A stretch of DNA of 64,000 nt from an uncultured Acidobacteriota bacterium (GCA_903847975.1 CAINFC010000122.1:1-64000), one strand, 5' to 3'; positions 1 through 64,000 are shown, numbered from the stretch's first letter. Translations and numbers: made by a program. The notes: generated by a model not told the origin, from the sequence alone.

Positions 1-50
1 CGAGCCGGCAGGAAAGATAGCTTCGCAAAAAATCGTTTTTTCGTCCGTTT

Positions 51-138
51 CTGCCGTCCCGATAGGGACTTGCCTCGTGCGGAAGCCAACCCGGCAATAA
101 ATTGCCGGGCTACAATCTTGTCGTCCCTGACGGGACTT
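51..138 (-). repeat. Three-palindrome interspersed repeat, unit 1
   Basis: An 88-base unit holding three short palindromes in the order GTCCCGATAGGGAC, CCCGGCAATAAATTGCCGGG and GTCCCTGACGGGAC. Read on the minus strand it matches units at 245-330 and 14745-14831 in order and spacing. Homology to the 14.7 kb copy continues through about position 201, including a GCCGGTTTACGCGGGG segment. The short reading frames crossing it look non-coding. Confidence 0.85.
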
Positions 139-244
139 ATGCCTCGGAATCACAGTCGTGTGCCGGTTTACGCGGGGCACCCCAAGGCTATGGCGGAGCA
201 CAACGCTACGATCTCGGCCATCTCGCCCCGTATGGCACTGACGC

Positions 245-330
245 AAGTCCCGTAAGGGACGGCAGATTGTGGCCCGGCACGTGAGTGCCGGGTTGGGGCA
301 GGAGCAACCCAAGTCCCATCGGGACGGCAG
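245..330 (+). repeat. Three-palindrome interspersed repeat, unit 2
   Basis: Second unit in inverted orientation to unit 1, about 105 bases away. It holds AAGTCCCGTAAGGGAC, then CCCGGCACGTGAGTGCCGGG, then AAGTCCCATCGGGAC. The palindromes are kept while their loops differ (ATAAAT, CGTGAG, ATGGAA in the three full copies), as expected if structure is conserved. Units 1 and 2 form an inverted pair like a bacterial interspersed mosaic element. Confidence 0.85.
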
Positions 331-385
331 AACAAAATGAAATTTCGACTTTCTGCCGGGCCATCCGAAAAGATGTGCCTGCAAA

Positions 386-410
386 AAGAGGAGGCACATG
401 GCCTCCTCTT
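386..410 (-). terminator. Intrinsic terminator of the GH operon
   Basis: A perfect 10-bp stem (AAGAGGAGGC with GCCTCCTCTT) and 5-base loop lie 37 bases past the stop of the last hydrolase gene. On the minus strand the stem is followed by a run of T, fitting a rho-independent terminator for the three-gene operon. The plus-strand side is followed by TCTGTTTG, so weak bidirectional activity is possible. Confidence 0.75.
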
Positions 411-446
411 TCTGTTTGATATGCCGGTCTTCCGGCGGCCGGAAGT

Positions 447-3400
447 TTAATTGACCTGGACCAGCTGGAAGGGCTCCAGCAGTCCGTAGTCCATCAGATA
501 ATAGCCGGAAGCTTCGGGGGCCTGGTCGGGAGCATAATTCCACGTCGTCGGCCCGAAAATGCTCCCTTCGTTTTTACGGTAGAAGAAGCCAAAGGTGTTC
601 TTCAGGCTGCCGATCACTTTCACGGTGATCTGGTTGGAGCCTTCCTTCAGCAGCGCGGTGACTTCCGTCTCGTTGGGCTGCCAGGCAATCGGTCCGGCCG
701 GCCGGCCGTTAACCAACACTTCGGCCAATACGCCTTTCCAGCCTTGCAGTTTTACTTTGTAGGAAGCGCCAGCCGTTTTGGACACCTGGAAGCTCTGGGT
801 GTAGGCCACCTTCTGGCTGTAAAAAGGCAAGCCGGCTTCGCGCCATGACCCAAGGCCGGTCAGGTTTCCGTCGGCGATCTCCCAGCCCTGCGGGGCGGGC
901 TTGACCAGGAAATCGCCCAGCAGATAGACCGGCATCACTTCCGCCAGGACGTGCATGCGCGGGGCCCGCAGGGTGAGCGTATTGCGTCCGGGCTTCAGAT
1001 AGGGGCCGACGGCAAACTGCGGGAAGCTCTTTTCGATCCAGTGGCTGCCTGCGGTTTTGGATACTTCCTGTCCATTGATGCTCACCTTCCACAATTCCGG
1101 CCGCTCCACCACTGCGCGGATCGACTTCAATGCCGCCGGGCTCAACCCGGGCTGAATCGAAAAGTGATAGCTGGCTTCAAACCAGGAGTCGGCCGTGAAC
1201 CGGGAGTCGAATTCCAGATAGGTTTTCCGGTACTGGATTTTGTGCTGCCACGGATTGCCCATCTCAATACCGTTTTCGTTAAACAGCCCGATGAGCGCCT
1301 TCATGAAATAGACGCCCTTTTTCTCGGACTTGGCCGTTTTCAGGTCGAGGTAGTTGACCATCAGGACGTTGTCCGCCTCGCGCTTCACGGCAACCGCTCC
1401 GGTTGCGGCCAACACCGTTTCCGCACCGCCGGCCGGTGCGTAAGCCGGCAGATCGGACTGGCGATCGCTCACTAAGAACAGGGCACTGCCGACCGGCGCC
1501 AGATCGACCTGGAAGGACACTTTTCCTTCGGCTTCCTTAGCCGGGTACCCGGCGGCCTTTCCGGAAACCAGATCCAGCCGGGTTACAAATTTTCCTTTCA
1601 TGCGGATCGCTGCGCCCGCCTTCTGTGTGGGATTGGAGTTGACGACAAACAGAATCTGCCCGTCTTCCAGCAGCCGCCGCTGGTGGTAGAGCATCCCGTT
1701 GGCCGTCTGGTCCTGCATGGCAAATTCGTCGCGGCGCAGGAGGTTCATGGCCGCGGCATCGGTCAGCTGTTCGGCCGAAGTCCATTGCTGCGGATAACGG
1801 CCGGCCAGATCCGCCACCTGCGAGGATTCGGCGCCGTTCACAAAAGCGACCTTTCGGGCGAATGACAGCACTTTCCCTCCGCTGGCCAGGAATTTCGTCA
1901 GCAGATCCAGCGTGGAGGAATCCACGTTTTCCATCTCCGCCGGGATGACCACCAGCGAGTAGTCCCGCTGTCCGACCCGCAGCGCTTTACCCTGGACGCT
2001 GCCGAGCTCCTTAAGCACATTTTCCGAGCCCAGATCGTATTCCAGCTGCTGCTGTTCCATGCGGTATACGAAATTCTTGAATCCCTTGCGGATGGATTCT
2101 ATCGCCGGGTTTTTCACCTTCCGCGAAAAATACATCCAGGCCGTCGTGTTGGGCTGCAGCACCAGGGTCTGGTTCTTCTGGTGGCCTGCGGACATGGCCA
2201 TGGATATCCGGCCGATATAATCGCCCATCAGCTTGTACTGTTCCCACCAGGGCTCGTGGTACGAGAAGGAAGGCGGGTAGTCGAACTTGCGCACCCCGTT
2301 GAGCGAATAATAGGAGAGGTGCTGGTTGACAAAATTGACGCCCAGCACGCCCTGCCAGTCCGCCAGCCGCTTCTGGGTTTCGAAGGTCATATCCCAGCCG
2401 CCGCCGCCGTAGGTTTCGCTCAGCGTGCGGGTCCAGCCGGCCTGGTTGGCGGCGCTCAGCAGCTCGCGAACCGCCCGGTCGTTGCCGAACTGGCCGCCCT
2501 GGCCGTCCGCATCGAGCTGGTTGCCGAGCATATCGATCCCCGGCTGCTGATGCCAGATATAGAAAGCGGCCTCATCGAACCCGTGGGTCGGCTCCGGCCA
2601 GCCGTGCTCCCAGTAGTGGCCGGTCCACTTCAGCCCCTTTTCCGCGCAGTACCTGCTCCAGGGCTTGGCCCAGCGTTCCAGGAACAGTTCCAGGATGAGC
2701 TCGTAGTAATCGTGGCGGACTTTCTTCCAGTTGCCGGTTTCCTCCAGGAGCGAAGGAAGATTGACCTTCAGGTCGTAGCCCCAGCGCTTCTGAAAAGCGT
2801 CCCACAAATCGGGAGTCCAGCGCAGGACGGTTCCCCTGCTCATCGCCGCTTCCAGATTCGGTTCGTCGGTGAAGATTCCCGGGAGCGTCTTTCCGAAATC
2901 GGCGATGCTCTTTTCGTAGCCTTTGGTCATGGTGAGTTCCAGGAACTTCTCGGTCACACCCTTGTAGAGCAGGTCGACGTAGGTGAATCCGCCGTACCAG
3001 GGAGACTGGGCCGGATAGGTTTTGCGGAACAGGTAATAGGTGCCCTGCTTCCCCTTCTCCTGGTCCATAGACGCGGTGATGTCGGCAAATCCGTCGGCGG
3101 TCTTTTTCACTACCACAGCCAGATCCGCGGAGGGGGCGGCGTTGAGCTGCTGCTGGATCTCCACGCTCAGTCCGGCGCCCTTCTGGAAAGAATCAGGCAT
3201 CTGCGCAGGGACATGGCCCCCGGCAAATCCGGAGGGATAGGAGTTTTCGTCATAGATCCAGACCTTCATGCCCAGCTCTTTACCCTTCTGGACGGTATGG
3301 TCGAAGAGGCGGAACCATTCTTCCGACAGGTACTCGGTGAGCAGGCCCGGCCGCGGATGGACGAACACGCCGCCGATCCCGGCCTTCTTGAATTCTTTCA

Positions 3401-3608
3401 ACTGGAAGTCGATCCCTTCCTCGGATATCTGTTCGTTCCAGTCCCAAAGCGGCGCGCTTCGGTACTCCGATGGCGGATCGACCAGAAGGCGTATCAGTTC
3501 GCCGGAGGTTTGCGGCCCTTCCGGCACGGAGCTCTTGCCGAATCCGACCGCGGTAAGGAGGACCAGGATCGCCCCGGCAACGGCAATAAGATTGTTTTTT
3601 TTCATCAT
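447..3608 (-). CDS. Secreted GH106-like glycoside hydrolase (alpha-L-rhamnosidase-like), large paralog
   Basis: Protein of 1053 residues with a signal peptide (about 1-24) after the lysine-rich start MMKKNN. The N-terminal half resembles the GH106/alpha-L-rhamnosidase-like barrel: an APLWDWNE segment near residue 53, IYDENSYPSGFAGG, and a TDEP motif with Asp248 and Glu249 as candidate catalytic or metal-binding residues. The C-terminal 300 or so residues look like beta-sandwich carbohydrate-binding modules. It is the last gene of a three-paralog minus-strand operon, with a terminator at 386-410. The likely role is removal of rhamnose-like sugars from extracellular polysaccharides or glycosides, but the substrate cannot be read from sequence. 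The second ATG at 3605 is an equally possible start. Confidence 0.85.
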   Translation of the reverse strand: MMKKNNLIAVAGAILVLLTAVGFGKSSVPEGPQTSGELIRLLVDPPSEYRSAPLWDWNEQISEEGIDFQLKEFKKAGIGGVFVHPRPGLLTEYLSEEWFRLFDHTVQKGKELGMKVWIYDENSYPSGFAGGHVPAQMPDSFQKGAGLSVEIQQQLNAAPSADLAVVVKKTADGFADITASMDQEKGKQGTYYLFRKTYPAQSPWYGGFTYVDLLYKGVTEKFLELTMTKGYEKSIADFGKTLPGIFTDEPNLEAAMSRGTVLRWTPDLWDAFQKRWGYDLKVNLPSLLEETGNWKKVRHDYYELILELFLERWAKPWSRYCAEKGLKWTGHYWEHGWPEPTHGFDEAAFYIWHQQPGIDMLGNQLDADGQGGQFGNDRAVRELLSAANQAGWTRTLSETYGGGGWDMTFETQKRLADWQGVLGVNFVNQHLSYYSLNGVRKFDYPPSFSYHEPWWEQYKLMGDYIGRISMAMSAGHQKNQTLVLQPNTTAWMYFSRKVKNPAIESIRKGFKNFVYRMEQQQLEYDLGSENVLKELGSVQGKALRVGQRDYSLVVIPAEMENVDSSTLDLLTKFLASGGKVLSFARKVAFVNGAESSQVADLAGRYPQQWTSAEQLTDAAAMNLLRRDEFAMQDQTANGMLYHQRRLLEDGQILFVVNSNPTQKAGAAIRMKGKFVTRLDLVSGKAAGYPAKEAEGKVSFQVDLAPVGSALFLVSDRQSDLPAYAPAGGAETVLAATGAVAVKREADNVLMVNYLDLKTAKSEKKGVYFMKALIGLFNENGIEMGNPWQHKIQYRKTYLEFDSRFTADSWFEASYHFSIQPGLSPAALKSIRAVVERPELWKVSINGQEVSKTAGSHWIEKSFPQFAVGPYLKPGRNTLTLRAPRMHVLAEVMPVYLLGDFLVKPAPQGWEIADGNLTGLGSWREAGLPFYSQKVAYTQSFQVSKTAGASYKVKLQGWKGVLAEVLVNGRPAGPIAWQPNETEVTALLKEGSNQITVKVIGSLKNTFGFFYRKNEGSIFGPTTWNYAPDQAPEASGYYLMDYGLLEPFQLVQVN

Positions 3609-3650
3609 AGTTCGGTTCCCAAATTAGGATTGATTTTCTCGGTAACAGGG

Positions 3651-5957
3651 TCAGGGAATTCTATTCCCTCCGGGTTCTTTCTGCAACTGTTCCACCCAGA
3701 ATGTGGAATGATAAGGCGCCAGGCTCAACGTTGCCGTCGTGAAGCGGGAGCCGGCCGTCTTGTTCCTGGATGTATGGACGTGGATTGTCTCGATGGCGCC
3801 GGAATGCGGATCCCAGGATTCCAGCGGGAGCCGGCCCCGGAGGGTTACCTCGGTCCGAATTCCGTGCTCGCCGAGGTTGGCAAAGTAGTAAACGTTCCGT
3901 CCGCCGACGACCTTATGTATGTATTGCAGATCCGGCTGCGTGGGATACTCCACGTCGAATCCCGGGGCCACCTTCTGCAGCACTTCGGCCAGCTTGGGCC
4001 CGGTGGGAGCCGGCAGAAAACAGGCCTTTCCGCCATTTCCGCCGGTACGGATCTGTTCGGTCCGGTCTTCCGGGTCCGGAAAAATCGAACGGACCAGTGC
4101 GGCCAGCTCCCGGTCTTTGCCGATCTCCGCGGACTTGCGGGGAAAACGGGTGGTGAAGATCAGCGAGCCCCCGGACCGGTAAAAGTCCAGGATCTTCCGC
4201 ATGTTGGTGAGGGAGACCATTTCGCAGGAGGGAAGGATCAGCACCCGGTAGGCTTCCGGATTGGTGCGGTTCTGGAGGCGGAGGGTCCGCCGGTCCACGG
4301 TGCATTTGCGGTCCAGCACCTCGGGGTGCAGGAAGGTGAAATCCTTTCCGGCGCCGTTGGTGAGCCAGTGGGCCACATCGACATAATCGATGCGGGCCAC
4401 GGCTTCCTGGTAGAAGCGGTTGGCGGGATCCACCCGGCCGTCGATGTTGGCCGGGCCTTTCTGGGTGTAAAAATAGTGATCGCCCAAAAGGGAGTGGATC
4501 GGATAAAGCACGGCGATATCGGCGACGTGCCGGCCTTCCGGCTGCAGAATCACGTTCAGGCGGGAAAGAAAAGTAGTATATTCTTTCAAGCGGCCGGCAT
4601 ACAGCGGATTCCGCGAGGAGAGCTCCGGCTTGTAGGTCACCTTGGTGTCGTCGTACCAGACCGCATGGGGGATCAGCATGTTGATTCCCTTGGTGTACTG
4701 ATCCATGGCGATGGACCAGATTTCGTTCCAGGTCAGATCGCCCGGCTCGTTATAGTTGGGCACGGCTCCGTAGGTTTCGGACATCACCAGCCTCCGGTCC
4801 CAGTTGTAGGCCGAGGAGCTGATCAGCTTGTAGAATCGCTCCGCCGGGCGGTGGCCTCCGATCTTATCGATCCCCGGGATCTGGAGGTGCTCGAAGCTCT
4901 TGATCAGATCTCCCGAGGCGTTGGCCGGGACCACCGCCTCTTCCGGAGCGAAATGCCCGGTGGCTGTGATTCCGTGGGCCGCCGACCAGTCGTTGACCAC
5001 CCGGGTAAATCCCAGGGCGAACAGTTCGGCTCGAAAGCCGAAAAGGCAGTTGCGGGCGGCCGCCGTATCCGGCCCGATGTCGTACCACAACGCCGGGTAC
5101 AGGAGGTCGGGTCGGAAGCCGAATTTCCGGGTGAACTTCTCGTTGAAGCGGGGCGTCCACATGCGGAATTTGGCGTGAAACATGGAGGGTTCGTCAAAAA
5201 AGGTCCCGTAGATCACCGGGCCGAAGTACTCCTTGAACCGCGCATAGTAAACATCGTGCACCATGGAAGTGAATTTTTCGTTCGCCTCCGGGTCCAGGTA
5301 ATCGGCCACCGGATATCCGTCCAGGACGCAGGTGAAAACCATCACCTTCCAGTTCCCGGCCGGGGCCGACCACTGCAGCATTCCGTCCCGGATGTTTCCG
5401 CTCAGGTCCACCCTCTGCCGGTCTTCGGACCTCATGGCCACCGCGCCCATCAGGGTTCCCTCGGGGATCTTCTTTTCGTAGGCCCGCGGCCCGGCGATAT
5501 CCTCCTCTGCCTTATCGAGTCTTTGAATCGTCCATTGCGGGTATTTCCGCTGGAAGCGGGGCGTGTCGTCCCCTTCCCGGAAAGCGCCCACCGATCCGCT
5601 CGGAAAGCCGCATTCGTCGTAGAGGCTGATGGTCATCCCCAGCTCCCGGGCCTTGCCGAGCATGGTGCCGTAGAGCTGCAGGTACTCTTCCGACAGGTAT
5701 TCCGGGCGGAAGTTCCTGCCGAAGGGGATCACTCCGAACCCCCCGTAGCCGCATTCATCCCGGAACGATTGCATCTGACGGAGCAGGCCGTCGGCGGTTA
5801 CGGTGGTGTTGTTCCAGAAGTAGAGCGGCCGCGGCCAGGCGGCGATAGGCGGTTTTTCGAAATCCTTTTTCGAAAAAGCCGGATCGGCCGAAAGCGGCGT
5901 GCCGGCGACGGCAAGCACTCCGATCCAAATAGCCAGCAGGGATTTTATTCTTTTCAT
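3651..5957 (-). CDS. Secreted GH106-like glycoside hydrolase, middle paralog
   Basis: Protein of 768 residues with a signal peptide (about 1-24, ending near PLSADPAF). It shares RPLYFWNNTTVT, SLYDECGFPSG, FFDEPS (Asp255, Glu256) and a long collinear match with the upstream paralog at 5989-8223, so the two arose by duplication. It lacks most of the C-terminal beta-sandwich of the 1053-residue gene. It sits 42 bases upstream of the large paralog and 31 bases downstream of the other short one, so one transcript is likely. GH106-like family membership is clear from motif order. Activity and substrate are inferred. Confidence 0.85.
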   Translation of the reverse strand: MKRIKSLLAIWIGVLAVAGTPLSADPAFSKKDFEKPPIAAWPRPLYFWNNTTVTADGLLRQMQSFRDECGYGGFGVIPFGRNFRPEYLSEEYLQLYGTMLGKARELGMTISLYDECGFPSGSVGAFREGDDTPRFQRKYPQWTIQRLDKAEEDIAGPRAYEKKIPEGTLMGAVAMRSEDRQRVDLSGNIRDGMLQWSAPAGNWKVMVFTCVLDGYPVADYLDPEANEKFTSMVHDVYYARFKEYFGPVIYGTFFDEPSMFHAKFRMWTPRFNEKFTRKFGFRPDLLYPALWYDIGPDTAAARNCLFGFRAELFALGFTRVVNDWSAAHGITATGHFAPEEAVVPANASGDLIKSFEHLQIPGIDKIGGHRPAERFYKLISSSAYNWDRRLVMSETYGAVPNYNEPGDLTWNEIWSIAMDQYTKGINMLIPHAVWYDDTKVTYKPELSSRNPLYAGRLKEYTTFLSRLNVILQPEGRHVADIAVLYPIHSLLGDHYFYTQKGPANIDGRVDPANRFYQEAVARIDYVDVAHWLTNGAGKDFTFLHPEVLDRKCTVDRRTLRLQNRTNPEAYRVLILPSCEMVSLTNMRKILDFYRSGGSLIFTTRFPRKSAEIGKDRELAALVRSIFPDPEDRTEQIRTGGNGGKACFLPAPTGPKLAEVLQKVAPGFDVEYPTQPDLQYIHKVVGGRNVYYFANLGEHGIRTEVTLRGRLPLESWDPHSGAIETIHVHTSRNKTAGSRFTTATLSLAPYHSTFWVEQLQKEPGGNRIP

Positions 5958-5988
5958 GGCAATATTCGCTCGCAGTCGGAAAGGGAAT

Positions 5989-8223
5989 TCATGGCTGTGG
6001 GGAAGCGGTTTTCAGGAACAGCGACCGCCGGTAGGGAAGCGAAAGCCGGACCTCGGTGAAGGGTGCGCCTTTCCGCTGGAAGTGCCGGGATTCGGCCGGG
6101 CGGATGCGGCCGCTGTGCGGATCCCAGGCTTCCAGCTTGTGTCGCCCGCGCAGCGTAACGATGCTGCCGGCAAGCCGGGGATCGAGGTTGGCAAAGAAAT
6201 AGAGGTGCCCGCCACCGTCGACTTTGTGGATATAGCGCAAAGCGGTCTCCGGCGGAAAAAAGACGTCTGCGTCGGATGGGGCCAGGTCCAAAGCCTGGCG
6301 CAGGTTTGTGGCGTTCAAAGCCTTCAGGCGGATCGCCAGGCCGCCGCGGCGGCTGCGCCGCGTCCCTGCAGGCGAGGCGGACGTAGCCGGATTGTCGCCG
6401 AACAGGGCGGCGACGGCTTCGGCTACGTCCCGGTCGTGGCCGAACTCGGCCGAGCGGACGGGCAGCTGCCCGGTGGCAATGACGCAGCCCCCCTGTTCGT
6501 AGAACGCCCGTATTTTCTGGAGGCTGTTCCAGCCGATCGTCCGGTGCCCGGGCAGCACCAGGACCGAAAAGCGGCCCGGGTGAATCCGGTTGGGAAGAAC
6601 CAGCTGCCGGCCCTCCACCCGGCACTTTTGCTCCAGAACTTCAGGGTGCAAAAAGGTGTAATCGCGTCCCAGACTGGTCGCCAGCAGTTCGCCGACGTCC
6701 ACGTAGTCCGCCTCCGGGACTGCCACCCCTCCCTTGTAATTGCCCAAAGGCCCGTCCAGGGAATGGCTTCCCTGCAGGGTGGCGATGGGATACAGGACCG
6801 CTATGTCGGCCAGGTGAGCCGCGTCATTCTGGAGCAGGAGGTTCAAGCGGGCCAGGTAGGTGTTGAATTCGGGGAGGCGCTCGGCATAGAGCGGGCTTCG
6901 CCAGGAAAGCTCGGGCTTGAACGTCACCCGGGTGTCGTCGTACCAGACGGCGTGAGGAATCAGCTGGTTGATCCCCTTGGTATATTGCTCCATGGCAACG
7001 GTGTAGATTTCGTCCCAGGGAAGATCTCCCATGGCTCCATAGGTTTCGGACATCACCAGCGCTTTGTCCCAGTTGTAGGCGGCGGAGCTGACCACTTTGT
7101 AAAACCGTTCGGCCGGCCGGTCGCCGCCGATTTTGTCGATGCCCGGGATATCCAGATACTGAAAACACTTCATCAGGTCACCGGAGACGGAAACCGGATT
7201 GACCACCTCTTCCTGGTCCTGGTGTCCGGTGGCGGTGATGCCGTGGGCGGTGCACCAGTCCTGGATCCGCCTGGTAAAGGCCGTGGCGTAAAGCTCAGAG
7301 CGGAATCCGAACAGGTAGTTCCGGGCGGCCTGCGTGTCGGGGCCGATGTCGTACCACAGCGCCGGGTAATAGGGGCGCGGATCGAACCCATGGCGGGCCT
7401 TGAATTTTTCGTTGAATTTGTCGGTCCAGGTCCGACCCTGGGCCCGGTAGAGGGTCGGCTCGTCAAAAAAGGTCGAATCGATGGTGGTCCCGAAGTGGTC
7501 CCGGAACCTTTCGTAGTAGGCCTGGTGGGTGATTTCGATGAAACGGTCGGCGGCCTCCGGGTCCAGGTAGTCGCAGATCGGGTCGCCGTCCTTCACGCAT
7601 ACGAAGGCCATCACCTTCCAGCGGCCTTCGGGAGCCTGCCATTCGAGCCGCCCCTGGCGAACGCGGTCGGACAATTCCAGGCGCGCCCCGGTTTCCGTGT
7701 TCATGGCCACCAGGGCGGCCAGGGAACCGGGCGGGAGGTCGGCGCGGAGGCGCTCCGGGCTCTGCACCTGCCACTCGGCCTTGTCCAGCCGCTTGATGGT
7801 CAAGTCCGGCCAGCGCTGGGAAAAAAGGCTGACATCGCTCGAATTGCGCGATCCGGCCGACCCGCTGGGAAATCCGTATTCGTCATAGAGCGACAAGGTC
7901 AATCCCAAAGCTTTGGCCTGTTCGAGCGCGGCGCCATAGAGGGCGAAATACTCCTCACTGAGGTAGGGCGGAGCGAACCGCTTCCCGAAGGGGAGGATGC
8001 CGAAGCCTCCATACCGGCTTTTCTCGCGGGCCTGGAGCATCTGTTCCCGTGCGCCTTCCGCCGTAACCCGGGTGTTGTTCCAGAACCACAGGGGCCGCGG
8101 CCAGAAGCGCTGGGGTGGATCCGAAAATTCCTTGCGGAGCCGGGACGGCTCCCGGGAGAAGCCCGGACAAACGAGCATCGAAAGGCAGCAGAACAAAGCC
8201 GGCAGGCAGTTCCATTTTTTCAT
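5989..8223 (-). CDS. Secreted GH106-like glycoside hydrolase, first paralog
   Basis: Protein of 744 residues. I chose the ATG at 8223 (MKKWNCLPALF) because it gives a signal peptide and has AGGAG upstream; the frame stays open to 8451, but that extension does not look coding. The barrel motifs RPLWFWNNTRVT, SLYDEYGFPSG and FFDEP (Asp254, Glu255) mirror the middle paralog at nearly the same residue numbers. It is the promoter-proximal gene of the three-hydrolase operon and diverges from the URO-D-family gene at 8458. An exported hydrolase acting on rhamnose-like or related glycosidic bonds is likely. Confidence 0.85.
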   Translation of the reverse strand: MKKWNCLPALFCCLSMLVCPGFSREPSRLRKEFSDPPQRFWPRPLWFWNNTRVTAEGAREQMLQAREKSRYGGFGILPFGKRFAPPYLSEEYFALYGAALEQAKALGLTLSLYDEYGFPSGSAGSRNSSDVSLFSQRWPDLTIKRLDKAEWQVQSPERLRADLPPGSLAALVAMNTETGARLELSDRVRQGRLEWQAPEGRWKVMAFVCVKDGDPICDYLDPEAADRFIEITHQAYYERFRDHFGTTIDSTFFDEPTLYRAQGRTWTDKFNEKFKARHGFDPRPYYPALWYDIGPDTQAARNYLFGFRSELYATAFTRRIQDWCTAHGITATGHQDQEEVVNPVSVSGDLMKCFQYLDIPGIDKIGGDRPAERFYKVVSSAAYNWDKALVMSETYGAMGDLPWDEIYTVAMEQYTKGINQLIPHAVWYDDTRVTFKPELSWRSPLYAERLPEFNTYLARLNLLLQNDAAHLADIAVLYPIATLQGSHSLDGPLGNYKGGVAVPEADYVDVGELLATSLGRDYTFLHPEVLEQKCRVEGRQLVLPNRIHPGRFSVLVLPGHRTIGWNSLQKIRAFYEQGGCVIATGQLPVRSAEFGHDRDVAEAVAALFGDNPATSASPAGTRRSRRGGLAIRLKALNATNLRQALDLAPSDADVFFPPETALRYIHKVDGGGHLYFFANLDPRLAGSIVTLRGRHKLEAWDPHSGRIRPAESRHFQRKGAPFTEVRLSLPYRRSLFLKTASPQP

Positions 8224-8457
8224 GGTCAAGGTGCTCCTGAATGTAGCCAACAGAGAAATCCCTGTGATTATAAAACAATATGGCTCCGGCCGCGGAGGGC
8301 CGCTCTTCTTTAGCTTCCCCGGCCGCGGAGCGGGAGTTTGATTTGCCCCGGATTGTGCTTTAAACTTGCTGCATGCGTGGAGAATCCCGCCGCGAGGATC
8401 AAGGGCGGAGCGAGTGCGTTTTTTCGGAACCATCAACCTGAACCGGAGCAACCAGCT

Positions 8458-9627
8458 ATGGCAAGAATAGAGACGATGACCTCACGGGAGCGCCTGTGCA
8501 AGGCGCTCAACCATGAAATCCCCGACCGCGTGCCCTTCGACCTCGGCGGCAATCAGACCGGCATCCACCGCAAGGCGTACCAGAATCTGATCGGGTACCT
8601 CGGCATCCGGGATGATATTCGTATCATGGACGCCGTCCAGCAGCTGGCTCAGCCGTGCGAAAGGATGCTGGAGCGGCTTCATGTGGACACCCGCTATGTT
8701 TCGGCCGGAGCCCCGGAAAGCTGGAAAGGGGGAATCGTCCGGGCCGAGCGGGACGGCAAGGTGTGGCACGACCTGACGGACGAGTTCGGCGTACGCTGGT
8801 CCATGCCGGAGGATACACCGAACTACATGGATATCACTCTCCATCCGCTGGCCGGGGCGACGCTGGCCGACGTGCGGAACCACCCTTGGCCGAAAGGGGA
8901 CGATCCGAGCCGCTTTGCCGGCTTGCGGGAAAGGGCTCTGCGGCTGAAAAAGGATACCCCCTACGCTGTGGTCAGCGGAATCTCCGGCGTGGTCTACGAG
9001 ATCTGCTGGTACATGCGCGGGCTGGAACAGTGGTTTTGCGACCTGATGACCGACCCGGAGTTCTGCGAGGCGATGATCGAGGAGACCCTGCGGTTCTGGA
9101 TGGACTGGTTCCGGCTTTTCCTGGACGAGGTCGGGGACGTGGTCGACGTGATCATGATCGGCGACGACATCGGCGGCCAGAACGGGCCCCTGTTCAACCC
9201 GGCCGTTTACCGCCGCCTGGTCAAGCCGCGCCATAAGCGCCTGGTGCAGTACATTCGCTCCCGGACCGACGCCAGGATCTGGTATCACACCTGCGGATCC
9301 TGCCTGTCGTTCATTCCGGAGCTTCTGGACAACGGCATCCACATCCTCAATCCCGTTCAGGTCAGCGCCGCCCGCATGGACCCCGACGAGCTGAAGCGCC
9401 GGTTCGGCCGGGACCTGGTTTTCTGGGGCGGGGGCTGCGATGCCCAGCACGTACTGCCCTGCGGGACCCCGGAGGAGGTTGCCGCCAACGTCCGGCGGAA
9501 CGTCACGGCATTCATGCCGGGCGGCGGGTATGTGTTCAACAACGTCCACAACATCCAGGGGGATGTGCCCCCGGAGAACATCGTGGCCATGTATGACGCC
9601 GCTTACGAATGCGGGTTTTATGCCTGA
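8458..9627 (+). CDS. URO-D/MtaA-family corrinoid methyltransferase-like protein
   Basis: Protein of 389 residues in the uroporphyrinogen decarboxylase superfamily, in the catabolic MtaA/CmuA-like branch rather than HemE. Evidence is the N-terminal LNHEIPDRVPFDLGG segment and a His-X-Cys...Cys zinc site (His277, Cys279, Cys327), which in MtaA-type enzymes activates the thiol that accepts the methyl group. Start ATG at 8458 follows GGAG; the frame extends upstream to 8338 without coding character. It precedes a B12-binding radical SAM gene by 359 bases. Such soluble proteins usually move methyl groups between a corrinoid protein and an acceptor. The natural substrate is unknown, and no corrinoid carrier protein is adjacent. 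Confidence 0.8.
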   Translation: MARIETMTSRERLCKALNHEIPDRVPFDLGGNQTGIHRKAYQNLIGYLGIRDDIRIMDAVQQLAQPCERMLERLHVDTRYVSAGAPESWKGGIVRAERDGKVWHDLTDEFGVRWSMPEDTPNYMDITLHPLAGATLADVRNHPWPKGDDPSRFAGLRERALRLKKDTPYAVVSGISGVVYEICWYMRGLEQWFCDLMTDPEFCEAMIEETLRFWMDWFRLFLDEVGDVVDVIMIGDDIGGQNGPLFNPAVYRRLVKPRHKRLVQYIRSRTDARIWYHTCGSCLSFIPELLDNGIHILNPVQVSAARMDPDELKRRFGRDLVFWGGGCDAQHVLPCGTPEEVAANVRRNVTAFMPGGGYVFNNVHNIQGDVPPENIVAMYDAAYECGFYA

Positions 9628-9720
9628 AATCTCCTTCCGCGACGGGAATGCCGGACGGGGGAAGCGGTAAATAAGTCCGCTCCGGGAAATGACGGTACCG
9701 GTTTCCGGCGAGCCCGCCGT

Positions 9721-9750
9721 TTGACAGCAGGCCCCCTTTTGCTCTATCAT
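9721..9750 (+). promoter_or_regulatory. Sigma70-like promoter for the radical SAM gene
   Basis: TTGACA at 9721-9726 and TATCAT at 9745-9750, separated by 18 bases. Transcription would begin near 9757 and leave a leader of about 230 bases before the radical SAM start codon. Confidence 0.5.
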
Positions 9751-9756
9751 CTGCAC

Positions 9757-9986
9757 TGGGGCTACAGGAGAAGCAAAAGGAAAGCCAACCTTTCACCAGG
9801 TAGATTCGTCGGGCCGATGGCTCTGGTATTCCCCTGCCGGAGGGCCTGAGCAGAATCGCTCTCACATTTTGCCGCCGTCCTGGCTGACTTACTGCCCTTG
9901 GCGTAAGCCATTTGGATATGGGAAGAAAAAAGCGGTTCGCGGTTTCTTCTTATCTGGGTACTCAACGTAAGGCCGAAGGAATTGGC
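9757..9986 (+). other. Long leader of the radical SAM gene with hairpins
   Basis: About 230 bases between the predicted promoter and the ATG at 9987 hold no convincing gene. A hairpin at 9922-9949 has a 7-bp GAAGAAA/TTTCTTC stem capped by GCG-GTT-CGC, and a CTTAC/GTAAG pair lies just upstream. I compared it with the cobalamin riboswitch core and found no match. It may be a regulatory leader, but no known class is recognised. Confidence 0.3.
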
Positions 9987-11603
9987 ATGAGGATACTTTT
10001 TTTCATTCCCGACAATCGGATCACCCGCAACCACATGCCCGTTCTCTGGCCCTGGCTGTTGAGAGCCTATACCCCCCCGGAGCACCAGGTGACCATCATT
10101 GATGGTAATTCCAGCCGGGTTTCCGCCGAAAATATTGCCGAGCTGGCTTCCGAAAAGAAGATCGACCTGGTGGGGATCGGCGCCATGACTCGTACCGTTC
10201 AGACCGCTTATGACGCGGCAGACCAGGTTCGGAAAAAAGGGATCCCCGTGGTCTTCGGCGGGCCGCACGTCAGCAGTTACAGCAATTCCAACGCGGACGA
10301 TTCCCGGGAAATTACCGGGGAAGCCGCCCAGCACTGCGACAGCATGGTGATCGGGGAAGCCGATGACCTCTGGCCAGCGATTCTGCAGGATGTGCAAAAC
10401 GGCCGGCTTCAGCCCCTTTACCGGGCGATTCAAAAGCCGAATCTTCAGAACTATCCGCGGATTCCCTGGGAAGAAGCCAACCTGAAGCAGTTCACAGTGA
10501 TTCCGCAGGCGATACGCCAGATGATTCGGGCCAGCGGCTACCGGGAATTCGACTTCAATATGACGCCCATGGAGACCGGTCGCGGGTGCCCTTACGGCTG
10601 CGATTTCTGTTCCGTGACCAATTTCTTCGGGGATAAGGTCCGGGTGCGGACCATCGATAGCGTCATCGAAGAAATGATTCTGCTCAAAGAGCTGAAGCGG
10701 CGCTTCCTGTTCTTTGTCGACGACAACTTCGGCATCTACGACAAATTTGGCCGGCAGGGAGAGGAGTTCCGGGACCGGACCCGCAGGCTGCTGCAGGCGA
10801 TGATCGATCGGAAAATCCGTATTCCGTGGGCGTGTCAGATCTCCACCAACCTGGCCGACCCGGAAACCAAGGAAGGGCGTGAACTGGTCGACCTGATGCG
10901 GGGAGCGATGTGTGTGGGCGTCTACATGGGCCTGGAGTCGGTGGCTCCCGGCTCGCTGAAAGAGGTCTCCAAATCGTTCAACAAGCCCGCTCATTACGGC
11001 CGCATCCTGGATTACCTGGACCGGTCCGGGATCTATACGCTTACCGGCTTCATTTACGGGATGGACTCCGATCAGCCGGGCGTCGCTCAAAAAACATGGG
11101 AAGAGGTTCGCCGCTACCCTCCCTCGATCATTCCTATTTTTTCGCCGTTGACCCCGCTTCCGGGGACCCAACAGTACGCCCGTTTGCGCCAGGAGAAGCG
11201 GCTGGTGGAAGGGCACTGGCGCAACTACCGGGCTTATGTACCTCCCTTTGAGCCCAAGCAGATGTCCGCCGAGCAGTTGCAGTCGGAAGTCCGCCAGGCC
11301 TGGCTTCTGGCCTATGATCCCGCCGCGATCCTTCAGCGCCTGCGTCTGATGCGCAACCGGCCCTTTTTCGAGCGTCTCCTGGTCTTTGCCGCCAATTTGA
11401 TGCTGCGCGGAGTGTATTTCCCGCAGATGAACTTTCGCAGCTGGATGCGTCTGTTCTGGGAAAACCGGAGGTCCTTTGGAGAGCTTTTTTTTCGCAGTCG
11501 GCGCCTGGTTTTACGGACCCATGTTCAGCCGCTGCATCACCCCGATCCTCATCCCCCCGGCGCTGTCGCTCCGACTGTATTCCCTTTGCCCACCGATGGA
11601 TAG
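9987..11603 (+). CDS. B12-binding domain radical SAM protein
   Basis: Protein of 538 residues. Residues 1-120 resemble a cobalamin-binding Rossmann domain (VDLVGIGAMTRT, PVVFGGPHVS). The radical SAM core follows, with the 4Fe-4S motif CPYGCDFC at Cys201, Cys205 and Cys208, and a helical C-terminal tail of about 120 residues. The internal ATG at 9987 has AAGGA six bases upstream and begins the domain cleanly (MRILFFIPDN), so the frame extension from 9912 is left out. Class B enzymes methylate or rearrange unactivated carbons in lipids or natural products; the tail is of the kind seen in lipid-modifying members. The substrate is unknown. Confidence 0.85.
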   Translation: MRILFFIPDNRITRNHMPVLWPWLLRAYTPPEHQVTIIDGNSSRVSAENIAELASEKKIDLVGIGAMTRTVQTAYDAADQVRKKGIPVVFGGPHVSSYSNSNADDSREITGEAAQHCDSMVIGEADDLWPAILQDVQNGRLQPLYRAIQKPNLQNYPRIPWEEANLKQFTVIPQAIRQMIRASGYREFDFNMTPMETGRGCPYGCDFCSVTNFFGDKVRVRTIDSVIEEMILLKELKRRFLFFVDDNFGIYDKFGRQGEEFRDRTRRLLQAMIDRKIRIPWACQISTNLADPETKEGRELVDLMRGAMCVGVYMGLESVAPGSLKEVSKSFNKPAHYGRILDYLDRSGIYTLTGFIYGMDSDQPGVAQKTWEEVRRYPPSIIPIFSPLTPLPGTQQYARLRQEKRLVEGHWRNYRAYVPPFEPKQMSAEQLQSEVRQAWLLAYDPAAILQRLRLMRNRPFFERLLVFAANLMLRGVYFPQMNFRSWMRLFWENRRSFGELFFRSRRLVLRTHVQPLHHPDPHPPGAVAPTVFPLPTDG

Positions 11604-11688
11604 GGAGCATCCACGTTTGGCGGAAGATGAAAGTCGGGTTTTGCCCGGATCAACAAACGGTTTTTAATACGGGGGAAAGGAATTTTTT

Positions 11689-11895
11689 ATGGCCGCACCG
11701 ACTAAACATTATAAAAGTAAACGTGACCGTGAAAGGGCCCTTCAGGAAAAGCGGAAGGAGAAGATCGTGCGGCGCACGGCCCGAAAGGCGGAAAAAGAAA
11801 GCCATCCCCGTACGGCGGTTGGGGAAGATCCTGATCTGGCGGGAATTGTGCCGGGTCCCCAGCCGCTATCGGCCGAGGAAGAGATGCCTTCCTGA
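11689..11895 (+). CDS. Small Lys/Arg-rich protein
   Basis: A 68-residue protein whose first 40 residues are extremely rich in Lys, Arg and Glu (KHYKSKRDRERALQEKRKEK), predicting a charged helix. The tail is acidic and proline-containing. A good ribosome site, GGGGGAAAGG, precedes the ATG. It lies 220 bases before the RRM gene in the same direction, so a nucleic-acid or ribosome-associated role is possible. No named family is recognised. A longer overlapping frame (11627-12136) was judged a shadow because it runs through the RRM start and lacks a ribosome site. Confidence 0.6.
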   Translation: MAAPTKHYKSKRDRERALQEKRKEKIVRRTARKAEKESHPRTAVGEDPDLAGIVPGPQPLSAEEEMPS

Positions 11896-12018
11896 TCCTG
11901 CGGGAAAGTGCGAAATGGCGAACTGCCTTGCCATGGGAACGTTCCAACAGCCGGTGCTTGCCAGACGAATTCCTCAAAAGAAAAGGCTTTTTTCCCGGGG
12001 CAGGATTTCTATCTGTGG

Positions 12019-12024
12019 TATACT
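12019..12024 (+). promoter_or_regulatory. Candidate -10 box of the RRM gene
   Basis: TATACT lies about 90 bases before the RRM start codon, without a good -35 hexamer. If used, the transcript carries a leader of roughly 85 bases, as is common for cold-inducible RNA-binding proteins. Confidence 0.3.
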
Positions 12025-12114
12025 TACTGACTTAACTTTCAATGTCGCTTCAGAGCTTGTCGGCCAGTGCGCCCATATCCTCTTGCGGCTTTCCCAAACC
12101 TTAAAGGAGGATAA

Positions 12115-12414
12115 ATGGGTAAGAAACTTTATGTAGGCAACCTTTCTTACAACGTGACGGACCGCGATCTCAGCGAGAAATTCGCCGAGTGCGGAACGGT
12201 CGAATCGGCCATGCTGGTGCGCGACAGGGACACCGGTCGCGCCAAAGGATTCGGCTTCGTCGAAATGTCGACGGAAGAAGAAGCGGCCAAGGCCATTCAG
12301 AGGTTCAACAACCAGAACTATGAAGGCCGTCCGATGACGGTCAACGAAGCCAAACCGATGGTTCCGCGGTCTCCCCGCGACAACCAGCGCGGCGGCGGAC
12401 GCAGCCGCTACTGA
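12115..12414 (+). CDS. RRM-type RNA-binding protein
   Basis: A 99-residue single RNA recognition motif. RNP2 is KLYVGNLSY at residues 3-11 and RNP1 is KGFGFVEM near residues 44-51; both carry the aromatic residues that stack on RNA bases. The short Gly/Arg-rich tail (RGGGRSRY) is typical of bacterial and cyanobacterial Rbp proteins that act in cold or stress adaptation. A strong AAAGGAGG ribosome site sits just before ATG. Cytoplasmic RNA chaperone or translation regulator is the likely role. Confidence 0.93.
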   Translation: MGKKLYVGNLSYNVTDRDLSEKFAECGTVESAMLVRDRDTGRAKGFGFVEMSTEEEAAKAIQRFNNQNYEGRPMTVNEAKPMVPRSPRDNQRGGGRSRY

Positions 12415-12681
12415 TAAAAGCAGCGGTCATGCCTGGAAGGTGGCGGAACCGCCGGTCGAAGGACTCCCCTGGAGCATCCCAACGGGCGGCGGCCGCCTAC
12501 CCTCTGCTGATGATTGCCTGCGTACTCCGGCAAATCGCAATGGCAGGTGCAGCGCTCCTCGATTCCCGCCACAGGGCCGCCGTACCTTTATTCTACAATC
12601 CCGCCCCGCCCTTCAGGAGGATTGGTCACCCGGTTGATCCATGGATAAAGTTTGCCGGATGACGATGCAAAGGAGCTACGA

Positions 12682-13047
12682 ATGCGAGCTGTTTTGAGCA
12701 TTACCAAGGCAATCTCTTGCGATACGCGAATACGGATTCTTCAGTTTCTGGCAGAAAGCGAGCTTTGCCTCTGCCAGATCATTGAAATTCTGCGGATGTC
12801 TCCCGCTACAGTGTCCAAGCATCTGTCGATACTATCCGGCTGCGGTCTGGTGGATGCCCGCAAGGAAGGCCGCTGGCGCTATTATCGCCTCCCGGATCAG
12901 CCGACCCTCGAGGTTGCCGCCGCTTTGGAATTTCTGGGCAAAGCCCTGGCAAAATCTCCGGTGACCCGGAAGGACAAGGGAGTCGTCCGCAAGGTTCTGA
13001 AAATGGATAAAGAAGCTCTTTGCATCCACTACAAAGGGAGCGCCTGA
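12682..13047 (+). CDS. ArsR/SmtB-family winged-helix regulator
   Basis: A 121-residue helix-turn-helix protein. ELCLCQIIEIL at residues 27-37 matches the ELCVC metal site of classical ArsR repressors, with Cys29 and Cys31 as thiolate ligands. The recognition helix is SPATVSKHLSIL and the wing follows at KEGRWRYYRL. The ATG at 12682 has AAAGGAG six bases ahead; an upstream ATG at 12652 lacks a site. The family represses metal or arsenic resistance operons, releasing DNA on As(III)/Sb(III) binding. No arsenic transporter or reductase is nearby, so the target is probably elsewhere or itself. Confidence 0.88.
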   Translation: MRAVLSITKAISCDTRIRILQFLAESELCLCQIIEILRMSPATVSKHLSILSGCGLVDARKEGRWRYYRLPDQPTLEVAAALEFLGKALAKSPVTRKDKGVVRKVLKMDKEALCIHYKGSA

Positions 13048-13131
13048 AAAGGCCTGCGACCTGTACCTGGAAGGCAGCACGTCTCGCCCCGCAACGCTTG
13101 CGGCGACCTCCAGTCGGGAAAAGCCTTCCTC

Positions 13132-14658
13132 TCACTGCCGCCCCGAAGCTACCGTTTCCACACGGCTCAGGCGGAAGCAATTTCCCTCGGTGATCGTTGT
13201 GATTTTCCTGGATTGCAGGAACTCACGATCCCGCAGGCCCCATCCCGGCTCCAATACCATCGGGAATGGGGCGCGATGACCGAATGCCCCCGGGCCGATT
13301 TCGTCCAGCAGCAGGATGGAGTCGTAACGGTCGGCAATTTCCAGGGCCGGGCGGACCCGCGTAGAGAAGTGCACTTCCAGGACCCATACCACCCACCAGT
13401 TCAGCTCGTGACGGACGATCAGGATGGTCTTCCCCGGCGGCATCACCGCCTTCATTCGTACCAGTTCCTCATAGGCGGGTTTTCGCAGCGAGGTCAGGCG
13501 GGCCGTTTTTATGGTGAGCATTCCTCCGAGCAGGGCCAAAGCCGTAAGTGGCACCACCGCCACCAGAGCGGTCGGGCAACGACAGAGCAGGAAGGTGAGC
13601 GGTACCAGTCCGGGCACGAAAGCCACGGCCGACAGCCTTTCCGCCAGGTCGAAGGCCAGAAGAGGGGAAGCGAACAGGAGCGTTTCCAAAGTCGTTGCCC
13701 AAAGGATGAGACGGGTGGTCTGATCCACGGCCGCACGGTAGCGCCAGAGGGCGTATGCGCCGAGGAGTCCCAGGGCATTCCCGATCCAGACCCCTGGCAG
13801 ACTGGCCACCGCCTCAAGGCGGGCACCCTGCTGCCCGGCGAGCCAGGTGACGACCGGAGAACCGGCAAAAAACCGGGACGGCTGAATCAGCACGCCCAGG
13901 AAGCGCCAGCCGCGGTCCGGATCCAGCCAGAGAGCTACAAGAATCGCGCCGGCCAGGGCGCCGCCGAAAGCTGCGGCCGGCAGGAAAGCGCGGCCGCGCT
14001 GGGGAAGGAAAACCAGCCTGCACACGACGACCAGGACCAGCAGGGCAGCGTTCAGAGCCAGAGCGCTGATGTGGGACAGGGAGGAGATCACCAGAACACA
14101 TAAAGGAATCCACAGGGAGCGGGCGCGACCCTCGCTCAGAGATTGCATCAGACAGTAGGCAAACAGGAGGCCCAGCGGCAACGCACAGCCGTTTTTTATA
14201 GCTCCTCCCGCCATCCAGAGGGGACTCACCGAGGCTGTGGCCAGGAGTCCGGCAAAAACCATCGCCAGGACCGGACCCGTCCCACTTCCTTTTTCCGGGG
14301 TGAATCTCCGGACAAACAGGTAAACCGGAACAGCGAGCAGCACGGGCATCACCGCGTCGGACCAGCGCACAGCGGCGACAATGGCCGCGCTCTGCTCCAG
14401 GAAGAGCGAGAGGAGTCCCGCCAGGCAGGCCTGCGCATAAAAAACGAGGGGAAAGTCCGGAATGGGGAGCCGGCCGCTGCGCAAAATGGCGCGCACCTGG
14501 ACAAGGTAATAGGCCCCATCGTCCCCGGTCAGAAAATCCGGGACAAGAGAAATCTGAGCACGCACTGCGAAGCCGATCGCCAGGACCGCCGCCAGAGCGA
14601 GGGTTACGCCGCGATCCGTCGGCATGTCTTGCTTCGCTGCTGGCGTCATTTCGTTCAT
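13132..14658 (-). CDS. Polytopic membrane protein, GT-C glycosyltransferase-like
   Basis: A 508-residue protein with about ten hydrophobic segments between residues 20 and 400 and a soluble C-terminal domain of about 110 residues. An acidic LTGDDGAYYLVQ segment in the first periplasmic loop resembles the acidic motif of GT-C polyprenyl-phosphate-sugar transferases (ArnT/PMT/STT3 type). The ATG at 14658 follows GAGG; the frame continues upstream into the interspersed repeat, giving a doubtful 29-residue extension that starts at 14745. A lipid-linked sugar transferase of the inner membrane is the best guess. It converges with the ArsR gene. Confidence 0.6.
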   Translation of the reverse strand: MNEMTPAAKQDMPTDRGVTLALAAVLAIGFAVRAQISLVPDFLTGDDGAYYLVQVRAILRSGRLPIPDFPLVFYAQACLAGLLSLFLEQSAAIVAAVRWSDAVMPVLLAVPVYLFVRRFTPEKGSGTGPVLAMVFAGLLATASVSPLWMAGGAIKNGCALPLGLLFAYCLMQSLSEGRARSLWIPLCVLVISSLSHISALALNAALLVLVVVCRLVFLPQRGRAFLPAAAFGGALAGAILVALWLDPDRGWRFLGVLIQPSRFFAGSPVVTWLAGQQGARLEAVASLPGVWIGNALGLLGAYALWRYRAAVDQTTRLILWATTLETLLFASPLLAFDLAERLSAVAFVPGLVPLTFLLCRCPTALVAVVPLTALALLGGMLTIKTARLTSLRKPAYEELVRMKAVMPPGKTILIVRHELNWWVVWVLEVHFSTRVRPALEIADRYDSILLLDEIGPGAFGHRAPFPMVLEPGWGLRDREFLQSRKITTITEGNCFRLSRVETVASGRQ

Positions 14659-14744
14659 TCGGGCCTCGCATGTTTTCCGGTGATGCTCGGCCATGCCTTT
14701 GCGCGACCCCGCGTAAACCGGCACAGGACGGGTATTCCGAAGCA

Positions 14745-14831
14745 AAGTCCCGTCAGGGACGGCAAGATTTTAGCCCGGCAATGGAATGCCGGGCAGGCTC
14801 CGGCACGGGCAAGTCCCTGTCGGGACGGCAG
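14745..14831 (+). repeat. Three-palindrome interspersed repeat, unit 3
   Basis: This 87-base unit between the membrane-protein gene and the OmpA-domain gene holds AAGTCCCGTCAGGGAC, then CCCGGCAATGGAATGCCGGG, then AAGTCCCTGTCGGGAC. Extended similarity with the minus-strand reading of unit 1 covers 14681-14744 (GACCCCGCGTAAACCGGCAC). It overlaps the upstream end of the open frame of the 508-residue membrane protein. Confidence 0.85.
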
Positions 14832-14871
14832 AACCGGACTCGTCCACCACTTTTTACTCCCTCATCTTCTT

Positions 14872-15780
14872 TTACTGCTCCACCAGCTCGACCCGGCGAT
14901 TCCTGGCTTTTCCTTCCTCTGTCTTGTTGGAAGCCACCGGCGCATAGGGTCCAGCTCCGAAGGAACTGAGGCGGCTGGCGGCCACGCCCAGCCTGCCGGT
15001 CAAGGCTGCTACCACCGCCGCGGCACGGGCCTGGGAGAGCTTCATATTCATGGCCAGGTCGCCGGTGTTGTCCGTGTGCCCGACCACGTGCAGCCGGATG
15101 CCGGGCGACTGGGTCAGCATTTTTGCAATTTCCTTGAGCGCGCCCTCGGACTCCGGCTTGATGTCGGATTTTCCGGTGTCAAACAAAATGTCATAGACGG
15201 CTATGTGGCCGGTGTCAGCCAATCCCTTCTGCAATTCGGCGGCGTTGACGGCGATCTCCTGCTTCATGCCCTCCCGCTCTATGATTTGTATGCCGTAGGA
15301 ACCCTCGGCGATCATCTGCATGTAGGCGTACACTTCCTTGCCGGAAACCATGAATTTCATGGAAACGCTCCAGTTGGTGCACTGGTTGCCCAGCCGGCTG
15401 TCGTATTCGACGTAGGCCTGACACCATTCCGGGTAGGTTCCCAGCACCGTGCCGCCGGCCTTCCGGGCGGCATTTTCGAAATTGCGCATGATCTGCAGGC
15501 CGCTGACCTGCTTGGCGCCTTCGTTCAGCTCATATTTGAGGAGAGTCAGATCACCTTCGATTTCCAGCACCTTCGGCTTCTGCTCCGCCAGCGGAGGGCC
15601 TACCGGAAACTTGCGCATTTCGAACTCGGTGATGTCACAGTCGATTATGTGAAAGCTGGGCATGCGGTTGAAAAGCGGGTAATCCTTGCACCCCTCCGCA
15701 TCCTGGGGACCAGCCTTCAAGGTTGAAGCCGTCAGGCCGAACAGGGCCGTCAACAAGAACACCCAACAATACTTTTTCAT
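14872..15780 (-). CDS. OmpA-domain outer-membrane or periplasmic protein
   Basis: A 302-residue exported protein. The signal peptide covers about residues 1-23, followed by an N-terminal domain of about 160 residues that I do not recognise. A C-terminal OmpA/MotB peptidoglycan-binding domain occupies about 185-300, with HVVGHTDNTGD, NMKLSQARA and GKARNRRVEL as its landmarks. The family tethers the outer membrane to peptidoglycan. The ATG follows GGAGGAAGTTC. The N-terminal domain may confer ligand binding. Transcription ends toward a repeat unit and no intrinsic terminator is visible. Confidence 0.88.
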   Translation of the reverse strand: MKKYCWVFLLTALFGLTASTLKAGPQDAEGCKDYPLFNRMPSFHIIDCDITEFEMRKFPVGPPLAEQKPKVLEIEGDLTLLKYELNEGAKQVSGLQIMRNFENAARKAGGTVLGTYPEWCQAYVEYDSRLGNQCTNWSVSMKFMVSGKEVYAYMQMIAEGSYGIQIIEREGMKQEIAVNAAELQKGLADTGHIAVYDILFDTGKSDIKPESEGALKEIAKMLTQSPGIRLHVVGHTDNTGDLAMNMKLSQARAAAVVAALTGRLGVAASRLSSFGAGPYAPVASNKTEEGKARNRRVELVEQ

Positions 15781-16130
15781 GAACTTCCTCCGGGGTTTGA
15801 AAAACCGAATTACACGCTTTTGCTGATAGATTTAAGTTTACGGCGCCTGCCCGGCAAAAACAAGATCGGAACCACAAGAAAGCCGAGGCGCCAAGGAAAA
15901 CCGGCCTCGGCAGCTACCACTATGTGGATTTATTCCGGGAGCACCGCGCCGGACTCCCAGGCGTCGTATCCCGCACGGCATCATGATTTCCCGCCGTCTT
16001 TACATCGCAGGAACCCTTGCGTTACCATATAAACGAGCTGCTCATGGCCGGGACGCGACCGATTGCAGCGCGGCTGCATGCGCGCGATGTCGTCCCGGTT
16101 CATCCGCAGCCAGGGAAAACCATTTCCGAA
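15781..16130. other. Gene-free region before the riboswitch
   Basis: About 350 bases between the divergent OmpA-domain gene and the riboswitch. It holds a 7-bp hairpin (GCCGAGG at 15882-15888 with CCTCGGC at 15905-15911) and presumably both promoters. I see no convincing reading frame or strong -35/-10 pair. Confidence 0.4.
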
Positions 16131-16197
16131 TCGGCAAACCCATTGCGAAGTGGGGACGCAAAGTCATGGGTCTGATGGCAGACCGCCAGACTACCGA
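16131..16197 (+). ncRNA. Cyclic-di-GMP-I (GEMM-I) riboswitch aptamer
   Basis: This 67-base aptamer shows the GEMM-I core. P1 pairs UCGG (16131-16134) with CCGA (16194-16197). The first hairpin is CCCAUU-GCGA-AGUGGG, with a GNRA tetraloop. The highly conserved GACGCAAAG follows at 16155-16163. The second hairpin is GGUCU-GAUGGC-AGACC with a following GCCAG. This class binds cyclic di-GMP and switches expression of the downstream gene, here the secreted subtilase at 16312. Loop and core matches are strong. The direction of control (on or off) is not read from the aptamer. Confidence 0.92.
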
Positions 16198-16218
16198 AAA
16201 ATGACGAAGGTCTTTCGG
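16194..16218 (+). promoter_or_regulatory. Alternative hairpin overlapping riboswitch P1
   Basis: CCGAAA (16194-16199) can pair with TTTCGG (16213-16218). It uses the same CCGA that closes P1 of the aptamer, so the two folds exclude each other. No long T run follows, so this is not a standard terminator; about 95 bases remain before the start codon. It may be part of the expression platform. Confidence 0.5.
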
Positions 16219-16311
16219 TTTAGCTATACCGGAGGGCAGTCGAATCCAGCGCGAAGTCCAGCGGACAGCGCCTGCAATCGCAGCTCATTTTTTAGGAGGA
16301 GAATCCACGAT

Positions 16312-19257
16312 ATGAAAAGCAATATGGCATTGCTTACCACCTGGATTACCATTTCGGTAATCGGTTCGTCAACCCTTTTTCCAGCCTTGGCCTCGTCCGG
16401 CAGCAACGGCCGGCAAACCGCCGTCGGGCCCAGCCCCAATGGCGTATATATTGTTCAGCTGAAAGAAACACCGGTGGTGGCCTACGCCGGCGATATCCCG
16501 GGATTGAAGGCAACCAAACCGCAAAGCGGCCAGAAGATCGATCCGACCAGCCCGGTGGTCGTCAATTATGTCGGCTATCTCTCCGGGCGGCACAACGACG
16601 TTTTGCGGGCCGCCGGCGGGTCCAGGCTTTACGATTACTATTACGCTTTTAACGGCTTTGCCGCCCGGATGACCCAGGCGCAGGCCAACCGCATGACCGG
16701 CATGGCCGGCGTTCTGCAGGTTACTCCGGACAGTCTGCAGAATGCGGATACCAGCTCTACTCCTGCCTTCCTGGGGCTGAGTTCTGCAAACAGCTTGTGG
16801 GCTCATCTGGGCGGAACGGATCGCGCCGGAGACGGGATCATCATCGGTCTGGTGGACACCGGCATCTGGCCGGAGAGCCTGAGCTTTTTCGATCGGGTCG
16901 GCCTGAACGGCAATGCCAGCAAGGACGGCAAGCTGGCCTACCAACAGATTCCCGGATGGCACGGCAAATGTACGCCCGGCGAAGCATTTGTGGCTTCCCT
17001 GTGCAACCAGAAGCTCATCGGCGCCCAGTGGTTCAACCAGGCCTGGGGCGGCAATGCCGCCATCGATGCCAGCATGCCGTGGGAGTTCAGCTCGGCGCGC
17101 GACTACAATGGGCACGGTACGCATACCTCCTCGACTGCCGGCGGCAATACCGGCGTGGAGGTTACGGGTCCGGCCGCCGCGTACGGCAAAATCAGCGGCA
17201 TGGCTCCGCATGTCCGTATCGCCATGTACAAGGCGCTGTGGACCCAGCCGGATGGAACCGGCAGCGGATACACCAGCGATCTTCAGGCGGCGGTCGACCA
17301 GGCGGTGGCCGACGGCGTGGATGTCATTAACTATTCCATCAGCGGGACCTCGACCAACTTTCGCGATCCGGTTCAGATTTCTTTTATGTACGCCGCCCAG
17401 GCGGGTATTTTTGTGGCCACCTCCGCGGGCAACAGCGGGCCGACGACAGCCACCGTCAGCCACCCCAGCCCATGGGTTGCCACGGTTGCGGCCGGCACGC
17501 ACAACCGGACGGCTGTGGGTGCGGCAGTGGTCCATGGTACGACTTATTCCGGAGCCTCTCTTTCCACGGCGATCGTCACGGCTCCGCTGGTCAATGCCGC
17601 GGATGCCGCCCTTCCGGGTGCCGACGCGTATAAAGTTAAGCTATGCTATGCTGCAGCGGACAACGGCGGCAGCCCGGTCCTGAATCCGTTGAAAGTGGCT
17701 GGAAAAATCGTGGTCTGCGACCGCGGAGTCACCGCGCGGGTCAACAAGAGCCTGGCTGTTTTCGAAGCCGGCGGAGTCGGGATGATCCTGATCAATCCCG
17801 CCAGCGGCACGCTGAATGCCGACTTCCACTCGGTTCCCACGGTTCACCTTCCGGATGCAGCCCATGCGCCTGTTCATGCCTCTGCCGCCCTTCCGGGTGC
17901 TACGGCTGTGATCCACAAGGCGACCATGGACTATACTTCGGCAGCGCCGTTTACGGCTTCCTTCTCTTCGCGCGGGCCTCTGCGGGCCTCCGGGGATCTT
18001 CTGAAGCCGGACCTCATGGCTCCCGGGCAGGATATTCTTGCGGCTGTCGCCCCCCCGGGCAACGGCGGGTTAAGTTTTGCCCTGTACAGCGGCACTTCCA
18101 TGTCCAGCCCGCACGTAGCCGGCCTGGCGGCCCTGCTGAAACAGGCGCACCCGGATTGGACTCCGATGATGATCAAATCGGCGCTGATGACCACAGCGTA
18201 TGACGTTCTGGACAACAACATCAGTAACGCCTCCAGGATCTTTCGCCAGGGGGCGGGCCACGTCCGGCCTAACGAAGCGGTGAATCCCGGCCTGGTTTTC
18301 GATTCCGGCATCAACGACTGGCTCGGATTCCTTTGCGGCACGCAGCTGCCTTCCGTTTACTGCTCCTCCCGGGGCATCCCGGTGCTTTCTCCGAGCAATT
18401 TCAACAGCCCGTCTCTGGCGATCGCCGCTCTGACGGGGTCCCGGACCGTGACCCGGACGGTGACCAACGTGGGGCCCAAGGCTACCTACACCGTTGAGGT
18501 CAGCGGTCTGGATGGCCTGACCGTGAACGTCTCCCCGGCGACCTTTACCCTGAATCCCGGGCAAAAGCAGGTTCTTACGATTACCGTCAGCCGCGTCACC
18601 GCCGCCCTGCATACCTATGTCGGGGGTTATCTGACCTGGAGCGACAACGCTCACCGGGTTCGCATCCCGGTTGAAGTTCAGCCGGCGGCTCTCAGCGCGC
18701 CGTCGCAGGTGTCGGGAAGCTACAGCGTAACCTTCGGCTACAGCGGCACATTTTCTGCCTCGCCGCGGGGCCTGCTACCCGCCGTTACCTTGACCAAATC
18801 CGCCGGCAACGGACAGTTGGTACCTTTCCCGGTCAACATTCCCGCGGGCACCACCTATGCGCGCTTTTCCCTGTTCGACGCCCATGTCACCCCGGGGAGC
18901 GACCTCGACCTTTACGTATATCAGGGGTCCACGCTGATCGGCTACAGCGGCAGTGCCACTTCCACCGAAGAGGTCAGCCTGCTCAATCCTGAGGCGGGTG
19001 ACTACACGGTTGTGGTGGAGGGTTATGCGACGGCCAATCCCTCCCACTTCACTCTTTTCTACTGGGCACTGGGCTCTGCGGCGGCGGGCAACATGGCTGT
19101 CTCTGCGCCCACCACGGCTGTCATGGGCAACACCGGAGTTATCAGCCTGTCTTTCAGCGGCCTTACCCCGGGAGTGAAATACCTGGGGTCGGTGGTTTAC
19201 GGCGGTGAGGAGGGAATGCCCAACCCGACGATCGTGAGGGTCGATCCGTCCAACTGA
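16312..19257 (+). CDS. Secreted subtilisin-like (S8) protease with PA, Fn3-like and PPC-like domains
   Basis: A 981-residue exported serine protease. The ATG at 16312 (AGGAGGAG upstream) gives a signal peptide to about residue 30, then an I9-type propeptide to about 150. The triad is Asp182 (LVDTGIWPES), His268 (NGHGTHTSS) and Ser596 (GTSMSSPHVAG); the oxyanion region is SAGNSGP. A PA domain is inserted between His and Ser, as in plant cucumisin-like subtilases. A Fn3-like domain (VTRTVTNVGP) and a pre-peptidase C-terminal-like module (DLDLYVY) follow. An extracellular proteinase is expected. A cyclic-di-GMP riboswitch lies in its leader, tying secretion of proteolytic activity to lifestyle signalling. 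Confidence 0.95.
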   Translation: MKSNMALLTTWITISVIGSSTLFPALASSGSNGRQTAVGPSPNGVYIVQLKETPVVAYAGDIPGLKATKPQSGQKIDPTSPVVVNYVGYLSGRHNDVLRAAGGSRLYDYYYAFNGFAARMTQAQANRMTGMAGVLQVTPDSLQNADTSSTPAFLGLSSANSLWAHLGGTDRAGDGIIIGLVDTGIWPESLSFFDRVGLNGNASKDGKLAYQQIPGWHGKCTPGEAFVASLCNQKLIGAQWFNQAWGGNAAIDASMPWEFSSARDYNGHGTHTSSTAGGNTGVEVTGPAAAYGKISGMAPHVRIAMYKALWTQPDGTGSGYTSDLQAAVDQAVADGVDVINYSISGTSTNFRDPVQISFMYAAQAGIFVATSAGNSGPTTATVSHPSPWVATVAAGTHNRTAVGAAVVHGTTYSGASLSTAIVTAPLVNAADAALPGADAYKVKLCYAAADNGGSPVLNPLKVAGKIVVCDRGVTARVNKSLAVFEAGGVGMILINPASGTLNADFHSVPTVHLPDAAHAPVHASAALPGATAVIHKATMDYTSAAPFTASFSSRGPLRASGDLLKPDLMAPGQDILAAVAPPGNGGLSFALYSGTSMSSPHVAGLAALLKQAHPDWTPMMIKSALMTTAYDVLDNNISNASRIFRQGAGHVRPNEAVNPGLVFDSGINDWLGFLCGTQLPSVYCSSRGIPVLSPSNFNSPSLAIAALTGSRTVTRTVTNVGPKATYTVEVSGLDGLTVNVSPATFTLNPGQKQVLTITVSRVTAALHTYVGGYLTWSDNAHRVRIPVEVQPAALSAPSQVSGSYSVTFGYSGTFSASPRGLLPAVTLTKSAGNGQLVPFPVNIPAGTTYARFSLFDAHVTPGSDLDLYVYQGSTLIGYSGSATSTEEVSLLNPEAGDYTVVVEGYATANPSHFTLFYWALGSAAAGNMAVSAPTTAVMGNTGVISLSFSGLTPGVKYLGSVVYGGEEGMPNPTIVRVDPSN

Positions 19258-19375
19258 GATACGCACCGGGGGATGGATCCATGAGGAAGTCCCGGAAGAA
19301 AGGGATGATTGCCGGACCGTCGGACACCCCGGGCCGGTAGCGTTTCAGGCAGGGTTTCTCGGAGGACAGCCGGAA

Positions 19376-20308
19376 ATGGATCAGGAAAGATTTCCCGCCG
19401 ATTTCCTGCAGGGTATTGCGCCCCGTGCCGGAAAGCGCCTGACAGGCAAACCGGAGAGAAATTCGATCGTTCGGGAGGGCTGGCGGATGCTACGCCTGCT
19501 GCTGGCCGGAGAGCGCCGGCAGGCCGTGCAGGTCTACTGTCTTATCGAGCAGCGCTTCTTTCTGGGAGAGCGCACCTGGTACCTCAACCTGGGCTGGTGG
19601 GAAAAAGCAAATTGTTTTGACGACGCCGGCGACGACCTGGCGGAGCAGCTCGGCCTGGCGGTAGGCATGGGGCCCGGGGACACCGTTCTGGATGTGGGCT
19701 TTGGCTTTGGCGATCAGGACGCCTATTGGCTGCGCCGCTTCCGGCCGGCACGCATCGTCGGCTTGAATCTCACCCCGCTGCATGTTCGGGAGGCGCGCCG
19801 GCGCTTTGCGGATGACCGCCTCGACTTCCGACTGGGATCGGCGACCGCCATGGAGTTGGACCGGGAAAGCGTGGATCGGGTGACGGCTCTGGAATGCGCC
19901 TTTCACTTTGCCACGCGGGAAAAATTTTTCAGCGAAGCCTGGCGCGTGCTGCGGCCCGGAGGCCGCCTGGCCACGGCCGACATCCTGCCCCGGCCGGGGC
20001 GGCACGGCCCGGGGGCCAGGCTGTTTTCCCGACTTCTGCAGCACTTCTTCCAGGTTCCGCCGGAAAACTGGTACGGGATGGAGTCGTACCGCGGCTGTCT
20101 GGAAAGAAGCGGTTTTGCGGATCCGGAAGTGCGCTCCGTCCGGGACCAGGTGCTTATTCCCTTCTGGAGTGCCCTGAGACGCCTGGCCCGGGGCCCGCGT
20201 CGGAGGAAAGGGATCGGCATGCCATTTTTCCGCCTGGCCGCCCATGTGCCCCTGCACTGGCTGGACGGACTGGATTATGTTCTGGCTTCGGCCCGCAAAC
20301 CGGAATAA
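19376..20308 (+). CDS. Class I SAM-dependent methyltransferase
   Basis: A 310-residue cytoplasmic methyltransferase of the UbiE/Erg6-like group. The SAM-binding glycine loop is VLDVGFGFGDQD near residues 104-115, followed by the acidic-loop region VGLNLTPLHV and the post-I motif DRVTALECAFHF. GGAGG lies about 10 bases before the ATG. The N-terminal 80 residues are not typical of small-molecule methyltransferases and may form a lid. Substrates in this group include sterols, quinones, tocopherols and polyketides. The neighbours do not specify one. Confidence 0.8.
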   Translation: MDQERFPADFLQGIAPRAGKRLTGKPERNSIVREGWRMLRLLLAGERRQAVQVYCLIEQRFFLGERTWYLNLGWWEKANCFDDAGDDLAEQLGLAVGMGPGDTVLDVGFGFGDQDAYWLRRFRPARIVGLNLTPLHVREARRRFADDRLDFRLGSATAMELDRESVDRVTALECAFHFATREKFFSEAWRVLRPGGRLATADILPRPGRHGPGARLFSRLLQHFFQVPPENWYGMESYRGCLERSGFADPEVRSVRDQVLIPFWSALRRLARGPRRRKGIGMPFFRLAAHVPLHWLDGLDYVLASARKPE

Positions 20309-20513
20309 AAACCGAAGATCGGAAGGGAAGGCCCGGCTTCTTCGTACCTGCCGATCTTTCCCCCTTCCTGTGGGAAGGAAAACCAGGGCTGACCCGAATA
20401 CGGTTGGTACGGGAGCCCGCCATCCCTGCCATGCCGGGGTAGTTTGGTTGGCCGGGAGGATGGGAATGACGGTTCGCGCGGGGCATTTTGCGCCCCGGGA
20501 TAAACCGGCATCT

Positions 20514-21338
20514 TCAGGGCACCGGAAGCGAGGCTGCTTTTTCTGCGGCCTGCAGCAGCAGGGAAACCTGCGAGGGCGGCAAAGGTACGGCAAGCCTGCG
20601 GGCATCGGGCATCGTGCGGTATAGCGTCCTTACCAGGACAGCGGCCGCCAGAAAGGTTCCCTGCAGGGTCGGATGGCTGCCGTCGGCTTGCCAAAGCGTT
20701 ATTTCCGGATGCTGCCGCGCGATCCCGGCCCAGGCTATATCCACCGGTGCCACGATGGCTTTTACTTCTCTGGCGATCTGCCGGTATCCCAGTGAAATCT
20801 GTGCCTGCATGGAAACATAATCGGGCATTCCGTTTTCCGGCCAGCCTTCCTTCCGCCCCCAGGTGGGGAAAAAAACAACCGCTGCCCGGCTGCTTCGGAT
20901 TTCCTGCGCCAGCCGCCGGGCCGCGGGAAACATTTGCGATTGCCGGGCCTGCTCAACGCTGGGGATCTGGCTCTGCTCCTGCAGCACCACATGGGACCAA
21001 AGGCCGGTGCGGATCGGCCGGGCTATGTCCGGCGAGTTGGCATGATCCTCCAGCCGGGCTCCTCCGGGGGCTGCCATTTCGGCAGTGACCTCGTAGCCGG
21101 CGGCAGCGGCAAGGGTGGTGAAAACCCCGGGAAGGTTATTGTAGAAAGTATAGCTGTTGCCGATGAACAGAACGCGCGTGCCGCTGTCCCCGGTATGCGG
21201 CCGGGTGCCATCGGATGTCTGGCCGGGAAGCGATCCGCAGGCCGCGAGGGAAACGCCGAGCAGCAGGAAAACAGCAAGGAGATGCCGCGCGCCGTACGAT
21301 CCGGGATGTGCCGGGGCGATCAGAGGGGCCGCAGCCAT
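20514..21338 (-). CDS. SGNH/GDSL-type esterase-like lipoprotein
   Basis: A 274-residue protein. The N-terminus has a lipoprotein signal with LAAC cleavage motif near residue 34. Block I is IGNSYTFYNNLP, with Ser in the GNS variant as nucleophile, and block V is DGSHPT, supplying Asp and His. This is a GDSL-like hydrolase able to deacylate polysaccharides or lipids. It overlaps the DUF1080 gene by 19 bases, indicating translational coupling. It completes an operon with the acyltransferase-like gene upstream. Confidence 0.78.
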   Translation of the reverse strand: MAAAPLIAPAHPGSYGARHLLAVFLLLGVSLAACGSLPGQTSDGTRPHTGDSGTRVLFIGNSYTFYNNLPGVFTTLAAAAGYEVTAEMAAPGGARLEDHANSPDIARPIRTGLWSHVVLQEQSQIPSVEQARQSQMFPAARRLAQEIRSSRAAVVFFPTWGRKEGWPENGMPDYVSMQAQISLGYRQIAREVKAIVAPVDIAWAGIARQHPEITLWQADGSHPTLQGTFLAAAVLVRTLYRTMPDARRLAVPLPPSQVSLLLQAAEKAASLPVP

Positions 21339-22120
21339 ATGTTCCGGAAGCGGACCGGGCAGTGATGTCCGGCCAGCACCAGGGGCCCTTTGCTCGTTTT
21401 CTGCTTATATTCCGGCAGGATCCGGTGACCTGTCTCCCCGTAGATCTCCTGATTCAGGTGCACCAGCACCCCGTTGTGAAACAGGGTTACGCGCGCCGGC
21501 TGGATCATTCTGTTTTCCTGGAACACCGGGGCACTGAATGCGATGTCGTAGGTCTGCCACTCGCCCGGCTTGCGGCAGACGTTGACCAGCGGAGGCGTCT
21601 GTCCATAAACGGCGGCCGCCTGCCCGTCCGGATAGATCTTTTCATTGTAGGAATCGAAGATCTGGATCTCGAACAGCCCCATCAGCATGGCGCCGTTGTT
21701 CCCGCGATTTGCCCAGGAACTCTGGAAATCGGCAGGTGCCATCCACTCGAGGTGAATCTGGCTGCTTCCAAAGTTCTCCCTGGTGGCCAGATTGCTGCTG
21801 CCGACCGATTCCAGGCAGCCTTCCACGATTTTCCAATCCGTATTATTCCAGCGCGCCAGGTCCCGCCCGTCGAAGAGCACCACGGCGTCCGATGGAACAG
21901 GCGCAGGGGCGGCGGGCGGCCCGGGATCGACTCGCCGGGGCACCGGTCGGTCCGGGTCGTGCACCCGGTAGCCGCACCAGGAGAGCGTGGGCGTGTCCCG
22001 GTACCCATAAACACCCTCCGGCGACTGGACCAGCTTTTGCGCCGGAAGCAGGGCCGGCCAGAGCGCGGCCACGATTCCCGCCAGACGCAGCAGGCCTCTC
22101 CGAATTCTTTTGTGGTGCAT
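21320..22120 (-). CDS. DUF1080 (3-keto-disaccharide hydrolase) family protein
   Basis: A 266-residue exported protein with a signal peptide and a jelly-roll domain of the DUF1080 family. Typical landmarks are VVLFDGRDLARWN near residue 82, GNNGAMLMGLFEIQI, and YNEKIYPDGQAAAVYG. Some members hydrolyse 3-keto-glucosides. AGGAG lies five bases before the ATG. It sits between an acyltransferase-like membrane protein and an SGNH hydrolase, in a set that suggests handling of modified glycans. Confidence 0.85.
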   Translation of the reverse strand: MHHKRIRRGLLRLAGIVAALWPALLPAQKLVQSPEGVYGYRDTPTLSWCGYRVHDPDRPVPRRVDPGPPAAPAPVPSDAVVLFDGRDLARWNNTDWKIVEGCLESVGSSNLATRENFGSSQIHLEWMAPADFQSSWANRGNNGAMLMGLFEIQIFDSYNEKIYPDGQAAAVYGQTPPLVNVCRKPGEWQTYDIAFSAPVFQENRMIQPARVTLFHNGVLVHLNQEIYGETGHRILPEYKQKTSKGPLVLAGHHCPVRFRNIWLRPL

Positions 22121-22154
22121 GGTAGCTCCTATTTTTCCGTGCCGCCTGCCGGAT

Positions 22155-23273
22155 TCATATCTTGATAAACAGACGGTTTTTATACAGCCAGTAGCACAGG
22201 TACCAGAGTGCCGCCCAGACCGCCAGGCTCCGCATGATATTGGCGGTGATTTCTCCGCCCCAGGAAAACAGGGCGTTGGTGAAGGGGGTAAAAATCTTGC
22301 TGATCAGGCCGGCTCCGCCCACCTCGAAAAAAAGATAGATGAAAATACAATTCATTCCTACAATGAGGAACATCTTGGAGCCGCGCAGAAACCACTTCCT
22401 CACGTCGATCAGCCAGTAGCAGAAGCAGAGGGCCAGGATGGCCCATCCTCCGCCGGCAAAAACAAAGGACATGGTGGCGATTTTCTTGATGATCGGCGTG
22501 ATATCCAGGAAATCGAGAGCGTAACCGGTCAGCAGGCAGGAAAGGCCGGCGATCGTCAGCCATTTGATTTTCCGGGCCGGCGCCCGATCGCTCATCAGCA
22601 GCTGTCCGCAGAGCACCCCCCACACCGTGTGGGCGATGGTGGGGATGGCGTTCAGGGAAGCCCAAATACTGGTCTTTTCGACTCCCTCGATCTTGATATT
22701 GACCCAGGCTCCCAGGTTGTGGAAGGCGACCCACGGCTGGTTGAATCCTTCGACGGGAAAGACGCGATAGGCGATATCGGTGAGCACCAGAACGATTACG
22801 GTGAAGGCCACCTGGAAGAAGACGCTTTTCTTGCGGATCAGGAAGGCCACCAGATAGGTAACGGAAAGCTGGGCCAGGACGTCCTGCAGACGCCAGACAA
22901 TTTTTCCCGGACCGACGCAGTAAAGGGCCCATCCCAGGAAAAGCAGCATCAAAGAGCGCCTGAACGCGTGCTGCAGGATCTGCCGGTCGGTGTCTCCCTT
23001 CCTCTGCCTGTTGGCCACGGCGAACGGTATCGCCACGCCGACGATGAACATGAAGAAAGGCTGGATGAGGTCCCAGAAGTGAAGTCCGTGCCATTCGTGG
23101 TGGCTCAGCTGCGTGGCGAGAAACTGGGGCAAGTCCGACGGGATGGAGCGCAGGTGACTGTACAGGCGCGTGCTTTCGCCCATAAGCAGAAACATGGTAA
23201 ATCCGCGGAAAAAATCAATCGAAGTGAAGCGCTCTTCCACGGTGGCGGATCCAACGGAATTTTGTTTCATCAT
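22155..23273 (-). CDS. DUF5009/heparan-N-acetyltransferase-like membrane protein
   Basis: A polytopic protein of 372 residues with about ten membrane segments. The N-terminal SIDFFRGFTMFLLMGES motif marks the NagX/DUF5009 group related to lysosomal heparan-alpha-glucosaminide N-acetyltransferase, which carries acyl groups across a membrane. A conserved WHGLHFWDLIQPFFMFIVG follows. The ATGs at 23273 and 23270 are both possible; AGGGAG precedes them, and the second has the better spacing. It is the first gene of a three-gene set with DUF1080 and SGNH genes. An acyl transfer role on glycans is inferred. Confidence 0.75.
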   Translation of the reverse strand: MMKQNSVGSATVEERFTSIDFFRGFTMFLLMGESTRLYSHLRSIPSDLPQFLATQLSHHEWHGLHFWDLIQPFFMFIVGVAIPFAVANRQRKGDTDRQILQHAFRRSLMLLFLGWALYCVGPGKIVWRLQDVLAQLSVTYLVAFLIRKKSVFFQVAFTVIVLVLTDIAYRVFPVEGFNQPWVAFHNLGAWVNIKIEGVEKTSIWASLNAIPTIAHTVWGVLCGQLLMSDRAPARKIKWLTIAGLSCLLTGYALDFLDITPIIKKIATMSFVFAGGGWAILALCFCYWLIDVRKWFLRGSKMFLIVGMNCIFIYLFFEVGGAGLISKIFTPFTNALFSWGGEITANIMRSLAVWAALWYLCYWLYKNRLFIKI

Positions 23274-23759
23274 AACTCCCTGACCTTCGGCACAGCGAAC
23301 CATGCCGTCATGAAAAGGCTGGCATGAGCCCGACCGGGCGGTGCGACGGAGCGATCCTGCATCACGCGAACCGAACTCTGCGGCAAGCTGGGATTTTCAG
23401 AACACCCACCGAGTTTAAAGTGCCTGCTGCGGGAAATCAAGGGACGAGGCAGGTAATTTCCCGGCCAGGCGGATGTGCCAGCCGGGGTCGGCTCACGGGT
23501 TTCGACCGCAGCGCCATCCGCCGTGTCCCGTTCCCGGCGGAATTTCCAAAACGAAAACCGGATCCGCTGCCCGGGCATTGGTAGCGGCCTGGCGACCCGC
23601 TTCCCAGGATCGCGGATGAAGGAGACTGGCAAGAAAAAGGACAGAGGAGGTAATATTGCGTCCTTGCAGCCCGGTGGCATTTTTTCAGGTTCATAGCAGG
23701 CAGGGGCGGTACATCGCCGGGTAAAAACACGATTCTGCCTGGAAAGGGAGTTTGAACGG
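23274..23759. other. Gene-free region between acyltransferase-like gene and mntP
   Basis: About 485 bases between divergent genes. I looked for a yybP-ykoY manganese riboswitch upstream of mntP and did not see its conserved core. A 26-codon frame near 23616 is not convincing. Both promoters probably lie here. Confidence 0.4.
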
Positions 23760-24320
23760 ATGGGGTGGTTGAGTCTTCTGGCGCTGGCGGTGGCCCTGGC
23801 TATGGATGCCTTCGCCGTTGCCATTGTTACCGGGCTGACCCTTAAGCCGATGACCCGGCGTCACGTGTTTCGTCTCTCCTTTCATTTCGGCCTGTTTCAG
23901 GCGCTGATGCCACTGATCGGCTGGACTGCGGGAAGCGCCGTTCAACAGTATATCTCCGACTACGATCACTGGCTGGCTTTCGGGTTGCTGGCTTTTGTGG
24001 GCGGAAGGATGATTGCCAGTGCCGTGCATCCGGAAGCCGAAGAACGTCGGGCCTCTTCCGATCCGACCTCAGGCTGGGACCTGGTGCTCCTCTCTGTAGC
24101 TACCAGCATTGACGCCCTGGCGGTCGGGCTGTCCCTGGCGCTGATCGGATCTCCGATTCTGATTCCGGCTCTGGTTATCGGCGTGGTGGCCTCTGCTTTT
24201 ACGCTGACCGGGATGGCCCTGGGTCGGCAGATCGGCATCCTCTGGGGCCGGCGGGTGGAAATTGCCGGTGGGTTCATCCTGCTGGCGATCGGCTTTCGGA
24301 TCCTCTGGGAGCACATGTAG
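23760..24320 (+). CDS. mntP: MntP-type manganese efflux pump
   Basis: A 186-residue inner-membrane protein of the MntP (DUF204) family, with six predicted membrane helices in two related halves. The paired acidic motifs are LAMDAFAVAI in helix 1 and TSIDALAVGL in helix 4. The ATG follows GGGAG. The family exports Mn(II) and protects against manganese excess. It appears to be transcribed alone. Confidence 0.9.
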   Translation: MGWLSLLALAVALAMDAFAVAIVTGLTLKPMTRRHVFRLSFHFGLFQALMPLIGWTAGSAVQQYISDYDHWLAFGLLAFVGGRMIASAVHPEAEERRASSDPTSGWDLVLLSVATSIDALAVGLSLALIGSPILIPALVIGVVASAFTLTGMALGRQIGILWGRRVEIAGGFILLAIGFRILWEHM

Positions 24321-24441
24321 GATGCCAGGGGGCACGCCAAATCATATGGTGATGCACTGAGGGCAGAGCCAGGAGGTTTCTGCCTTACTCCTTCCGACCC
24401 CGGGGAAGCCCGCCGTGGGGGGGGGCGCGGATCTCCTTTGA

Positions 24442-27400
24442 TCAGAAGGCCCGGCCTGGTCGGACCGCATTCTCTATTTCCAGTTCCAGGCTGAAGGGAT
24501 TGTTGTTCTTCCAGAAAGGCTCGCTGGGGGATTCCCCGAAATGGGATTTCCGGTTGGTCCCGGCCAACTCCTGGATCCAGTTGGCGGGGCAGTAGCGCGG
24601 GACGGCGCTTTGCGGATCTACGGAAACCCGAAACCGATGCGGGCCCAGTTTTTCGTAACGCAGCCGCAGGTCATCTCCGCCTGCGGCAAGAGAGCCCGGC
24701 TTTTTTAAAAAAGGAAGAAGCCCGGCTTCCTCAGCGGGGAGGCTCCCCTGGCTGCGGGCCATGCGGATGACTTCCACGGCAAGATGCCGGAGTCTCTCGA
24801 CGTTGTGGCTTTCCGCGCATCGGCTGAGCAAACCCCGTGCCTCAGGCACAAACAGGATCGAAGCCGGGGGAGGAGGGAGCAGGAGGATTCGATTCCGAAG
24901 GTCGTCCTCTTCGCGTTTATCCATCGCAGTGCGCTGTTCCGAGCTGAAGCGGATCCCGTCAGCCAGGAGAGCCGGTTCGCGAAGCAGAACCGACCACAGG
25001 GTCGGATGTACGGGAAGCACGCGGGGATATTTCCGGAGGTCCCCGATCCGGGTCATGGCGCCCAGGTCTTCGATCCGGTAGGCGAGGAGGGCTTCCAGGC
25101 TCTCACCTCGCTGGGCGTCGGCCGCCCACTCAAAATAAGGAAATTCCCGGGAAAGCCACGATTCCGCCTTCGTTTCAGGCAGTACCCCTCGGATCTCCAG
25201 CAGCAGGACCAGTTCGTCGCGCAATGCCAGGCCTTGGACCATGTCCAGCCATTCCGAAAACGAAGCGGCCGGACTGTTTTGGGAGAGAAGCTTTTCAATG
25301 GCCAGCAATTTGGGCCTCGGATCCGGTTCGAGCAGGCAGGCATAGCCCAGAACCAGCACGCTTCTTCTGCGGATGGAAGAGGCTTCCAGAAATCGAAGCA
25401 GACCGGAGAGCTTTCGTCCCGCCGGATCCGATCGGGAATACCAGCGGGAAGGACGAATGCGGATCGATCCTTGATTCAGAAAGGCAACCAATTCATCGAT
25501 CCAGGCTTTTTCCCTGGCAATCTGAGCCAGAAGAACTGCCGGGGGTGCGGAATCCCGACCGATCAGCCAAGTCATCCAGCCGGTGGCGAAACCGGTCGCA
25601 TAGTGGAGGCGGGGGTCCGTGCTTCCCCGGGTTCCCCAGGCAGTGGATTCCCAGCGCCCCAGCCATTCCTGGAATTTTCCTTGCAGCGTCTCGTTGACCG
25701 GGCTGCTGCCTCTGGTCCAGGTCATTAAATCAACCGGTTCCCCGGCCGATTGCAGCCTTTCGAGCTCCGACTGCAGGGATCGCCGGTTGGTATACTGCCG
25801 ATAGCACAGGAAGGCGCCTGTCAAGGCCAGCAAAAGGATGATGGCGGTCGATGTTCCCAGGGAAATTTTGTGAAGCAAATCCCAGCGGCGGAGGAAGCTT
25901 CCGGCCTGGTTGTGCATTCGGCCGGCAAGGTGGCCCGGGACCAGGAACGTACCAACCAGCCAGTCCGCGGGCCCGCGCATCGGAAAAAGAATCGACCAGA
26001 GCGCCCCGCCGGAGAAAATCAGGAGGATCAGGACGCTGCGAAAAAAGGCCACGCTGTCCGCTGCCGCCCCCCTTGCCGCCGGCGGCAAGGGAGTTGTTGA
26101 AAAAACCAGCAGCCAGGGGAGCCACCAGATCAGCAGGCTCCTTACCAGAATCCGTATCCGGGATGCGGGAGCGCCGTGCATGTCCACCAGAATGGCACCT
26201 GTCCGGCGAAAGACCAGATCGCCGCGAAAAACCGAAGCAATCGACAAGCCGCCCAATCCGATAGCGATACCTTGCAGGACAATCTTCAGTTGATCCGCGA
26301 GGGAACCCTGTGTTTCCCAAAAAATTAAAATATCTACGCGAGCAACCAGGGTCAACATAGTCAGCAACAGGAAAACCGGCCAAAGGCAATAACAGCCGAT
26401 CTGCAAAGCGCGCACACTTTGGCTGACAGCGGGTTCTGCCTGAAAGCAGTCATCTATTCTCAGGGAAAGGCTCTCCCGGTTTTCCAGGCTGCCCTGTTTC
26501 AGCTCGGCAAGCAGCGATCGCACATAGATTGGAAGGGGAGCGCGGGGCTCGGTGCATTCCGGTTCGTCTTTGCCTGGAACTCTGCCCTCCAGAGCGGATG
26601 CCGTGAACTGTCCCAGAAAGGACTGGACGGAGCGCAAGGTGGGATCCTCCAGTCTGGGAATGAACCGTTCGTCTGCCGGGGAGCGGGACGGTACCGGGAA
26701 ATCCGCGAGCTTCATCTGTCCGCTGGCGGTGATCCAGATCTGGTCGAACCCCAAGGCGCGGGGAAGGGTACCGTCGGTCAGTCCGGCCTGTACTTCCTCA
26801 TGAAGATCTTTCATCCAGCGGCGCACTTCTTCCCAGGATCTTCGTGTTCCGATTGCGTCCAGAAAAGCCATGCCGTCGGGAGCTTCAAACGAGTCCCAGG
26901 CTTCGCATGGAGTTCTTTGCCCGTTGAGCCAGCGCAGCCGTCCCGTGCGAGCCAGGTCCCGCCGGGCTTCGGAGATCGGAAGACTTGCCGCGGCAACCGT
27001 CCGAATCCAGACTTTTCTGTGCAGCATTTCGTCAAATCCGAGGAACAATTCCCCGGCGGCCGTCTTTCCCAGCGGCTCGAGAACTTTATAAGGACCGATT
27101 CTCTTCGCTGCATCCGGAACCGGGCTGCCTGTTCCTTGCGGTTGCTCCATTCCAGCCGGCTCCGGCGTAATTTCCAGGACGGTATTGGTTCCGCTTACCA
27201 GCTCGTGAATTCCGGACAGGCGGTTTCTTTTCCCGGCCGGCAAAAAAGTCAGGGCTAAAAACAGGGGCAGCCCGAAAGGAGCGCCGGAGACCAGCACCCA
27301 GGGATTGAAAAACAGACCCGCCTGCAGCGGAAGGAATGTGGACAGGTTTGAGACCACCCAGATAAAGGAAAAGACGCCGGAACGTAACATGGCTCCGCCC

Positions 27401-28569
27401 GCGCCAGGTTCCGCACCGTCCCGGGCTGCAACCCGGATTCCCAAAACAGCCTTCCCCGGAGTTTTCCCCCAGATTCCCTCCAGAATTCCCCCGTACATAA
27501 GGTTCAGGCCAGCCATGGTAAGCGTCAGGTGCAGCACATGCCAGGGACTATGCCGCCAGGCGGAGGTGAGCACCATGCTCAATACGGTCAACAGGGCCCA
27601 GTCCATCACTCCGGCGGCCAGGCGAGCGGGAAGCCTGGCCGGGGCAAGGGCTGCAGAGGAAAACGGGGTCAGGGCCCGACGGAGCTGGCGGTAATCGGCA
27701 TATCGTTTAGCCGGATCTTTTTCCAGGCAGCGCAAAACAGCATGGCTCAGCCCTGCAGGGATCTCCGGCCGCAGGCGACAGGGCGCTTCCGGTCTTTTCT
27801 GGGCGATTTCCATGAGCAGCTTCATCAGGTTGGGCGCATCGAAGGGAGGTTGCCCCAGCAGGAGGAAATACATGGTTGCGCCAACCGAGTAAATATCCGA
27901 TCGCACATCCAGGTCTTCGGAGCGCAGTTGTTCCGGAGATGCATAGGAGGGGGTTCCCAGAAAGGAACCGCTGGCAGTCAGATGGCTTTCTTCGGTTCGC
28001 AGGGAAGAAATGGACAGCCCGAAATCCCCGATCTTCACGGTTCCGTCCGGATGCAAAAAGCAGTTGGCAGGCTTGACATCGCGGTGCAGGATGCCGACCT
28101 TGTGGGCTGCCTCGAGACCGGCAATCACCTGCAGGAGAAGATCCACGGCCTCTGCATAAGGCAGCGGGCCGCGGTTCTTCACCCGGTCCTTCAGGGTGCC
28201 GCCGGGCACCAGTTCCATGGTGATCGCCTGGGTGTCCTCAATGGTTTCAGTTCCGAAAATGTAAACGCTGTTGGGGTGATTGAGGGAGGCCGCCATGCGC
28301 CCCTCCCGAAGAAAACGCTGGGTTTGCTCGGCACTGCAGATCGGCCCATGGAGTATTTTCAATGCCACCCGGCGTCCGGAATCCAGGTTTTCTGCTTCAA
28401 AGACCTCCCCCATGCCGCCTCTGCCCAGAAAACGGTGAATAAGATAGGGGCCGAACTTTTTTCCGCGAGCGAGATGGAATTCGGAAGAGGAGAAGTCAGC
28501 GAGCGGCGCGTTCGGAACAGGTAGAGATTCGGTTGGCAGGTCGTCCCTGTCCCCCTTCTGTTGACTCAT
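24442..28569 (-). CDS. Membrane Ser/Thr kinase-RDD protein with C-terminal pseudokinase-RDD repeat
   Basis: A 1375-residue membrane protein. Residues 40-300 form an active PknB-like kinase: glycine loop LGRGGMGEVF, Lys71, HRDVKPAN at 162-169, DFG at 182-184 and SPE at 211-213. An RDD-type membrane domain follows (about 310-470). A second kinase-like domain begins near residue 497 (RIGPYKVLEPLG): its glycine loop is GKTAAGEL, the catalytic Lys is Arg (VWIRTV), there is no HRD and DFG is DFP, so it is a pseudokinase. A second RDD-like membrane segment and a long soluble tail follow. Start ATG has GGGGAGG upstream. It probably senses a signal and phosphorylates partners near the membrane. The tail is unrecognised. 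Confidence 0.88.
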   Translation of the reverse strand: MSQQKGDRDDLPTESLPVPNAPLADFSSSEFHLARGKKFGPYLIHRFLGRGGMGEVFEAENLDSGRRVALKILHGPICSAEQTQRFLREGRMAASLNHPNSVYIFGTETIEDTQAITMELVPGGTLKDRVKNRGPLPYAEAVDLLLQVIAGLEAAHKVGILHRDVKPANCFLHPDGTVKIGDFGLSISSLRTEESHLTASGSFLGTPSYASPEQLRSEDLDVRSDIYSVGATMYFLLLGQPPFDAPNLMKLLMEIAQKRPEAPCRLRPEIPAGLSHAVLRCLEKDPAKRYADYRQLRRALTPFSSAALAPARLPARLAAGVMDWALLTVLSMVLTSAWRHSPWHVLHLTLTMAGLNLMYGGILEGIWGKTPGKAVLGIRVAARDGAEPGAGGAMLRSGVFSFIWVVSNLSTFLPLQAGLFFNPWVLVSGAPFGLPLFLALTFLPAGKRNRLSGIHELVSGTNTVLEITPEPAGMEQPQGTGSPVPDAAKRIGPYKVLEPLGKTAAGELFLGFDEMLHRKVWIRTVAAASLPISEARRDLARTGRLRWLNGQRTPCEAWDSFEAPDGMAFLDAIGTRRSWEEVRRWMKDLHEEVQAGLTDGTLPRALGFDQIWITASGQMKLADFPVPSRSPADERFIPRLEDPTLRSVQSFLGQFTASALEGRVPGKDEPECTEPRAPLPIYVRSLLAELKQGSLENRESLSLRIDDCFQAEPAVSQSVRALQIGCYCLWPVFLLLTMLTLVARVDILIFWETQGSLADQLKIVLQGIAIGLGGLSIASVFRGDLVFRRTGAILVDMHGAPASRIRILVRSLLIWWLPWLLVFSTTPLPPAARGAAADSVAFFRSVLILLIFSGGALWSILFPMRGPADWLVGTFLVPGHLAGRMHNQAGSFLRRWDLLHKISLGTSTAIILLLALTGAFLCYRQYTNRRSLQSELERLQSAGEPVDLMTWTRGSSPVNETLQGKFQEWLGRWESTAWGTRGSTDPRLHYATGFATGWMTWLIGRDSAPPAVLLAQIAREKAWIDELVAFLNQGSIRIRPSRWYSRSDPAGRKLSGLLRFLEASSIRRRSVLVLGYACLLEPDPRPKLLAIEKLLSQNSPAASFSEWLDMVQGLALRDELVLLLEIRGVLPETKAESWLSREFPYFEWAADAQRGESLEALLAYRIEDLGAMTRIGDLRKYPRVLPVHPTLWSVLLREPALLADGIRFSSEQRTAMDKREEDDLRNRILLLPPPPASILFVPEARGLLSRCAESHNVERLRHLAVEVIRMARSQGSLPAEEAGLLPFLKKPGSLAAGGDDLRLRYEKLGPHRFRVSVDPQSAVPRYCPANWIQELAGTNRKSHFGESPSEPFWKNNNPFSLELEIENAVRPGRAF

Positions 28570-28784
28570 GGTTTTCCTCCCCGGCGGTAACCCGCCCCGT
28601 CATTGAACGGACAAAACCACAAAAAATCGAACAGCAGCTTTTGCCAGTGGTAATCTTACCTTTGAATTTAGGACGGTTCGCCGCAGAAAGCAAGGCTTCG
28701 ATGCGTTTAAGGTTTGCCGCCTGGTTTCGGCTGCCGGGGAGTCTGCGCCGGAAATGGACTATGCGGAAGGCAGGGCATTTGTGC

Positions 28785-28820
28785 GCGGGGCTCCTCCACC
28801 CCGGGGTGGAGGAGCCCCGC
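28785..28820. terminator. Perfect GC-rich hairpin after the TonB receptor
   Basis: A 16-bp perfect inverted repeat (GCGGGGCTCCTCCACC and its complement) with a CCGG centre, 16 bases beyond the receptor stop codon. No U-run follows on either strand. It may stop RNA decay or assist termination. Confidence 0.55.
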
Positions 28821-28836
28821 CTGAATCCGTCGTCCT

Positions 28837-31800
28837 TCAGTTGAAATTGTATTTCAGGGTGATCATGATCGAGTAGACGTCGGTCAACAGGGAGGTTTGC
28901 TCAAAGGTGCGGTCCATCAGCTTGCCGCTGATCGACCGGAGCCGATAACCCAAAGCACCCTTGGAATCGACCGCGGGATTGGTCAGCGGGGAGTTGTTGA
29001 CCATGCGTTGGGAGACGCCCCAGTTGCTGTTCAGCAGGTTTCCGAAGTTCAGAATATCGGCCCGGACGGTGAAGCCATGACGCTGGCCGAAGAGCTTGCC
29101 GAATATGTCCTGGGTGATACTGATGTCCATTCTCTTCACCATGGGGAAAAAGACCGCGCCGCGCTCCGCATATTTTCCGCGGTTCTTGCTCAGGTACTTG
29201 TCCTGGGCGATGTAAGCTTCCCAGGCATCGGCCTGCTGAGCCGCGGTGAAGGTAACTCCGCTGCTGGTGTAGGACTGGAAATTCATTTCCGAGACGTTCC
29301 GCGGAATGTAGATTAAATCATTGTTGGAGGTGCTGCCGTCCCCGTTGGCGTCCCCGGAAAAAACATAGCTCGAGTTGCCTATGGTGCGGGCATCCCAGTA
29401 CATGGAGATGGTCGTCTGGCCGAATCGGAAGTACTCCTTGGTGTAGGAGGCCGCCAGGAACAGCCGGTGTCCCGGCGACAGGCTGGAGAAGGCGATCGGT
29501 ACCTGGTTCGGATTCCCCGAGATGGGATTGCTGTTCCAGGAGCCCAGGGCAATGGATCCCGGATCGATGGTGTTCCGGGACTCGCCGTAGCTGTATGCCG
29601 CCTTGAAGTAAAGTCCGCGGCTGAAGTTTTTCGACAGGGTCTGGGCGAAATTCCAGGAGCGGCCGATGTTCTGGTTCTTCATCACGATGGCGTTGGCCAC
29701 ATGCTGATTGCCAGGCAACCGGCTGGCGATCGTTCCGGTGGCCACCCACCGGGGCCGCGTGTCTGCCCCGGTATAGGCCGACTGCGGGGCCGGAAGATTG
29801 GCGTTGATATAGTAGATTCCGTTAACGTCGCGATTATAGATGTATTCGGTGGTGGAGGTCATTCCCCAGAACAAGTGGCGGTCGACGGCGATGTTGTTCC
29901 TCCAGATCTGGGGGAACCGGAAATTGGGGTCGGTCAGCGCCAGCTCATAAGTAGATGCCGGGGCACCCGTCGGCTGGGTTTTCGGTTTGTAGGTGTCCGG
30001 ATTCGGATTGAACGGCCGAGCCTGGGTATTGGCGAGCTGCTCAAATCCGGTCAGAACCCCGGTGTTGCCGATCTGGTTGGAAATCCAGACATAGGCGGGC
30101 TTGCCGGTGAAAACCCCCATGCCTCCGCGGACCTGGGTCTTACGGTCGCGGGTGGCTCCCCAGTTGAAGCCGATCCGGGGAGACCAGAGGATTTTGGAAT
30201 CCGGCAGCTTGGCGGTGGAATATTTGACCTGCTGGCCGTTTTCGTCCCGGAAGCTGAGGGAATCCGCATTGGAGTTGGCGTATCCGGTGTCTCCGAACCG
30301 GGCCACGTCGAAGCGGATGCCGGCCGTAATCTTGAAATTGGGTCTCAGGTTCCATTCGTCCTGCGCATACGCGCCGGCATAGATGACATCCAGCGGCTGG
30401 ATCGGCTTATCCACACCGGGCACGTTGAGGTAGCGCACCTGAAAGAGCTTCAGGTTGACCGGTGATTTTGTCCGGTTGGGATTGGCCAGATAGTCATTTA
30501 CGTCGGTATAGAAATCCTCGAGCCGGTTATAGACATAAACGCTCTGTTTGCCGGGAAAGAAAATGTTCTCGGAATGGTATTTTTCGAAGGTGGCCCCCAC
30601 CGTCCAGGTGTGGTGATCGGAATACTTGGTCAGGCTGTCCTGCATCTGGAACGTCTGGTAGCGCAGTTCATTGTTGGGCGTAAACGGCTCGGATCCAAAG
30701 GAGGTGTACGTCGTATTGTCCCCTGCCAGTATGTCAACCGTCGGGAACAGTTTGTCGATGGGTCCCCGGCTTTCGTCCTGGGTGGTGTACCCGATGATGA
30801 GTTCATTAGACATGGAGTTGCTGAAAACCGAACTCCACTGGCCTACTCCGGAGCGGATGTTCTCCAGGATCTTGTAGTCCGAACCGGAGAAATTCATCGA
30901 CAGAAGGCTGGAGCGCCGGTTGCCGTTGCCGAGCGAGGAGGAGTTGGACACCAGGACGTCGGTGCTCGAGTCGAGGTGGTTGTAGCGGAAGGCTATTTTG
31001 TTGCGGCTGCCGAGATTATAGTCCAGCTTTCCGAGAAACCGCTTGGCGGGAACCTTGAAGTCATAGGCTTCATAGTTCCCCGGGTCGTACTTAAGCTTAT
31101 CCATCAGGAAGCTGCGCAGGGTATTCAGATCCGATGCCAGGACCCGTGTGGTGTTGCCGATGACCGGTTCTCCGCCTTTGTTGGCCCGGAAGGTGGTGCT
31201 GGGCTGCCTGGTGGTCTCGCTTTCGTAGCTCTGGAAAAAGAAGAGCTTATCCTTGATGATCGGACCGGAAACCCACTCGCCGGTCTCCCCGTAGGTAAAG
31301 GTGCCGGGATTTACGGGCAGACTCTTGGCCGTGGTGCCGACCATGCTCTGATTCCGGAAGCGGTGATACACGGAGCCTCGGAACTGATTGGTGCCGCTCC
31401 GGGTGACGGTATTGACGGCCGCTCCAACGAAATTTCCCTGGCGGACATCAAAGGGAGCCACATTGACCTGGATCTGCTCCACGGCGGCCAGAGGAATGGC
31501 GGCAACCCCGGTCCGTCCTCCGGTGATGCCGTCTCCCAGGCCGAAGGAGTTATTGAAATAGGACCCGTCGACCGTGATGTTGTTCAGCCGGTTGTCCTGA
31601 CCGGCAAAGGACATGCCGCCCCCGGACTGAGGTGTCAGGCGGGTGACCGATTCCAGGCGGCCGGAAATGGTCGGCAGGCTCGCTAGATCGTCGCGGTTCA
31701 GAGTGGTGGCCGCGCCGGTGCGGCTGGAGGCGAATACCGGGTCGGCCTGCGCGGAAACAACAACTTCCGAGGCGATCTTGATGGCTTGCACGGTGATGGT

Positions 31801-32157
31801 CAAATCCGTGGAGACTCCCAGGTTCACGGTCACCTGCTCGATGGTCTGCGGGGCGAAAGCCGTTCCGGTTTTCAGGTAAGTGGTGGTGACGGTGTAGGGC
31901 CCGCCCACGCGCATGTTGGGGATGGAGAAACCTCCGTCCGTCCGGGTAACGGCTTTGTACTGGGTGCCCGAAGGTTCATGTTTGGCGGTAACCTCGGCGC
32001 CGGGGACGGGATTCTGCCCATCCGTTACCAGACCGGTGATGCTGCCGGTGGTCACGCTCTGTGCCCAGGCCAATGGGGTGATTCCCGCCGGGATAGCCAC
32101 TGCCAAAATTAGCAAAACCAGAACTGCCGATAAACGGAATCCAGGATGTCGTTTCAT
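28837..32157 (-). CDS. Oar-like TonB-dependent receptor
   Basis: A 1106-residue outer-membrane beta-barrel protein. The signal peptide ends near PLAWAQS. A carboxypeptidase-regulatory-like domain follows (about 35-120, GSITGLVTDGQNPVPGA), then a plug (DDLASLPTISGRLE) and a large barrel ending in an aromatic-rich terminus (MITLKYNFN). This Oar-type architecture is frequent in Acidobacteriota and imports large substrates, or serves adhesion. The promoter at 32248-32276 and AGGAAG before ATG support the start. It diverges from an alkaline phosphatase, but a functional link is uncertain. Confidence 0.93.
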   Translation of the reverse strand: MKRHPGFRLSAVLVLLILAVAIPAGITPLAWAQSVTTGSITGLVTDGQNPVPGAEVTAKHEPSGTQYKAVTRTDGGFSIPNMRVGGPYTVTTTYLKTGTAFAPQTIEQVTVNLGVSTDLTITVQAIKIASEVVVSAQADPVFASSRTGAATTLNRDDLASLPTISGRLESVTRLTPQSGGGMSFAGQDNRLNNITVDGSYFNNSFGLGDGITGGRTGVAAIPLAAVEQIQVNVAPFDVRQGNFVGAAVNTVTRSGTNQFRGSVYHRFRNQSMVGTTAKSLPVNPGTFTYGETGEWVSGPIIKDKLFFFQSYESETTRQPSTTFRANKGGEPVIGNTTRVLASDLNTLRSFLMDKLKYDPGNYEAYDFKVPAKRFLGKLDYNLGSRNKIAFRYNHLDSSTDVLVSNSSSLGNGNRRSSLLSMNFSGSDYKILENIRSGVGQWSSVFSNSMSNELIIGYTTQDESRGPIDKLFPTVDILAGDNTTYTSFGSEPFTPNNELRYQTFQMQDSLTKYSDHHTWTVGATFEKYHSENIFFPGKQSVYVYNRLEDFYTDVNDYLANPNRTKSPVNLKLFQVRYLNVPGVDKPIQPLDVIYAGAYAQDEWNLRPNFKITAGIRFDVARFGDTGYANSNADSLSFRDENGQQVKYSTAKLPDSKILWSPRIGFNWGATRDRKTQVRGGMGVFTGKPAYVWISNQIGNTGVLTGFEQLANTQARPFNPNPDTYKPKTQPTGAPASTYELALTDPNFRFPQIWRNNIAVDRHLFWGMTSTTEYIYNRDVNGIYYINANLPAPQSAYTGADTRPRWVATGTIASRLPGNQHVANAIVMKNQNIGRSWNFAQTLSKNFSRGLYFKAAYSYGESRNTIDPGSIALGSWNSNPISGNPNQVPIAFSSLSPGHRLFLAASYTKEYFRFGQTTISMYWDARTIGNSSYVFSGDANGDGSTSNNDLIYIPRNVSEMNFQSYTSSGVTFTAAQQADAWEAYIAQDKYLSKNRGKYAERGAVFFPMVKRMDISITQDIFGKLFGQRHGFTVRADILNFGNLLNSNWGVSQRMVNNSPLTNPAVDSKGALGYRLRSISGKLMDRTFEQTSLLTDVYSIMITLKYNFN

Positions 32158-32247
32158 GTTGACTGCTTCCTAAATTTTTTCTTAACGAATTGTTGAACAC
32201 ACACGCGGAAGGAAAGGCTCTCTTTCCTTTTTCAGGACACGGGGGGG

Positions 32248-32276
32248 AGTTTACATCCTGTGGAGGCTAAAATCAA
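32248..32276 (-). promoter_or_regulatory. Promoter of the TonB receptor gene
   Basis: On the minus strand TTGATT (32276-32271) and TAAACT (32253-32248) are 17 bases apart. The resulting leader of about 85 bases contains an 8-bp hairpin (AAGGAAAG with CTTTCCTT). Confidence 0.5.
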
Positions 32277-32386
32277 CTCGCACGGTATGCGCAGGCAACC
32301 ATGAGACGGGGCGGGCATGGAACGGATTGCGGAACGGAAGTCCGATACCCGGAATCCGCCGGTTGACACAGTCGTGGCTGCGCTCT

Positions 32387-32415
32387 TTGACAATCAATGG
32401 GTTTCCTTCTATTGT
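32387..32415 (+). promoter_or_regulatory. Promoter of the alkaline phosphatase gene
   Basis: TTGACA (32387-32392) and TATTGT (32410-32415) are 17 bases apart, about 130 bases before the start codon. No clear Pho box (CTGTCAT repeats) was seen. Confidence 0.5.
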
Positions 32416-32546
32416 ATCAATAACGAAGTTGCAAAGAGGGGAGAAGCACTCGATAACGCACAAACGAAAGCCGGCTTGAGCGCAGCCACAGGGCGGCGCG
32501 CTGCGAGCGGGATTCCGATTGTGCAATGCAGAAGAAGGGAGAATCC

Positions 32547-34223
32547 ATGAATCTTTCGGCCACTCCAAAACGGTTCTATCTGTTTGCCCTTGGACTGAGC
32601 CTGGCTGCGACCTTGTCCGTTGTTTCCGCAGCCGATTTCAAAAATGTGGTTGTTCTGATACCCGATGGATGCGGCGTGGCTCATACTACGGTAACCCGCT
32701 GGTACAAAGGCGCACCTCTGAACACGGATCGCATGACCGTCGGGATGATGCGCAACTACAATTCGAACTCCATCCTGACCGATTCGGCTCCGGCGGCATC
32801 CGCCTTTGCGACCGGAATCAAGACAGCCGACCGCTTTATTTCGGCGCTGCCCAACAGCACCTCCATCCCGGGAGTGACCCCGGTAGCCGCGGAGCTTTAC
32901 TACAAGCCGGTCCCCACGCTCCTGGAGGCCGCCCGGCTCGAAGGCAAATCGGTGGGCCTGGTCTCCATTTCCATGGTGCAGCATGCTACTCCGGCCGCCT
33001 ATTCCGCACACATCTATACACGCAGCGACTACCAGGCTATCGCCGTGCAACAGGTTTATCAGAACATGGATGTGGTTTTCGGCGGGGGACGGGAGAACCT
33101 TCTGCCGCCCAAGGAAGGAGGGATTCGCAAGGACGGCGCCAATTACCTCGATGTTTTGAAGGCGCTGGGATACCAGGTGATTTCCCGTCGGACGGAAATG
33201 ATGAGTGTGAAAGAATCGAGAGTCTGGGGGCTTTTTGCCATGAACGAAATGGCCCACGACTTCGACCGGGAGCTGATCAGGCCGGATGAGCCCTCCCTGG
33301 CGGAGATGACCGAAAAGGCTCTGGATCTCCTGTCTCCCAACCCCGGCGGCTTTTTCCTCATGGTGGAAGGCAGCAAGATCGACGATGCCGCCCATGCCAA
33401 CGATCCTGTGGGAGTGGTCAGCGATTACCTGGCTTTCGATAAAGCGGTGGGTACGGTCCTGGATTATGCGCAAAAGGACGGGCAGACCCTGGTGGTGGTG
33501 GTTTCGGATCATGATACCGGGGGGATGTCCATCGGAAGCACCCGGGCAACCAGCACCTCGATGGCTGTGGGAGCCCTGGTAAACCCGCTGAAAAAGGCGA
33601 TTTTGACCGGAGAAGGCCTGGGAGCCGTCATGACCGGGACCCGGACACCGGGCTATGTAAAAGAGCTGGTCGGCAAATATTACGGGATTACCGACCTGAG
33701 CGACGCCGAAGTGGCCAGCATTACCAAGGCAAGCGCCACTTCCATGAACTCGGTAGTGGGCCCGATGATGAGCACCCGCAGTGTGATCGGCTGGACCACC
33801 GGATCCCATACCGGCATGGACCTGCCGTTTTATATTTACGGAATGGACCAGCCTTTCAAAACGATGGAAAATACGGACATAGCCCTGATCTGCGCCCGGG
33901 CGATGGGCATTCGTCTGACCGAATTCGATGCCCGGTTATATTCGGCGGCCGATCAACTGTTCGGCAACCGCGGGGCCAATGTCTATCTGGACAAAAAGGA
34001 TGCGGCGAATCCGGTCCTGACAGTTACTTTGGGCAGAAAAACGGCTTTTCTGCCGATCCACAAGAATCGGATGCGGGTTCAGCTGCATCTGGACAACGGT
34101 CAAGTCATCGCGAACGAAATCCAGCTGGAGGGCCTGGTGATTCAGGCATTGCCGACGGATAGGGTTTACGTTCCCCAGCAGGCACTTACGCTATTGGCCC
34201 GCGCCGGGGCCTGGTTTAACTGA
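32547..34223 (+). CDS. Alkaline phosphatase
   Basis: A 558-residue exported alkaline phosphatase. The signal peptide ends near VVSAADF. The metal ligand Asp40 lies in VVVLIPDG and the nucleophile Ser80 in the TDSAPAAS motif, as in PhoA-type enzymes. Further metal-site motifs are MVEGSKIDDAAH and VVSDHDTGG, and GSHTG closes the active site. The ATG at 32547 has AGGGAGA upstream; the frame extends seven codons further. It cleaves phosphate monoesters in the periplasm or outside the cell. Length and motif order fit the family. Confidence 0.93.
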   Translation: MNLSATPKRFYLFALGLSLAATLSVVSAADFKNVVVLIPDGCGVAHTTVTRWYKGAPLNTDRMTVGMMRNYNSNSILTDSAPAASAFATGIKTADRFISALPNSTSIPGVTPVAAELYYKPVPTLLEAARLEGKSVGLVSISMVQHATPAAYSAHIYTRSDYQAIAVQQVYQNMDVVFGGGRENLLPPKEGGIRKDGANYLDVLKALGYQVISRRTEMMSVKESRVWGLFAMNEMAHDFDRELIRPDEPSLAEMTEKALDLLSPNPGGFFLMVEGSKIDDAAHANDPVGVVSDYLAFDKAVGTVLDYAQKDGQTLVVVVSDHDTGGMSIGSTRATSTSMAVGALVNPLKKAILTGEGLGAVMTGTRTPGYVKELVGKYYGITDLSDAEVASITKASATSMNSVVGPMMSTRSVIGWTTGSHTGMDLPFYIYGMDQPFKTMENTDIALICARAMGIRLTEFDARLYSAADQLFGNRGANVYLDKKDAANPVLTVTLGRKTAFLPIHKNRMRVQLHLDNGQVIANEIQLEGLVIQALPTDRVYVPQQALTLLARAGAWFN

Positions 34224-34254
34224 TTCGTTAATTGCAGCACTTTTCCAGATCCGA

Positions 34255-34277
34255 CCCGATAAGCAACGGTTATCGGG
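34255..34277. terminator. Shared hairpin between convergent genes
   Basis: CCCGATAA (34255-34262) pairs with TTATCGGG (34270-34277), around a 7-base loop. It overlaps the stop codon of the VOC gene. No T run follows, so an intrinsic terminator is only possible. Confidence 0.4.
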
Positions 34278-35373
34278 GGTAATAGGCGTCCACAGCAGGA
34301 CGGATCCCCGGCGGGCGCGATTTGCCGATTTCAATGATGAAGCCAAGAGATTTTTCCGTATCCAGATAGGCGTAGGATCCCTGCGCCATGGTTCCGCTCA
34401 TCAGGATGCCGATTCCTTTTTTTTCGAGCCAGGTGAGGGCCTTTTCGTAATCCGCAACCAGGCAGTGCACATGGTGCAGTCCCTCGCCCTTCTGTTCCAG
34501 AAAATCCGCGTAGATAGTAGGGCCGGACAGCGGTTCGATCAGCTCCCACATCATCGGGCCGGTATAAGCCATGGCCAGCTTCATGGCGTAGTCCGTTTCT
34601 TTTCCGCGGATCGTCATCCGGGTCAGGCCCGTTTCCGGACGGTACGTGTGGACCCGCCAGGGTCCCAGTCCCAGAATGTCCCAGTAGCGCGTCATGCTCC
34701 GGTCGATGCTCCTGACCACGATGCCGATCTGGAATATCTTGTTCAGAAGTACTTCCGAATTTGCATGGAGATGGATGGAAGGGGGTGCCGGGTACCAGGC
34801 CTCCGGTGCCGATTCCGGCCCCGGGATGCCCGACTCCGTCGGCCGGAAAATCTCCAGGACCGCGTGAAGATCCTTTGCGGTATCCAGGCAGGCGTAGTCT
34901 CCGGATCCTTCCCAGGATCCCCCCAGAAGGGGGAATATGCCTCTGCGCGCGAAATGGGCCAGCGCAGAGTCGTAATCCATCACCGGATTCAGGGTGACGT
35001 GGTGGAAACCTCCCCCTTTGGACTCGAGGAAATCCCGGTAAATATTTCTGCCGGCCAGCGGCTGGATCAGCTCCCAGCCGACATTTCCCGTGCGGGCATA
35101 GGCCAGTCGAACCGAAGATGAATTGACGCCGCCCTTTCCGGGAAGGATGGTGGTGTGGATGCGCCAAGGTCCCACTCCGAAAATATCCCAGTATGCCTCG
35201 ACGGCTTTTTGCAGATCCGGGACTACCACGGCAACCTGCAGAAGGTCGGTCATTACCACTTTTTCCGCGGCCGGGGCCCCGGGCGCGGCAACGGCTGCTG
35301 CTCCTCCCAGAACCCGGGCCAGAAACGCTACAACAGGAAACCAGGGAATGGCGTTGCGCAAACGGATGTTCAT
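34270..35373 (-). CDS. Double VOC (glyoxalase-like) domain protein, possibly exported
   Basis: A 367-residue protein starting at MNIRLRN (35373), with a hydrophobic N-terminal stretch of about 30 residues like a signal peptide. Two related vicinal-oxygen-chelate modules follow, one at about 45-190 and one at about 210-360, each starting QVAVVVPDL or QIGIVVRSI and containing a GPWR-(I/V)HT motif. Such folds bind metals and act in dioxygenases, epimerases or resistance. The His/Glu ligand set is incomplete by eye, so activity is open. It lies convergent to the phosphatase gene and 103 bases past the HAD gene. Confidence 0.7.
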   Translation of the reverse strand: MNIRLRNAIPWFPVVAFLARVLGGAAAVAAPGAPAAEKVVMTDLLQVAVVVPDLQKAVEAYWDIFGVGPWRIHTTILPGKGGVNSSSVRLAYARTGNVGWELIQPLAGRNIYRDFLESKGGGFHHVTLNPVMDYDSALAHFARRGIFPLLGGSWEGSGDYACLDTAKDLHAVLEIFRPTESGIPGPESAPEAWYPAPPSIHLHANSEVLLNKIFQIGIVVRSIDRSMTRYWDILGLGPWRVHTYRPETGLTRMTIRGKETDYAMKLAMAYTGPMMWELIEPLSGPTIYADFLEQKGEGLHHVHCLVADYEKALTWLEKKGIGILMSGTMAQGSYAYLDTEKSLGFIIEIGKSRPPGIRPAVDAYYPR

Positions 35374-35475
35374 TTTTCTTCTTTTCCCCTGCAATTCACA
35401 ACTTTTAACGTCTTCATCCTTGCTGACCGGAGGCGAATTCTGCTTCCTTGAGGAAAGAGGAGATCCCCATAGGAT

Positions 35476-36159
35476 CTAATGCACCAGGGAAAGCAGGTCC
35501 GGCAGGCGGTGTACGGTGAAATCGGGAGGGCTGCCGTCGGAAGCCGCTGCCAGGCTGAAACCATAGCTGACGCCGCAGGAGCGGATGGCCGCCCCCCGTG
35601 CGGCATCGATATCATTGGCGCTGTCGCCCACCATGAGTGCCTCGTCGCCGAGGCAGCCTGCTTCCCGGAGAGCCTGCCTCAGGGGTACGGGCGACGGTTT
35701 CTTTTCCTGCGCCCGATCTCCGCCGATCAGGATATGGATCAGGTCCGAAACGCGGAAGGAATCCAGGATTCGCTGGGCCATGGTGTCCGGCTTGTTGGTG
35801 ATGATGCCCAGCGTCTTGCCGCGCAAGCGCAGATTCTGCAGCGTTTCCCGGCAGCCGGGATAAAGGGTCGTGAAGTCGGCACAATGGTCGTGGTAATGAT
35901 TGCGGAATAGGGAATAGCCGCTTTCCTGTTCTTCCCGGCTGAGTCCGGGAAGGGACCGCTCAATCAGCCTCCAGGCCCCGTCGCCCACGAAGGATTGCAC
36001 CTGGCCCGAGGACAGGGGCGGGAGCCGGAAGAGCCGGCGCACGAAATTCAGCGATTGACGTAGATCGGGAAGGGAATCGATAAGAGTGCCATCCAGGTCA
36101 AAGAGGACCAGCCGGATGGGCGGTGCGGCAAAACCGACGGAACTGGGCGAATTGGCCAT
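35476..36159 (-). CDS. HAD-family phosphoglycolate-phosphatase-like enzyme
   Basis: A 227-residue haloacid dehalogenase hydrolase of the Gph/PGP type. Motif I is LFDLDGTLIDS (nucleophile Asp and acid/base Asp), motif II is IITNKPD and motif IV is MVGDSANDID, with an all-alpha cap between motifs I and II. It would remove phosphate from 2-phosphoglycolate or another small phosphoester. An AT-rich promoter with TATAAT at 36195-36200 (minus strand) lies just upstream. Confidence 0.85.
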   Translation of the reverse strand: MANSPSSVGFAAPPIRLVLFDLDGTLIDSLPDLRQSLNFVRRLFRLPPLSSGQVQSFVGDGAWRLIERSLPGLSREEQESGYSLFRNHYHDHCADFTTLYPGCRETLQNLRLRGKTLGIITNKPDTMAQRILDSFRVSDLIHILIGGDRAQEKKPSPVPLRQALREAGCLGDEALMVGDSANDIDAARGAAIRSCGVSYGFSLAAASDGSPPDFTVHRLPDLLSLVH

Positions 36160-36463
36160 GAGATTTCCGATCTGGATCCTTTTTTAAGGAGTTGATTATA
36201 CCTTCTTTGCATTGTTTCATTTTCATTAAATTAATGTAACTTAGCCGTAAACCGGTCATATAACCATGGCAAGGGTAGTCATGTGAAGCGGGCATGGCTG
36301 CCCGATAGATTTGCGGACGTTATTCATGATACATTTCCATTTTTTAATGCGGAAGATGTGGCAGCGGAGCCGGGCCGCGGCAGAAAATGACCGCCGGCCG
36401 GCAGTTTTTCTTTTTTCTCGGGGAATTCAGGATTCATAAATACACATGATTCGGGAGCAACGG
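36160..36463. other. Divergent promoter region
   Basis: About 300 bases between the HAD and RND adaptor genes. It is AT-rich near 36180-36240 and holds TATAAT for the minus-strand gene. It also holds a GCCGGCCGGC palindrome followed by a T-rich tract near 36400. No gene or regulator is present, so efflux control is unseen. Confidence 0.4.
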
Positions 36464-37783
36464 ATGATCTCTACTCAAAAAACAAGGGGTTGCGAGGAGC
36501 ATTCAACGAAAACCATCTTATGGATAACGCTGATATTTCTGGCATTTGCCATTCCGGGGTGCAACAAGGGGAATCCGGCTGAAGCGGGGAAAAAACAGGG
36601 AAGCGGAGGTCCGCCTCCGGTTTCCATTCACACCACACCTGTTATGCGGATCAGCATTCCCCGGCAGGTTACGCTTTCCGGCACGCTGATCTCCCCCGAT
36701 CAGGCGAAAGTGAGCAGCGAAGTGCCCGGAATCATCCGTAAGGTGGCCATTGAGCTGGGGCAGGAGGTCACAGTCGGGCAGCCTCTGGTCTATCTGGATC
36801 CGAGGGAATTGGAGCTGGCCCTGAACCGTGCAGAAAGCCAGCTGCGGCAGACGGAAGCCCAGCTGGGGATCGACGGAGTCAAAGTCAAGGAACCCCTGCC
36901 GGTGGAGCAGATTGCCTCGGTCCGTACGGCCACCGCCAATCGGAATGATGCCCGGACCCAGCTGGCCCGGGCCAACAAGATGTTTTCCCAGGGCCTGGTG
37001 CCGGTTTCCGAGCTGGATACCGCCCGGACGCGCATGGAGGTGACCGAAGCGGCCTACCAGTCGGCGCTGGAAAGCGTAGTAACCCTGAAGGCCACCCTGC
37101 AGGACCGCCGGGCGGCCTTTGAGCTGGCCAGGAAAAAGCTGAGCGATGTTGTCATCCGTGCGCCGGTTGCCGGAGCGGTCAGCGAGCGGCTGGTGCAGAC
37201 CGGCGAGTTTATCTCTGAACGGACTCCGATCTGCACGATCGTGCAGATGAATCCGCTCAAGCTCAAAACCGCCATCCAGGAACGGCATGTCTCCCTGATC
37301 AAACCGAGCCAGGACATCAAATTCACAGTGGAATCGTTTCCCGGCGAAACGTTTCACGGGCGGGTTGCATTTATCAGTCCGGCCATCGAGCAGGTCACTC
37401 GGACTTTTGTGGTGGAGGCCCTGGTAGATAATAAGGACAGGCGGTTGAAGCCCGGCTTTTTTGCCAAAGGAACCGTCTTCACCCGGTTGGACGAAAACGT
37501 TCTTTCGGTGCCCGAGGGCGCCATATCCACTTTAGCCGGTGTTTCTGCCGTTTTTGTCATAGAAGGGAATAAAGTTCGACAGCAGTCGGTTTCCCTCGGA
37601 GTCCAGCAGGGCGAACTGGTGGAAATTGTCGAAGGATTAAAGGGGGATGAGACTTTGGCCTCGAGCAACCTCAGCCAACTGGCCACGGACGTGGTGGTCC
37701 GGACCGGCGCCGCGCCGGCTGCCGGAGACAATGTTGAAATGAAACCGGGAGCCCGTTCCGAAAAAAGAGGGGAGTCGAAATAA
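36464..37783 (+). CDS. RND efflux periplasmic adaptor (membrane fusion) protein
   Basis: A 439-residue membrane-fusion protein of the AcrA/MdtA type. It has an N-terminal hydrophobic segment (WITLIFLAFAIPGC) with Cys placed for possible lipid attachment. The lipoyl-like half-motifs are SSEVPGIIRKVAIELGQEV and VIRAPVAGAVSERL, joined by a coiled-coil hairpin. Beta-barrel and membrane-proximal domains follow. The ATG at 36464 has GGGAG upstream. It links an outer-membrane channel to the RND pump encoded immediately after (2-base gap). No outer-membrane factor is in the window. Confidence 0.9.
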   Translation: MISTQKTRGCEEHSTKTILWITLIFLAFAIPGCNKGNPAEAGKKQGSGGPPPVSIHTTPVMRISIPRQVTLSGTLISPDQAKVSSEVPGIIRKVAIELGQEVTVGQPLVYLDPRELELALNRAESQLRQTEAQLGIDGVKVKEPLPVEQIASVRTATANRNDARTQLARANKMFSQGLVPVSELDTARTRMEVTEAAYQSALESVVTLKATLQDRRAAFELARKKLSDVVIRAPVAGAVSERLVQTGEFISERTPICTIVQMNPLKLKTAIQERHVSLIKPSQDIKFTVESFPGETFHGRVAFISPAIEQVTRTFVVEALVDNKDRRLKPGFFAKGTVFTRLDENVLSVPEGAISTLAGVSAVFVIEGNKVRQQSVSLGVQQGELVEIVEGLKGDETLASSNLSQLATDVVVRTGAAPAAGDNVEMKPGARSEKRGESK

Positions 37784-37785
37784 CC

Positions 37786-40700
37786 ATGAAGCTTGCAGAC
37801 GTCAGTATTCAGCGTCCGGTTTTCGCTTTTATGATGACCATCGCCCTGGTCACCCTGGGGCTGTTCTCTTATCGCGACTTGGGCTTGGATCTCATGCCCA
37901 AAACCGATCAGCCGAATGTAATGGTGATGACCTCGCTGCCCGGGGCCAGCGCGGAGGAGATCGAAACCCAGATCACCAAGCCGGTCGAAGAGGTAGTGAA
38001 CACCATCAACGGAGTCGACGAAATCAGCTGCGGCTCCAGTCTCGGCCGTTCCCATTGTTTTGTCACCTTCCTTCTGGAAAAAGATATCGACATTGCGGTT
38101 CAGGATGTACGGGACAAGGTGGCCACGATCGTCAGGGGTTTTCCGAGAGACACCTATCCTCCTGAAATTTCCAAGATGGATCCGGATGCCGAACCGATTC
38201 TTTCCATCGTTATTTCCGCCAAGCGAACCCCCAAGGAAATTACGGAAATTACCGACAAGAAAATCAAGGAGGTTCTGGAGACCGTCAAGAATGTCGGTGA
38301 TGTCACCTTTCGGGGGGACCGGCGGCGCGAAATTCAATTATTGCTGAATGCCGACCGGCTGCGGGCCTACAACATTACGGTGGAACAGGTCCGTCAGGCC
38401 ATCCAGCGCCAGAATGTCGAGGTTCCGGGAGGGTCCTTCATTGCCGGACCTTCCGAAATCGGGCTGCGAACCATGGGGCGTATCCAGAAAGTGGAGGATT
38501 TCAATCACATCATCCTGGCCTATCGGGAGGGTTCCACCATCGTTTTCAGCGATATCGGTCGTGTGGTGGATACCGTCGAGGAACCCCGCAGCGTGGCCCG
38601 GCTGGATGGTGTTCAGGCGGTGTCCCTGCAGATACGCAAACAGTCGGGAACCAACACGGTGGAGGTGGTTGATGCCGTGATGGCCCGCCTGGAGCGTATC
38701 AAGACAACCCTGCCGGCGGATTTTCGCATTCAGGCCATCCGTGACCAGTCCCGCTTCATTCGACGTTCGGTCGAGGATATTCAGCATCACATTATCCTCG
38801 GGGGCATCCTGGCCAGCATCGTGGTTTTTCTTTTTATCCGCAACCTGCGCAGTACGATCATCGCCGCCATTGCCATTCCTGCATCCATCATCGGAACTTT
38901 CACGGTGATGAAAGCCCTGGGGTTCACCATGAACAACATGACCATGCTGGCACTGTCGCTGGCGACAGGGATTGTCATCGACGATGCCATTGTGGTACTG
39001 GAAAACATTTTCCGTTTCGTGGAAGAGAAAGGAATGGCTCCGCGGGAGGCGGCCAGCAAGGCGACAGCCGAAATCGGCCTGGCGGTCATGGCCACCACGA
39101 TTTCTCTGGTGGTCATTTTCCTGCCGGTGGCTTTCATGAGCGGACAGGTGGGGCGCTACTTTTACAGTTTCGGCATCACCTCGGCGGTGGCCATCATGAT
39201 CTCCATGTTTATTTCTTTTACATTGACCCCGGCTCTTTGTGCCGTCTGGCTCCGTAAAAAGGATTTTCATGGGCCGGCTCACGGTCAGACGAAGCAAAAG
39301 GGATTATATGCCGCCATGGATCGGGGCTATGGTCATATGCTGGAGTGGTCGCTGCGGCATCGGTTTGTTTTGCTGTTGATCGCAGCCGGCGTCTCCCTTT
39401 CTGCGATCCTGCTGATGCCGTACATCGGCCAGGAACTGGTCCCGGACGACGATCAGAGCGAATATTCCATCAACCTTCGCCTGCCGAAAGGGACCAGCTT
39501 CGAACGCACCAATGCCTACAGCATGGAAGTCGAAAACATGGTTCGCAAGCTGCCGGAAGTCGTATCGGTCTATACCAACGTAGACCCTGGTGGCATCAGC
39601 CTTTTAGTGGAGTTGACCAATCATGAAACGCGGAAACAGACCCAGCAGGACCTGATGCGCCAGGCTCGAATGGCCCTGCGCCGTTTTCAAGGAGCTCGCA
39701 TCAGCGTCTCGGGAGGTACGGATCTGTCCGGGGCGTCCAGCGCCGGATCCCGAGGCGGCAGCAGCATGAGCATGGGTAACCGCCTGTACCTACTGATCCA
39801 GGGACCGGAGATCGAGCAACTGCAGACATACACCACACAGCTGCTGCAAAAACTGCGCAAGGTGCCAGGGATGGTAGATGCCGATACCCGATACGAAGCG
39901 ACCCAACCGGAGCTGAAAGTAAATGTAGACCGTATTCGAGCCGCCGATCTGGGTGCCAATATCGATTCGCTGGCTTCCAGTTTGCGGTCTCTGGTCGGCG
40001 GAGAAGAGGTCTCCCGGTATAAAGAAGGGGATGAACAATATTACGTTCGCTTGCGGCTGGACCAGGAATACCGGAACAACCCCGAGAAGATGGGCGATCT
40101 GCTGGTGCCCACCAACAGCGGGCGTACGGTCAAGGTCAGCGATGTGGCTCAATTGCATATGGGCTACGGTCCGGCGGACATCGACCGCTATAACCGGCAG
40201 CGTCAGATCAGCGTAATGGCCGGACTGGATCGTCTGGCCATGGGAACGGCGGTGGAAATTGCCAAGGAAAAAGTCGAAGAGCTGAACCTGAAGCCCGGTT
40301 ACCAGGTAGTCTTCCGGGGCAGTGCCCGAACCTTGTCCCAGGCTTCCAACGATTTTGTCCTGGCTATTTTTCTGGCGGTGGCCTTCATTTACATGGTGCT
40401 GGCTTCGCAGTTCAACAGCTTCGTTCACCCGCTGACCATCATGACCGCGCTGCCCCTGAGCTTTCCTGCCGGGCTGCTGGCCCTGATGGCTTTTGGAATG
40501 ACCCTGAACGTCTACAGCGCCATCGGGCTGATGATGCTGTTCGGAATCGTCAAGAAAAATTCGATCCTGCAGGTGGACTACACCAATACCCTTCGCTCCC
40601 AAGGCATGGAAAGGCATCATGCCCTGATTCAGGCCAACCATGTGCGGCTGCGCCCGATCCTGATGACCACCATTTCCATTATTGCCGGGATGCTGCCGAT

Positions 40701-40944
40701 CGCCTTCGGCAGAGGGGCGGGGGCGGGATCCCGGGCATCCATGGCTGTAACCATAATCGGCGGGCAGATTCTTTGCCTGCTGCTCACCCTGCTGATCACT
40801 CCGGTGATCTACTCCTATTTCGACGACCTTCGCGAGTGGAGCCCTCTGGCCTGGCTGTCCCGGTTGTTCCGCAGGTCCAAGCCGGCTGTTTCCGCGCAAA
40901 GCGCGCCGATGTCCTCCCTGTCCGCAATCCGGGAAGATGCCTGA
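37786..40944 (+). CDS. RND multidrug efflux permease (HAE1/AcrB family)
   Basis: A 1052-residue inner-membrane pump of the usual family length, with twelve predicted helices and two large periplasmic loops. The conserved TM4 proton-relay aspartates lie in ATGIVIDDAIVVLENIF, with later RND motifs at GIVKKNSILQVDY. The N-terminal FAFMMTIALV and PNVMVMTSLPGASAEEIE are typical of the HAE1 group. It exports hydrophobic compounds powered by protons with the adaptor gene upstream; substrates may be drugs or lipids. A strong terminator follows at 40949-40997. Confidence 0.93.
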   Translation: MKLADVSIQRPVFAFMMTIALVTLGLFSYRDLGLDLMPKTDQPNVMVMTSLPGASAEEIETQITKPVEEVVNTINGVDEISCGSSLGRSHCFVTFLLEKDIDIAVQDVRDKVATIVRGFPRDTYPPEISKMDPDAEPILSIVISAKRTPKEITEITDKKIKEVLETVKNVGDVTFRGDRRREIQLLLNADRLRAYNITVEQVRQAIQRQNVEVPGGSFIAGPSEIGLRTMGRIQKVEDFNHIILAYREGSTIVFSDIGRVVDTVEEPRSVARLDGVQAVSLQIRKQSGTNTVEVVDAVMARLERIKTTLPADFRIQAIRDQSRFIRRSVEDIQHHIILGGILASIVVFLFIRNLRSTIIAAIAIPASIIGTFTVMKALGFTMNNMTMLALSLATGIVIDDAIVVLENIFRFVEEKGMAPREAASKATAEIGLAVMATTISLVVIFLPVAFMSGQVGRYFYSFGITSAVAIMISMFISFTLTPALCAVWLRKKDFHGPAHGQTKQKGLYAAMDRGYGHMLEWSLRHRFVLLLIAAGVSLSAILLMPYIGQELVPDDDQSEYSINLRLPKGTSFERTNAYSMEVENMVRKLPEVVSVYTNVDPGGISLLVELTNHETRKQTQQDLMRQARMALRRFQGARISVSGGTDLSGASSAGSRGGSSMSMGNRLYLLIQGPEIEQLQTYTTQLLQKLRKVPGMVDADTRYEATQPELKVNVDRIRAADLGANIDSLASSLRSLVGGEEVSRYKEGDEQYYVRLRLDQEYRNNPEKMGDLLVPTNSGRTVKVSDVAQLHMGYGPADIDRYNRQRQISVMAGLDRLAMGTAVEIAKEKVEELNLKPGYQVVFRGSARTLSQASNDFVLAIFLAVAFIYMVLASQFNSFVHPLTIMTALPLSFPAGLLALMAFGMTLNVYSAIGLMMLFGIVKKNSILQVDYTNTLRSQGMERHHALIQANHVRLRPILMTTISIIAGMLPIAFGRGAGAGSRASMAVTIIGGQILCLLLTLLITPVIYSYFDDLREWSPLAWLSRLFRRSKPAVSAQSAPMSSLSAIREDA

Positions 40945-40948
40945 ACGG

Positions 40949-40997
40949 CAGGCAGGTGCAGCCATAGCATGTGAGCTGCACCTGCCTGGATTTTTTT
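40949..40997 (+). terminator. Intrinsic terminator of the RND operon
   Basis: A 14-bp perfect stem (CAGGCAGGTGCAGC with its complement, 40949-40962 and 40975-40988), then GA and a run of seven T. It lies 5 bases after the permease stop and ends the plus-strand operon cleanly. Confidence 0.93.
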
Positions 40998-41010
40998 GCC
41001 GCGGGAATTC

Positions 41011-41086
41011 TGGTGGACGGTGGGGGGATCGAACCCCCGGCCTCGGCATTGCGAACGCCGCGCTCTCCCAGCTGAGCTAACCGCCC
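41011..41086 (-). tRNA. tRNA-Ala (CGC anticodon)
   Basis: A 76-base tRNA including an encoded CCA end. The acceptor stem is GGGCGGT/ACCGTCC, with the G3:U70 pair that marks alanine tRNAs. The D-arm is AGCTCAGCTGGGAGAGC and the anticodon loop TTCGCAA gives CGC, reading GCG. The T-arm is CCGGGGGTTCGATCCCCC. All four arms are intact. It lies alone on the minus strand, convergent with the RND operon. Confidence 0.97.
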
Positions 41087-41159
41087 ACGTTTGAAAAAGG
41101 CGAGTAGGAATATATCCGCAAAACCGTCCTTCGTCAATAGCCTGCCGGGACGAAATTGC

Positions 41160-42182
41160 TTATTTCATGTAAACCGGTACCGGCACGAAGGAAAGAAGGA
41201 AAATGATCAGCGCCAGCAGAGCCAGCCATCGCCGTCCCTGTCCGGAAATGGTTCCCGGTTCCATAAGCGTGGGATGCTTGAGTCCCAGAAAATAGACCAG
41301 CGCTCCGAATACCAGATAGGCCGGAGACCAGGTGAAGGCGCTCAGAGCTACCAGACCGGCGCAAAAGGCGATGGAAAAGCGCCGGTGCCAGACCGGTCCG
41401 AATAATGCGTAGACGATGTGACCGCCGTCCAGCTGTCCCATGGGCAGCAGGTTGATGGACGTGGCAAAAATTCCAAACCAGGCCGCCCAGCCGATCGGAT
41501 GAAGGTTGATGGTTTCCGCCGCTTCGTTGTAATGCGGAAAAACCAGGTGGGCGACCATCTTGAAAATCAAGGGCTCCCCGAAAAAGATCAGGCCTTCCGT
41601 ATCCGGTTCCAGCACGGTGAGGTTGGAGGCGATCATGCCAATAACCAGTGCCGGCAGGGCGAACAGGTATCCCAGCAGAGGACCGGCAATTCCCACATCA
41701 AAGAGCTGCCGGGTGTTGCGGAAAGGCGTGCGGATCCGGATGAAGGCGCCCATGGTTCCGGCAATGGAAAGCAGGGGAAAGGGAATGAAATAGGGGTAGG
41801 TGGAGGCCAATTGGTAATAGCGACAGGCCAGGAAATGACCCATTTCATGCGCCAGAAGAATTCCCATCACCGCGAAGGCATAAGGGAGGCCGCTGATCAG
41901 GCTGCCGAGAATGCCCTCCGGAAAATCCCCTTTCCCCGAAGCGGCCAGGAAACCGGAAAAATAAAAAAAGCCGGCCATGGTGGTGCTGGCCAGGGTTAGC
42001 ACAAACAGAACTGCCGGCCACGCCATCGATGGCCGGTAAGCGGGCGGAGCCGACAGGTCGGCCGCTCGCAGAAAGATTACCGGTTCTGCTAAAAACGGAG
42101 GTGGCGCAGGGGCCTGATTCGGGAGCGAGTCGGAATCCGCCGATGGATCCAGAGGGTTAGGTGGAACTTCCTGAGGATTCAT
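41160..42182 (-). CDS. Site-2 protease-like M50 membrane metalloprotease
   Basis: A 340-residue polytopic protein. The zinc motif HEMGH lies in a membrane segment (LLAHEMGHFLACRYYQ) and the third ligand in LLPMGQLDGGH, both typical of M50 site-2 proteases. A proline-rich N-terminal cytoplasmic part of about 50 residues precedes the membrane helices. The ATG at 42182 overlaps the HU gene by 26 bases, implying coupled translation. The family cleaves transmembrane anti-sigma factors or other membrane proteins; the substrate is not identifiable here. Confidence 0.88.
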   Translation of the reverse strand: MNPQEVPPNPLDPSADSDSLPNQAPAPPPFLAEPVIFLRAADLSAPPAYRPSMAWPAVLFVLTLASTTMAGFFYFSGFLAASGKGDFPEGILGSLISGLPYAFAVMGILLAHEMGHFLACRYYQLASTYPYFIPFPLLSIAGTMGAFIRIRTPFRNTRQLFDVGIAGPLLGYLFALPALVIGMIASNLTVLEPDTEGLIFFGEPLIFKMVAHLVFPHYNEAAETINLHPIGWAAWFGIFATSINLLPMGQLDGGHIVYALFGPVWHRRFSIAFCAGLVALSAFTWSPAYLVFGALVYFLGLKHPTLMEPGTISGQGRRWLALLALIIFLLSFVPVPVYMK

Positions 42183-42456
42183 TTGTGATTCCGTCAAAGC
42201 GGATCTCCTTGCCCGGTTTAAAACGGATCGATTTTCCCTTGGGAATGGGAACCTGCTCCCCTGTTCGCGGATTTCTTCCCACTCCGGTTTTCCGGTCCTT
42301 GACGCTGAAGACGCCGAATCCACGCAACTCGATGCGGTCCCCTTTTTTCAGGGCCATCTTCAGAGCTTCCAGAACATTTTCGACGGCGATTTCCGAACGG
42401 CTCTTGGTCAGTTGGACATCTTCGGCTACCCGGTTGACGATATCTTGTTTAATCAC
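42157..42456 (-). CDS. HU/IHF-family DNA-binding protein
   Basis: A 99-residue histone-like protein. It has the full HU fold: helical N-terminus (MIKQDIVNRVAE), ALKKGDRIELRGFGVF, and the beta-arm GRNPRTGEQVPIP with its Pro that intercalates in DNA. The start is GTG at 42456 with GGAG upstream. A serine-rich tail of about 10 residues (GITNESSGSST) extends beyond the usual end. It bends and compacts DNA. A promoter lies at 42485-42513, and the 3' end overlaps the M50 gene. Confidence 0.93.
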   Translation of the reverse strand: MIKQDIVNRVAEDVQLTKSRSEIAVENVLEALKMALKKGDRIELRGFGVFSVKDRKTGVGRNPRTGEQVPIPKGKSIRFKPGKEIRFDGITNESSGSST

Positions 42457-42484
42457 AAATGTTCTCCATCAAAAAGAAGATGCA

Positions 42485-42513
42485 ATTTTATTTTCTGGGA
42501 GGGCTCCTGTCAA
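42485..42513 (-). promoter_or_regulatory. Sigma70-like promoter of the HU gene
   Basis: On the minus strand TTGACA (42513-42508) and TAAAAT (42490-42485) are 17 bases apart, a near-consensus promoter about 30 bases before the GTG start. Confidence 0.75.
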
Positions 42514-42683
42514 GTGCCACACAAGAATTAGGCCGGCGGCGATGTGGGAAACATAGAATAGTCATGCTTCCGATTGCGGAGACCGGCATAAAAAAAATGG
42601 TTTGTTCCTAAACTTTTTACGGAACGAATCGTAGGTTATCTTGTGTAAGGTTTTTGTTTCTTGACTTTTATCCGGAGGTTATT

Positions 42684-43754
42684 ATGAATAAGACGAAGTG
42701 GATGATGGCTGCGTTTTTTATCCTGGCGGTCTGCGGTTTGAGCCTAGGGCTGGTTTCTCTTTTCCGGAATGGTTCCGTGCAGGCGCTCAGCCCTACCGTT
42801 CCTGCGGTGATCGCGCTGATGCCGGAGAGCGCCAGCTTTGTTGCCTATGTGGATGTTCGCAAGATTCTGTATTCTCCGGTATACAAGGCCTTTGAAAATG
42901 AACACGGGGACAAGTTCACCACTCAGCTGCAGGAAATGATCCGCACTACGGGCATCGATCCGCGCAACGACATCGATTCCGTGGCATTCTGCAGCAGTCC
43001 CAGTCCCGCCGGCAGCGGAACCGTTCGCCTGGCGATCGTCAGCGGACGCTTTGATAGAGAGAAACTGACCTCCCTGATCACCGTCCGGGGTAAGGCGGAA
43101 AGCACCGCCTATAAGGGAACCGCCATTTATGGCCGGCCGCAGGAAAGCAGTCCCTCCGGCGAAAAGACCACGGGCGGGGAAGCGGTATGCTTTCTGGACG
43201 GGAACCGGATACTCTTCGGTCACAGGGAAGCCATTCAATCGGTTGTGGACATCAGCCGCGGCGAACATGCCGGTGTAGCCTCCAAACCCGCATTCCTCGC
43301 CATGCTGAACCAGACCTCCACGGAAGGATCGTTCTGGGTTGTCGGAACCGACATGAGCTTTCTTAAACAGTTTCAGGTCCGGGGGGCGGTCGACAAAACC
43401 ACCGGGCTTCGAACGGAAAGGAGCCTGATTCCCTCACTGCCTCCGGTTGAGAACTTCCTTTTACAGGGCGATCTGGGCAACGTGATTTCCGTTTCCATGC
43501 AAACCCGATGCAAGGATGAAAAAACGGCTCAAAACGTGAATGACTTTCTTCGCGGCATGATTGCCCTGGGTAAATTGACCGTTGAGCAGAAGCCGGAACT
43601 GGCCGGGGTAATGGAAGACATACAGGTTTCTTTGAACCAGACCACGGTTTCCGTGCGGATTCAGATGCCCTTTGAGGATCTCAAAAAGCTGCATGAGCTG
43701 CGCAAGAATCCGGAAGTCGGCCGGCAGCCTTCCAAATCCGCGGAAAAAATGTGA
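42684..43754 (+). CDS. Exported hypothetical protein
   Basis: A 356-residue protein with an N-terminal hydrophobic anchor or signal (about 5-28), then a soluble domain starting VIALMPESASFVAYVDVRKIL. This resembles proteins that report on abundance of a bound partner (DUF3352-like), but I am not sure of the family. GGAGG precedes the ATG at 42684. Acidic and polar composition suggests the periplasm. The next genes (NIPSNAP, K+ channel) give no clear role. Confidence 0.65.
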   Translation: MNKTKWMMAAFFILAVCGLSLGLVSLFRNGSVQALSPTVPAVIALMPESASFVAYVDVRKILYSPVYKAFENEHGDKFTTQLQEMIRTTGIDPRNDIDSVAFCSSPSPAGSGTVRLAIVSGRFDREKLTSLITVRGKAESTAYKGTAIYGRPQESSPSGEKTTGGEAVCFLDGNRILFGHREAIQSVVDISRGEHAGVASKPAFLAMLNQTSTEGSFWVVGTDMSFLKQFQVRGAVDKTTGLRTERSLIPSLPPVENFLLQGDLGNVISVSMQTRCKDEKTAQNVNDFLRGMIALGKLTVEQKPELAGVMEDIQVSLNQTTVSVRIQMPFEDLKKLHELRKNPEVGRQPSKSAEKM

Positions 43755-43815
43755 GATAATGATCTGTCGGCAGTTAGGTTAGGAACACCGGATCAATCAG
43801 GAAAGGGAGGCAGGA

Positions 43816-44598
43816 ATGAACCGCAGGGATTTTATGGAAGGAGTCGGGGTGGCCGGGCTGGCTGGTATGGGGCAGGAGCCGGCAATGGAAAGCAGCAAGA
43901 AAGACAGGGTATTTGTTTTTGAGCAGTACTTTCTTAAAAACGGTACCCAGCCGGGCAGAATTCATGAGTTTTTTTCCGGACCTCTTCTGTCCTCTCTCAA
44001 AAAAATCCACGGCGGGCCGCAGGTTTTTATGGAGTCCCTGGTGGCGGCCCGACAGCCGCAGGTCGCCGTGCTGATGGGCTTCGACTCCCTTGCCCGGATG
44101 CAGACTGTTCTTTCCAGGCTGGAAGCCGACAAGGAGTGGAAGCAGGGCATGGAAAAGTGGGAGTCGGGGGAGGAATCGCCTTACGAGGAGTGCTCTCGAA
44201 GCCTGTTGAAGGCCACTCCCTACTGCCCGCCGCTGGCCAATCCCGCCGACGCACCTATCGGCAGAAAAATCTTCGAAGTGCGCGTCTACCATTCGCCCAG
44301 CCAGCGCCAGCTGGAAGCCCTGCACGCCCGGTTCGCCGGTCCGGAAATAAAAATCTTTCACCGGGTCGGGGTCCATCCCATCCTTTATTCCAGTGCCGTT
44401 TTTGGAACCAGTCTGCCCAATTTGACCTATGTCATTCCCTTTGACAGCCTGGCCGCAAGGGAAAAAGCCTGGGATGCCTTCGGCCAGGATCCGGAATGGA
44501 TTCGGGTAAGAAAGGAATCGATCGATCGAAGCGGACAAATCTCCCTGAACAGCCAGATTGCCCTCTACCGGGCAACACCTTATTCTCCGATACGGTAG
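43816..44598 (+). CDS. NIPSNAP-like double-domain protein with Tat-like signal
   Basis: A 260-residue protein. It starts MNRRDFMEGVGVAGLAGMG, a twin-arginine-like signal, though the hydrophobic core is short. Two NIPSNAP-type ferredoxin-like halves follow: VFVFEQYFLKNGTQPGRIHEFF and FEVRVYHSPSQRQLEALHARF. Such proteins bind small molecules or act as chaperones and are often secreted in Acidobacteriota and Bacteroidota. GGGAGG lies upstream. No partner is evident. Confidence 0.7.
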   Translation: MNRRDFMEGVGVAGLAGMGQEPAMESSKKDRVFVFEQYFLKNGTQPGRIHEFFSGPLLSSLKKIHGGPQVFMESLVAARQPQVAVLMGFDSLARMQTVLSRLEADKEWKQGMEKWESGEESPYEECSRSLLKATPYCPPLANPADAPIGRKIFEVRVYHSPSQRQLEALHARFAGPEIKIFHRVGVHPILYSSAVFGTSLPNLTYVIPFDSLAAREKAWDAFGQDPEWIRVRKESIDRSGQISLNSQIALYRATPYSPIR

Positions 44599-44635
44599 CC
44601 GCTTTCATCCTCCGACCTGCGTTCCTGCCGGTGTC

Positions 44636-45676
44636 ATGACTGTCCTTACCAGACGCAGAGCCCTTTGGGCCTCTCCTCTGATTCGGCGTTTTGTTCTGCT
44701 CATCGGCGCCATAAGCCTCACTCTGGCGATTGGGACCACCGGCTTCTGCCTGCTGGAGGGATTTCCGCCCTTCGACGCCTTTTACATGTCCCTTATTACC
44801 ATTACCACAGTGGGTTATAAGGAAATATACGATCTGAGCTCCACGGGGCGGCTGTTCAATTCTTTTTTGATTTTCATTGGCGTGACCCAGATGTACCTGG
44901 CCATCGGCCTGATGACCCAGACCATCGTGGAAATGGAACTGGGAGGTGCATTCTGGAAGAAGAGGATCCAGAGGATGATCAATCAGCTGTCGGACCATTA
45001 TGTCATTTGCGGTTACGGCCGTGTAGGGCGCGGGGCCTGCGAGGAGCTGCAGCGCAGCGGCGTGCCGCTGGTGGTGCTGGAAAGAGATCCCCAAAAGGTT
45101 CAGCAGCTGATGGGGGAAAAGATTCCGGTCCTGGCGGTGGATGCCACGCAGGACCGGTCCCTGCTGGAGGCCAATATCGGACGGGCCAAAGGGCTGATTG
45201 CCGCTCTGGCTACGGACGCCGATAACCTCTTCGTGGTTCTTTCCGCCCGGGAGCTCAATCCCGGGCTGCGCATTGCCGTGCGCATCGGGGATGAAGGCGC
45301 GGAAGCCAAGCTAAGGCGCGCGGGAGCCGATACCATCATCTCGCCATACGCCCGGGCGGGAAAGCGGATGGCCCAAACCATGATCCGGCCCAACGTCACG
45401 CAGTTTATCGAGAACCTGACGCAGGACCTGGGGCTGGACGTCGTGCTGGAGGAAATTCAGGTCTCCCCGACCAATCTTCTGGTCAATAAATCCCTGGGAG
45501 ACCTTCACCTCCGAAGGGATATGGGCGTAATCGTTCTGGCCATCCGGCGAAGCGACGGGAGGATGATTTTCAATCCCGCGGCGGACGAGCGACTGGCAGG
45601 CAGCGACTGCCTGGTGGCCATGGGCCGGCCGCAAGACATGCAGCGGCTGAGCGGCAAGCTGAACAGGAACGGCTGA
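44636..45676 (+). CDS. Potassium channel with TrkA-type RCK domain
   Basis: A 346-residue inner-membrane protein. Two helices flank a pore loop with the K+ filter TVGYKE (usual TVGYGD). Then a Rossmann-like TrkA-N domain (HYVICGYGRVGRGACEEL, with its NAD-type GxGxxG) and a TrkA-C-like region follow, as in MthK and KtrA/Kch-type channels. The ATG at 44636 is preferred, because the upstream frame overlaps the NIPSNAP gene. It gates K+ flux by bound ligand. It lies 38 bases downstream of the NIPSNAP gene. Confidence 0.9.
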   Translation: MTVLTRRRALWASPLIRRFVLLIGAISLTLAIGTTGFCLLEGFPPFDAFYMSLITITTVGYKEIYDLSSTGRLFNSFLIFIGVTQMYLAIGLMTQTIVEMELGGAFWKKRIQRMINQLSDHYVICGYGRVGRGACEELQRSGVPLVVLERDPQKVQQLMGEKIPVLAVDATQDRSLLEANIGRAKGLIAALATDADNLFVVLSARELNPGLRIAVRIGDEGAEAKLRRAGADTIISPYARAGKRMAQTMIRPNVTQFIENLTQDLGLDVVLEEIQVSPTNLLVNKSLGDLHLRRDMGVIVLAIRRSDGRMIFNPAADERLAGSDCLVAMGRPQDMQRLSGKLNRNG

Positions 45677-45796
45677 ATTTCCGGGTTCGGAGAGGAGGGC
45701 CGGAACCGGGCGGCGCTCCTGCTAAAAGCCACTTCCAGCCCATCTCCGGTCGCATACGATGGACCACCGCACGGCGTCCGCAAATCCGGCTCCGGT

Positions 45797-45880
45797 TCCT
45801 TCTCTTTTCTTCCCGTCCTTCCTGTCTCCCCGTGAGTTTTTTCACAGGAAGACGGAAAGAGCGGGAAGAGGGGAGAAGCG
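45797..45880. repeat. Polypyrimidine/polypurine inverted repeat A
   Basis: A long imperfect hairpin. The pyrimidine-rich left arm (45797-45830, containing TTCTTCCCGTCCTTCCTGT) can pair with the purine-rich right arm (45843-45876, containing CAGGAAGACGGAAAGAGCGG) around a GTGAGTTTTTT loop. It sits between the convergent K+ channel and superoxide dismutase genes. The complement of the right arm nearly matches the left arm of the 61.2 kb element. Confidence 0.75.
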
Positions 45881-45941
45881 AGATGCCTCCTTTCCGAAAA
45901 GAACTGCTCGGGCGAGGCTGCCTTTTAATCCGGCTCCCACC

Positions 45942-46520
45942 TTACAGGTTCTGGGCCACGAAGGTCCAGTCGACCAGCTTCCAGAAAGCATCCAGATAGG
46001 CGGCCCGGGCGTTTCGAAAATCGATATAGTAGGCGTGCTCCCAGACATCGCAGGTAAGAAGAGGCGTTTTCCCGTCCTTCAAAGGAGTACCCGCATTGCC
46101 GGTTGTTTCGATCGCCAGGGTGCCGTCGGCATTTTTTACCAGCCAGGACCACCCGGACCCGAACTGTCCGATGGAAGCGGCGGTAAATTTTTCCTTGAAC
46201 TGGGCAAAAGAGCCGAAAGCGGCCTGAATGGCATCCGCCAGGGCGCCACTCGGCTCGCCGCCGCCCTTCGGGGAAAGTCCGTTCCAGTAAAAGGTGTGGT
46301 TCCAGACCTGGGCCGCATTGTTGAAAAGCGGTCCTGCGGGGGCTTTGCGGACAATTTCCTCCAGGGACAATTCCGCGTACTCCGTTCCCGCGATCAGCTT
46401 GTTCAGGTTGTTCACATACGTGGCATGATGCTTGCCGTAATGATATTCAATGGTTTCCGCAGAGATAATAGGGGCAAGACCGTCCTTGCTGTAACGTAAC
46501 GCCGGCAGAACATGTTCCAT
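45942..46520 (-). CDS. sodB: Iron superoxide dismutase
   Basis: A 192-residue Fe/Mn-family dismutase. The metal ligands are His27 (EYHYGKHH), His75 (VWNHTFYW), Asp158 and His162 (DVWEHAYY). Gln71 in NNAAQVWNH places it in the iron-dependent group. Full length with no signal peptide, so cytoplasmic. It removes superoxide. The start has AAGGAGAATAAC upstream. The leader holds two inverted repeats (46535-46566), and a TTGAAC-18-TATAAT promoter lies at 46613-46584. Confidence 0.95.
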
Positions 46521-46534
46521 GTTATTCTCCTTCC

Positions 46535-46566
46535 TTGGTTATGAATGACCAATCTTATCAAAGATT
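46535..46566. promoter_or_regulatory. Two overlapping palindromes in the sodB leader
   Basis: TTGGT...ACCAA (46535-46552) and AATCTT-ATCA-AAGATT (46551-46566) adjoin each other between the sodB promoter and its start codon. They could be operators for an oxidative-stress or iron regulator. No known box is matched exactly. Confidence 0.4.
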
Positions 46567-46583
46567 ACCAATAGGGTGCGATT

Positions 46584-46613
46584 ATTATAAGACATCCTTC
46601 CTTTTTCGTTCAA
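46584..46613 (-). promoter_or_regulatory. Promoter of sodB
   Basis: On the minus strand TTGAAC (46613-46608) and TATAAT (46589-46584) are 18 bases apart, giving a leader of about 55 bases. Confidence 0.55.
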
Positions 46614-46698
46614 TTCCAAATGCCGTCTTGCTTTTCTGGCGGGTCTTTGCCAGAATGTACCCTCGTTGACCCAAAGTGGGTGGCAGGCGGCTCGACCG

Positions 46699-47886
46699 AT
46701 GGAAGAAAAAAAATATTTCAGCCTGGTAAATTACGCGGTGATTCAGGGGATTCAGTCCTTTGCCACCAGTCTGTTTTTGTGCAGCGTCTACTTCTGGACG
46801 CGGGAGCGGTACCAGTTCAGCAGCCTGCAGAACCTGCTGCTGAATGCCGAGCAGGGACTGGTCTATATCCTGTCGTCCCGCTGCGGGGGCAAGCTGTCGG
46901 ATCGCCTGGGGTATCACCGCCAGCTGGTCATCTGCACCAGCGCCATGGCCGGCATTCTTCTGACGGGCTGGATCCCGCAAGCCGATTTCATGCCGTTCGT
47001 GATCATCGGGGCGTACATCGTCTTCACCGCCTCTTTCTGGCCGGCGCTGGAAGCGGTGGTGATGCACGCGCCTGCCTCGACCAGCATGCCGGAGCGGATC
47101 GGCAGCTATAACATCAACTGGGCCTACAGCGCAGCACTCGGTTTCTTTCTGAGCGGGGTTCTTTTCCGATGGCGTCCGGATGCCATCTTCTGGGTGAGTG
47201 CCGCCCTGCATCTGCTGATTCTGATTTTTTTCCGCTTTCCGATCGGTCGGCCGGATGCCCGGGGCCAGGTGGCCATGGATATTCCCCACACCGGAGACGA
47301 AGTACCCGAGGACCGGAAGAGGCTGTTTCTGCACACCGCCTGGCTTGGCAACAGCCTGAGTTACATGATGTTCGCTTCCTTTACCGCCATGGCTCCGTTC
47401 GTCGGGTCCAAATTCGGTCTCTCCGCTTCCACGGCGATCTGGCTTTCCTCCACCCTGTTTTTTTCCCGAACCCTGGCTTTCTTCTGGTTTCGTCGCTGGC
47501 AGGGATGGCACTATCGTATGATCTGGCTGGTAACCGCAGCCTTTGCCGCTCCGGTCAGCATGGCACTGGTCTTCTTTTCGCCCTGGCTGATTCCGGTACT
47601 GCTGGGCCTGGCTCTTTTCGGGATGGTATGCGGCTTTACCTACTACGGCTCTCTTTATTACTCGCTCGATTACGGGGAAAACAAGGGGGAACACGGCGGG
47701 CTGCACGAAATGATTATCGGGATGGGCCTGTTTGCCGGACCTCTGGTGGGCGCCTACGGGTCCTGGCAGTGGTCCGGGTTGCTGGGGGCTCAAGCCATGA
47801 TCATCGGCAGCGCCCTGCTGGCCGGATGGGCCGGCCTGAGCTCTTTGTTCCGAATGCACGGGTACCGAAGGGCCAAGCCCGCCTGA
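46699..47886 (+). CDS. Major facilitator superfamily transporter
   Basis: A 395-residue membrane protein with about eleven or twelve helices. A GGKLSDRLGYHRQ segment in the loop after helix 2 resembles the MFS motif A (GxLaDRxGRkxxl). I chose the ATG at 46699 (MEEKKYFSLV) over a TTG at 46666. The substrate is unknown; sugars, drugs and peptides are all possible. It is convergent with the ChbG-like gene and not obviously in an operon. Confidence 0.8.
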   Translation: MEEKKYFSLVNYAVIQGIQSFATSLFLCSVYFWTRERYQFSSLQNLLLNAEQGLVYILSSRCGGKLSDRLGYHRQLVICTSAMAGILLTGWIPQADFMPFVIIGAYIVFTASFWPALEAVVMHAPASTSMPERIGSYNINWAYSAALGFFLSGVLFRWRPDAIFWVSAALHLLILIFFRFPIGRPDARGQVAMDIPHTGDEVPEDRKRLFLHTAWLGNSLSYMMFASFTAMAPFVGSKFGLSASTAIWLSSTLFFSRTLAFFWFRRWQGWHYRMIWLVTAAFAAPVSMALVFFSPWLIPVLLGLALFGMVCGFTYYGSLYYSLDYGENKGEHGGLHEMIIGMGLFAGPLVGAYGSWQWSGLLGAQAMIIGSALLAGWAGLSSLFRMHGYRRAKPA

Positions 47887-47942
47887 TCCGCTACCCGTCC
47901 CAGGAGAACATGGGTCAAAGCCGCAGCGCCGGATTCGGTCCA

Positions 47943-48932
47943 TCAGAAGGACGAGCGGACCTGCAGTCTCCTTTTCTTCAATTCGATCCAAGTGGTCGTG
48001 GCAATGCCCTGCTCCGAAAGAAACGCCTTGACTTCCGGATCCATCATCATGCGGAGTTCGGCCAGACGCTTTTCCCCGGAGTTCGAGATGAAACTGAAAG
48101 TCTCCGAAGGGCGCGTGCAGTGAACGATGACCTGGGTGATGCCCGGCTTCATGGTGCGCAGCCGTTCCCGAAGGTAGGATTTCATCTCGTTATAATCTCT
48201 GCCGACCGTCGGTTCGGCAAGAATATCATCGATCAGAGGCAGGCCGGCATCCCAGACCCGCCGGGCGGCTTCCATGACCTGCTCCCTCAATCCCGAGACA
48301 CGAGCGCCCACGTACTGCATGTGGCCTGCCGGAAGCATCAGGGGGATGCCGGTTTCCAGGGCGACTTTCACATAGCGCTCGAAGAAGGGGGGCAGGATCA
48401 CCGTTCCCATGTGGGAATCCAGGTGAGTGGGGTGAAAGCCCATGGAAACGGCGCGGTCCAGCTGCGCCCGGATTTCGCGCTCCACTTCGTCCGGGGAAGC
48501 GGAGCGAACGACCTGCATGCTGTCGGCATGCAGACAGCCCTCTCCGTCCGTCAGTCCCGGCACCGCGCTCTTGCCTGCCAGGGGTGCCCAGCGGTATAGC
48601 TTCCATTCGGAATTCAGGGTGATGTGCATCCCGGCATCGGTCCCGGGGTGCTGCTTGATATACTGGACCATTTCCGGGACCCAGGGACACGGCATCATGA
48701 CGCTCGTCGAGCTGGCAATCCCTTTTTCCATGGCCTCGATGGTCCCGACGTTGGAGTCATGCGACATACCGGCATCATCCACGTGGAGGATGATCAGGCG
48801 GGATCCCGGGGGCCATCCCAGGCGCTCAGCCCAGCTGGGTTTTTCCTCCGCGGCAGCCGCCATGGAGGACAGAACAACACTTAAGAACAACAGGGCGATC
48901 CAGGAAATTGGTGCTGGTTTCATAGGGGCCAT
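47943..48932 (-). CDS. ChbG/HpnK-family carbohydrate deacetylase-like protein, exported
   Basis: A 329-residue protein with a signal peptide (about 1-28, ending AAAAEEK) in the YdjC/ChbG/HpnK family. The metal-binding aspartates and histidines lie in ILHVDDAGMSHD, AGMHITLNSE and PTHLDSHMGT. Members remove acetyl groups from chito-oligosaccharides or modify hopanoid lipids; here export suggests a carbohydrate target. The ATG at 48932 is preferred, with AAGGAG upstream; the frame reaches 48983. Confidence 0.82.
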   Translation of the reverse strand: MAPMKPAPISWIALLFLSVVLSSMAAAAEEKPSWAERLGWPPGSRLIILHVDDAGMSHDSNVGTIEAMEKGIASSTSVMMPCPWVPEMVQYIKQHPGTDAGMHITLNSEWKLYRWAPLAGKSAVPGLTDGEGCLHADSMQVVRSASPDEVEREIRAQLDRAVSMGFHPTHLDSHMGTVILPPFFERYVKVALETGIPLMLPAGHMQYVGARVSGLREQVMEAARRVWDAGLPLIDDILAEPTVGRDYNEMKSYLRERLRTMKPGITQVIVHCTRPSETFSFISNSGEKRLAELRMMMDPEVKAFLSEQGIATTTWIELKKRRLQVRSSF

Positions 48933-49010
48933 CCGGATTTCATCTCCTTGGCGAAAGCGAAACATGTTCTCATTCTTATTCAAAATGCAATTATACCCGT
49001 TGCAGGGGGG

Positions 49011-49040
49011 GGGACATCGAAAGGGCGGATAGCGTATAAT
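49011..49040 (+). promoter_or_regulatory. Promoter of the galU-kinase operon
   Basis: A consensus TATAAT (49035-49040) lies about 55 bases before the galU start. The best -35 is GGGACA (49011-49016), 18 bases upstream. It lies in a short divergent region with the ChbG-like gene. Confidence 0.5.
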
Positions 49041-49093
49041 TACAACGCAATAAAAAGCAATCAGTTGGGCAACGAATTTTTCCCGGGGAGATC

Positions 49094-49987
49094 ATGAGCG
49101 AAGACATCCATGTAGCCGTAATACCGGTAGCCGGACTGGGAACCCGCCTGCTGCCTGCCACCAAGTCCCAGCCCAAGGAGATGCTGCCGGTGGGGCGAAA
49201 GCCGGTGGTGCAATATGTGGTGGAGGAAATGGAGAAAAACGGTATCAAGCAGATCCTGTTTGTAACCGGCAGGGATAAAACCTCCATCGAGAACCATTTC
49301 GATTTTGATCATGAACTGGTGCGAACCCTGCGGGAGAACGGCAAGGAAGAGCTGCTTTCCGAGCTGGAATATGAGCGCATGCGGCTGCAGTTCTTCTTTA
49401 CCCGCCAGCGCCGTCCCAAGGGGCTGGGGGACGCCATCCTGTGCGCGCAGCATTTTACCGGAGATCGGCCCTTTGTCGTGGCGCTGGGGGACAGCGTCCT
49501 CGGGATGCACGGCTCGGCGACCGTGGTTTCCAGGATGGTGGAAACCTACCGCCGGAACGCTCCCTGCGTGGTGATTGCCCTTCGGGAGGTTTCCCTCGAG
49601 AAGGTATCCCGCTACGGCATTGTCGAGCCGGCCTCCGAAGGTCCGATTTCGCTGATCCGCAATCTGGTCGAGAAGCCGTCTCCCGAAGCGGCTCCGAGCC
49701 GGCTGGCCATCACCGCCCGCTACATTCTGCCGGCAGCCATCCACGATGCCATCGAGCGCATCCAGCCGGACCGGCACGGAGAAATTCAGCTCACCGATGC
49801 CATCCAGCTGCTGCTGAAAGAAGGAATGCCCGTCTACGGGGTTCGCCTCGGCCCGGAGGAAAAGCGATACGACGTGGGCAATTTTCAGAGCTACTTTGAA
49901 GCGTTCCTGGAATTTGCCTGGAATGATCCCCAGCTGAGCGGGGAGGTGAAACGAATGATCCAGGAGCTCCTTCGTGAAGATCGTTAA
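49094..49987 (+). CDS. galU: UTP--glucose-1-phosphate uridylyltransferase
   Basis: A 297-residue nucleotidyltransferase of GalU type, joining UTP and glucose-1-phosphate to UDP-glucose. The N-terminal motif is VIPVAGLGTRLLPATKS, then KEMLPVGRKPVVQYVVEE, LGDSVLG and EKPSPEAAPSRLAITARYIL. Length equals the family. GGGGAG precedes the ATG. Its last 14 bases overlap the GTG start of the GHMP kinase, so the two proteins are translationally coupled. Paired with a glucuronokinase-like kinase, its substrate may extend to other sugar-1-phosphates. Confidence 0.93.
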   Translation: MSEDIHVAVIPVAGLGTRLLPATKSQPKEMLPVGRKPVVQYVVEEMEKNGIKQILFVTGRDKTSIENHFDFDHELVRTLRENGKEELLSELEYERMRLQFFFTRQRRPKGLGDAILCAQHFTGDRPFVVALGDSVLGMHGSATVVSRMVETYRRNAPCVVIALREVSLEKVSRYGIVEPASEGPISLIRNLVEKPSPEAAPSRLAITARYILPAAIHDAIERIQPDRHGEIQLTDAIQLLLKEGMPVYGVRLGPEEKRYDVGNFQSYFEAFLEFAWNDPQLSGEVKRMIQELLREDR

Positions 49988-50972
49988 GACCAAAGCTTAT
50001 GCCCGGGCCGCCCTGCTGGGAAACCCTTCGGATGGCTATTTCGGAAGAACGATCGCCATCAGCGTAAAAAATTTTTCCGCGGAAGTCGTGCTCTACGAAT
50101 GGCCGGAGCTGGAAATTGTCCTCAGCCGGCAGGACCGCTGCCTTTTCGACAGCCTGGACCAGCTGGTGGAAGACGTCAAGCTGAACGGCCTCTATGGCGG
50201 ACTGCGGCTCATCAAGGCGGCCATCAAGCGATTTGCCGAGTACTGCCTGCGGTCGGGCATTCGGCTGCCGCATCAGAACTTTTCCCTGCGCTACGATACC
50301 ACCATCCCACGACAGGTGGGATTGGCCGGATCCAGCGCCATCATTACCGCCGTTTACCGCGCCCTGATGCAGTTCTACCGGGTGGAGGTTCCCAGAGAAA
50401 TCCTTCCCAACCTGATCCTGGAAGTGGAGAACCGGGAAATCGGCATTCAGGCGGGACTGCAGGACCGGGTGGTGCAGACCTACGAAGGGCTGGTGTACAT
50501 GGATTTTGAGCGCGCTCATATGGAAGCCCACGGCCACGGCCGTTATGAGCCCCTGGATCCCGGGGTCCTTCCCCCGCTGTACCTGGCCTACCGCAGCGAT
50601 CTGAGTGAGATCTCCGGGATTGTGCACAGCAATCTTCGCGCCCGATGGGATCGGGGGGACATGGACGTAATTCTGGCCATCCGCACCCTGGCCGATATCA
50701 CCGAGCAGGGCCGGGAATGCCTGCAGAAGAAGGACTGGCGTACCTTTTCGGAGCTGATGGACCGGAATTTCGATATCCGCGCCGGAATTCTGACGCTGGA
50801 TCCCCGCAACGTGGAAATGGTCCGGCTGGCACGAAGCCTGGGAGTGTGCGCCAATTACGCCGGTTCCGGCGGTTCGATCGTCGGCATCTGCCCGGAAGAG
50901 GGGCTATTGCAGCGGATGCAGCAGGAGTTTGCCAAAATCGGCTGTCGCGTCATCCAGCCGCAGGTGCAATAA
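49974..50972 (+). CDS. Glucuronokinase-like GHMP kinase
   Basis: A 332-residue GHMP-superfamily sugar kinase. The start is GTG at 49974, with AGGAG seven bases upstream. The ATP loop is IPRQVGLAGSSAI at residues 111-123. The following segments EIGIQAGLQDRVVQTYEGL and LSEISGIVHSNLRARW, with a C-terminal NYAGSGGSIVGIC, resemble plant glucuronokinase, which forms glucuronate-1-phosphate, from memory of that family. It would supply sugar-1-phosphate to the overlapping galU product. Its exact sugar cannot be settled without an assay. Confidence 0.78.
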   Translation: MKIVKTKAYARAALLGNPSDGYFGRTIAISVKNFSAEVVLYEWPELEIVLSRQDRCLFDSLDQLVEDVKLNGLYGGLRLIKAAIKRFAEYCLRSGIRLPHQNFSLRYDTTIPRQVGLAGSSAIITAVYRALMQFYRVEVPREILPNLILEVENREIGIQAGLQDRVVQTYEGLVYMDFERAHMEAHGHGRYEPLDPGVLPPLYLAYRSDLSEISGIVHSNLRARWDRGDMDVILAIRTLADITEQGRECLQKKDWRTFSELMDRNFDIRAGILTLDPRNVEMVRLARSLGVCANYAGSGGSIVGICPEEGLLQRMQQEFAKIGCRVIQPQVQ

Positions 50973-50992
50973 GCATCCGCCTCCGGTAAGGC

Positions 50993-52000
50993 TCAGAACC
51001 CCGCGCTTATTCGCTCCATGATCTCTTTGGTGGATGCCGTGGCGGTGCCCAGTTTGCCGACCACGATTCCGGCTGCATAGTTGGCAATAGCGGCCGCCTC
51101 GAAGATGCTGGCACCGGAAAGAAGGGACAATGTTACCGTGGCAATGACCGTGTCTCCGGCGCCGGTCACGTCGAACACTTCCCGGGCCATGGTCGGTATA
51201 TGCTTCACCTGGCCCTCCCGGGTAAAAACCGACATGCCCTCTTCTCCCCGGGTGATGATCAGGTTTTCTGCCCCGGTCTCCTCCAGGATTTTCCGACCGG
51301 CCGACATCAGGCTGGCCTCGTCGGCGATGCGGATGCCCGAGGAAGCCTCCGCCTCCGCCTTATTGGGGGTCAGGACGGTCGGGCGTCCGTAGAGAGAAAG
51401 GTCGCGAACCTTCGGATCCACGGACAACACTTTTTGCCTGCCCGAGCCGAGGGCTTCCTGGATGGCATCCGACAGGCATGGGTGCATGACACCTTTGGCG
51501 TAGTCGGAAACGATGGTCGCTTCCGACTGGCGGCTGAGCCTCCGGTAGGCCTGCAGCAATCGACGGTGGGTTCCATCCAGAACCGCGTGGGTGTCCTCGG
51601 CATCCATACGGCATACCTGCTGGTGATGGGCAATGATCCTGGTTTTTACCGTGCTGCGCCGGCTTTTTTCGGCAATCAGCCCGGAGGTCACGGGGCTGAT
51701 GCGGCGGTACTCCCGCAAAATGGTCCCGGAAGCCGGATCCTCTTCGCGGGCTCCGATGATTCCGACGGGGATGGGAGTCGCGCCCAGGGCATGCAGATTA
51801 CAGGCCACATTGGCCGAACCGCCGAGGTGCACGCTTTTTTGCCTGATCAGCACTACGGGAACGGGCGCTTCCGGGGAGATGCGGCTGACCGTGCCCCAGA
51901 TAAACTCATCCAGCATGACATCGCCGACTACCAGGACTTTTCGGTCGTTAAATTGTCTCAGAATGGAAAAATAGCGGGCTTTGTCTTTTGGGTTGATCAT
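50993..52000 (-). CDS. hldA: D-glycero-beta-D-manno-heptose-7-phosphate kinase (RfaE1/HldA-like)
   Basis: A 335-residue PfkB-family kinase. Motifs include VVGDVMLDEFIWGTVSRISP, the GGSANVACNLHALGA segment and the C-terminal DVTGAGDTVIATV anion hole with catalytic Asp. It makes heptose-1,7-bisphosphate for LPS core biosynthesis. Only the kinase domain is present; the nucleotidyltransferase half of bifunctional HldE is absent, so a partner gene lies elsewhere. It is 17 bases downstream of the antiporter gene. Confidence 0.88.
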   Translation of the reverse strand: MINPKDKARYFSILRQFNDRKVLVVGDVMLDEFIWGTVSRISPEAPVPVVLIRQKSVHLGGSANVACNLHALGATPIPVGIIGAREEDPASGTILREYRRISPVTSGLIAEKSRRSTVKTRIIAHHQQVCRMDAEDTHAVLDGTHRRLLQAYRRLSRQSEATIVSDYAKGVMHPCLSDAIQEALGSGRQKVLSVDPKVRDLSLYGRPTVLTPNKAEAEASSGIRIADEASLMSAGRKILEETGAENLIITRGEEGMSVFTREGQVKHIPTMAREVFDVTGAGDTVIATVTLSLLSGASIFEAAAIANYAAGIVVGKLGTATASTKEIMERISAGF

Positions 52001-52017
52001 TCCTTACCACTCCTCCG

Positions 52018-53445
52018 TCAACGCTGCAGAAAGAAAAATGTTATGAAAAGATAGGCGGGAAAAAGGACCATTCCGGCATAAGCCATGTATCCGAAAAAAG
52101 AGGGCATTTTCACGCCGGATTGCTCCACAATGGTCTTGATCATGAAGTTGGGAGCGTTGCCGATATAAGTATTGGCTCCCATGAGCACGGAGCCCAGGGA
52201 AATCGCTTCCAGCAGCGGCCACGGAACCCCGGTCTGAGCCACGCAACCGCCCAGGCCTGCCGTTGTCTGGCAAAGCCCCTGCTGGGAGGCCAGCCCCTGT
52301 CCCAGGGCAAAAAAGGTGGCATAGGTCGGGGCGTTGTCCAGAAAGGAGGACAAAAGCCCGCTCATCCAGAAGAAGTGCCATGGCCGGGTGATACCCAGTT
52401 CACTGCCCCGCGCTTTCAGGAGGCAGAGAGCGGGAAGCATGGTAATGAAAATTCCCGCAAAAAGGACGGCCACTTCGACGATGGGGTGAAAGTTGAAACG
52501 GTTGGCCAGGCGCGGGCAGAAAGCCGCCTGGCTTCCCTTTCTGCGCTGCAGGTCCATTCCGTAGGAGAGCGCCGCCAGGCCGACCAGGGCCGGCTCCCGC
52601 ATCCAGGTATGCGGGCCGTGGGCGAAAATAACCACGGCTACGACGCCGCCGAGCAGGAAAAGATGGGCATGGCCGCTCAACCGCAAAGGTTCGTAAATGA
52701 CCTGGTCTGCCAGTCGGTGCGCCGGATTTTCCTTCCGGTAGGCGCTTTGGTCCAGAAAATAAAAAAGCGCCAGCAAGGCCCCCATCATAAAGAGCCATTC
52801 TTTCCAGAGGTGGAGCGTCCAGAAAAAAGGCACGCCGCGGAGGAATCCCAAAAAGAGCGGCGGATCGCCCAGAGGCGTCAGGAGGCCGCCGGCATTGGCG
52901 ACCAGGAAAAGGAAAAAAAGAAAAACGTGTCGGGTATGCTCGCGCTCCCGGTTGGTCGAGAGGAGCGGGCGTATCAGCAGCATGGAGGCTCCGGTGGTGC
53001 CAATCAGGCTGGCCAGAATTCCGCCGGCGGCCAGAAAGCCGGTATTGGTCCAGGGTGTGGCTTTCAGATCCCCGCGCAGGTGAATTCCTCCCGAAATAGT
53101 AAACAGCGCGCCAAGCAGGACCAGGAAGGAGAAGAACTCATGGGTGACATTCCAGAGCGCGTGGCTTCCCATTTCCAGCTGGAGGAAGAGGAAGAACACC
53201 GGGAGAGCGAGTCCCCCGGCGATCATCGCCTTGTTGCGATTTTCTTCCCACCAGTACGGCGCGAAAAGCGGAACCAGGGCAATGGCCAGGAGCATCAGGA
53301 TAAAGGGAACCACGGATGAGAGAGGCAACCGGTGTCCGATTGCCTCCTCTAACCCGGCCGGTGCGTGGGCTGAAAAGTTCAGAAGGGCAGAAACCGCCAG
53401 GCTGCCCGCAAAGAGCAGGAGCAGCCATGTCCAAATCCGATTCAT
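52018..53445 (-). CDS. NhaD-like sodium/proton antiporter
   Basis: A 475-residue inner-membrane protein with about a dozen helices of the ArsB/NhaD ion-transporter superfamily. Landmarks are GTTGASMLLIRPLL, a GGLLTPLGDPPLFLGFL segment and SSFLDNAPTYATFF near the C-terminal half. It most likely exchanges Na+ and H+. A strong intrinsic terminator ends only about 9 bases before the annotated ATG, and no Shine-Dalgarno site is visible there. Confidence 0.8.
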   Translation of the reverse strand: MNRIWTWLLLLFAGSLAVSALLNFSAHAPAGLEEAIGHRLPLSSVVPFILMLLAIALVPLFAPYWWEENRNKAMIAGGLALPVFFLFLQLEMGSHALWNVTHEFFSFLVLLGALFTISGGIHLRGDLKATPWTNTGFLAAGGILASLIGTTGASMLLIRPLLSTNREREHTRHVFLFFLFLVANAGGLLTPLGDPPLFLGFLRGVPFFWTLHLWKEWLFMMGALLALFYFLDQSAYRKENPAHRLADQVIYEPLRLSGHAHLFLLGGVVAVVIFAHGPHTWMREPALVGLAALSYGMDLQRRKGSQAAFCPRLANRFNFHPIVEVAVLFAGIFITMLPALCLLKARGSELGITRPWHFFWMSGLLSSFLDNAPTYATFFALGQGLASQQGLCQTTAGLGGCVAQTGVPWPLLEAISLGSVLMGANTYIGNAPNFMIKTIVEQSGVKMPSFFGYMAYAGMVLFPAYLFITFFFLQR

Positions 53446-53453
53446 GAAGGGTT

Positions 53454-53503
53454 AAAAATAAAAACCCGGTTCGGGATCATGCCGAAGTAGAGCCCGATCC
53501 GGG
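53454..53503 (-). terminator. Intrinsic terminator between pssA and the antiporter gene
   Basis: An 11-bp stem (CCCGGATCGGG pairing with CCCGAACCGGG apart from one mismatch) is followed on the minus strand by TTTTTATTTTTAA. It should end the phoH-pssA transcript. It also lies just upstream of the antiporter start, where readthrough or attenuation may control that gene. Confidence 0.85.
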
Positions 53504-53532
53504 AATGCTTTCAAGTATTGGGTTGCCTGGGA

Positions 53533-54315
53533 TCAGCTTTTTTCCGGCAGTTGCTCCACCCGGCTTCGGCTCCCGAATCTTCTTCCAAGAAACGAGTAGG
53601 TTTTCATGGTAATTCCAGAAAGCGCATACAGGGAAGCCAGGAATAACAGAACCACCCGGGAATAGAAATAGATGCTGGTGACCAGCAGAGCCAGGAAAAG
53701 AACCGTTGCGTAGGAGTTGCCCCGGGCCGGATTCTTGAAGCCGATATACCGGATTTTGCTGATCATCAGAAAAGCCAAACCGCCTACCAGGCCAAAGATG
53801 ACGAAAATCATCTGATCCTGTACGGCTTCGGGTAAAGCGTAAAAGTGAACGAGGGAGGCAACCATTCCTCCGGCGGCGGGGGTAGGCATGCCAACGAAAT
53901 CCTTGTGTCCGGGTCCCATGACATTGAATCGGGCCAGCCGCATCGCGCCGCAAATAATGTAGATAAAGCTGACAATCCATCCGAGCGGTTGGAACTGGGA
54001 AAAGGCCCAGGCGTTGATGAGAATGGCCGGAGCCAGGCAAAACGAGATGACATCCGCCAGGGAATCGAGCTGCAAGCCCATTTCGCTGGTGGTTTTGGTC
54101 AGCCTGGCAATCCGGCCGTCCAAGATGTCAAAAACGGCGGCCCAGCCGATCAGCTTGGCGGCCAGATCGTAGTTTCCGTGCTGAACCGATATAATGGAAT
54201 AAAAGCCGCAGAATATATTCCCTATGGTAAAAATCGTAGGAATAGCGGCAATGGTCCGGCGGAATTTGCGCCGGGGCTTGATGGTTTCCGATGAATCCGT
54301 GCTTTTGCTAAGCAA
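53533..54315 (-). CDS. pssA: CDP-diacylglycerol--serine O-phosphatidyltransferase
   Basis: A 260-residue polytopic protein. The CDP-alcohol phosphotransferase signature DGxxAR...GxxxDxxxD appears intact as DGRIARLTKTTSEMG, with LQLDSLAD following. It makes phosphatidylserine from CDP-diacylglycerol and serine. The start appears to be TTG at 54315, with GGGAG five bases upstream. The terminal C-region carries several more helices. It forms a pair with the decarboxylase gene just upstream (40-base gap). Confidence 0.92.
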   Translation of the reverse strand: MLSKSTDSSETIKPRRKFRRTIAAIPTIFTIGNIFCGFYSIISVQHGNYDLAAKLIGWAAVFDILDGRIARLTKTTSEMGLQLDSLADVISFCLAPAILINAWAFSQFQPLGWIVSFIYIICGAMRLARFNVMGPGHKDFVGMPTPAAGGMVASLVHFYALPEAVQDQMIFVIFGLVGGLAFLMISKIRYIGFKNPARGNSYATVLFLALLVTSIYFYSRVVLLFLASLYALSGITMKTYSFLGRRFGSRSRVEQLPEKS

Positions 54316-54354
54316 TTTGGCTCCCGTTTCTGAGATCGATTTTGCTGAAAATCG

Positions 54355-54996
54355 TCAGGAATGATTGGATTTTTCGAATCGTGCCATGGCATCTTTACCC
54401 CCCCGGACGGTATCTCCGATCCGGACAAGAATCTGCAGGTCCCGAGGGAGATCCAGATCCACGCGGGATCCGAACCGAATCAATCCGAACCGCTCCCCGC
54501 GGGAGACTTCATCCCCGGTTTTTTTCCAGCAGACAATCCGTCGGGCAATCAGTCCGGCGATCTGGGTCACCAGGATGTGGTGAATCCCGTTTTCAATTTC
54601 CAGAGTGTTGCGTTCATTTTCCAGGGAGGCTTCCTTTTTGAAAGCTGCCATGAATTTTCCCGGAAAATACTGCATCCGGCTGATTTTTCCGGAACAGGGG
54701 AACCGGTTGATGTGCACGTTAAAGACGGAGAGGAAGATGCTGACCTTGCGGCGCGGGCCGAACTCGGGGTGAATGTATTCCTCGATGCGGACCACCCGGC
54801 CGTCGGCCGGAGACAGGAGGAGGGTCGGGTCCTCCGGAAAGCGCCGCTCGGGGTCCCGGAAAAAGAAAAGAACAAAAGCGGCAAGGAAAAGGGCGACGGA
54901 GCAGATGGCCCACTGCTGAAACAGGGCCAAAGCCGCAGAGAGCAGCAGGAGAGGGAGCAGGAAACGGATCGATTCGCCGGAAATCGGGATACGCAT
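54355..54996 (-). CDS. psd: Phosphatidylserine decarboxylase
   Basis: A 213-residue short-type decarboxylase. Two membrane helices lie near the N-terminus, followed by the catalytic domain. The self-cleavage pyruvoyl site is the Gly-Ser in GLIRFGSRVDL, where the Ser becomes the pyruvoyl cofactor. It converts phosphatidylserine to phosphatidylethanolamine. The length and lack of the large beta chain extension fit the archaetidylserine-like short family. The stop lies 40 bases before pssA. Confidence 0.9.
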   Translation of the reverse strand: MRIPISGESIRFLLPLLLLSAALALFQQWAICSVALFLAAFVLFFFRDPERRFPEDPTLLLSPADGRVVRIEEYIHPEFGPRRKVSIFLSVFNVHINRFPCSGKISRMQYFPGKFMAAFKKEASLENERNTLEIENGIHHILVTQIAGLIARRIVCWKKTGDEVSRGERFGLIRFGSRVDLDLPRDLQILVRIGDTVRGGKDAMARFEKSNHS

Positions 54997-55010
54997 GGTT
55001 CTGAAAAATC

Positions 55011-55250
55011 CTAGTCGTGTTTGGCGGTTCCGGCTTGAGCCCGGTACTGGGAAATGATTACCTGCATTTGATCTTTCAAGGCAAGTTTCTTCTTTTTCAG
55101 GGTTGGTACCTCCAGTTTTTCCTCATCGGTCACAAAAGACTTGGAAGAGATCTGCTTCAGCCGCTGCTCAAAAGATTGGTGCTGCTCCCAAAGCCGCCGG
55201 TATTCTTCATGATTTTGCAGCAGCTGCTCCTTGATGTTCTGATCATTCAT
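55011..55250 (-). CDS. YdcH/DUF465-family small protein
   Basis: A 79-residue coiled-coil protein. It has the DUF465 signature with HEEYRRLWEQHQSFEQRL and a KKKKLALKDQMQ segment, and is similar in length to E. coli YdcH. ATG 55262 and 55250 are both possible; AAGGA sits closer to the second. The function is unknown. It lies 14 bases before psd in the phoH-pssA operon. Confidence 0.75.
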   Translation of the reverse strand: MNDQNIKEQLLQNHEEYRRLWEQHQSFEQRLKQISSKSFVTDEEKLEVPTLKKKKLALKDQMQVIISQYRAQAGTAKHD

Positions 55251-55353
55251 ATCGGTAACCATCCTTTCTTGGTCCTTATGATAACGGTTGTTACGTACTG
55301 AAGTCCTTTACGTGCGGGAGGTTGTCCTGTTCCCGGAACAGGCGCCGGGAAAA

Positions 55354-56481
55354 TCAGTAAATGCGTCTGGCGGAAAGCTCCCTCCATTCGATGGCCAGCC
55401 GGATCAGGCGGTTGACGATCTCCCCTTCGCTGAATCCGCCGGCCTGCCAGAGCCTGTTGTACATGCTTGTGGGTGTAAAGCCCGGCATGGTGTTGAGTTC
55501 GCTGATGAAGAGCTGGTGCGTGTGCCGGTCCAGGAAAAAGTCAACGCGAGCCAGTCCGTTGCAGTCCAGTACGCGGAAGGTTTGCAGGGCCATCCGGCGT
55601 GCCCGGGCCGCAATCGCTTTGGGAATTTGTGCGGGAACGATCGCTTTCGTGTGGGCGTCGAAGTACTTGGACTGGTAATCATAGAATTCGCCTGCGGGAA
55701 TGACCTCGCCGACCACAGAAGCGATCGGATCCGCGTTGCCGAGGACCGAAACTTCCAGCTCCCTCGCGGGAACGGCTTTTTCGACCAGTACCCGGTAGTC
55801 GTATTGACTAGCCAGATTTATTGCTTTCCGCAGGGAATCCCCCGTGGTTCCGACCTTGCTGATGCCGATGGAACTGCCCAGCCGGGAGGGCTTTACAAAG
55901 CAGGGCACACCAATAGTTTTTTTTATCTGCCGGATGATCCCAGCAGGATTGGACTGCCATCGGCATCGTTCCACCAGGAAGGTATCCACTACCGGCAGGC
56001 CGGATGCCTTCAGCAGCTGCCTGGAAATCCATTTGTCCATTCCCAGAGCGGAGCTTAAAACTCCGGAGCCGACGTAAGGGATATCGGATACTTCCAGGAG
56101 ACCCTGTATCGTTCCATCCTCTCCGAAAGGGCCATGGAGTACCGGGAAGGCTACATCCAGCCGGATTCTCCTGTCCGATCCGGCAGTCTTCCGGAGGGGG
56201 GCAGACCAGTTCAGGAGGTCGGCGGGCTCCGAAGGCCGGCGGCCTTCCAGGATTCCGGACCAAGGCAGGCCGGGCAGCATTTCGACAGAATCCCTGGCAG
56301 AAGCCAGCTGTCCGTCACGGGTGATTCCCATGGGGTGAATCACATACTGTTTCCGGTCTATCAACTGCAGAATGTTGCGGGCCGATTGCAGGGAAATCTC
56401 GTGTTCTCCGGAGCGCCCGCCGTAGAGCACGCCGATATGCCGGCGTAGGTCAGTTGAGGATGTGCGCGCTTTGAGGGTCAT
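55354..56481 (-). CDS. ddl: D-alanine--D-alanine ligase
   Basis: A 375-residue ATP-grasp ligase for peptidoglycan precursors. Motifs are HIGVLYGGRSGEHEISLQS, GPFGEDGTIQGLLE and ELNTMPGFTPTSM. It joins two D-alanines for the UDP-MurNAc pentapeptide. The ATG at 56481 lies 32 bases inside the end of the phoH gene, so translation is coupled. Complete catalytic residues suggest activity. It has no mur genes nearby. Confidence 0.93.
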   Translation of the reverse strand: MTLKARTSSTDLRRHIGVLYGGRSGEHEISLQSARNILQLIDRKQYVIHPMGITRDGQLASARDSVEMLPGLPWSGILEGRRPSEPADLLNWSAPLRKTAGSDRRIRLDVAFPVLHGPFGEDGTIQGLLEVSDIPYVGSGVLSSALGMDKWISRQLLKASGLPVVDTFLVERCRWQSNPAGIIRQIKKTIGVPCFVKPSRLGSSIGISKVGTTGDSLRKAINLASQYDYRVLVEKAVPARELEVSVLGNADPIASVVGEVIPAGEFYDYQSKYFDAHTKAIVPAQIPKAIAARARRMALQTFRVLDCNGLARVDFFLDRHTHQLFISELNTMPGFTPTSMYNRLWQAGGFSEGEIVNRLIRLAIEWRELSARRIY

Positions 56482-57439
56482 TTCCAGGTTGAGAATTGCG
56501 GTTGGAGTTGGAGTCGTAGGCTTTGATAATCAATCGGACCAGCCGATGGCGAACCACATCGTTTTCGTTAAAAGAACAAAAGCAAAGTTCGGGAATTTTG
56601 GATAATACCTGCCTGGCCTCCACCAGGCCGGAGCACCGGCCAGGCGGCAGGTCAATCTGGGTGACGTCCCCTGTAACCACGGCACGCGAGTTGAATCCGA
56701 TACGGGTTAGAAACATCTTCATCTGTTCGGAGGTCGTGTTTTGGGCTTCATCCAGAATGATAAAGGAATCGCTCAGGGTTCGGCCGCGCATGTAGGCCAG
56801 GGGTGCGATCTCAATAATACTTTTTTCGATGCAACGATTTACCTTCTCCATATCCATCAGATGGTATAAAGCATCATACAATGGACGTAGATAGGGATCA
56901 ATTTTTTCATTGATGCCGCCAGGGAGGAAGCCCAGCTTTTCCCCGGCTTCCACGGCGGGCCGTGTCAGAATAATGCGCGACACCACTTTTTCCGCCAGGT
57001 AATGCACGGCAATGGCCACCGCCAGATAGGTCTTGCCTGTCCCCCCCGGGCCGACGGCAAAAACGATGTCGTTGGCAAGCATCGCTTCGATATAGCGCCT
57101 TTGATTGGCACTCTTCGGAAATACGCATCGGCCGTTCGGCAGGCAGATTTGCAGCTTGGGAAAAAAATCCTTCAGGCGGAGCATATTGTCGGAGGCAATC
57201 TGCTGCATGGCAGAGCGAAGGTCCCCGTTGGTAAACTCGTGCCCGTTGTGGAGCAGAGTTGTGAAGTCCACCAGGATGTTTTCCGCGGCAGCAACATCTG
57301 CCTCCTCCCCTTCCAGGATCAGGTTGGCCCCCCGGAGGTGAATGGTGATGTTGAACAAGCTTTCCATCAGCCGGATGTTCTCGTCGTGGGGGCCGAACAG
57401 CGTGCGGATGGATTCGTCAGGCAGCAGTATTTTTTTCAT
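56450..57439 (-). CDS. PhoH-family ATPase
   Basis: A 329-residue P-loop ATPase. Walker A is GPGGTGKTYLAVAIA and Walker B is FIILDEAQNTT with EQMKMFLTRIG. An N-terminal KH-like region precedes the ATPase. PhoH proteins are linked to RNA metabolism and stress. Usually ybeY and pgpH-type genes follow, but here ddl does, overlapping by 32 bases. A promoter with TTGACC and TATTAA is at 57601-57630. Confidence 0.92.
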   Translation of the reverse strand: MKKILLPDESIRTLFGPHDENIRLMESLFNITIHLRGANLILEGEEADVAAAENILVDFTTLLHNGHEFTNGDLRSAMQQIASDNMLRLKDFFPKLQICLPNGRCVFPKSANQRRYIEAMLANDIVFAVGPGGTGKTYLAVAIAVHYLAEKVVSRIILTRPAVEAGEKLGFLPGGINEKIDPYLRPLYDALYHLMDMEKVNRCIEKSIIEIAPLAYMRGRTLSDSFIILDEAQNTTSEQMKMFLTRIGFNSRAVVTGDVTQIDLPPGRCSGLVEARQVLSKIPELCFCSFNENDVVRHRLVRLIIKAYDSNSNRNSQPGNDPQSAHILN

Positions 57440-57600
57440 GACAGGGAGGCCTGATGCCTGTTTCGGCCGTGGGACTGCGGAGCGAAGCGTCTTTTTTCGG
57501 ATGGCCGACTGCCGGAAAGCCTTGAGCCTTCTGATCCCAACCGGCTCCAGGTCCAGAAGATTTTTTGCCTCTTTTGCAATTTCGTCAACCTTACGTAAAT

Positions 57601-57630
57601 TAATAATACAAGGAAGGTAAAAAGGTCAAC
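57601..57630 (-). promoter_or_regulatory. Promoter of the phoH operon
   Basis: On the minus strand TTGACC (57630-57625) and TATTAA (57606-57601) are 18 bases apart, giving a leader of roughly 155 bases before phoH. AT-rich flanks support promoter function. Confidence 0.45.
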
Positions 57631-57656
57631 ATGAACCTTTTTTTAAGATGGATTTT

Positions 57657-58400
57657 TTATTTCCATCGCCACCCGGCGGCAAGGCTCTCTCCTTCCAGAA
57701 AATTGCGGGCGGCGCTGAATACCTCATACCACATGTCCCGGGTTAGCCTGCCTGTCTGGGTGTTTTGCCGGCTCGGGTGATAGGATGTCAGCAGACTTTT
57801 TCCACCGGGAAGAGCAACCATTTTCCCATGGATAAAGGCAGGCTTTTCGCATTTCACGGCCCAGCCGCCTGGTGCGGACTTCCAGAAGCTGTCCAGGGCG
57901 ATCCGTCCGAAGGTAATGATCAATTGCAGCTGGGTGAGGAGGGCGATTTCGGAAAAGAGGAAGGGACGGCACCGGTCAAGTTCCTCCGGCGAAGGCCGAT
58001 TTTGGGGCGGAACACACCGGCAGGCGATGGAAATAAAAACCTTGTGCAGGACCATTCCGTCTCCGGCAGAGGTAGAAAACGGCTGGCTGGCGAACCCGAA
58101 CCGATGCAGCGCTTCAAAGATCCAGTCTCCGCTGGAATCTCCGGTAAATACCCTGCCGGTTCGATTAGCCCCGTGGGCCCCGGGAGCAAGACCGACAAGA
58201 AGCAGCCGGGCTTCCGGATCTCCGAAGCCGGTTACCGGTTTTCCCCAGTAGGGCTCACTCCGGAAACGCTTCCTCTTTTGTTCCGAAACCTGCAGGCGGT
58301 GTTCGACCAGGCGGGGGCATGCCTGGCACCGGAGGATGGCACTGTGTAAAAGCTCCCAGCTCGTGTAGGAGGGGGTTCCTTGTTCCGGCTTACAGACCAT
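57657..58400 (-). CDS. Uracil-DNA glycosylase, family 5 (UDGb)
   Basis: A 247-residue glycosylase. The active-site motif GLAPGAHGANRTGRVFTGD and the second HPSRQNTQTG match UDGb enzymes, which remove uracil and hypoxanthine from DNA. The four iron-sulfur cysteines could be Cys residues near the N-terminus (CQACPRL) and CRCVPP. The start is ATG 58400 (a TTG at 58406 is possible), overlapping the aminotransferase gene by 11 bases. Confidence 0.92.
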   Translation of the reverse strand: MVCKPEQGTPSYTSWELLHSAILRCQACPRLVEHRLQVSEQKRKRFRSEPYWGKPVTGFGDPEARLLLVGLAPGAHGANRTGRVFTGDSSGDWIFEALHRFGFASQPFSTSAGDGMVLHKVFISIACRCVPPQNRPSPEELDRCRPFLFSEIALLTQLQLIITFGRIALDSFWKSAPGGWAVKCEKPAFIHGKMVALPGGKSLLTSYHPSRQNTQTGRLTRDMWYEVFSAARNFLEGESLAAGWRWK

Positions 58401-59547
58401 AAACAAGTTCCAGGGCTCGAATCAGAGTGCATAAGTCCTGCCGCGTATTGTAGGCCTGGACAGATACGCGGACAAAAATCCGATCCCTGTGGCAGGTCAC
58501 CGGGACTTCGATTCGAAAGGTATCAAAAAGGGATTGCTTGAGGCGTTCGGCATCCATCGGCGGAACCGGGATGGCGGTCATCTGGGCGTAGTCTTCTTCC
58601 AGGCTGATGGCACCCAGGCGCGTTCTTGCCGAAATCTCTCCGGCCGCCCAGCGGCACATCTCGTGGCATTCGTTTTGAACCCGGCCCCAGTCATGCTTTT
58701 TCTGGAATTCGATCGCCGCGGGAACCGCCAGAAAGGCAGACAAATCGCGCGTCCCTTGCCATTGCATTCTCTGCTCGAAGAGCGACGTGCCGGTATAGGC
58801 GTCAAACCCGGTGTGCCCGCCCGAACCGCTGCTGTACCCCCAGCTGATTACCAGGGCGTCAAGCATGGAGTGGTGCTCCGGTCGGGCGTGCAGGAAGGCG
58901 GCACCCTTGGGGGCGCACAGCCACTTATGGCAGTTGCCGGCATAGAAATCGGCGCCCAGCGCGTCCAGAGATACGGGGATCTGTCCGGGCGCATGAGCTC
59001 CATCGATAAAGGTCAGGATGCCGGAGCTTCGGGCCCGGCGGCAGATCTCTTCCAAAGGGAAGATCAGGGCGGTAGTCGAGGAGATATGGCTGAGGAAAAT
59101 GAGCCGGGTGCGGGGTGTTACCGCGCGCCAGATGCGGTCGGAAAACTCCTGCCGGTGGAAAGGCAGGGGGATCTCCGCCCGAACGTAGCGGGCTCCTGCG
59201 CGCCGGCAGACAAATTCCCAGGCGTTATCGCAGGCGCCATATTCCTGATCGGTGGCCAGAATTTCATCCCCCTCCGCCAGGGAAAGGGATCGCGCCACGC
59301 TGTTGACCGCCGTTGTGGCATTGGTCAGGAAGATCAGGTGTTCCGGCGAGGCTCCCAGGCGGCGGGCCAGGCAGGTCCGCGATTCTTTGAGAAGGTCGGC
59401 AGAGCGCCGTCCAAGAAACTCGACCGGATTCTTTTCCATTTCCCGCTGCAGCTGCTGATAGACACGGAAAACCTCCCGGGGGCAGGCGCCGAAGGAGCCG
59501 TGGTTCAGGAAGACAATCTCGGGATCCAAAAGAAAAAGATGCTTCAT
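58390..59547 (-). CDS. Class V aminotransferase (isopenicillin N epimerase-like)
   Basis: A 385-residue PLP enzyme. The lysine for cofactor binding lies in GNCHKWLCAPKGAAFL, and LNHGSFGACPREV and FIDGAHAPGQIP are usual landmarks. Members include selenocysteine lyase, kynureninase and isopenicillin-N-epimerase-like proteins, so the substrate is not fixed. It sits 9 bases after the sugar isomerase-like gene and overlaps the UDG gene. Confidence 0.85.
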   Translation of the reverse strand: MKHLFLLDPEIVFLNHGSFGACPREVFRVYQQLQREMEKNPVEFLGRRSADLLKESRTCLARRLGASPEHLIFLTNATTAVNSVARSLSLAEGDEILATDQEYGACDNAWEFVCRRAGARYVRAEIPLPFHRQEFSDRIWRAVTPRTRLIFLSHISSTTALIFPLEEICRRARSSGILTFIDGAHAPGQIPVSLDALGADFYAGNCHKWLCAPKGAAFLHARPEHHSMLDALVISWGYSSGSGGHTGFDAYTGTSLFEQRMQWQGTRDLSAFLAVPAAIEFQKKHDWGRVQNECHEMCRWAAGEISARTRLGAISLEEDYAQMTAIPVPPMDAERLKQSLFDTFRIEVPVTCHRDRIFVRVSVQAYNTRQDLCTLIRALELVYGL

Positions 59548-59556
59548 TTTTTGGAT

Positions 59557-60522
59557 TTAGCTGCCGGCTCCCTGTGCTTCGCGAAGCATCTCTTTGAAGC
59601 GGTCTATGTCCTTGCGGAAAAAGCCGAGCACCTGATCTTTGGGAATGGAAAGCTGTTTCTTCCCCGAATCGGCACCCCCCAGTTCGGGGTACTCAAAGTG
59701 AAGTTGAACGGGCCCGGAAAATTTGCCCTCCCGGATCATTTTCAGGTACTTACGAAGGTTGACCATTCCGTCTCCGAGCGGACACCAGCCGGGAACCCAG
59801 GTTCCCTGGGCGTTCAATTTCCACTTGAAATCCTTGATGGCCGTCCCTTTCATATAAGGCAGAAGCAATCGTGTGCTATGGATCCATCCGCCGTATCCTC
59901 CCTCCGCCACGGCATGGCCAATGTCATAATTGACGGCGACCGCATCGGCAGAAAAGTCCTTGAGAAGCAGGTAAAGATCCCACATGGAGGCTCCGACCTG
60001 ACCGATTCCGGAGTGAGTGTGATACATGGCGCAAACAGAGTACTTTTGGTTCAACGAGGCCAGGTCCCGGACGCGAAGCTTGAATTCCGAGAGCTGATCC
60101 GGGAGGCTGCCGGTGTCCTTGTAGCGGAATCCTCCCCACCGGTAACGTCGAATCCCCAGGGAAGACATGGTTTTCAGGACGGCTTCTGCGTGAGGCGACG
60201 AGGCGTCCACGATGTCGGTGGTCACCATGGGAATTTTCAGCCCGGCTTTCCGGATTCTCTCTGCTGCTTTCGGCAGATCCTCCTGCACGCGCTCCGGAAG
60301 AACATGACCCCCGGCGCGAACCGTCACGTCGATCCCGTCAAAACCCAGTTCGGCGCTTCTGTCCGCGGCTTCCCCGATTTCCGCCCACTGGAAATGTTTG
60401 GAAAAAATGCAGATGGGGTTCTCCGGGGCCTGGCCCGACTGGGTGGTTGCCATGATTCCGGACGATGCAAAAAGACCGGTGGTCCCGGCGAGAAACTCTC
60501 TTCGTTCGATGTTTCGATTCAT
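59557..60522 (-). CDS. Tat-exported sugar phosphate isomerase/epimerase-like TIM barrel
   Basis: A 321-residue AP-endonuclease-2-like barrel. The N-terminal ERREFLAGTTGLFASSG is a twin-arginine-type signal, so it may act in the periplasm. Segments FDGIDVTVRAGGH, YHTHSGIG and NYDIGHAVAEGG contain the metal-binding Glu/His/Asp common to xylose isomerase-like folds. The ATG at 60522 is preferred over 60531. It leads an operon with the aminotransferase and UDG genes. Confidence 0.8.
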   Translation of the reverse strand: MNRNIERREFLAGTTGLFASSGIMATTQSGQAPENPICIFSKHFQWAEIGEAADRSAELGFDGIDVTVRAGGHVLPERVQEDLPKAAERIRKAGLKIPMVTTDIVDASSPHAEAVLKTMSSLGIRRYRWGGFRYKDTGSLPDQLSEFKLRVRDLASLNQKYSVCAMYHTHSGIGQVGASMWDLYLLLKDFSADAVAVNYDIGHAVAEGGYGGWIHSTRLLLPYMKGTAIKDFKWKLNAQGTWVPGWCPLGDGMVNLRKYLKMIREGKFSGPVQLHFEYPELGGADSGKKQLSIPKDQVLGFFRKDIDRFKEMLREAQGAGS

Positions 60523-60689
60523 ATCGCGCATCCTCTATAAAACGGGTTGTGCAAAAGGGGTGTCCCTTACATGCTCTTGCATGCTAAAATGTTAAAAAAA
60601 GCCGCTAAAATGGCCTGCATTCACCGCGGTTAATTTTAAACCAAGGGGGCAGCCTGGCAAAAATCCTTTTTGATTATGGGTCTAAATTC

Positions 60690-60718
60690 TTGACAAAATG
60701 GGTGTTTCAGGGTAGTTT
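60690..60718 (+). promoter_or_regulatory. Promoter of rpsT
   Basis: TTGACA (60690-60695) and TAGTTT (60713-60718) with a 17-base spacer, about 45 bases before the rpsT start. Confidence 0.65.
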
Positions 60719-60763
60719 TACGACTCTTTTTAAATGTAAACGATATTTGATAAAGGGTTTTCG

Positions 60764-61042
60764 ATGCAAAGACATAAATCGGCCATGAAGGCGGCGCGCG
60801 CTGCCGTCAAGCGGAACCAGATCAATTCGGCTAATTCCACGCGGGTTCGCAAAGCGGTAAAACAGGTTCGCAAGTCGATCGAGGAAGGCAACCTGGACGC
60901 AGCTAAGACCACACTGCCCAAAATGGTTGAGGTTCTTGACCGGATGGCCCGTCGCGGGGTGGTTCATCGCAATAAGGCGGCCCGGTTAAAGAGCCGTCTC
61001 ACCCGCAAATTGAATAGCAGCGCAAAGAGCGCCGCCGAATAA
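60764..61042 (+). CDS. rpsT: 30S ribosomal protein S20
   Basis: A 92-residue basic helical protein. The sequence MQRHKSAMKAARAAVKRNQ, then RVRKAVKQVRKSIEEG and GVVHRNKAARLKSRL, matches bacterial bS20, which binds 16S rRNA early in 30S assembly. AAAGGG precedes the ATG. Gene size and Lys/Arg richness fit the family. Confidence 0.95.
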   Translation: MQRHKSAMKAARAAVKRNQINSANSTRVRKAVKQVRKSIEEGNLDAAKTTLPKMVEVLDRMARRGVVHRNKAARLKSRLTRKLNSSAKSAAE

Positions 61043-61195
61043 TCCGAACCCGCTTCTCTGTCCTTTCCGGGAGTCAGCGCGGCGTCCTGCTGCCGGGCTT
61101 CCGGTTGGCTTCTTCCGGTCTGACCCGGATTTCTGCGAAGGTATTATTTCCGAGGAGGCGGTCATAATTCCATCTCCTTGCGACAAGCCCTTCGG
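61043..61195. other. Gene-free stretch after rpsT
   Basis: Part of the 318-base convergent region between rpsT and the HD-GYP gene. No gene or tRNA seen here. The polypyrimidine hairpin and a partial repeat unit fill the rest. Confidence 0.4.
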
Positions 61196-61269
61196 CCCTT
61201 CTTCCCGCTCTTCCTTTCTTCCTGTAAGCCCAATCTTTGAGGAAGAAAAGAAGATCAGGAAGGAAGGTG
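61196..61269. repeat. Polypyrimidine/polypurine inverted repeat B
   Basis: A pyrimidine-rich left arm (61196-61225, TTCTTCCCGCTCTTCCTTTC) and a purine-rich right arm (61239-61269) can form a long imperfect hairpin. The left arm closely matches the complement of the right arm of the 45.8 kb element, with one gap. Like that copy it lies between convergent genes. Confidence 0.7.
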
Positions 61270-61332
61270 AAAAGTTCGAGAAACACCCGAAAACAAACTG
61301 ACAAGCGATAACCGCTTGCGAGAATTTCTTTC

Positions 61333-61381
61333 CTGTGCCCCGATAGGGACCTGCCCCGTGCTACAGGCAATCATTGCCGGG
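61333..61381 (-). repeat. Partial three-palindrome repeat, unit 4
   Basis: A truncated copy containing CCCGATAGGGAC, then CTGCCCCGTGC and GGCAATCATTGCCGGG, in the same order as unit 1. It overlaps the last codons of the HD-GYP gene, so the final residues of that protein are repeat-encoded. Confidence 0.75.
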
Positions 61382-62470
61382 ATTCGTGGCGGATTCCCTC
61401 AGGGCGATTTCGAGGAAAAGCTCCACCAAGCCGGGATCAAAGTGCGTACCGCACAGGGAGCGGATGTGTTGACAGACCTGGTCCACGGGCCAGCGGGCAC
61501 GATACGGCCGATCGGAGCGAAGGGCATCCCAGACGTCCACGAGGGAAAAAATGCGCGCTGCCAGAGGGATCTGTTCCCCGCATAATCCCTGCGGGTAGCC
61601 GGTTCCATCCCATTTTTCATGATGGCAATAAGGAATGCTCAGCGCGGGGTGCAAATAGGCAATCGGAGACAACCACTCGAGGGCATAGACCGGATGGCGG
61701 CGCATGACTCCCCATTCCTCTTCGGTCAGCGGCCCTGGTTTCAGAAGAATGCTGTCCGGAACTCCCAGCTTTCCGACATCGTGCAAGAGGGCTCCGCGGC
61801 GGATATGCTTCAGGTGCTCGCCGGCTGACTCCAAAGCCGTCGCGGCACGGGAGTTTCCACGGCCACTGTGCTGCGGAAGGCATGCGGTTATTTTGTCCGC
61901 CGATTTTTCATGCAAGTCCAGCGCCCGGGCAACGCTCACCGTCAAACGTGTCACTCTCTGGCTGTGCCCTTCGGTTTCCTTGTCGCGCAAGTCCAGGGCA
62001 TGCACCCAGCCTTCGATCGTGGCATCGTAAGTAGATTGCAACTGCAGATAGGCTTCCACCAGGCGCTGGTGCTTCTCCCGCAGTTTTCTGTAGCGGTTCA
62101 GCCGGGTGATGGTTCTCACCCGCGCCCGCAGCTCGGCACGGTCAAAGGGCTTGGTGATGAAGTCATCCGCGCCAGCCTCGATTCCCTGCATCCGGGATTC
62201 CCGATCATCCAGCGCGGTCACCAGGACCACCGGCACTTCCGCCAGCAGCGAGTCGGCGCGGAGACGACGGCAGACCTCATAGCCGTCCATGAAGGGCATC
62301 ATCACGTCCAGCAGGACCAGATCCGGAAAGAGCGTCGCTGCCTGCTGCAAAGCCTGCATTCCGTCGCTGGCGAATTCCAGCCGGTAGCCCTGTCCGGTCA
62401 ACAGCCCCTCCAGAGCCATGCGGCCCAAGGGCAAGTCATCCACGATGAGAACCAAACTGCCTTCGTCCAT
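61361..62470 (-). CDS. Response regulator with HD-GYP domain
   Basis: A 369-residue cytoplasmic regulator. The receiver (1-120) has phosphoacceptor Asp55 in LVLLDVMMP, with Lys107 in TKPF. The HD-GYP domain carries His230-Asp231 in GALLHDVGKLGVPDS and GYP at 291-293 in WDGTGYPQGL, so it should hydrolyse cyclic di-GMP. About 28 extra residues (roughly 187-216) lie before the usual HIRRGALLHD helix. The last residues (NPGNDCL) are encoded inside a repeat unit. It diverges from a PilZ gene. Confidence 0.92.
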   Translation of the reverse strand: MDEGSLVLIVDDLPLGRMALEGLLTGQGYRLEFASDGMQALQQAATLFPDLVLLDVMMPFMDGYEVCRRLRADSLLAEVPVVLVTALDDRESRMQGIEAGADDFITKPFDRAELRARVRTITRLNRYRKLREKHQRLVEAYLQLQSTYDATIEGWVHALDLRDKETEGHSQRVTRLTVSVARALDLHEKSADKITACLPQHSGRGNSRAATALESAGEHLKHIRRGALLHDVGKLGVPDSILLKPGPLTEEEWGVMRRHPVYALEWLSPIAYLHPALSIPYCHHEKWDGTGYPQGLCGEQIPLAARIFSLVDVWDALRSDRPYRARWPVDQVCQHIRSLCGTHFDPGLVELFLEIALRESATNPGNDCL

Positions 62471-62568
62471 GGAAGGATTTTAGCGAAACAGCCGCAGGTT
62501 TTCAAGAAACATCGAACGTGCCTTTCCGCTGGAAACCGCACTGCACAGGGAATCCGGCTGCAAAAAAG

Positions 62569-62598
62569 TTGACAGTACTATCCAACAGCATCTAGAAT
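62569..62598 (+). promoter_or_regulatory. Promoter of the PilZ gene
   Basis: TTGACA (62569-62574) and TAGAAT (62593-62598) are 18 bases apart, giving a short leader that contains the ribosome site AGGAGG at about 62607. Confidence 0.65.
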
Positions 62599-62618
62599 AA
62601 CCTCCAGGAGGGGGAGGG

Positions 62619-63323
62619 ATGCCGCATTCCGGGGGGAATGGCTTAGGATTCGTTATGGAAATTCGGGTTTTGCTGATCGTTCAGGACGAAAAATCCAGGG
62701 AGCTGTACCTGCAGGCAATCCAACAAGAAGGAATTCGTGTGTATGTCTCTCCGTCCTTCACCGATTTGAGCGAGGAGATCTGCAGCCAGACATTTCATGG
62801 CATTTTCCTGGATTTCGCCACTAAGATGAAAGCCCTTCGGCGGAATAAAGGCTACATATACGGTTTACTGGAGAAATTTCCCGTCTGTCAGCTGAAGATC
62901 ATCGAGGAAGAAACCGGCCGGGTAAAGTGCTTTTATCCCACCGGCGGCGACATTTCTCACCCGCTCGATTTTATCCAGAATGAGTGCTGCCGATTTATTC
63001 CTTCCCCCGTTCGCACCGAACCGCGCATGGCTGTCCACCTCAACGCTCTGATCTATGGCCATCCGGAGGATCAGAATCCGGAAAGGTCGGTCACCGTAAA
63101 CCTCAGTCGAAACGGCTGTTTCCTTTTTTCCTCGCAATATCGGGAAGTGGGTTCGGATGTCTGGGTTCGTTTTCGGGATTTTCCGGATGAAACGCCGATT
63201 CAGGGCCTGATCCGCAATCGGATCCCCTGGGGCGAATTCCGCCGTATTCCCGGAATCGGCGTGGAATTCCGGAAAATCCTGCCGTCCCAGACGCAATATC
63301 TGGAGAGCCTTCTGCAGCTTTAG
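62619..63323 (+). CDS. PilZ-domain protein
   Basis: A 234-residue protein. Residues 14-110 look like a receiver-type or flavodoxin-like domain without clear phosphorylation Asp. The C-terminal PilZ domain (about 130-230) has the RxxxR motif (Arg132, Arg136 in VRTEPR) and an NxSxxG motif (Asn161, Ser163, Gly166) in place of DxSxxG, both used to bind cyclic di-GMP. The ATG at 62619 has AGGAGGGGGAGGG upstream; an internal ATG at 62655 is an alternative. It lies divergent to the HD-GYP gene and next to a sensor gene. Confidence 0.85.
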   Translation: MPHSGGNGLGFVMEIRVLLIVQDEKSRELYLQAIQQEGIRVYVSPSFTDLSEEICSQTFHGIFLDFATKMKALRRNKGYIYGLLEKFPVCQLKIIEEETGRVKCFYPTGGDISHPLDFIQNECCRFIPSPVRTEPRMAVHLNALIYGHPEDQNPERSVTVNLSRNGCFLFSSQYREVGSDVWVRFRDFPDETPIQGLIRNRIPWGEFRRIPGIGVEFRKILPSQTQYLESLLQL

Positions 63324-63347
63324 CCTGACACCCGTCGTTCGATCCGC

Positions 63348-64000
63348 ATGAAGCAGAATCCGCGAAACTGGATTTTCAAAAATAAAAATAAAAATCAGTT
63401 CTTTCTTTTTCTGGCCGTTCTTGCCTTCGTCAGCTGTCTGCTGATCTGGGGGACCATGGCTCTCACGGATCGGGAAATGCGGGAGGAGATGTATCGGGGA
63501 GCCCTCCTGGTGGCCAAGGCTATGGACGTCGGGAAAATGGAACGGCTGCCCTTCGAGCCCTCCGATAAATATCTGCCGGAGTTCAAACAGATGGATCAGC
63601 TGATGCGAGATCTCAGCGGATCCCTGCACATCAGCTGGGCCCCGGCCAGCAACTACATCAGCATTTATTCCATGAAAAAAAGGGGCGGCGCGATTTTTTT
63701 TGGTCCGGAAAGCATTCTGGAAACGGATCATCGCGCCTCACCCCCCGGGACGCTGTATAAGGAACCTCCGCCGGAACTGGACGGCGTTTTCGAGCGCCGT
63801 CACACGGTGGTCATCGGCCCGTTCACCGATGAATACGGGACCTTTGTAAGCGCCTTCACGCCTCTGATCCATCCCCGCACCGGACAGCTGGTCGCGGTGA
63901 TCGGCATGGACGTCATGTCCGGCGACTGGACGCGTGCCGTTCTGGAAAAGGCAGCGATTCCCATCGGCCTGGTTCTGATCCTTTTCATTGTGATCGTTAC
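63348..64000 (+). CDS. Membrane sensor protein, N-terminal part (truncated by window end)
   Basis: The frame opens at ATG 63348 and runs open to the window end (at least 217 residues). It has a membrane helix near residues 19-38, a periplasmic sensor-like region and a second helix near residues 203-217. A segment IGPFTDEYGTFVSAFTPL resembles CACHE-like sensor domains of histidine kinases and diguanylate cyclases. The output domain is cut off. It lies 24 bases after the PilZ gene. Confidence 0.7.
   Translation, partial: MKQNPRNWIFKNKNKNQFFLFLAVLAFVSCLLIWGTMALTDREMREEMYRGALLVAKAMDVGKMERLPFEPSDKYLPEFKQMDQLMRDLSGSLHISWAPASNYISIYSMKKRGGAIFFGPESILETDHRASPPGTLYKEPPPELDGVFERRHTVVIGPFTDEYGTFVSAFTPLIHPRTGQLVAVIGMDVMSGDWTRAVLEKAAIPIGLVLILFIVIV

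Follow-up and report, generated by a model that had tools for sequence, protein, structure and literature searches.

The window that we analysed, a stretch of 64,000 nucleotides from an uncultured Acidobacteriota bacterium, carries on its plus strand a c-di-GMP class I (GEMM-I) aptamer, a platform of 112 nt with several nested hairpins and then the gene of a protease, P0001, whose features are collected in Table 1. P0001 is a predicted exported cucumisin-like S8 protease with complete catalytic motifs for Asp, His and Ser (VDTGIWP, NGHGTHTSSTAGG and SGTSMSSPHVAG, respectively), and its N terminus looks like a signal peptide by inspection. A domain search returns PF00082 (1.1e-43), PF02225 and PF17766, with PA, fn3_6 and I9 domains, and among solved structures the closest are 7eox, cucumisin (3vta, E 2e-82) and 3i6s, the last of which we take to be a plant subtilisin-like protease of the tomato type, with alignments over about 640 residues. 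An earlier sequence-only reading of this DNA had already called the gene product a cucumisin-like S8 protease, and these domain and structure matches agree with it.

Upstream of the start codon the protease frame stays open as far as a TTG at 16063, and we therefore considered the leader as coding; this was rejected, since the precursor with its signal peptide starts at 16312 behind a strong Shine-Dalgarno sequence and the aptamer fills the upstream part. Elsewhere in the window, an Rfam match on the opposite strand belongs to Acido-Lenti-1, an orphan RNA family of unknown function.

Table 1. Features of the protease locus and one further RNA match, in window coordinates
Feature	Position	Strand	Basis or remark
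c-di-GMP class I (GEMM-I) aptamer	16123..16199	+	RF01051 and RF03167 scores
P1 5' strand, UUUCCG	16123..16128	+	cmscan alignment, direct sequence reading
G at position 20 (Vc2 numbering), c-di-GMP versus cGAMP determinant	16133	+	alignment; PMC6456294
P2 with GCGA (GNRA) tetraloop at 16145-16148	16134..16159	+	cmscan alignment
GACGCAAAG core	16155-16163	+	aptamer core
A47, intercalating base (GGC family consensus has G)	16160	+	cmscan alignment, aptamer alignment; PMC3764141
P3	16162..16192	+	cmscan alignment
C92, Watson-Crick partner of the ligand and first base in both competing helices	16194	+	alignment, folding
Anti-P1 hairpin B, CCGAAA 16194-16199 with UUUCGG 16214-16219, inner GAC/GUC	16194..16219	+	folding, -8.2 kcal/mol
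Hairpin D, 10 bp; removes UUUCGG from B and GGGC from T	16210..16237	+	folding, -14.5 kcal/mol
Long-range helix C, CC-GAAAAAUGA 16194-16204 with UCAUUUUUU-A-GG 16285-16296	16194..16296	+	folding
Terminator-like hairpin T (16234-16286), long and imperfect, then A and U6 (16288-16293)	16234..16293	+	folding, -20.9 kcal/mol
Shine-Dalgarno AGGAGGAG, AGGAGG (16294-16299) 12 nt from ATG	16294..16301	+	sequence
Sigma-70-like promoter match TTTACA-18-TACCAT, the only one in the leader; weak, 0.4 expected by chance	15999..16028	+	pattern scan
P0001 (981 aa), predicted exported S8 subtilase of the cucumisin type; signal-peptide-like start, I9, S8 with PA insertion, fn3_6, PPC	16312..19257	+
Acido-Lenti-1 RNA	246-292	-	Rfam, 46.5 bits, cut-off 37

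The aptamer and its ligand

Two Rfam models recognise the aptamer: RF01051 matches 16123-16198 (+) with 62.8 bits against a cut-off of 35 in the covariance search, and RF03167, which a cmscan of the whole window reports as the best clan member, gives a full-length match at 16124-16199 (+; 62.2 bits against a cut-off of 59, E = 2.7e-12). With either model, this is the only aptamer site in the genome (8.13 Mb). The sequence-only reading had proposed a GEMM-I aptamer and had pointed to a sub-threshold covariance score as one result that would speak against it; the RF01051 score passes with ample margin, and the GNRA hairpin, GACGCAAAG core and second hairpin that it described are all found. Its start was less well placed, at 16131, some 8 bases downstream of the true start at 16123, a range that loses the 5' strand of P1.

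In the cmscan alignment the P2 and P3 stems are intact and the GNRA tetraloop is present, and the equivalents of the interhelical C44-G83 can be assigned by position to C16157 and G16185. The predicted weak point of the aptamer is P1, which is short and imperfect: the register of the model leaves a C:C mismatch at 16127:16195, and an alternative register of five pairs (G16128-C16195, C16127-G16196 and UUU with AAA, C16126 being bulged) pairs cleanly with one bulge but makes J1/2 one base shorter. P1 also has a low probability in free folding, and the U and C at positions 18-19 are unusual.

The ligand contacts named for this class are G20, A47 and C92, with A48 added among the key bases (PMC4744006, PMC3764141), and our alignments find all four in the window, as G16133, A16160, A16161 and C16194. 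Whether position 20 is A or G sets the preference for cGAMP or c-di-GMP, and A20G suffices to convert a GEMM-Ib riboswitch from cGAMP to c-di-GMP (PMC6456294). The pocket bases of the window aptamer are thus those of the canonical c-di-GMP type and not the cGAMP type, with position 20 favouring c-di-GMP, and since the genome encodes 15 GGDEF (diguanylate cyclase) domains by domain search, production of this second messenger is to be expected. Could the aptamer nevertheless sense 3',3'-cGAMP, as GEMM-Ib riboswitches do? Aptamers of the A20 type are present in the same phylum sample (L011, L015 and L016), so that the contrast between G20 and A20 is real within the group, yet with a G at this position in the window we consider cGAMP sensing very improbable. 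We are just as sceptical of membership of c-di-GMP-I-GGC (RF03167), possibly with a changed ligand preference, which is a far-fetched reading even with RF03167 as the top clan match above its cut-off: the consensus of that family, whose name presumably refers to pocket bases, shows a strongly conserved G opposite A16160 of the window, and RF01051 scores equally well on the same stretch, so the aptamer is best filed as ordinary class I. Two of the A20-type, cGAMP-like aptamers have targets of their own, L011 lying upstream of pilM and L016 upstream of a GH44 glycosidase.

The expression platform

The 3' strand of P1, together with C16194, has three mutually exclusive partners, namely the 5' strand of P1, hairpin B and helix C, and in our folding model this competition would make a workable switching platform. 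The CCGAAA/UUUCGG pairing of hairpin B is perfect, CCGAAA being C92 plus the 3' strand of P1, and helix C, whose whole strands are CCGAAAAAUGA and, at 16285-16296, UCAUUUUUUAGG, encloses hairpin D and two small hairpins and covers the U6 run as well as the start of the Shine-Dalgarno sequence. From 16194 to 16312 the RNA folds more stably than dinucleotide-shuffled versions of it (z = -3.15, 2/200), and the pairing between the P1 strand and the Shine-Dalgarno region, equalled in 35 of 1000 shuffles, is modestly above chance. The reuse of CCGA in a second hairpin, which the sequence-only reading had noticed, is real and extends to a further partner at 16285-16296; its statement that there is no U-run does not hold, given the U6 immediately 5' of AGGAGG. 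A simple pattern scan of the leader finds no intrinsic terminator, since the stem in front of the U6 run is too long and imperfect for such a scan to catch hairpin T. Within the platform, an Rfam search finds no other RNA family at E values up to 10, and no close homologous leader that would give covariation for it was found.

Recurrence before S8 subtilases

A phylum sample of 396 genomes was searched with RF01051, and the first substantial downstream gene was scored. Above the cut-off lie 74 aptamers, which make 69 sites when tandems are merged, in 52 genomes and 27 families. An S8 subtilase comes first downstream at 12 of these 69 class I sites, in 10 genomes. These fall into four families, with one group for the window genome, one for G001 and G006 (both with tandem aptamers), one for G022, and one for G154, G176, G190, G218 and, with two sites each, G055 and G230; PF00082 matches coincide with these places. 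With 4-24 S8 matches per genome, and with per-gene fractions that are estimated, well below one S8 site would be expected by chance, a comparison that overstates the enrichment because exported proteins are a preferred target of class I switches in any case and a single family supplies eight of the 12 sites. The other targets in the sample include GH18, GH44, DUF11 surface proteins and multihaem cytochromes and, by sequence inspection, pilM- and CAP-like genes.

The related S8 leaders also resemble that of the window in their folding. Seven of the eight S8 leaders of family f27, as well as L045 and L047, form a hairpin between the 3' strand of P1, or the sequence that continues it, and a strand upstream of the Shine-Dalgarno sequence, although in L105 of f27 it is mostly the continuation that pairs; hairpin B of the window follows the same principle.

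Several further observations came out of this survey. The aptamers of family f27 (L048, L049, L093, L098, L100, L104, L105 and L106) carry a compensated C21-G46 at the base of P2, with GCC...GACGG in place of GGC...GACGC, that is, C-G for the usual G-C at positions 21/46, and their platforms to the S8 start codon are mostly very short, at about 40 nt. At L010/L027 (G001:C10), L012/L026 (G006:C192), L005/L022 (G016:C70), L014/L029 (G106:C54) and G230:C215, class I aptamers stand in tandem, separated by about 100-460 nt; two of the pairs, in G001 and G006, precede S8 subtilases, and tandem arrangement suggests steeper or two-input control. In family f29, seven aptamers (L101, L107, L110, L120, L121, L122 and L129) are separated by 500-700 nt from an ispE-like gene downstream, and their target may be a short, unlisted gene within that interval, and five class I aptamers (L113, L114, L118, L123 and L126) stand directly before small CAP-like secreted proteins.

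Origin of the coupling

We built a maximum-likelihood tree from 48 S8 domains, and in it a fully supported group unites the window protease with relatives from Chloroflexota and from one Holophagales MAG contig (L032-L034 and L037). These nearest relatives, mostly from Chloroflexota, are 60-68 % identical to it, and no Rfam-detectable switch was found at their four loci. The other 10 switch-bearing S8 proteases in the tree fall into a separate, well supported clade, and counting well supported branches alone there are at least four changes of switch label, so that at least two of the couplings must be independent. The genome stands isolated, and no close relative of the locus as a whole was found: none of the 37 other genomes of the class has a member of the window's S8 subfamily, and the phylum sample holds five members, all of them distant. 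The simplest reading would be that the protease was acquired horizontally and was then coupled to the switch. The broader idea, that exported subtilases of this phylum have repeatedly and independently been captured by class I switches, among them a cucumisin-like protease that looks horizontally acquired and lies behind the only such switch of its genome, is one that we hold tentatively, as a little short of an even bet. The Chloroflexota MAG with a 65 % protease relative (L034) has one class I aptamer of its own, L131, which lies elsewhere in that genome and precedes the gene of another secreted protein, as judged from ORFs only.

Proposed mechanism and direction of control

Taken together, we predict with considerable confidence that a c-di-GMP class I riboswitch makes up the leader of the subtilase gene and controls the protease. 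It might be objected that the aptamer is a decaying or inactive remnant without effect on the protease, and the short P1, its C:C in the model register, the unusual U18 and C19, the single genomic copy and the lack of a conserved platform for comparison would all fit such a view. However, the contact bases, the tetraloop and the P2 and P3 stems are all intact, a strong anti-P1 hairpin is found in related leaders as well, and S8 genes recur behind class I aptamers, and we regard decay as quite unlikely.

A controlling riboswitch would work as follows. With c-di-GMP bound, 16194-16199 would be kept in P1 and the pocket; in the ligand-free state this segment would be taken first by the anti-P1 hairpin and later by helix C, which would pair it to the U-run and to the edge of the Shine-Dalgarno sequence. 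In the modelled bound state hairpin D would be kept, hairpin T would be lost at the time when the U-run is transcribed, and the U-run beside the Shine-Dalgarno sequence would be freed later. Indeed, in folding, the probability of hairpin T at nucleotide 16287 is 0.78 for the free RNA versus 0.01 with aptamer and P1 enforced, and enforcing them in the full leader releases the U-run from helix C. At full length the bound fold is less stable than the free fold by about 10 kcal/mol, in a model that omits tertiary and ligand energies, and binding would therefore need to be cotranscriptional. Cotranscriptional binding is how Cd1 and pilM have been modelled, with a competing helix that takes the equivalent of C92 and abolishes ligand binding (PMC9262584).

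Because hairpin T is lost and the U-run freed in the bound state, the folding leads us to lean weakly towards an ON switch, in which high c-di-GMP would give more protease. The footing of this sign is weak, since the accessibility of the Shine-Dalgarno sequence is nearly equal in both states in simple folding, and a comparison of such accessibility across 12 leaders gave no consistent direction. The same riboswitch might instead be an OFF switch in the manner of zmpI or Cd1, in which bound c-di-GMP would set the downstream strand free and the protease would be made, as a dispersal enzyme, only when c-di-GMP falls, and we think that this story, which was that of the sequence-only reading, is a serious contender that falls somewhat short of even chances. 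The best-known class I control of a secreted protease, that of zmpI in C. difficile, is negative (PMC6366702); with P1 formed, the U6 run is single-stranded behind a small CUGC/GCAG hairpin and could be a weak terminator; and in the related S8 leader L048 the exposure of the Shine-Dalgarno sequence drops when the P1 strand is occupied. Against this, the terminator-like hairpin T is lost and not gained in the bound state of the window, and the leaders of nearby class members with clear U-tracts (L005, L011 and L015) build their terminators on the 3' strand of P1, which is the pilM-type ON layout. The sequence-only reading proposed a role in biofilm exit or feeding, and biofilm exit would require repression by c-di-GMP, the opposite of the ON lean. 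Control at translation or at a distant site, as had been suggested earlier, is possible, and a terminator-type mechanism is equally possible.

Significance

Riboswitches for c-di-GMP have mostly been discussed in connection with motility, pili and matrix genes. Here, in one phylum, four families have a class I switch before genes of exported serine proteases, a coupling that arose separately at least twice, and if these switches are functional, c-di-GMP would in these bacteria act directly, at the level of the transcript, on extracellular proteolysis; if repeated independent capture is true, secreted proteolysis would even be a standard output in the phylum. Should the ON lean be correct, the window protease would belong to the sessile programme, with matrix or polymer degradation at the surface. 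A secreted protease under class I control has a precedent in zmpI; what is new here, as far as we have checked, is that S8 subtilases have been coupled to such switches repeatedly, and a search of an incomplete literature collection yielded nothing on class I switches before S8 peptidases.

Comparison with known systems

With the class I riboswitches (RF01051; Vc2 and Cd1) the window shares the P1-P2-P3 arrangement, the GNRA loop in P2, the GACGCAAAG core, the bases G20, A47, A48 and C92, and a competing helix in which C92 and the 3' strand of P1 are sequestered. Unlike Vc2 and Cd1, the window aptamer has a short and imperfect P1, possibly with one base of J1/2 missing, U and C at positions 18-19 and a 112-nt nested platform. 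It scores above the cut-off of c-di-GMP-I-GGC (RF03167) and differs from it in having A, not the consensus G, at position 47. The pilM-type GEMM-Ib (cGAMP) riboswitch of Geobacter has the same scaffold and likewise uses the 3' strand of P1 in a competing helix (PMC9262584), whereas the window has G20 in place of A20 and is without a compact terminator directly after the aptamer.

Among switch-controlled genes, the closest parallel is zmpI (PPEP-1) of C. difficile, where a class I c-di-GMP riboswitch also precedes the gene of a secreted protease (PMC6366702). The zmpI product, however, is a zinc metalloprotease; it releases named adhesins, and c-di-GMP switches it off, whereas the window gene encodes a cucumisin-like serine protease. 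This protease, in turn, resembles the cucumisin-like subtilases 3vta, 3i6s and 7eox in combining an S8 domain with a PA insertion and an fn3_6 domain, and differs from them in being bacterial and in its extra C-terminal PPC region.
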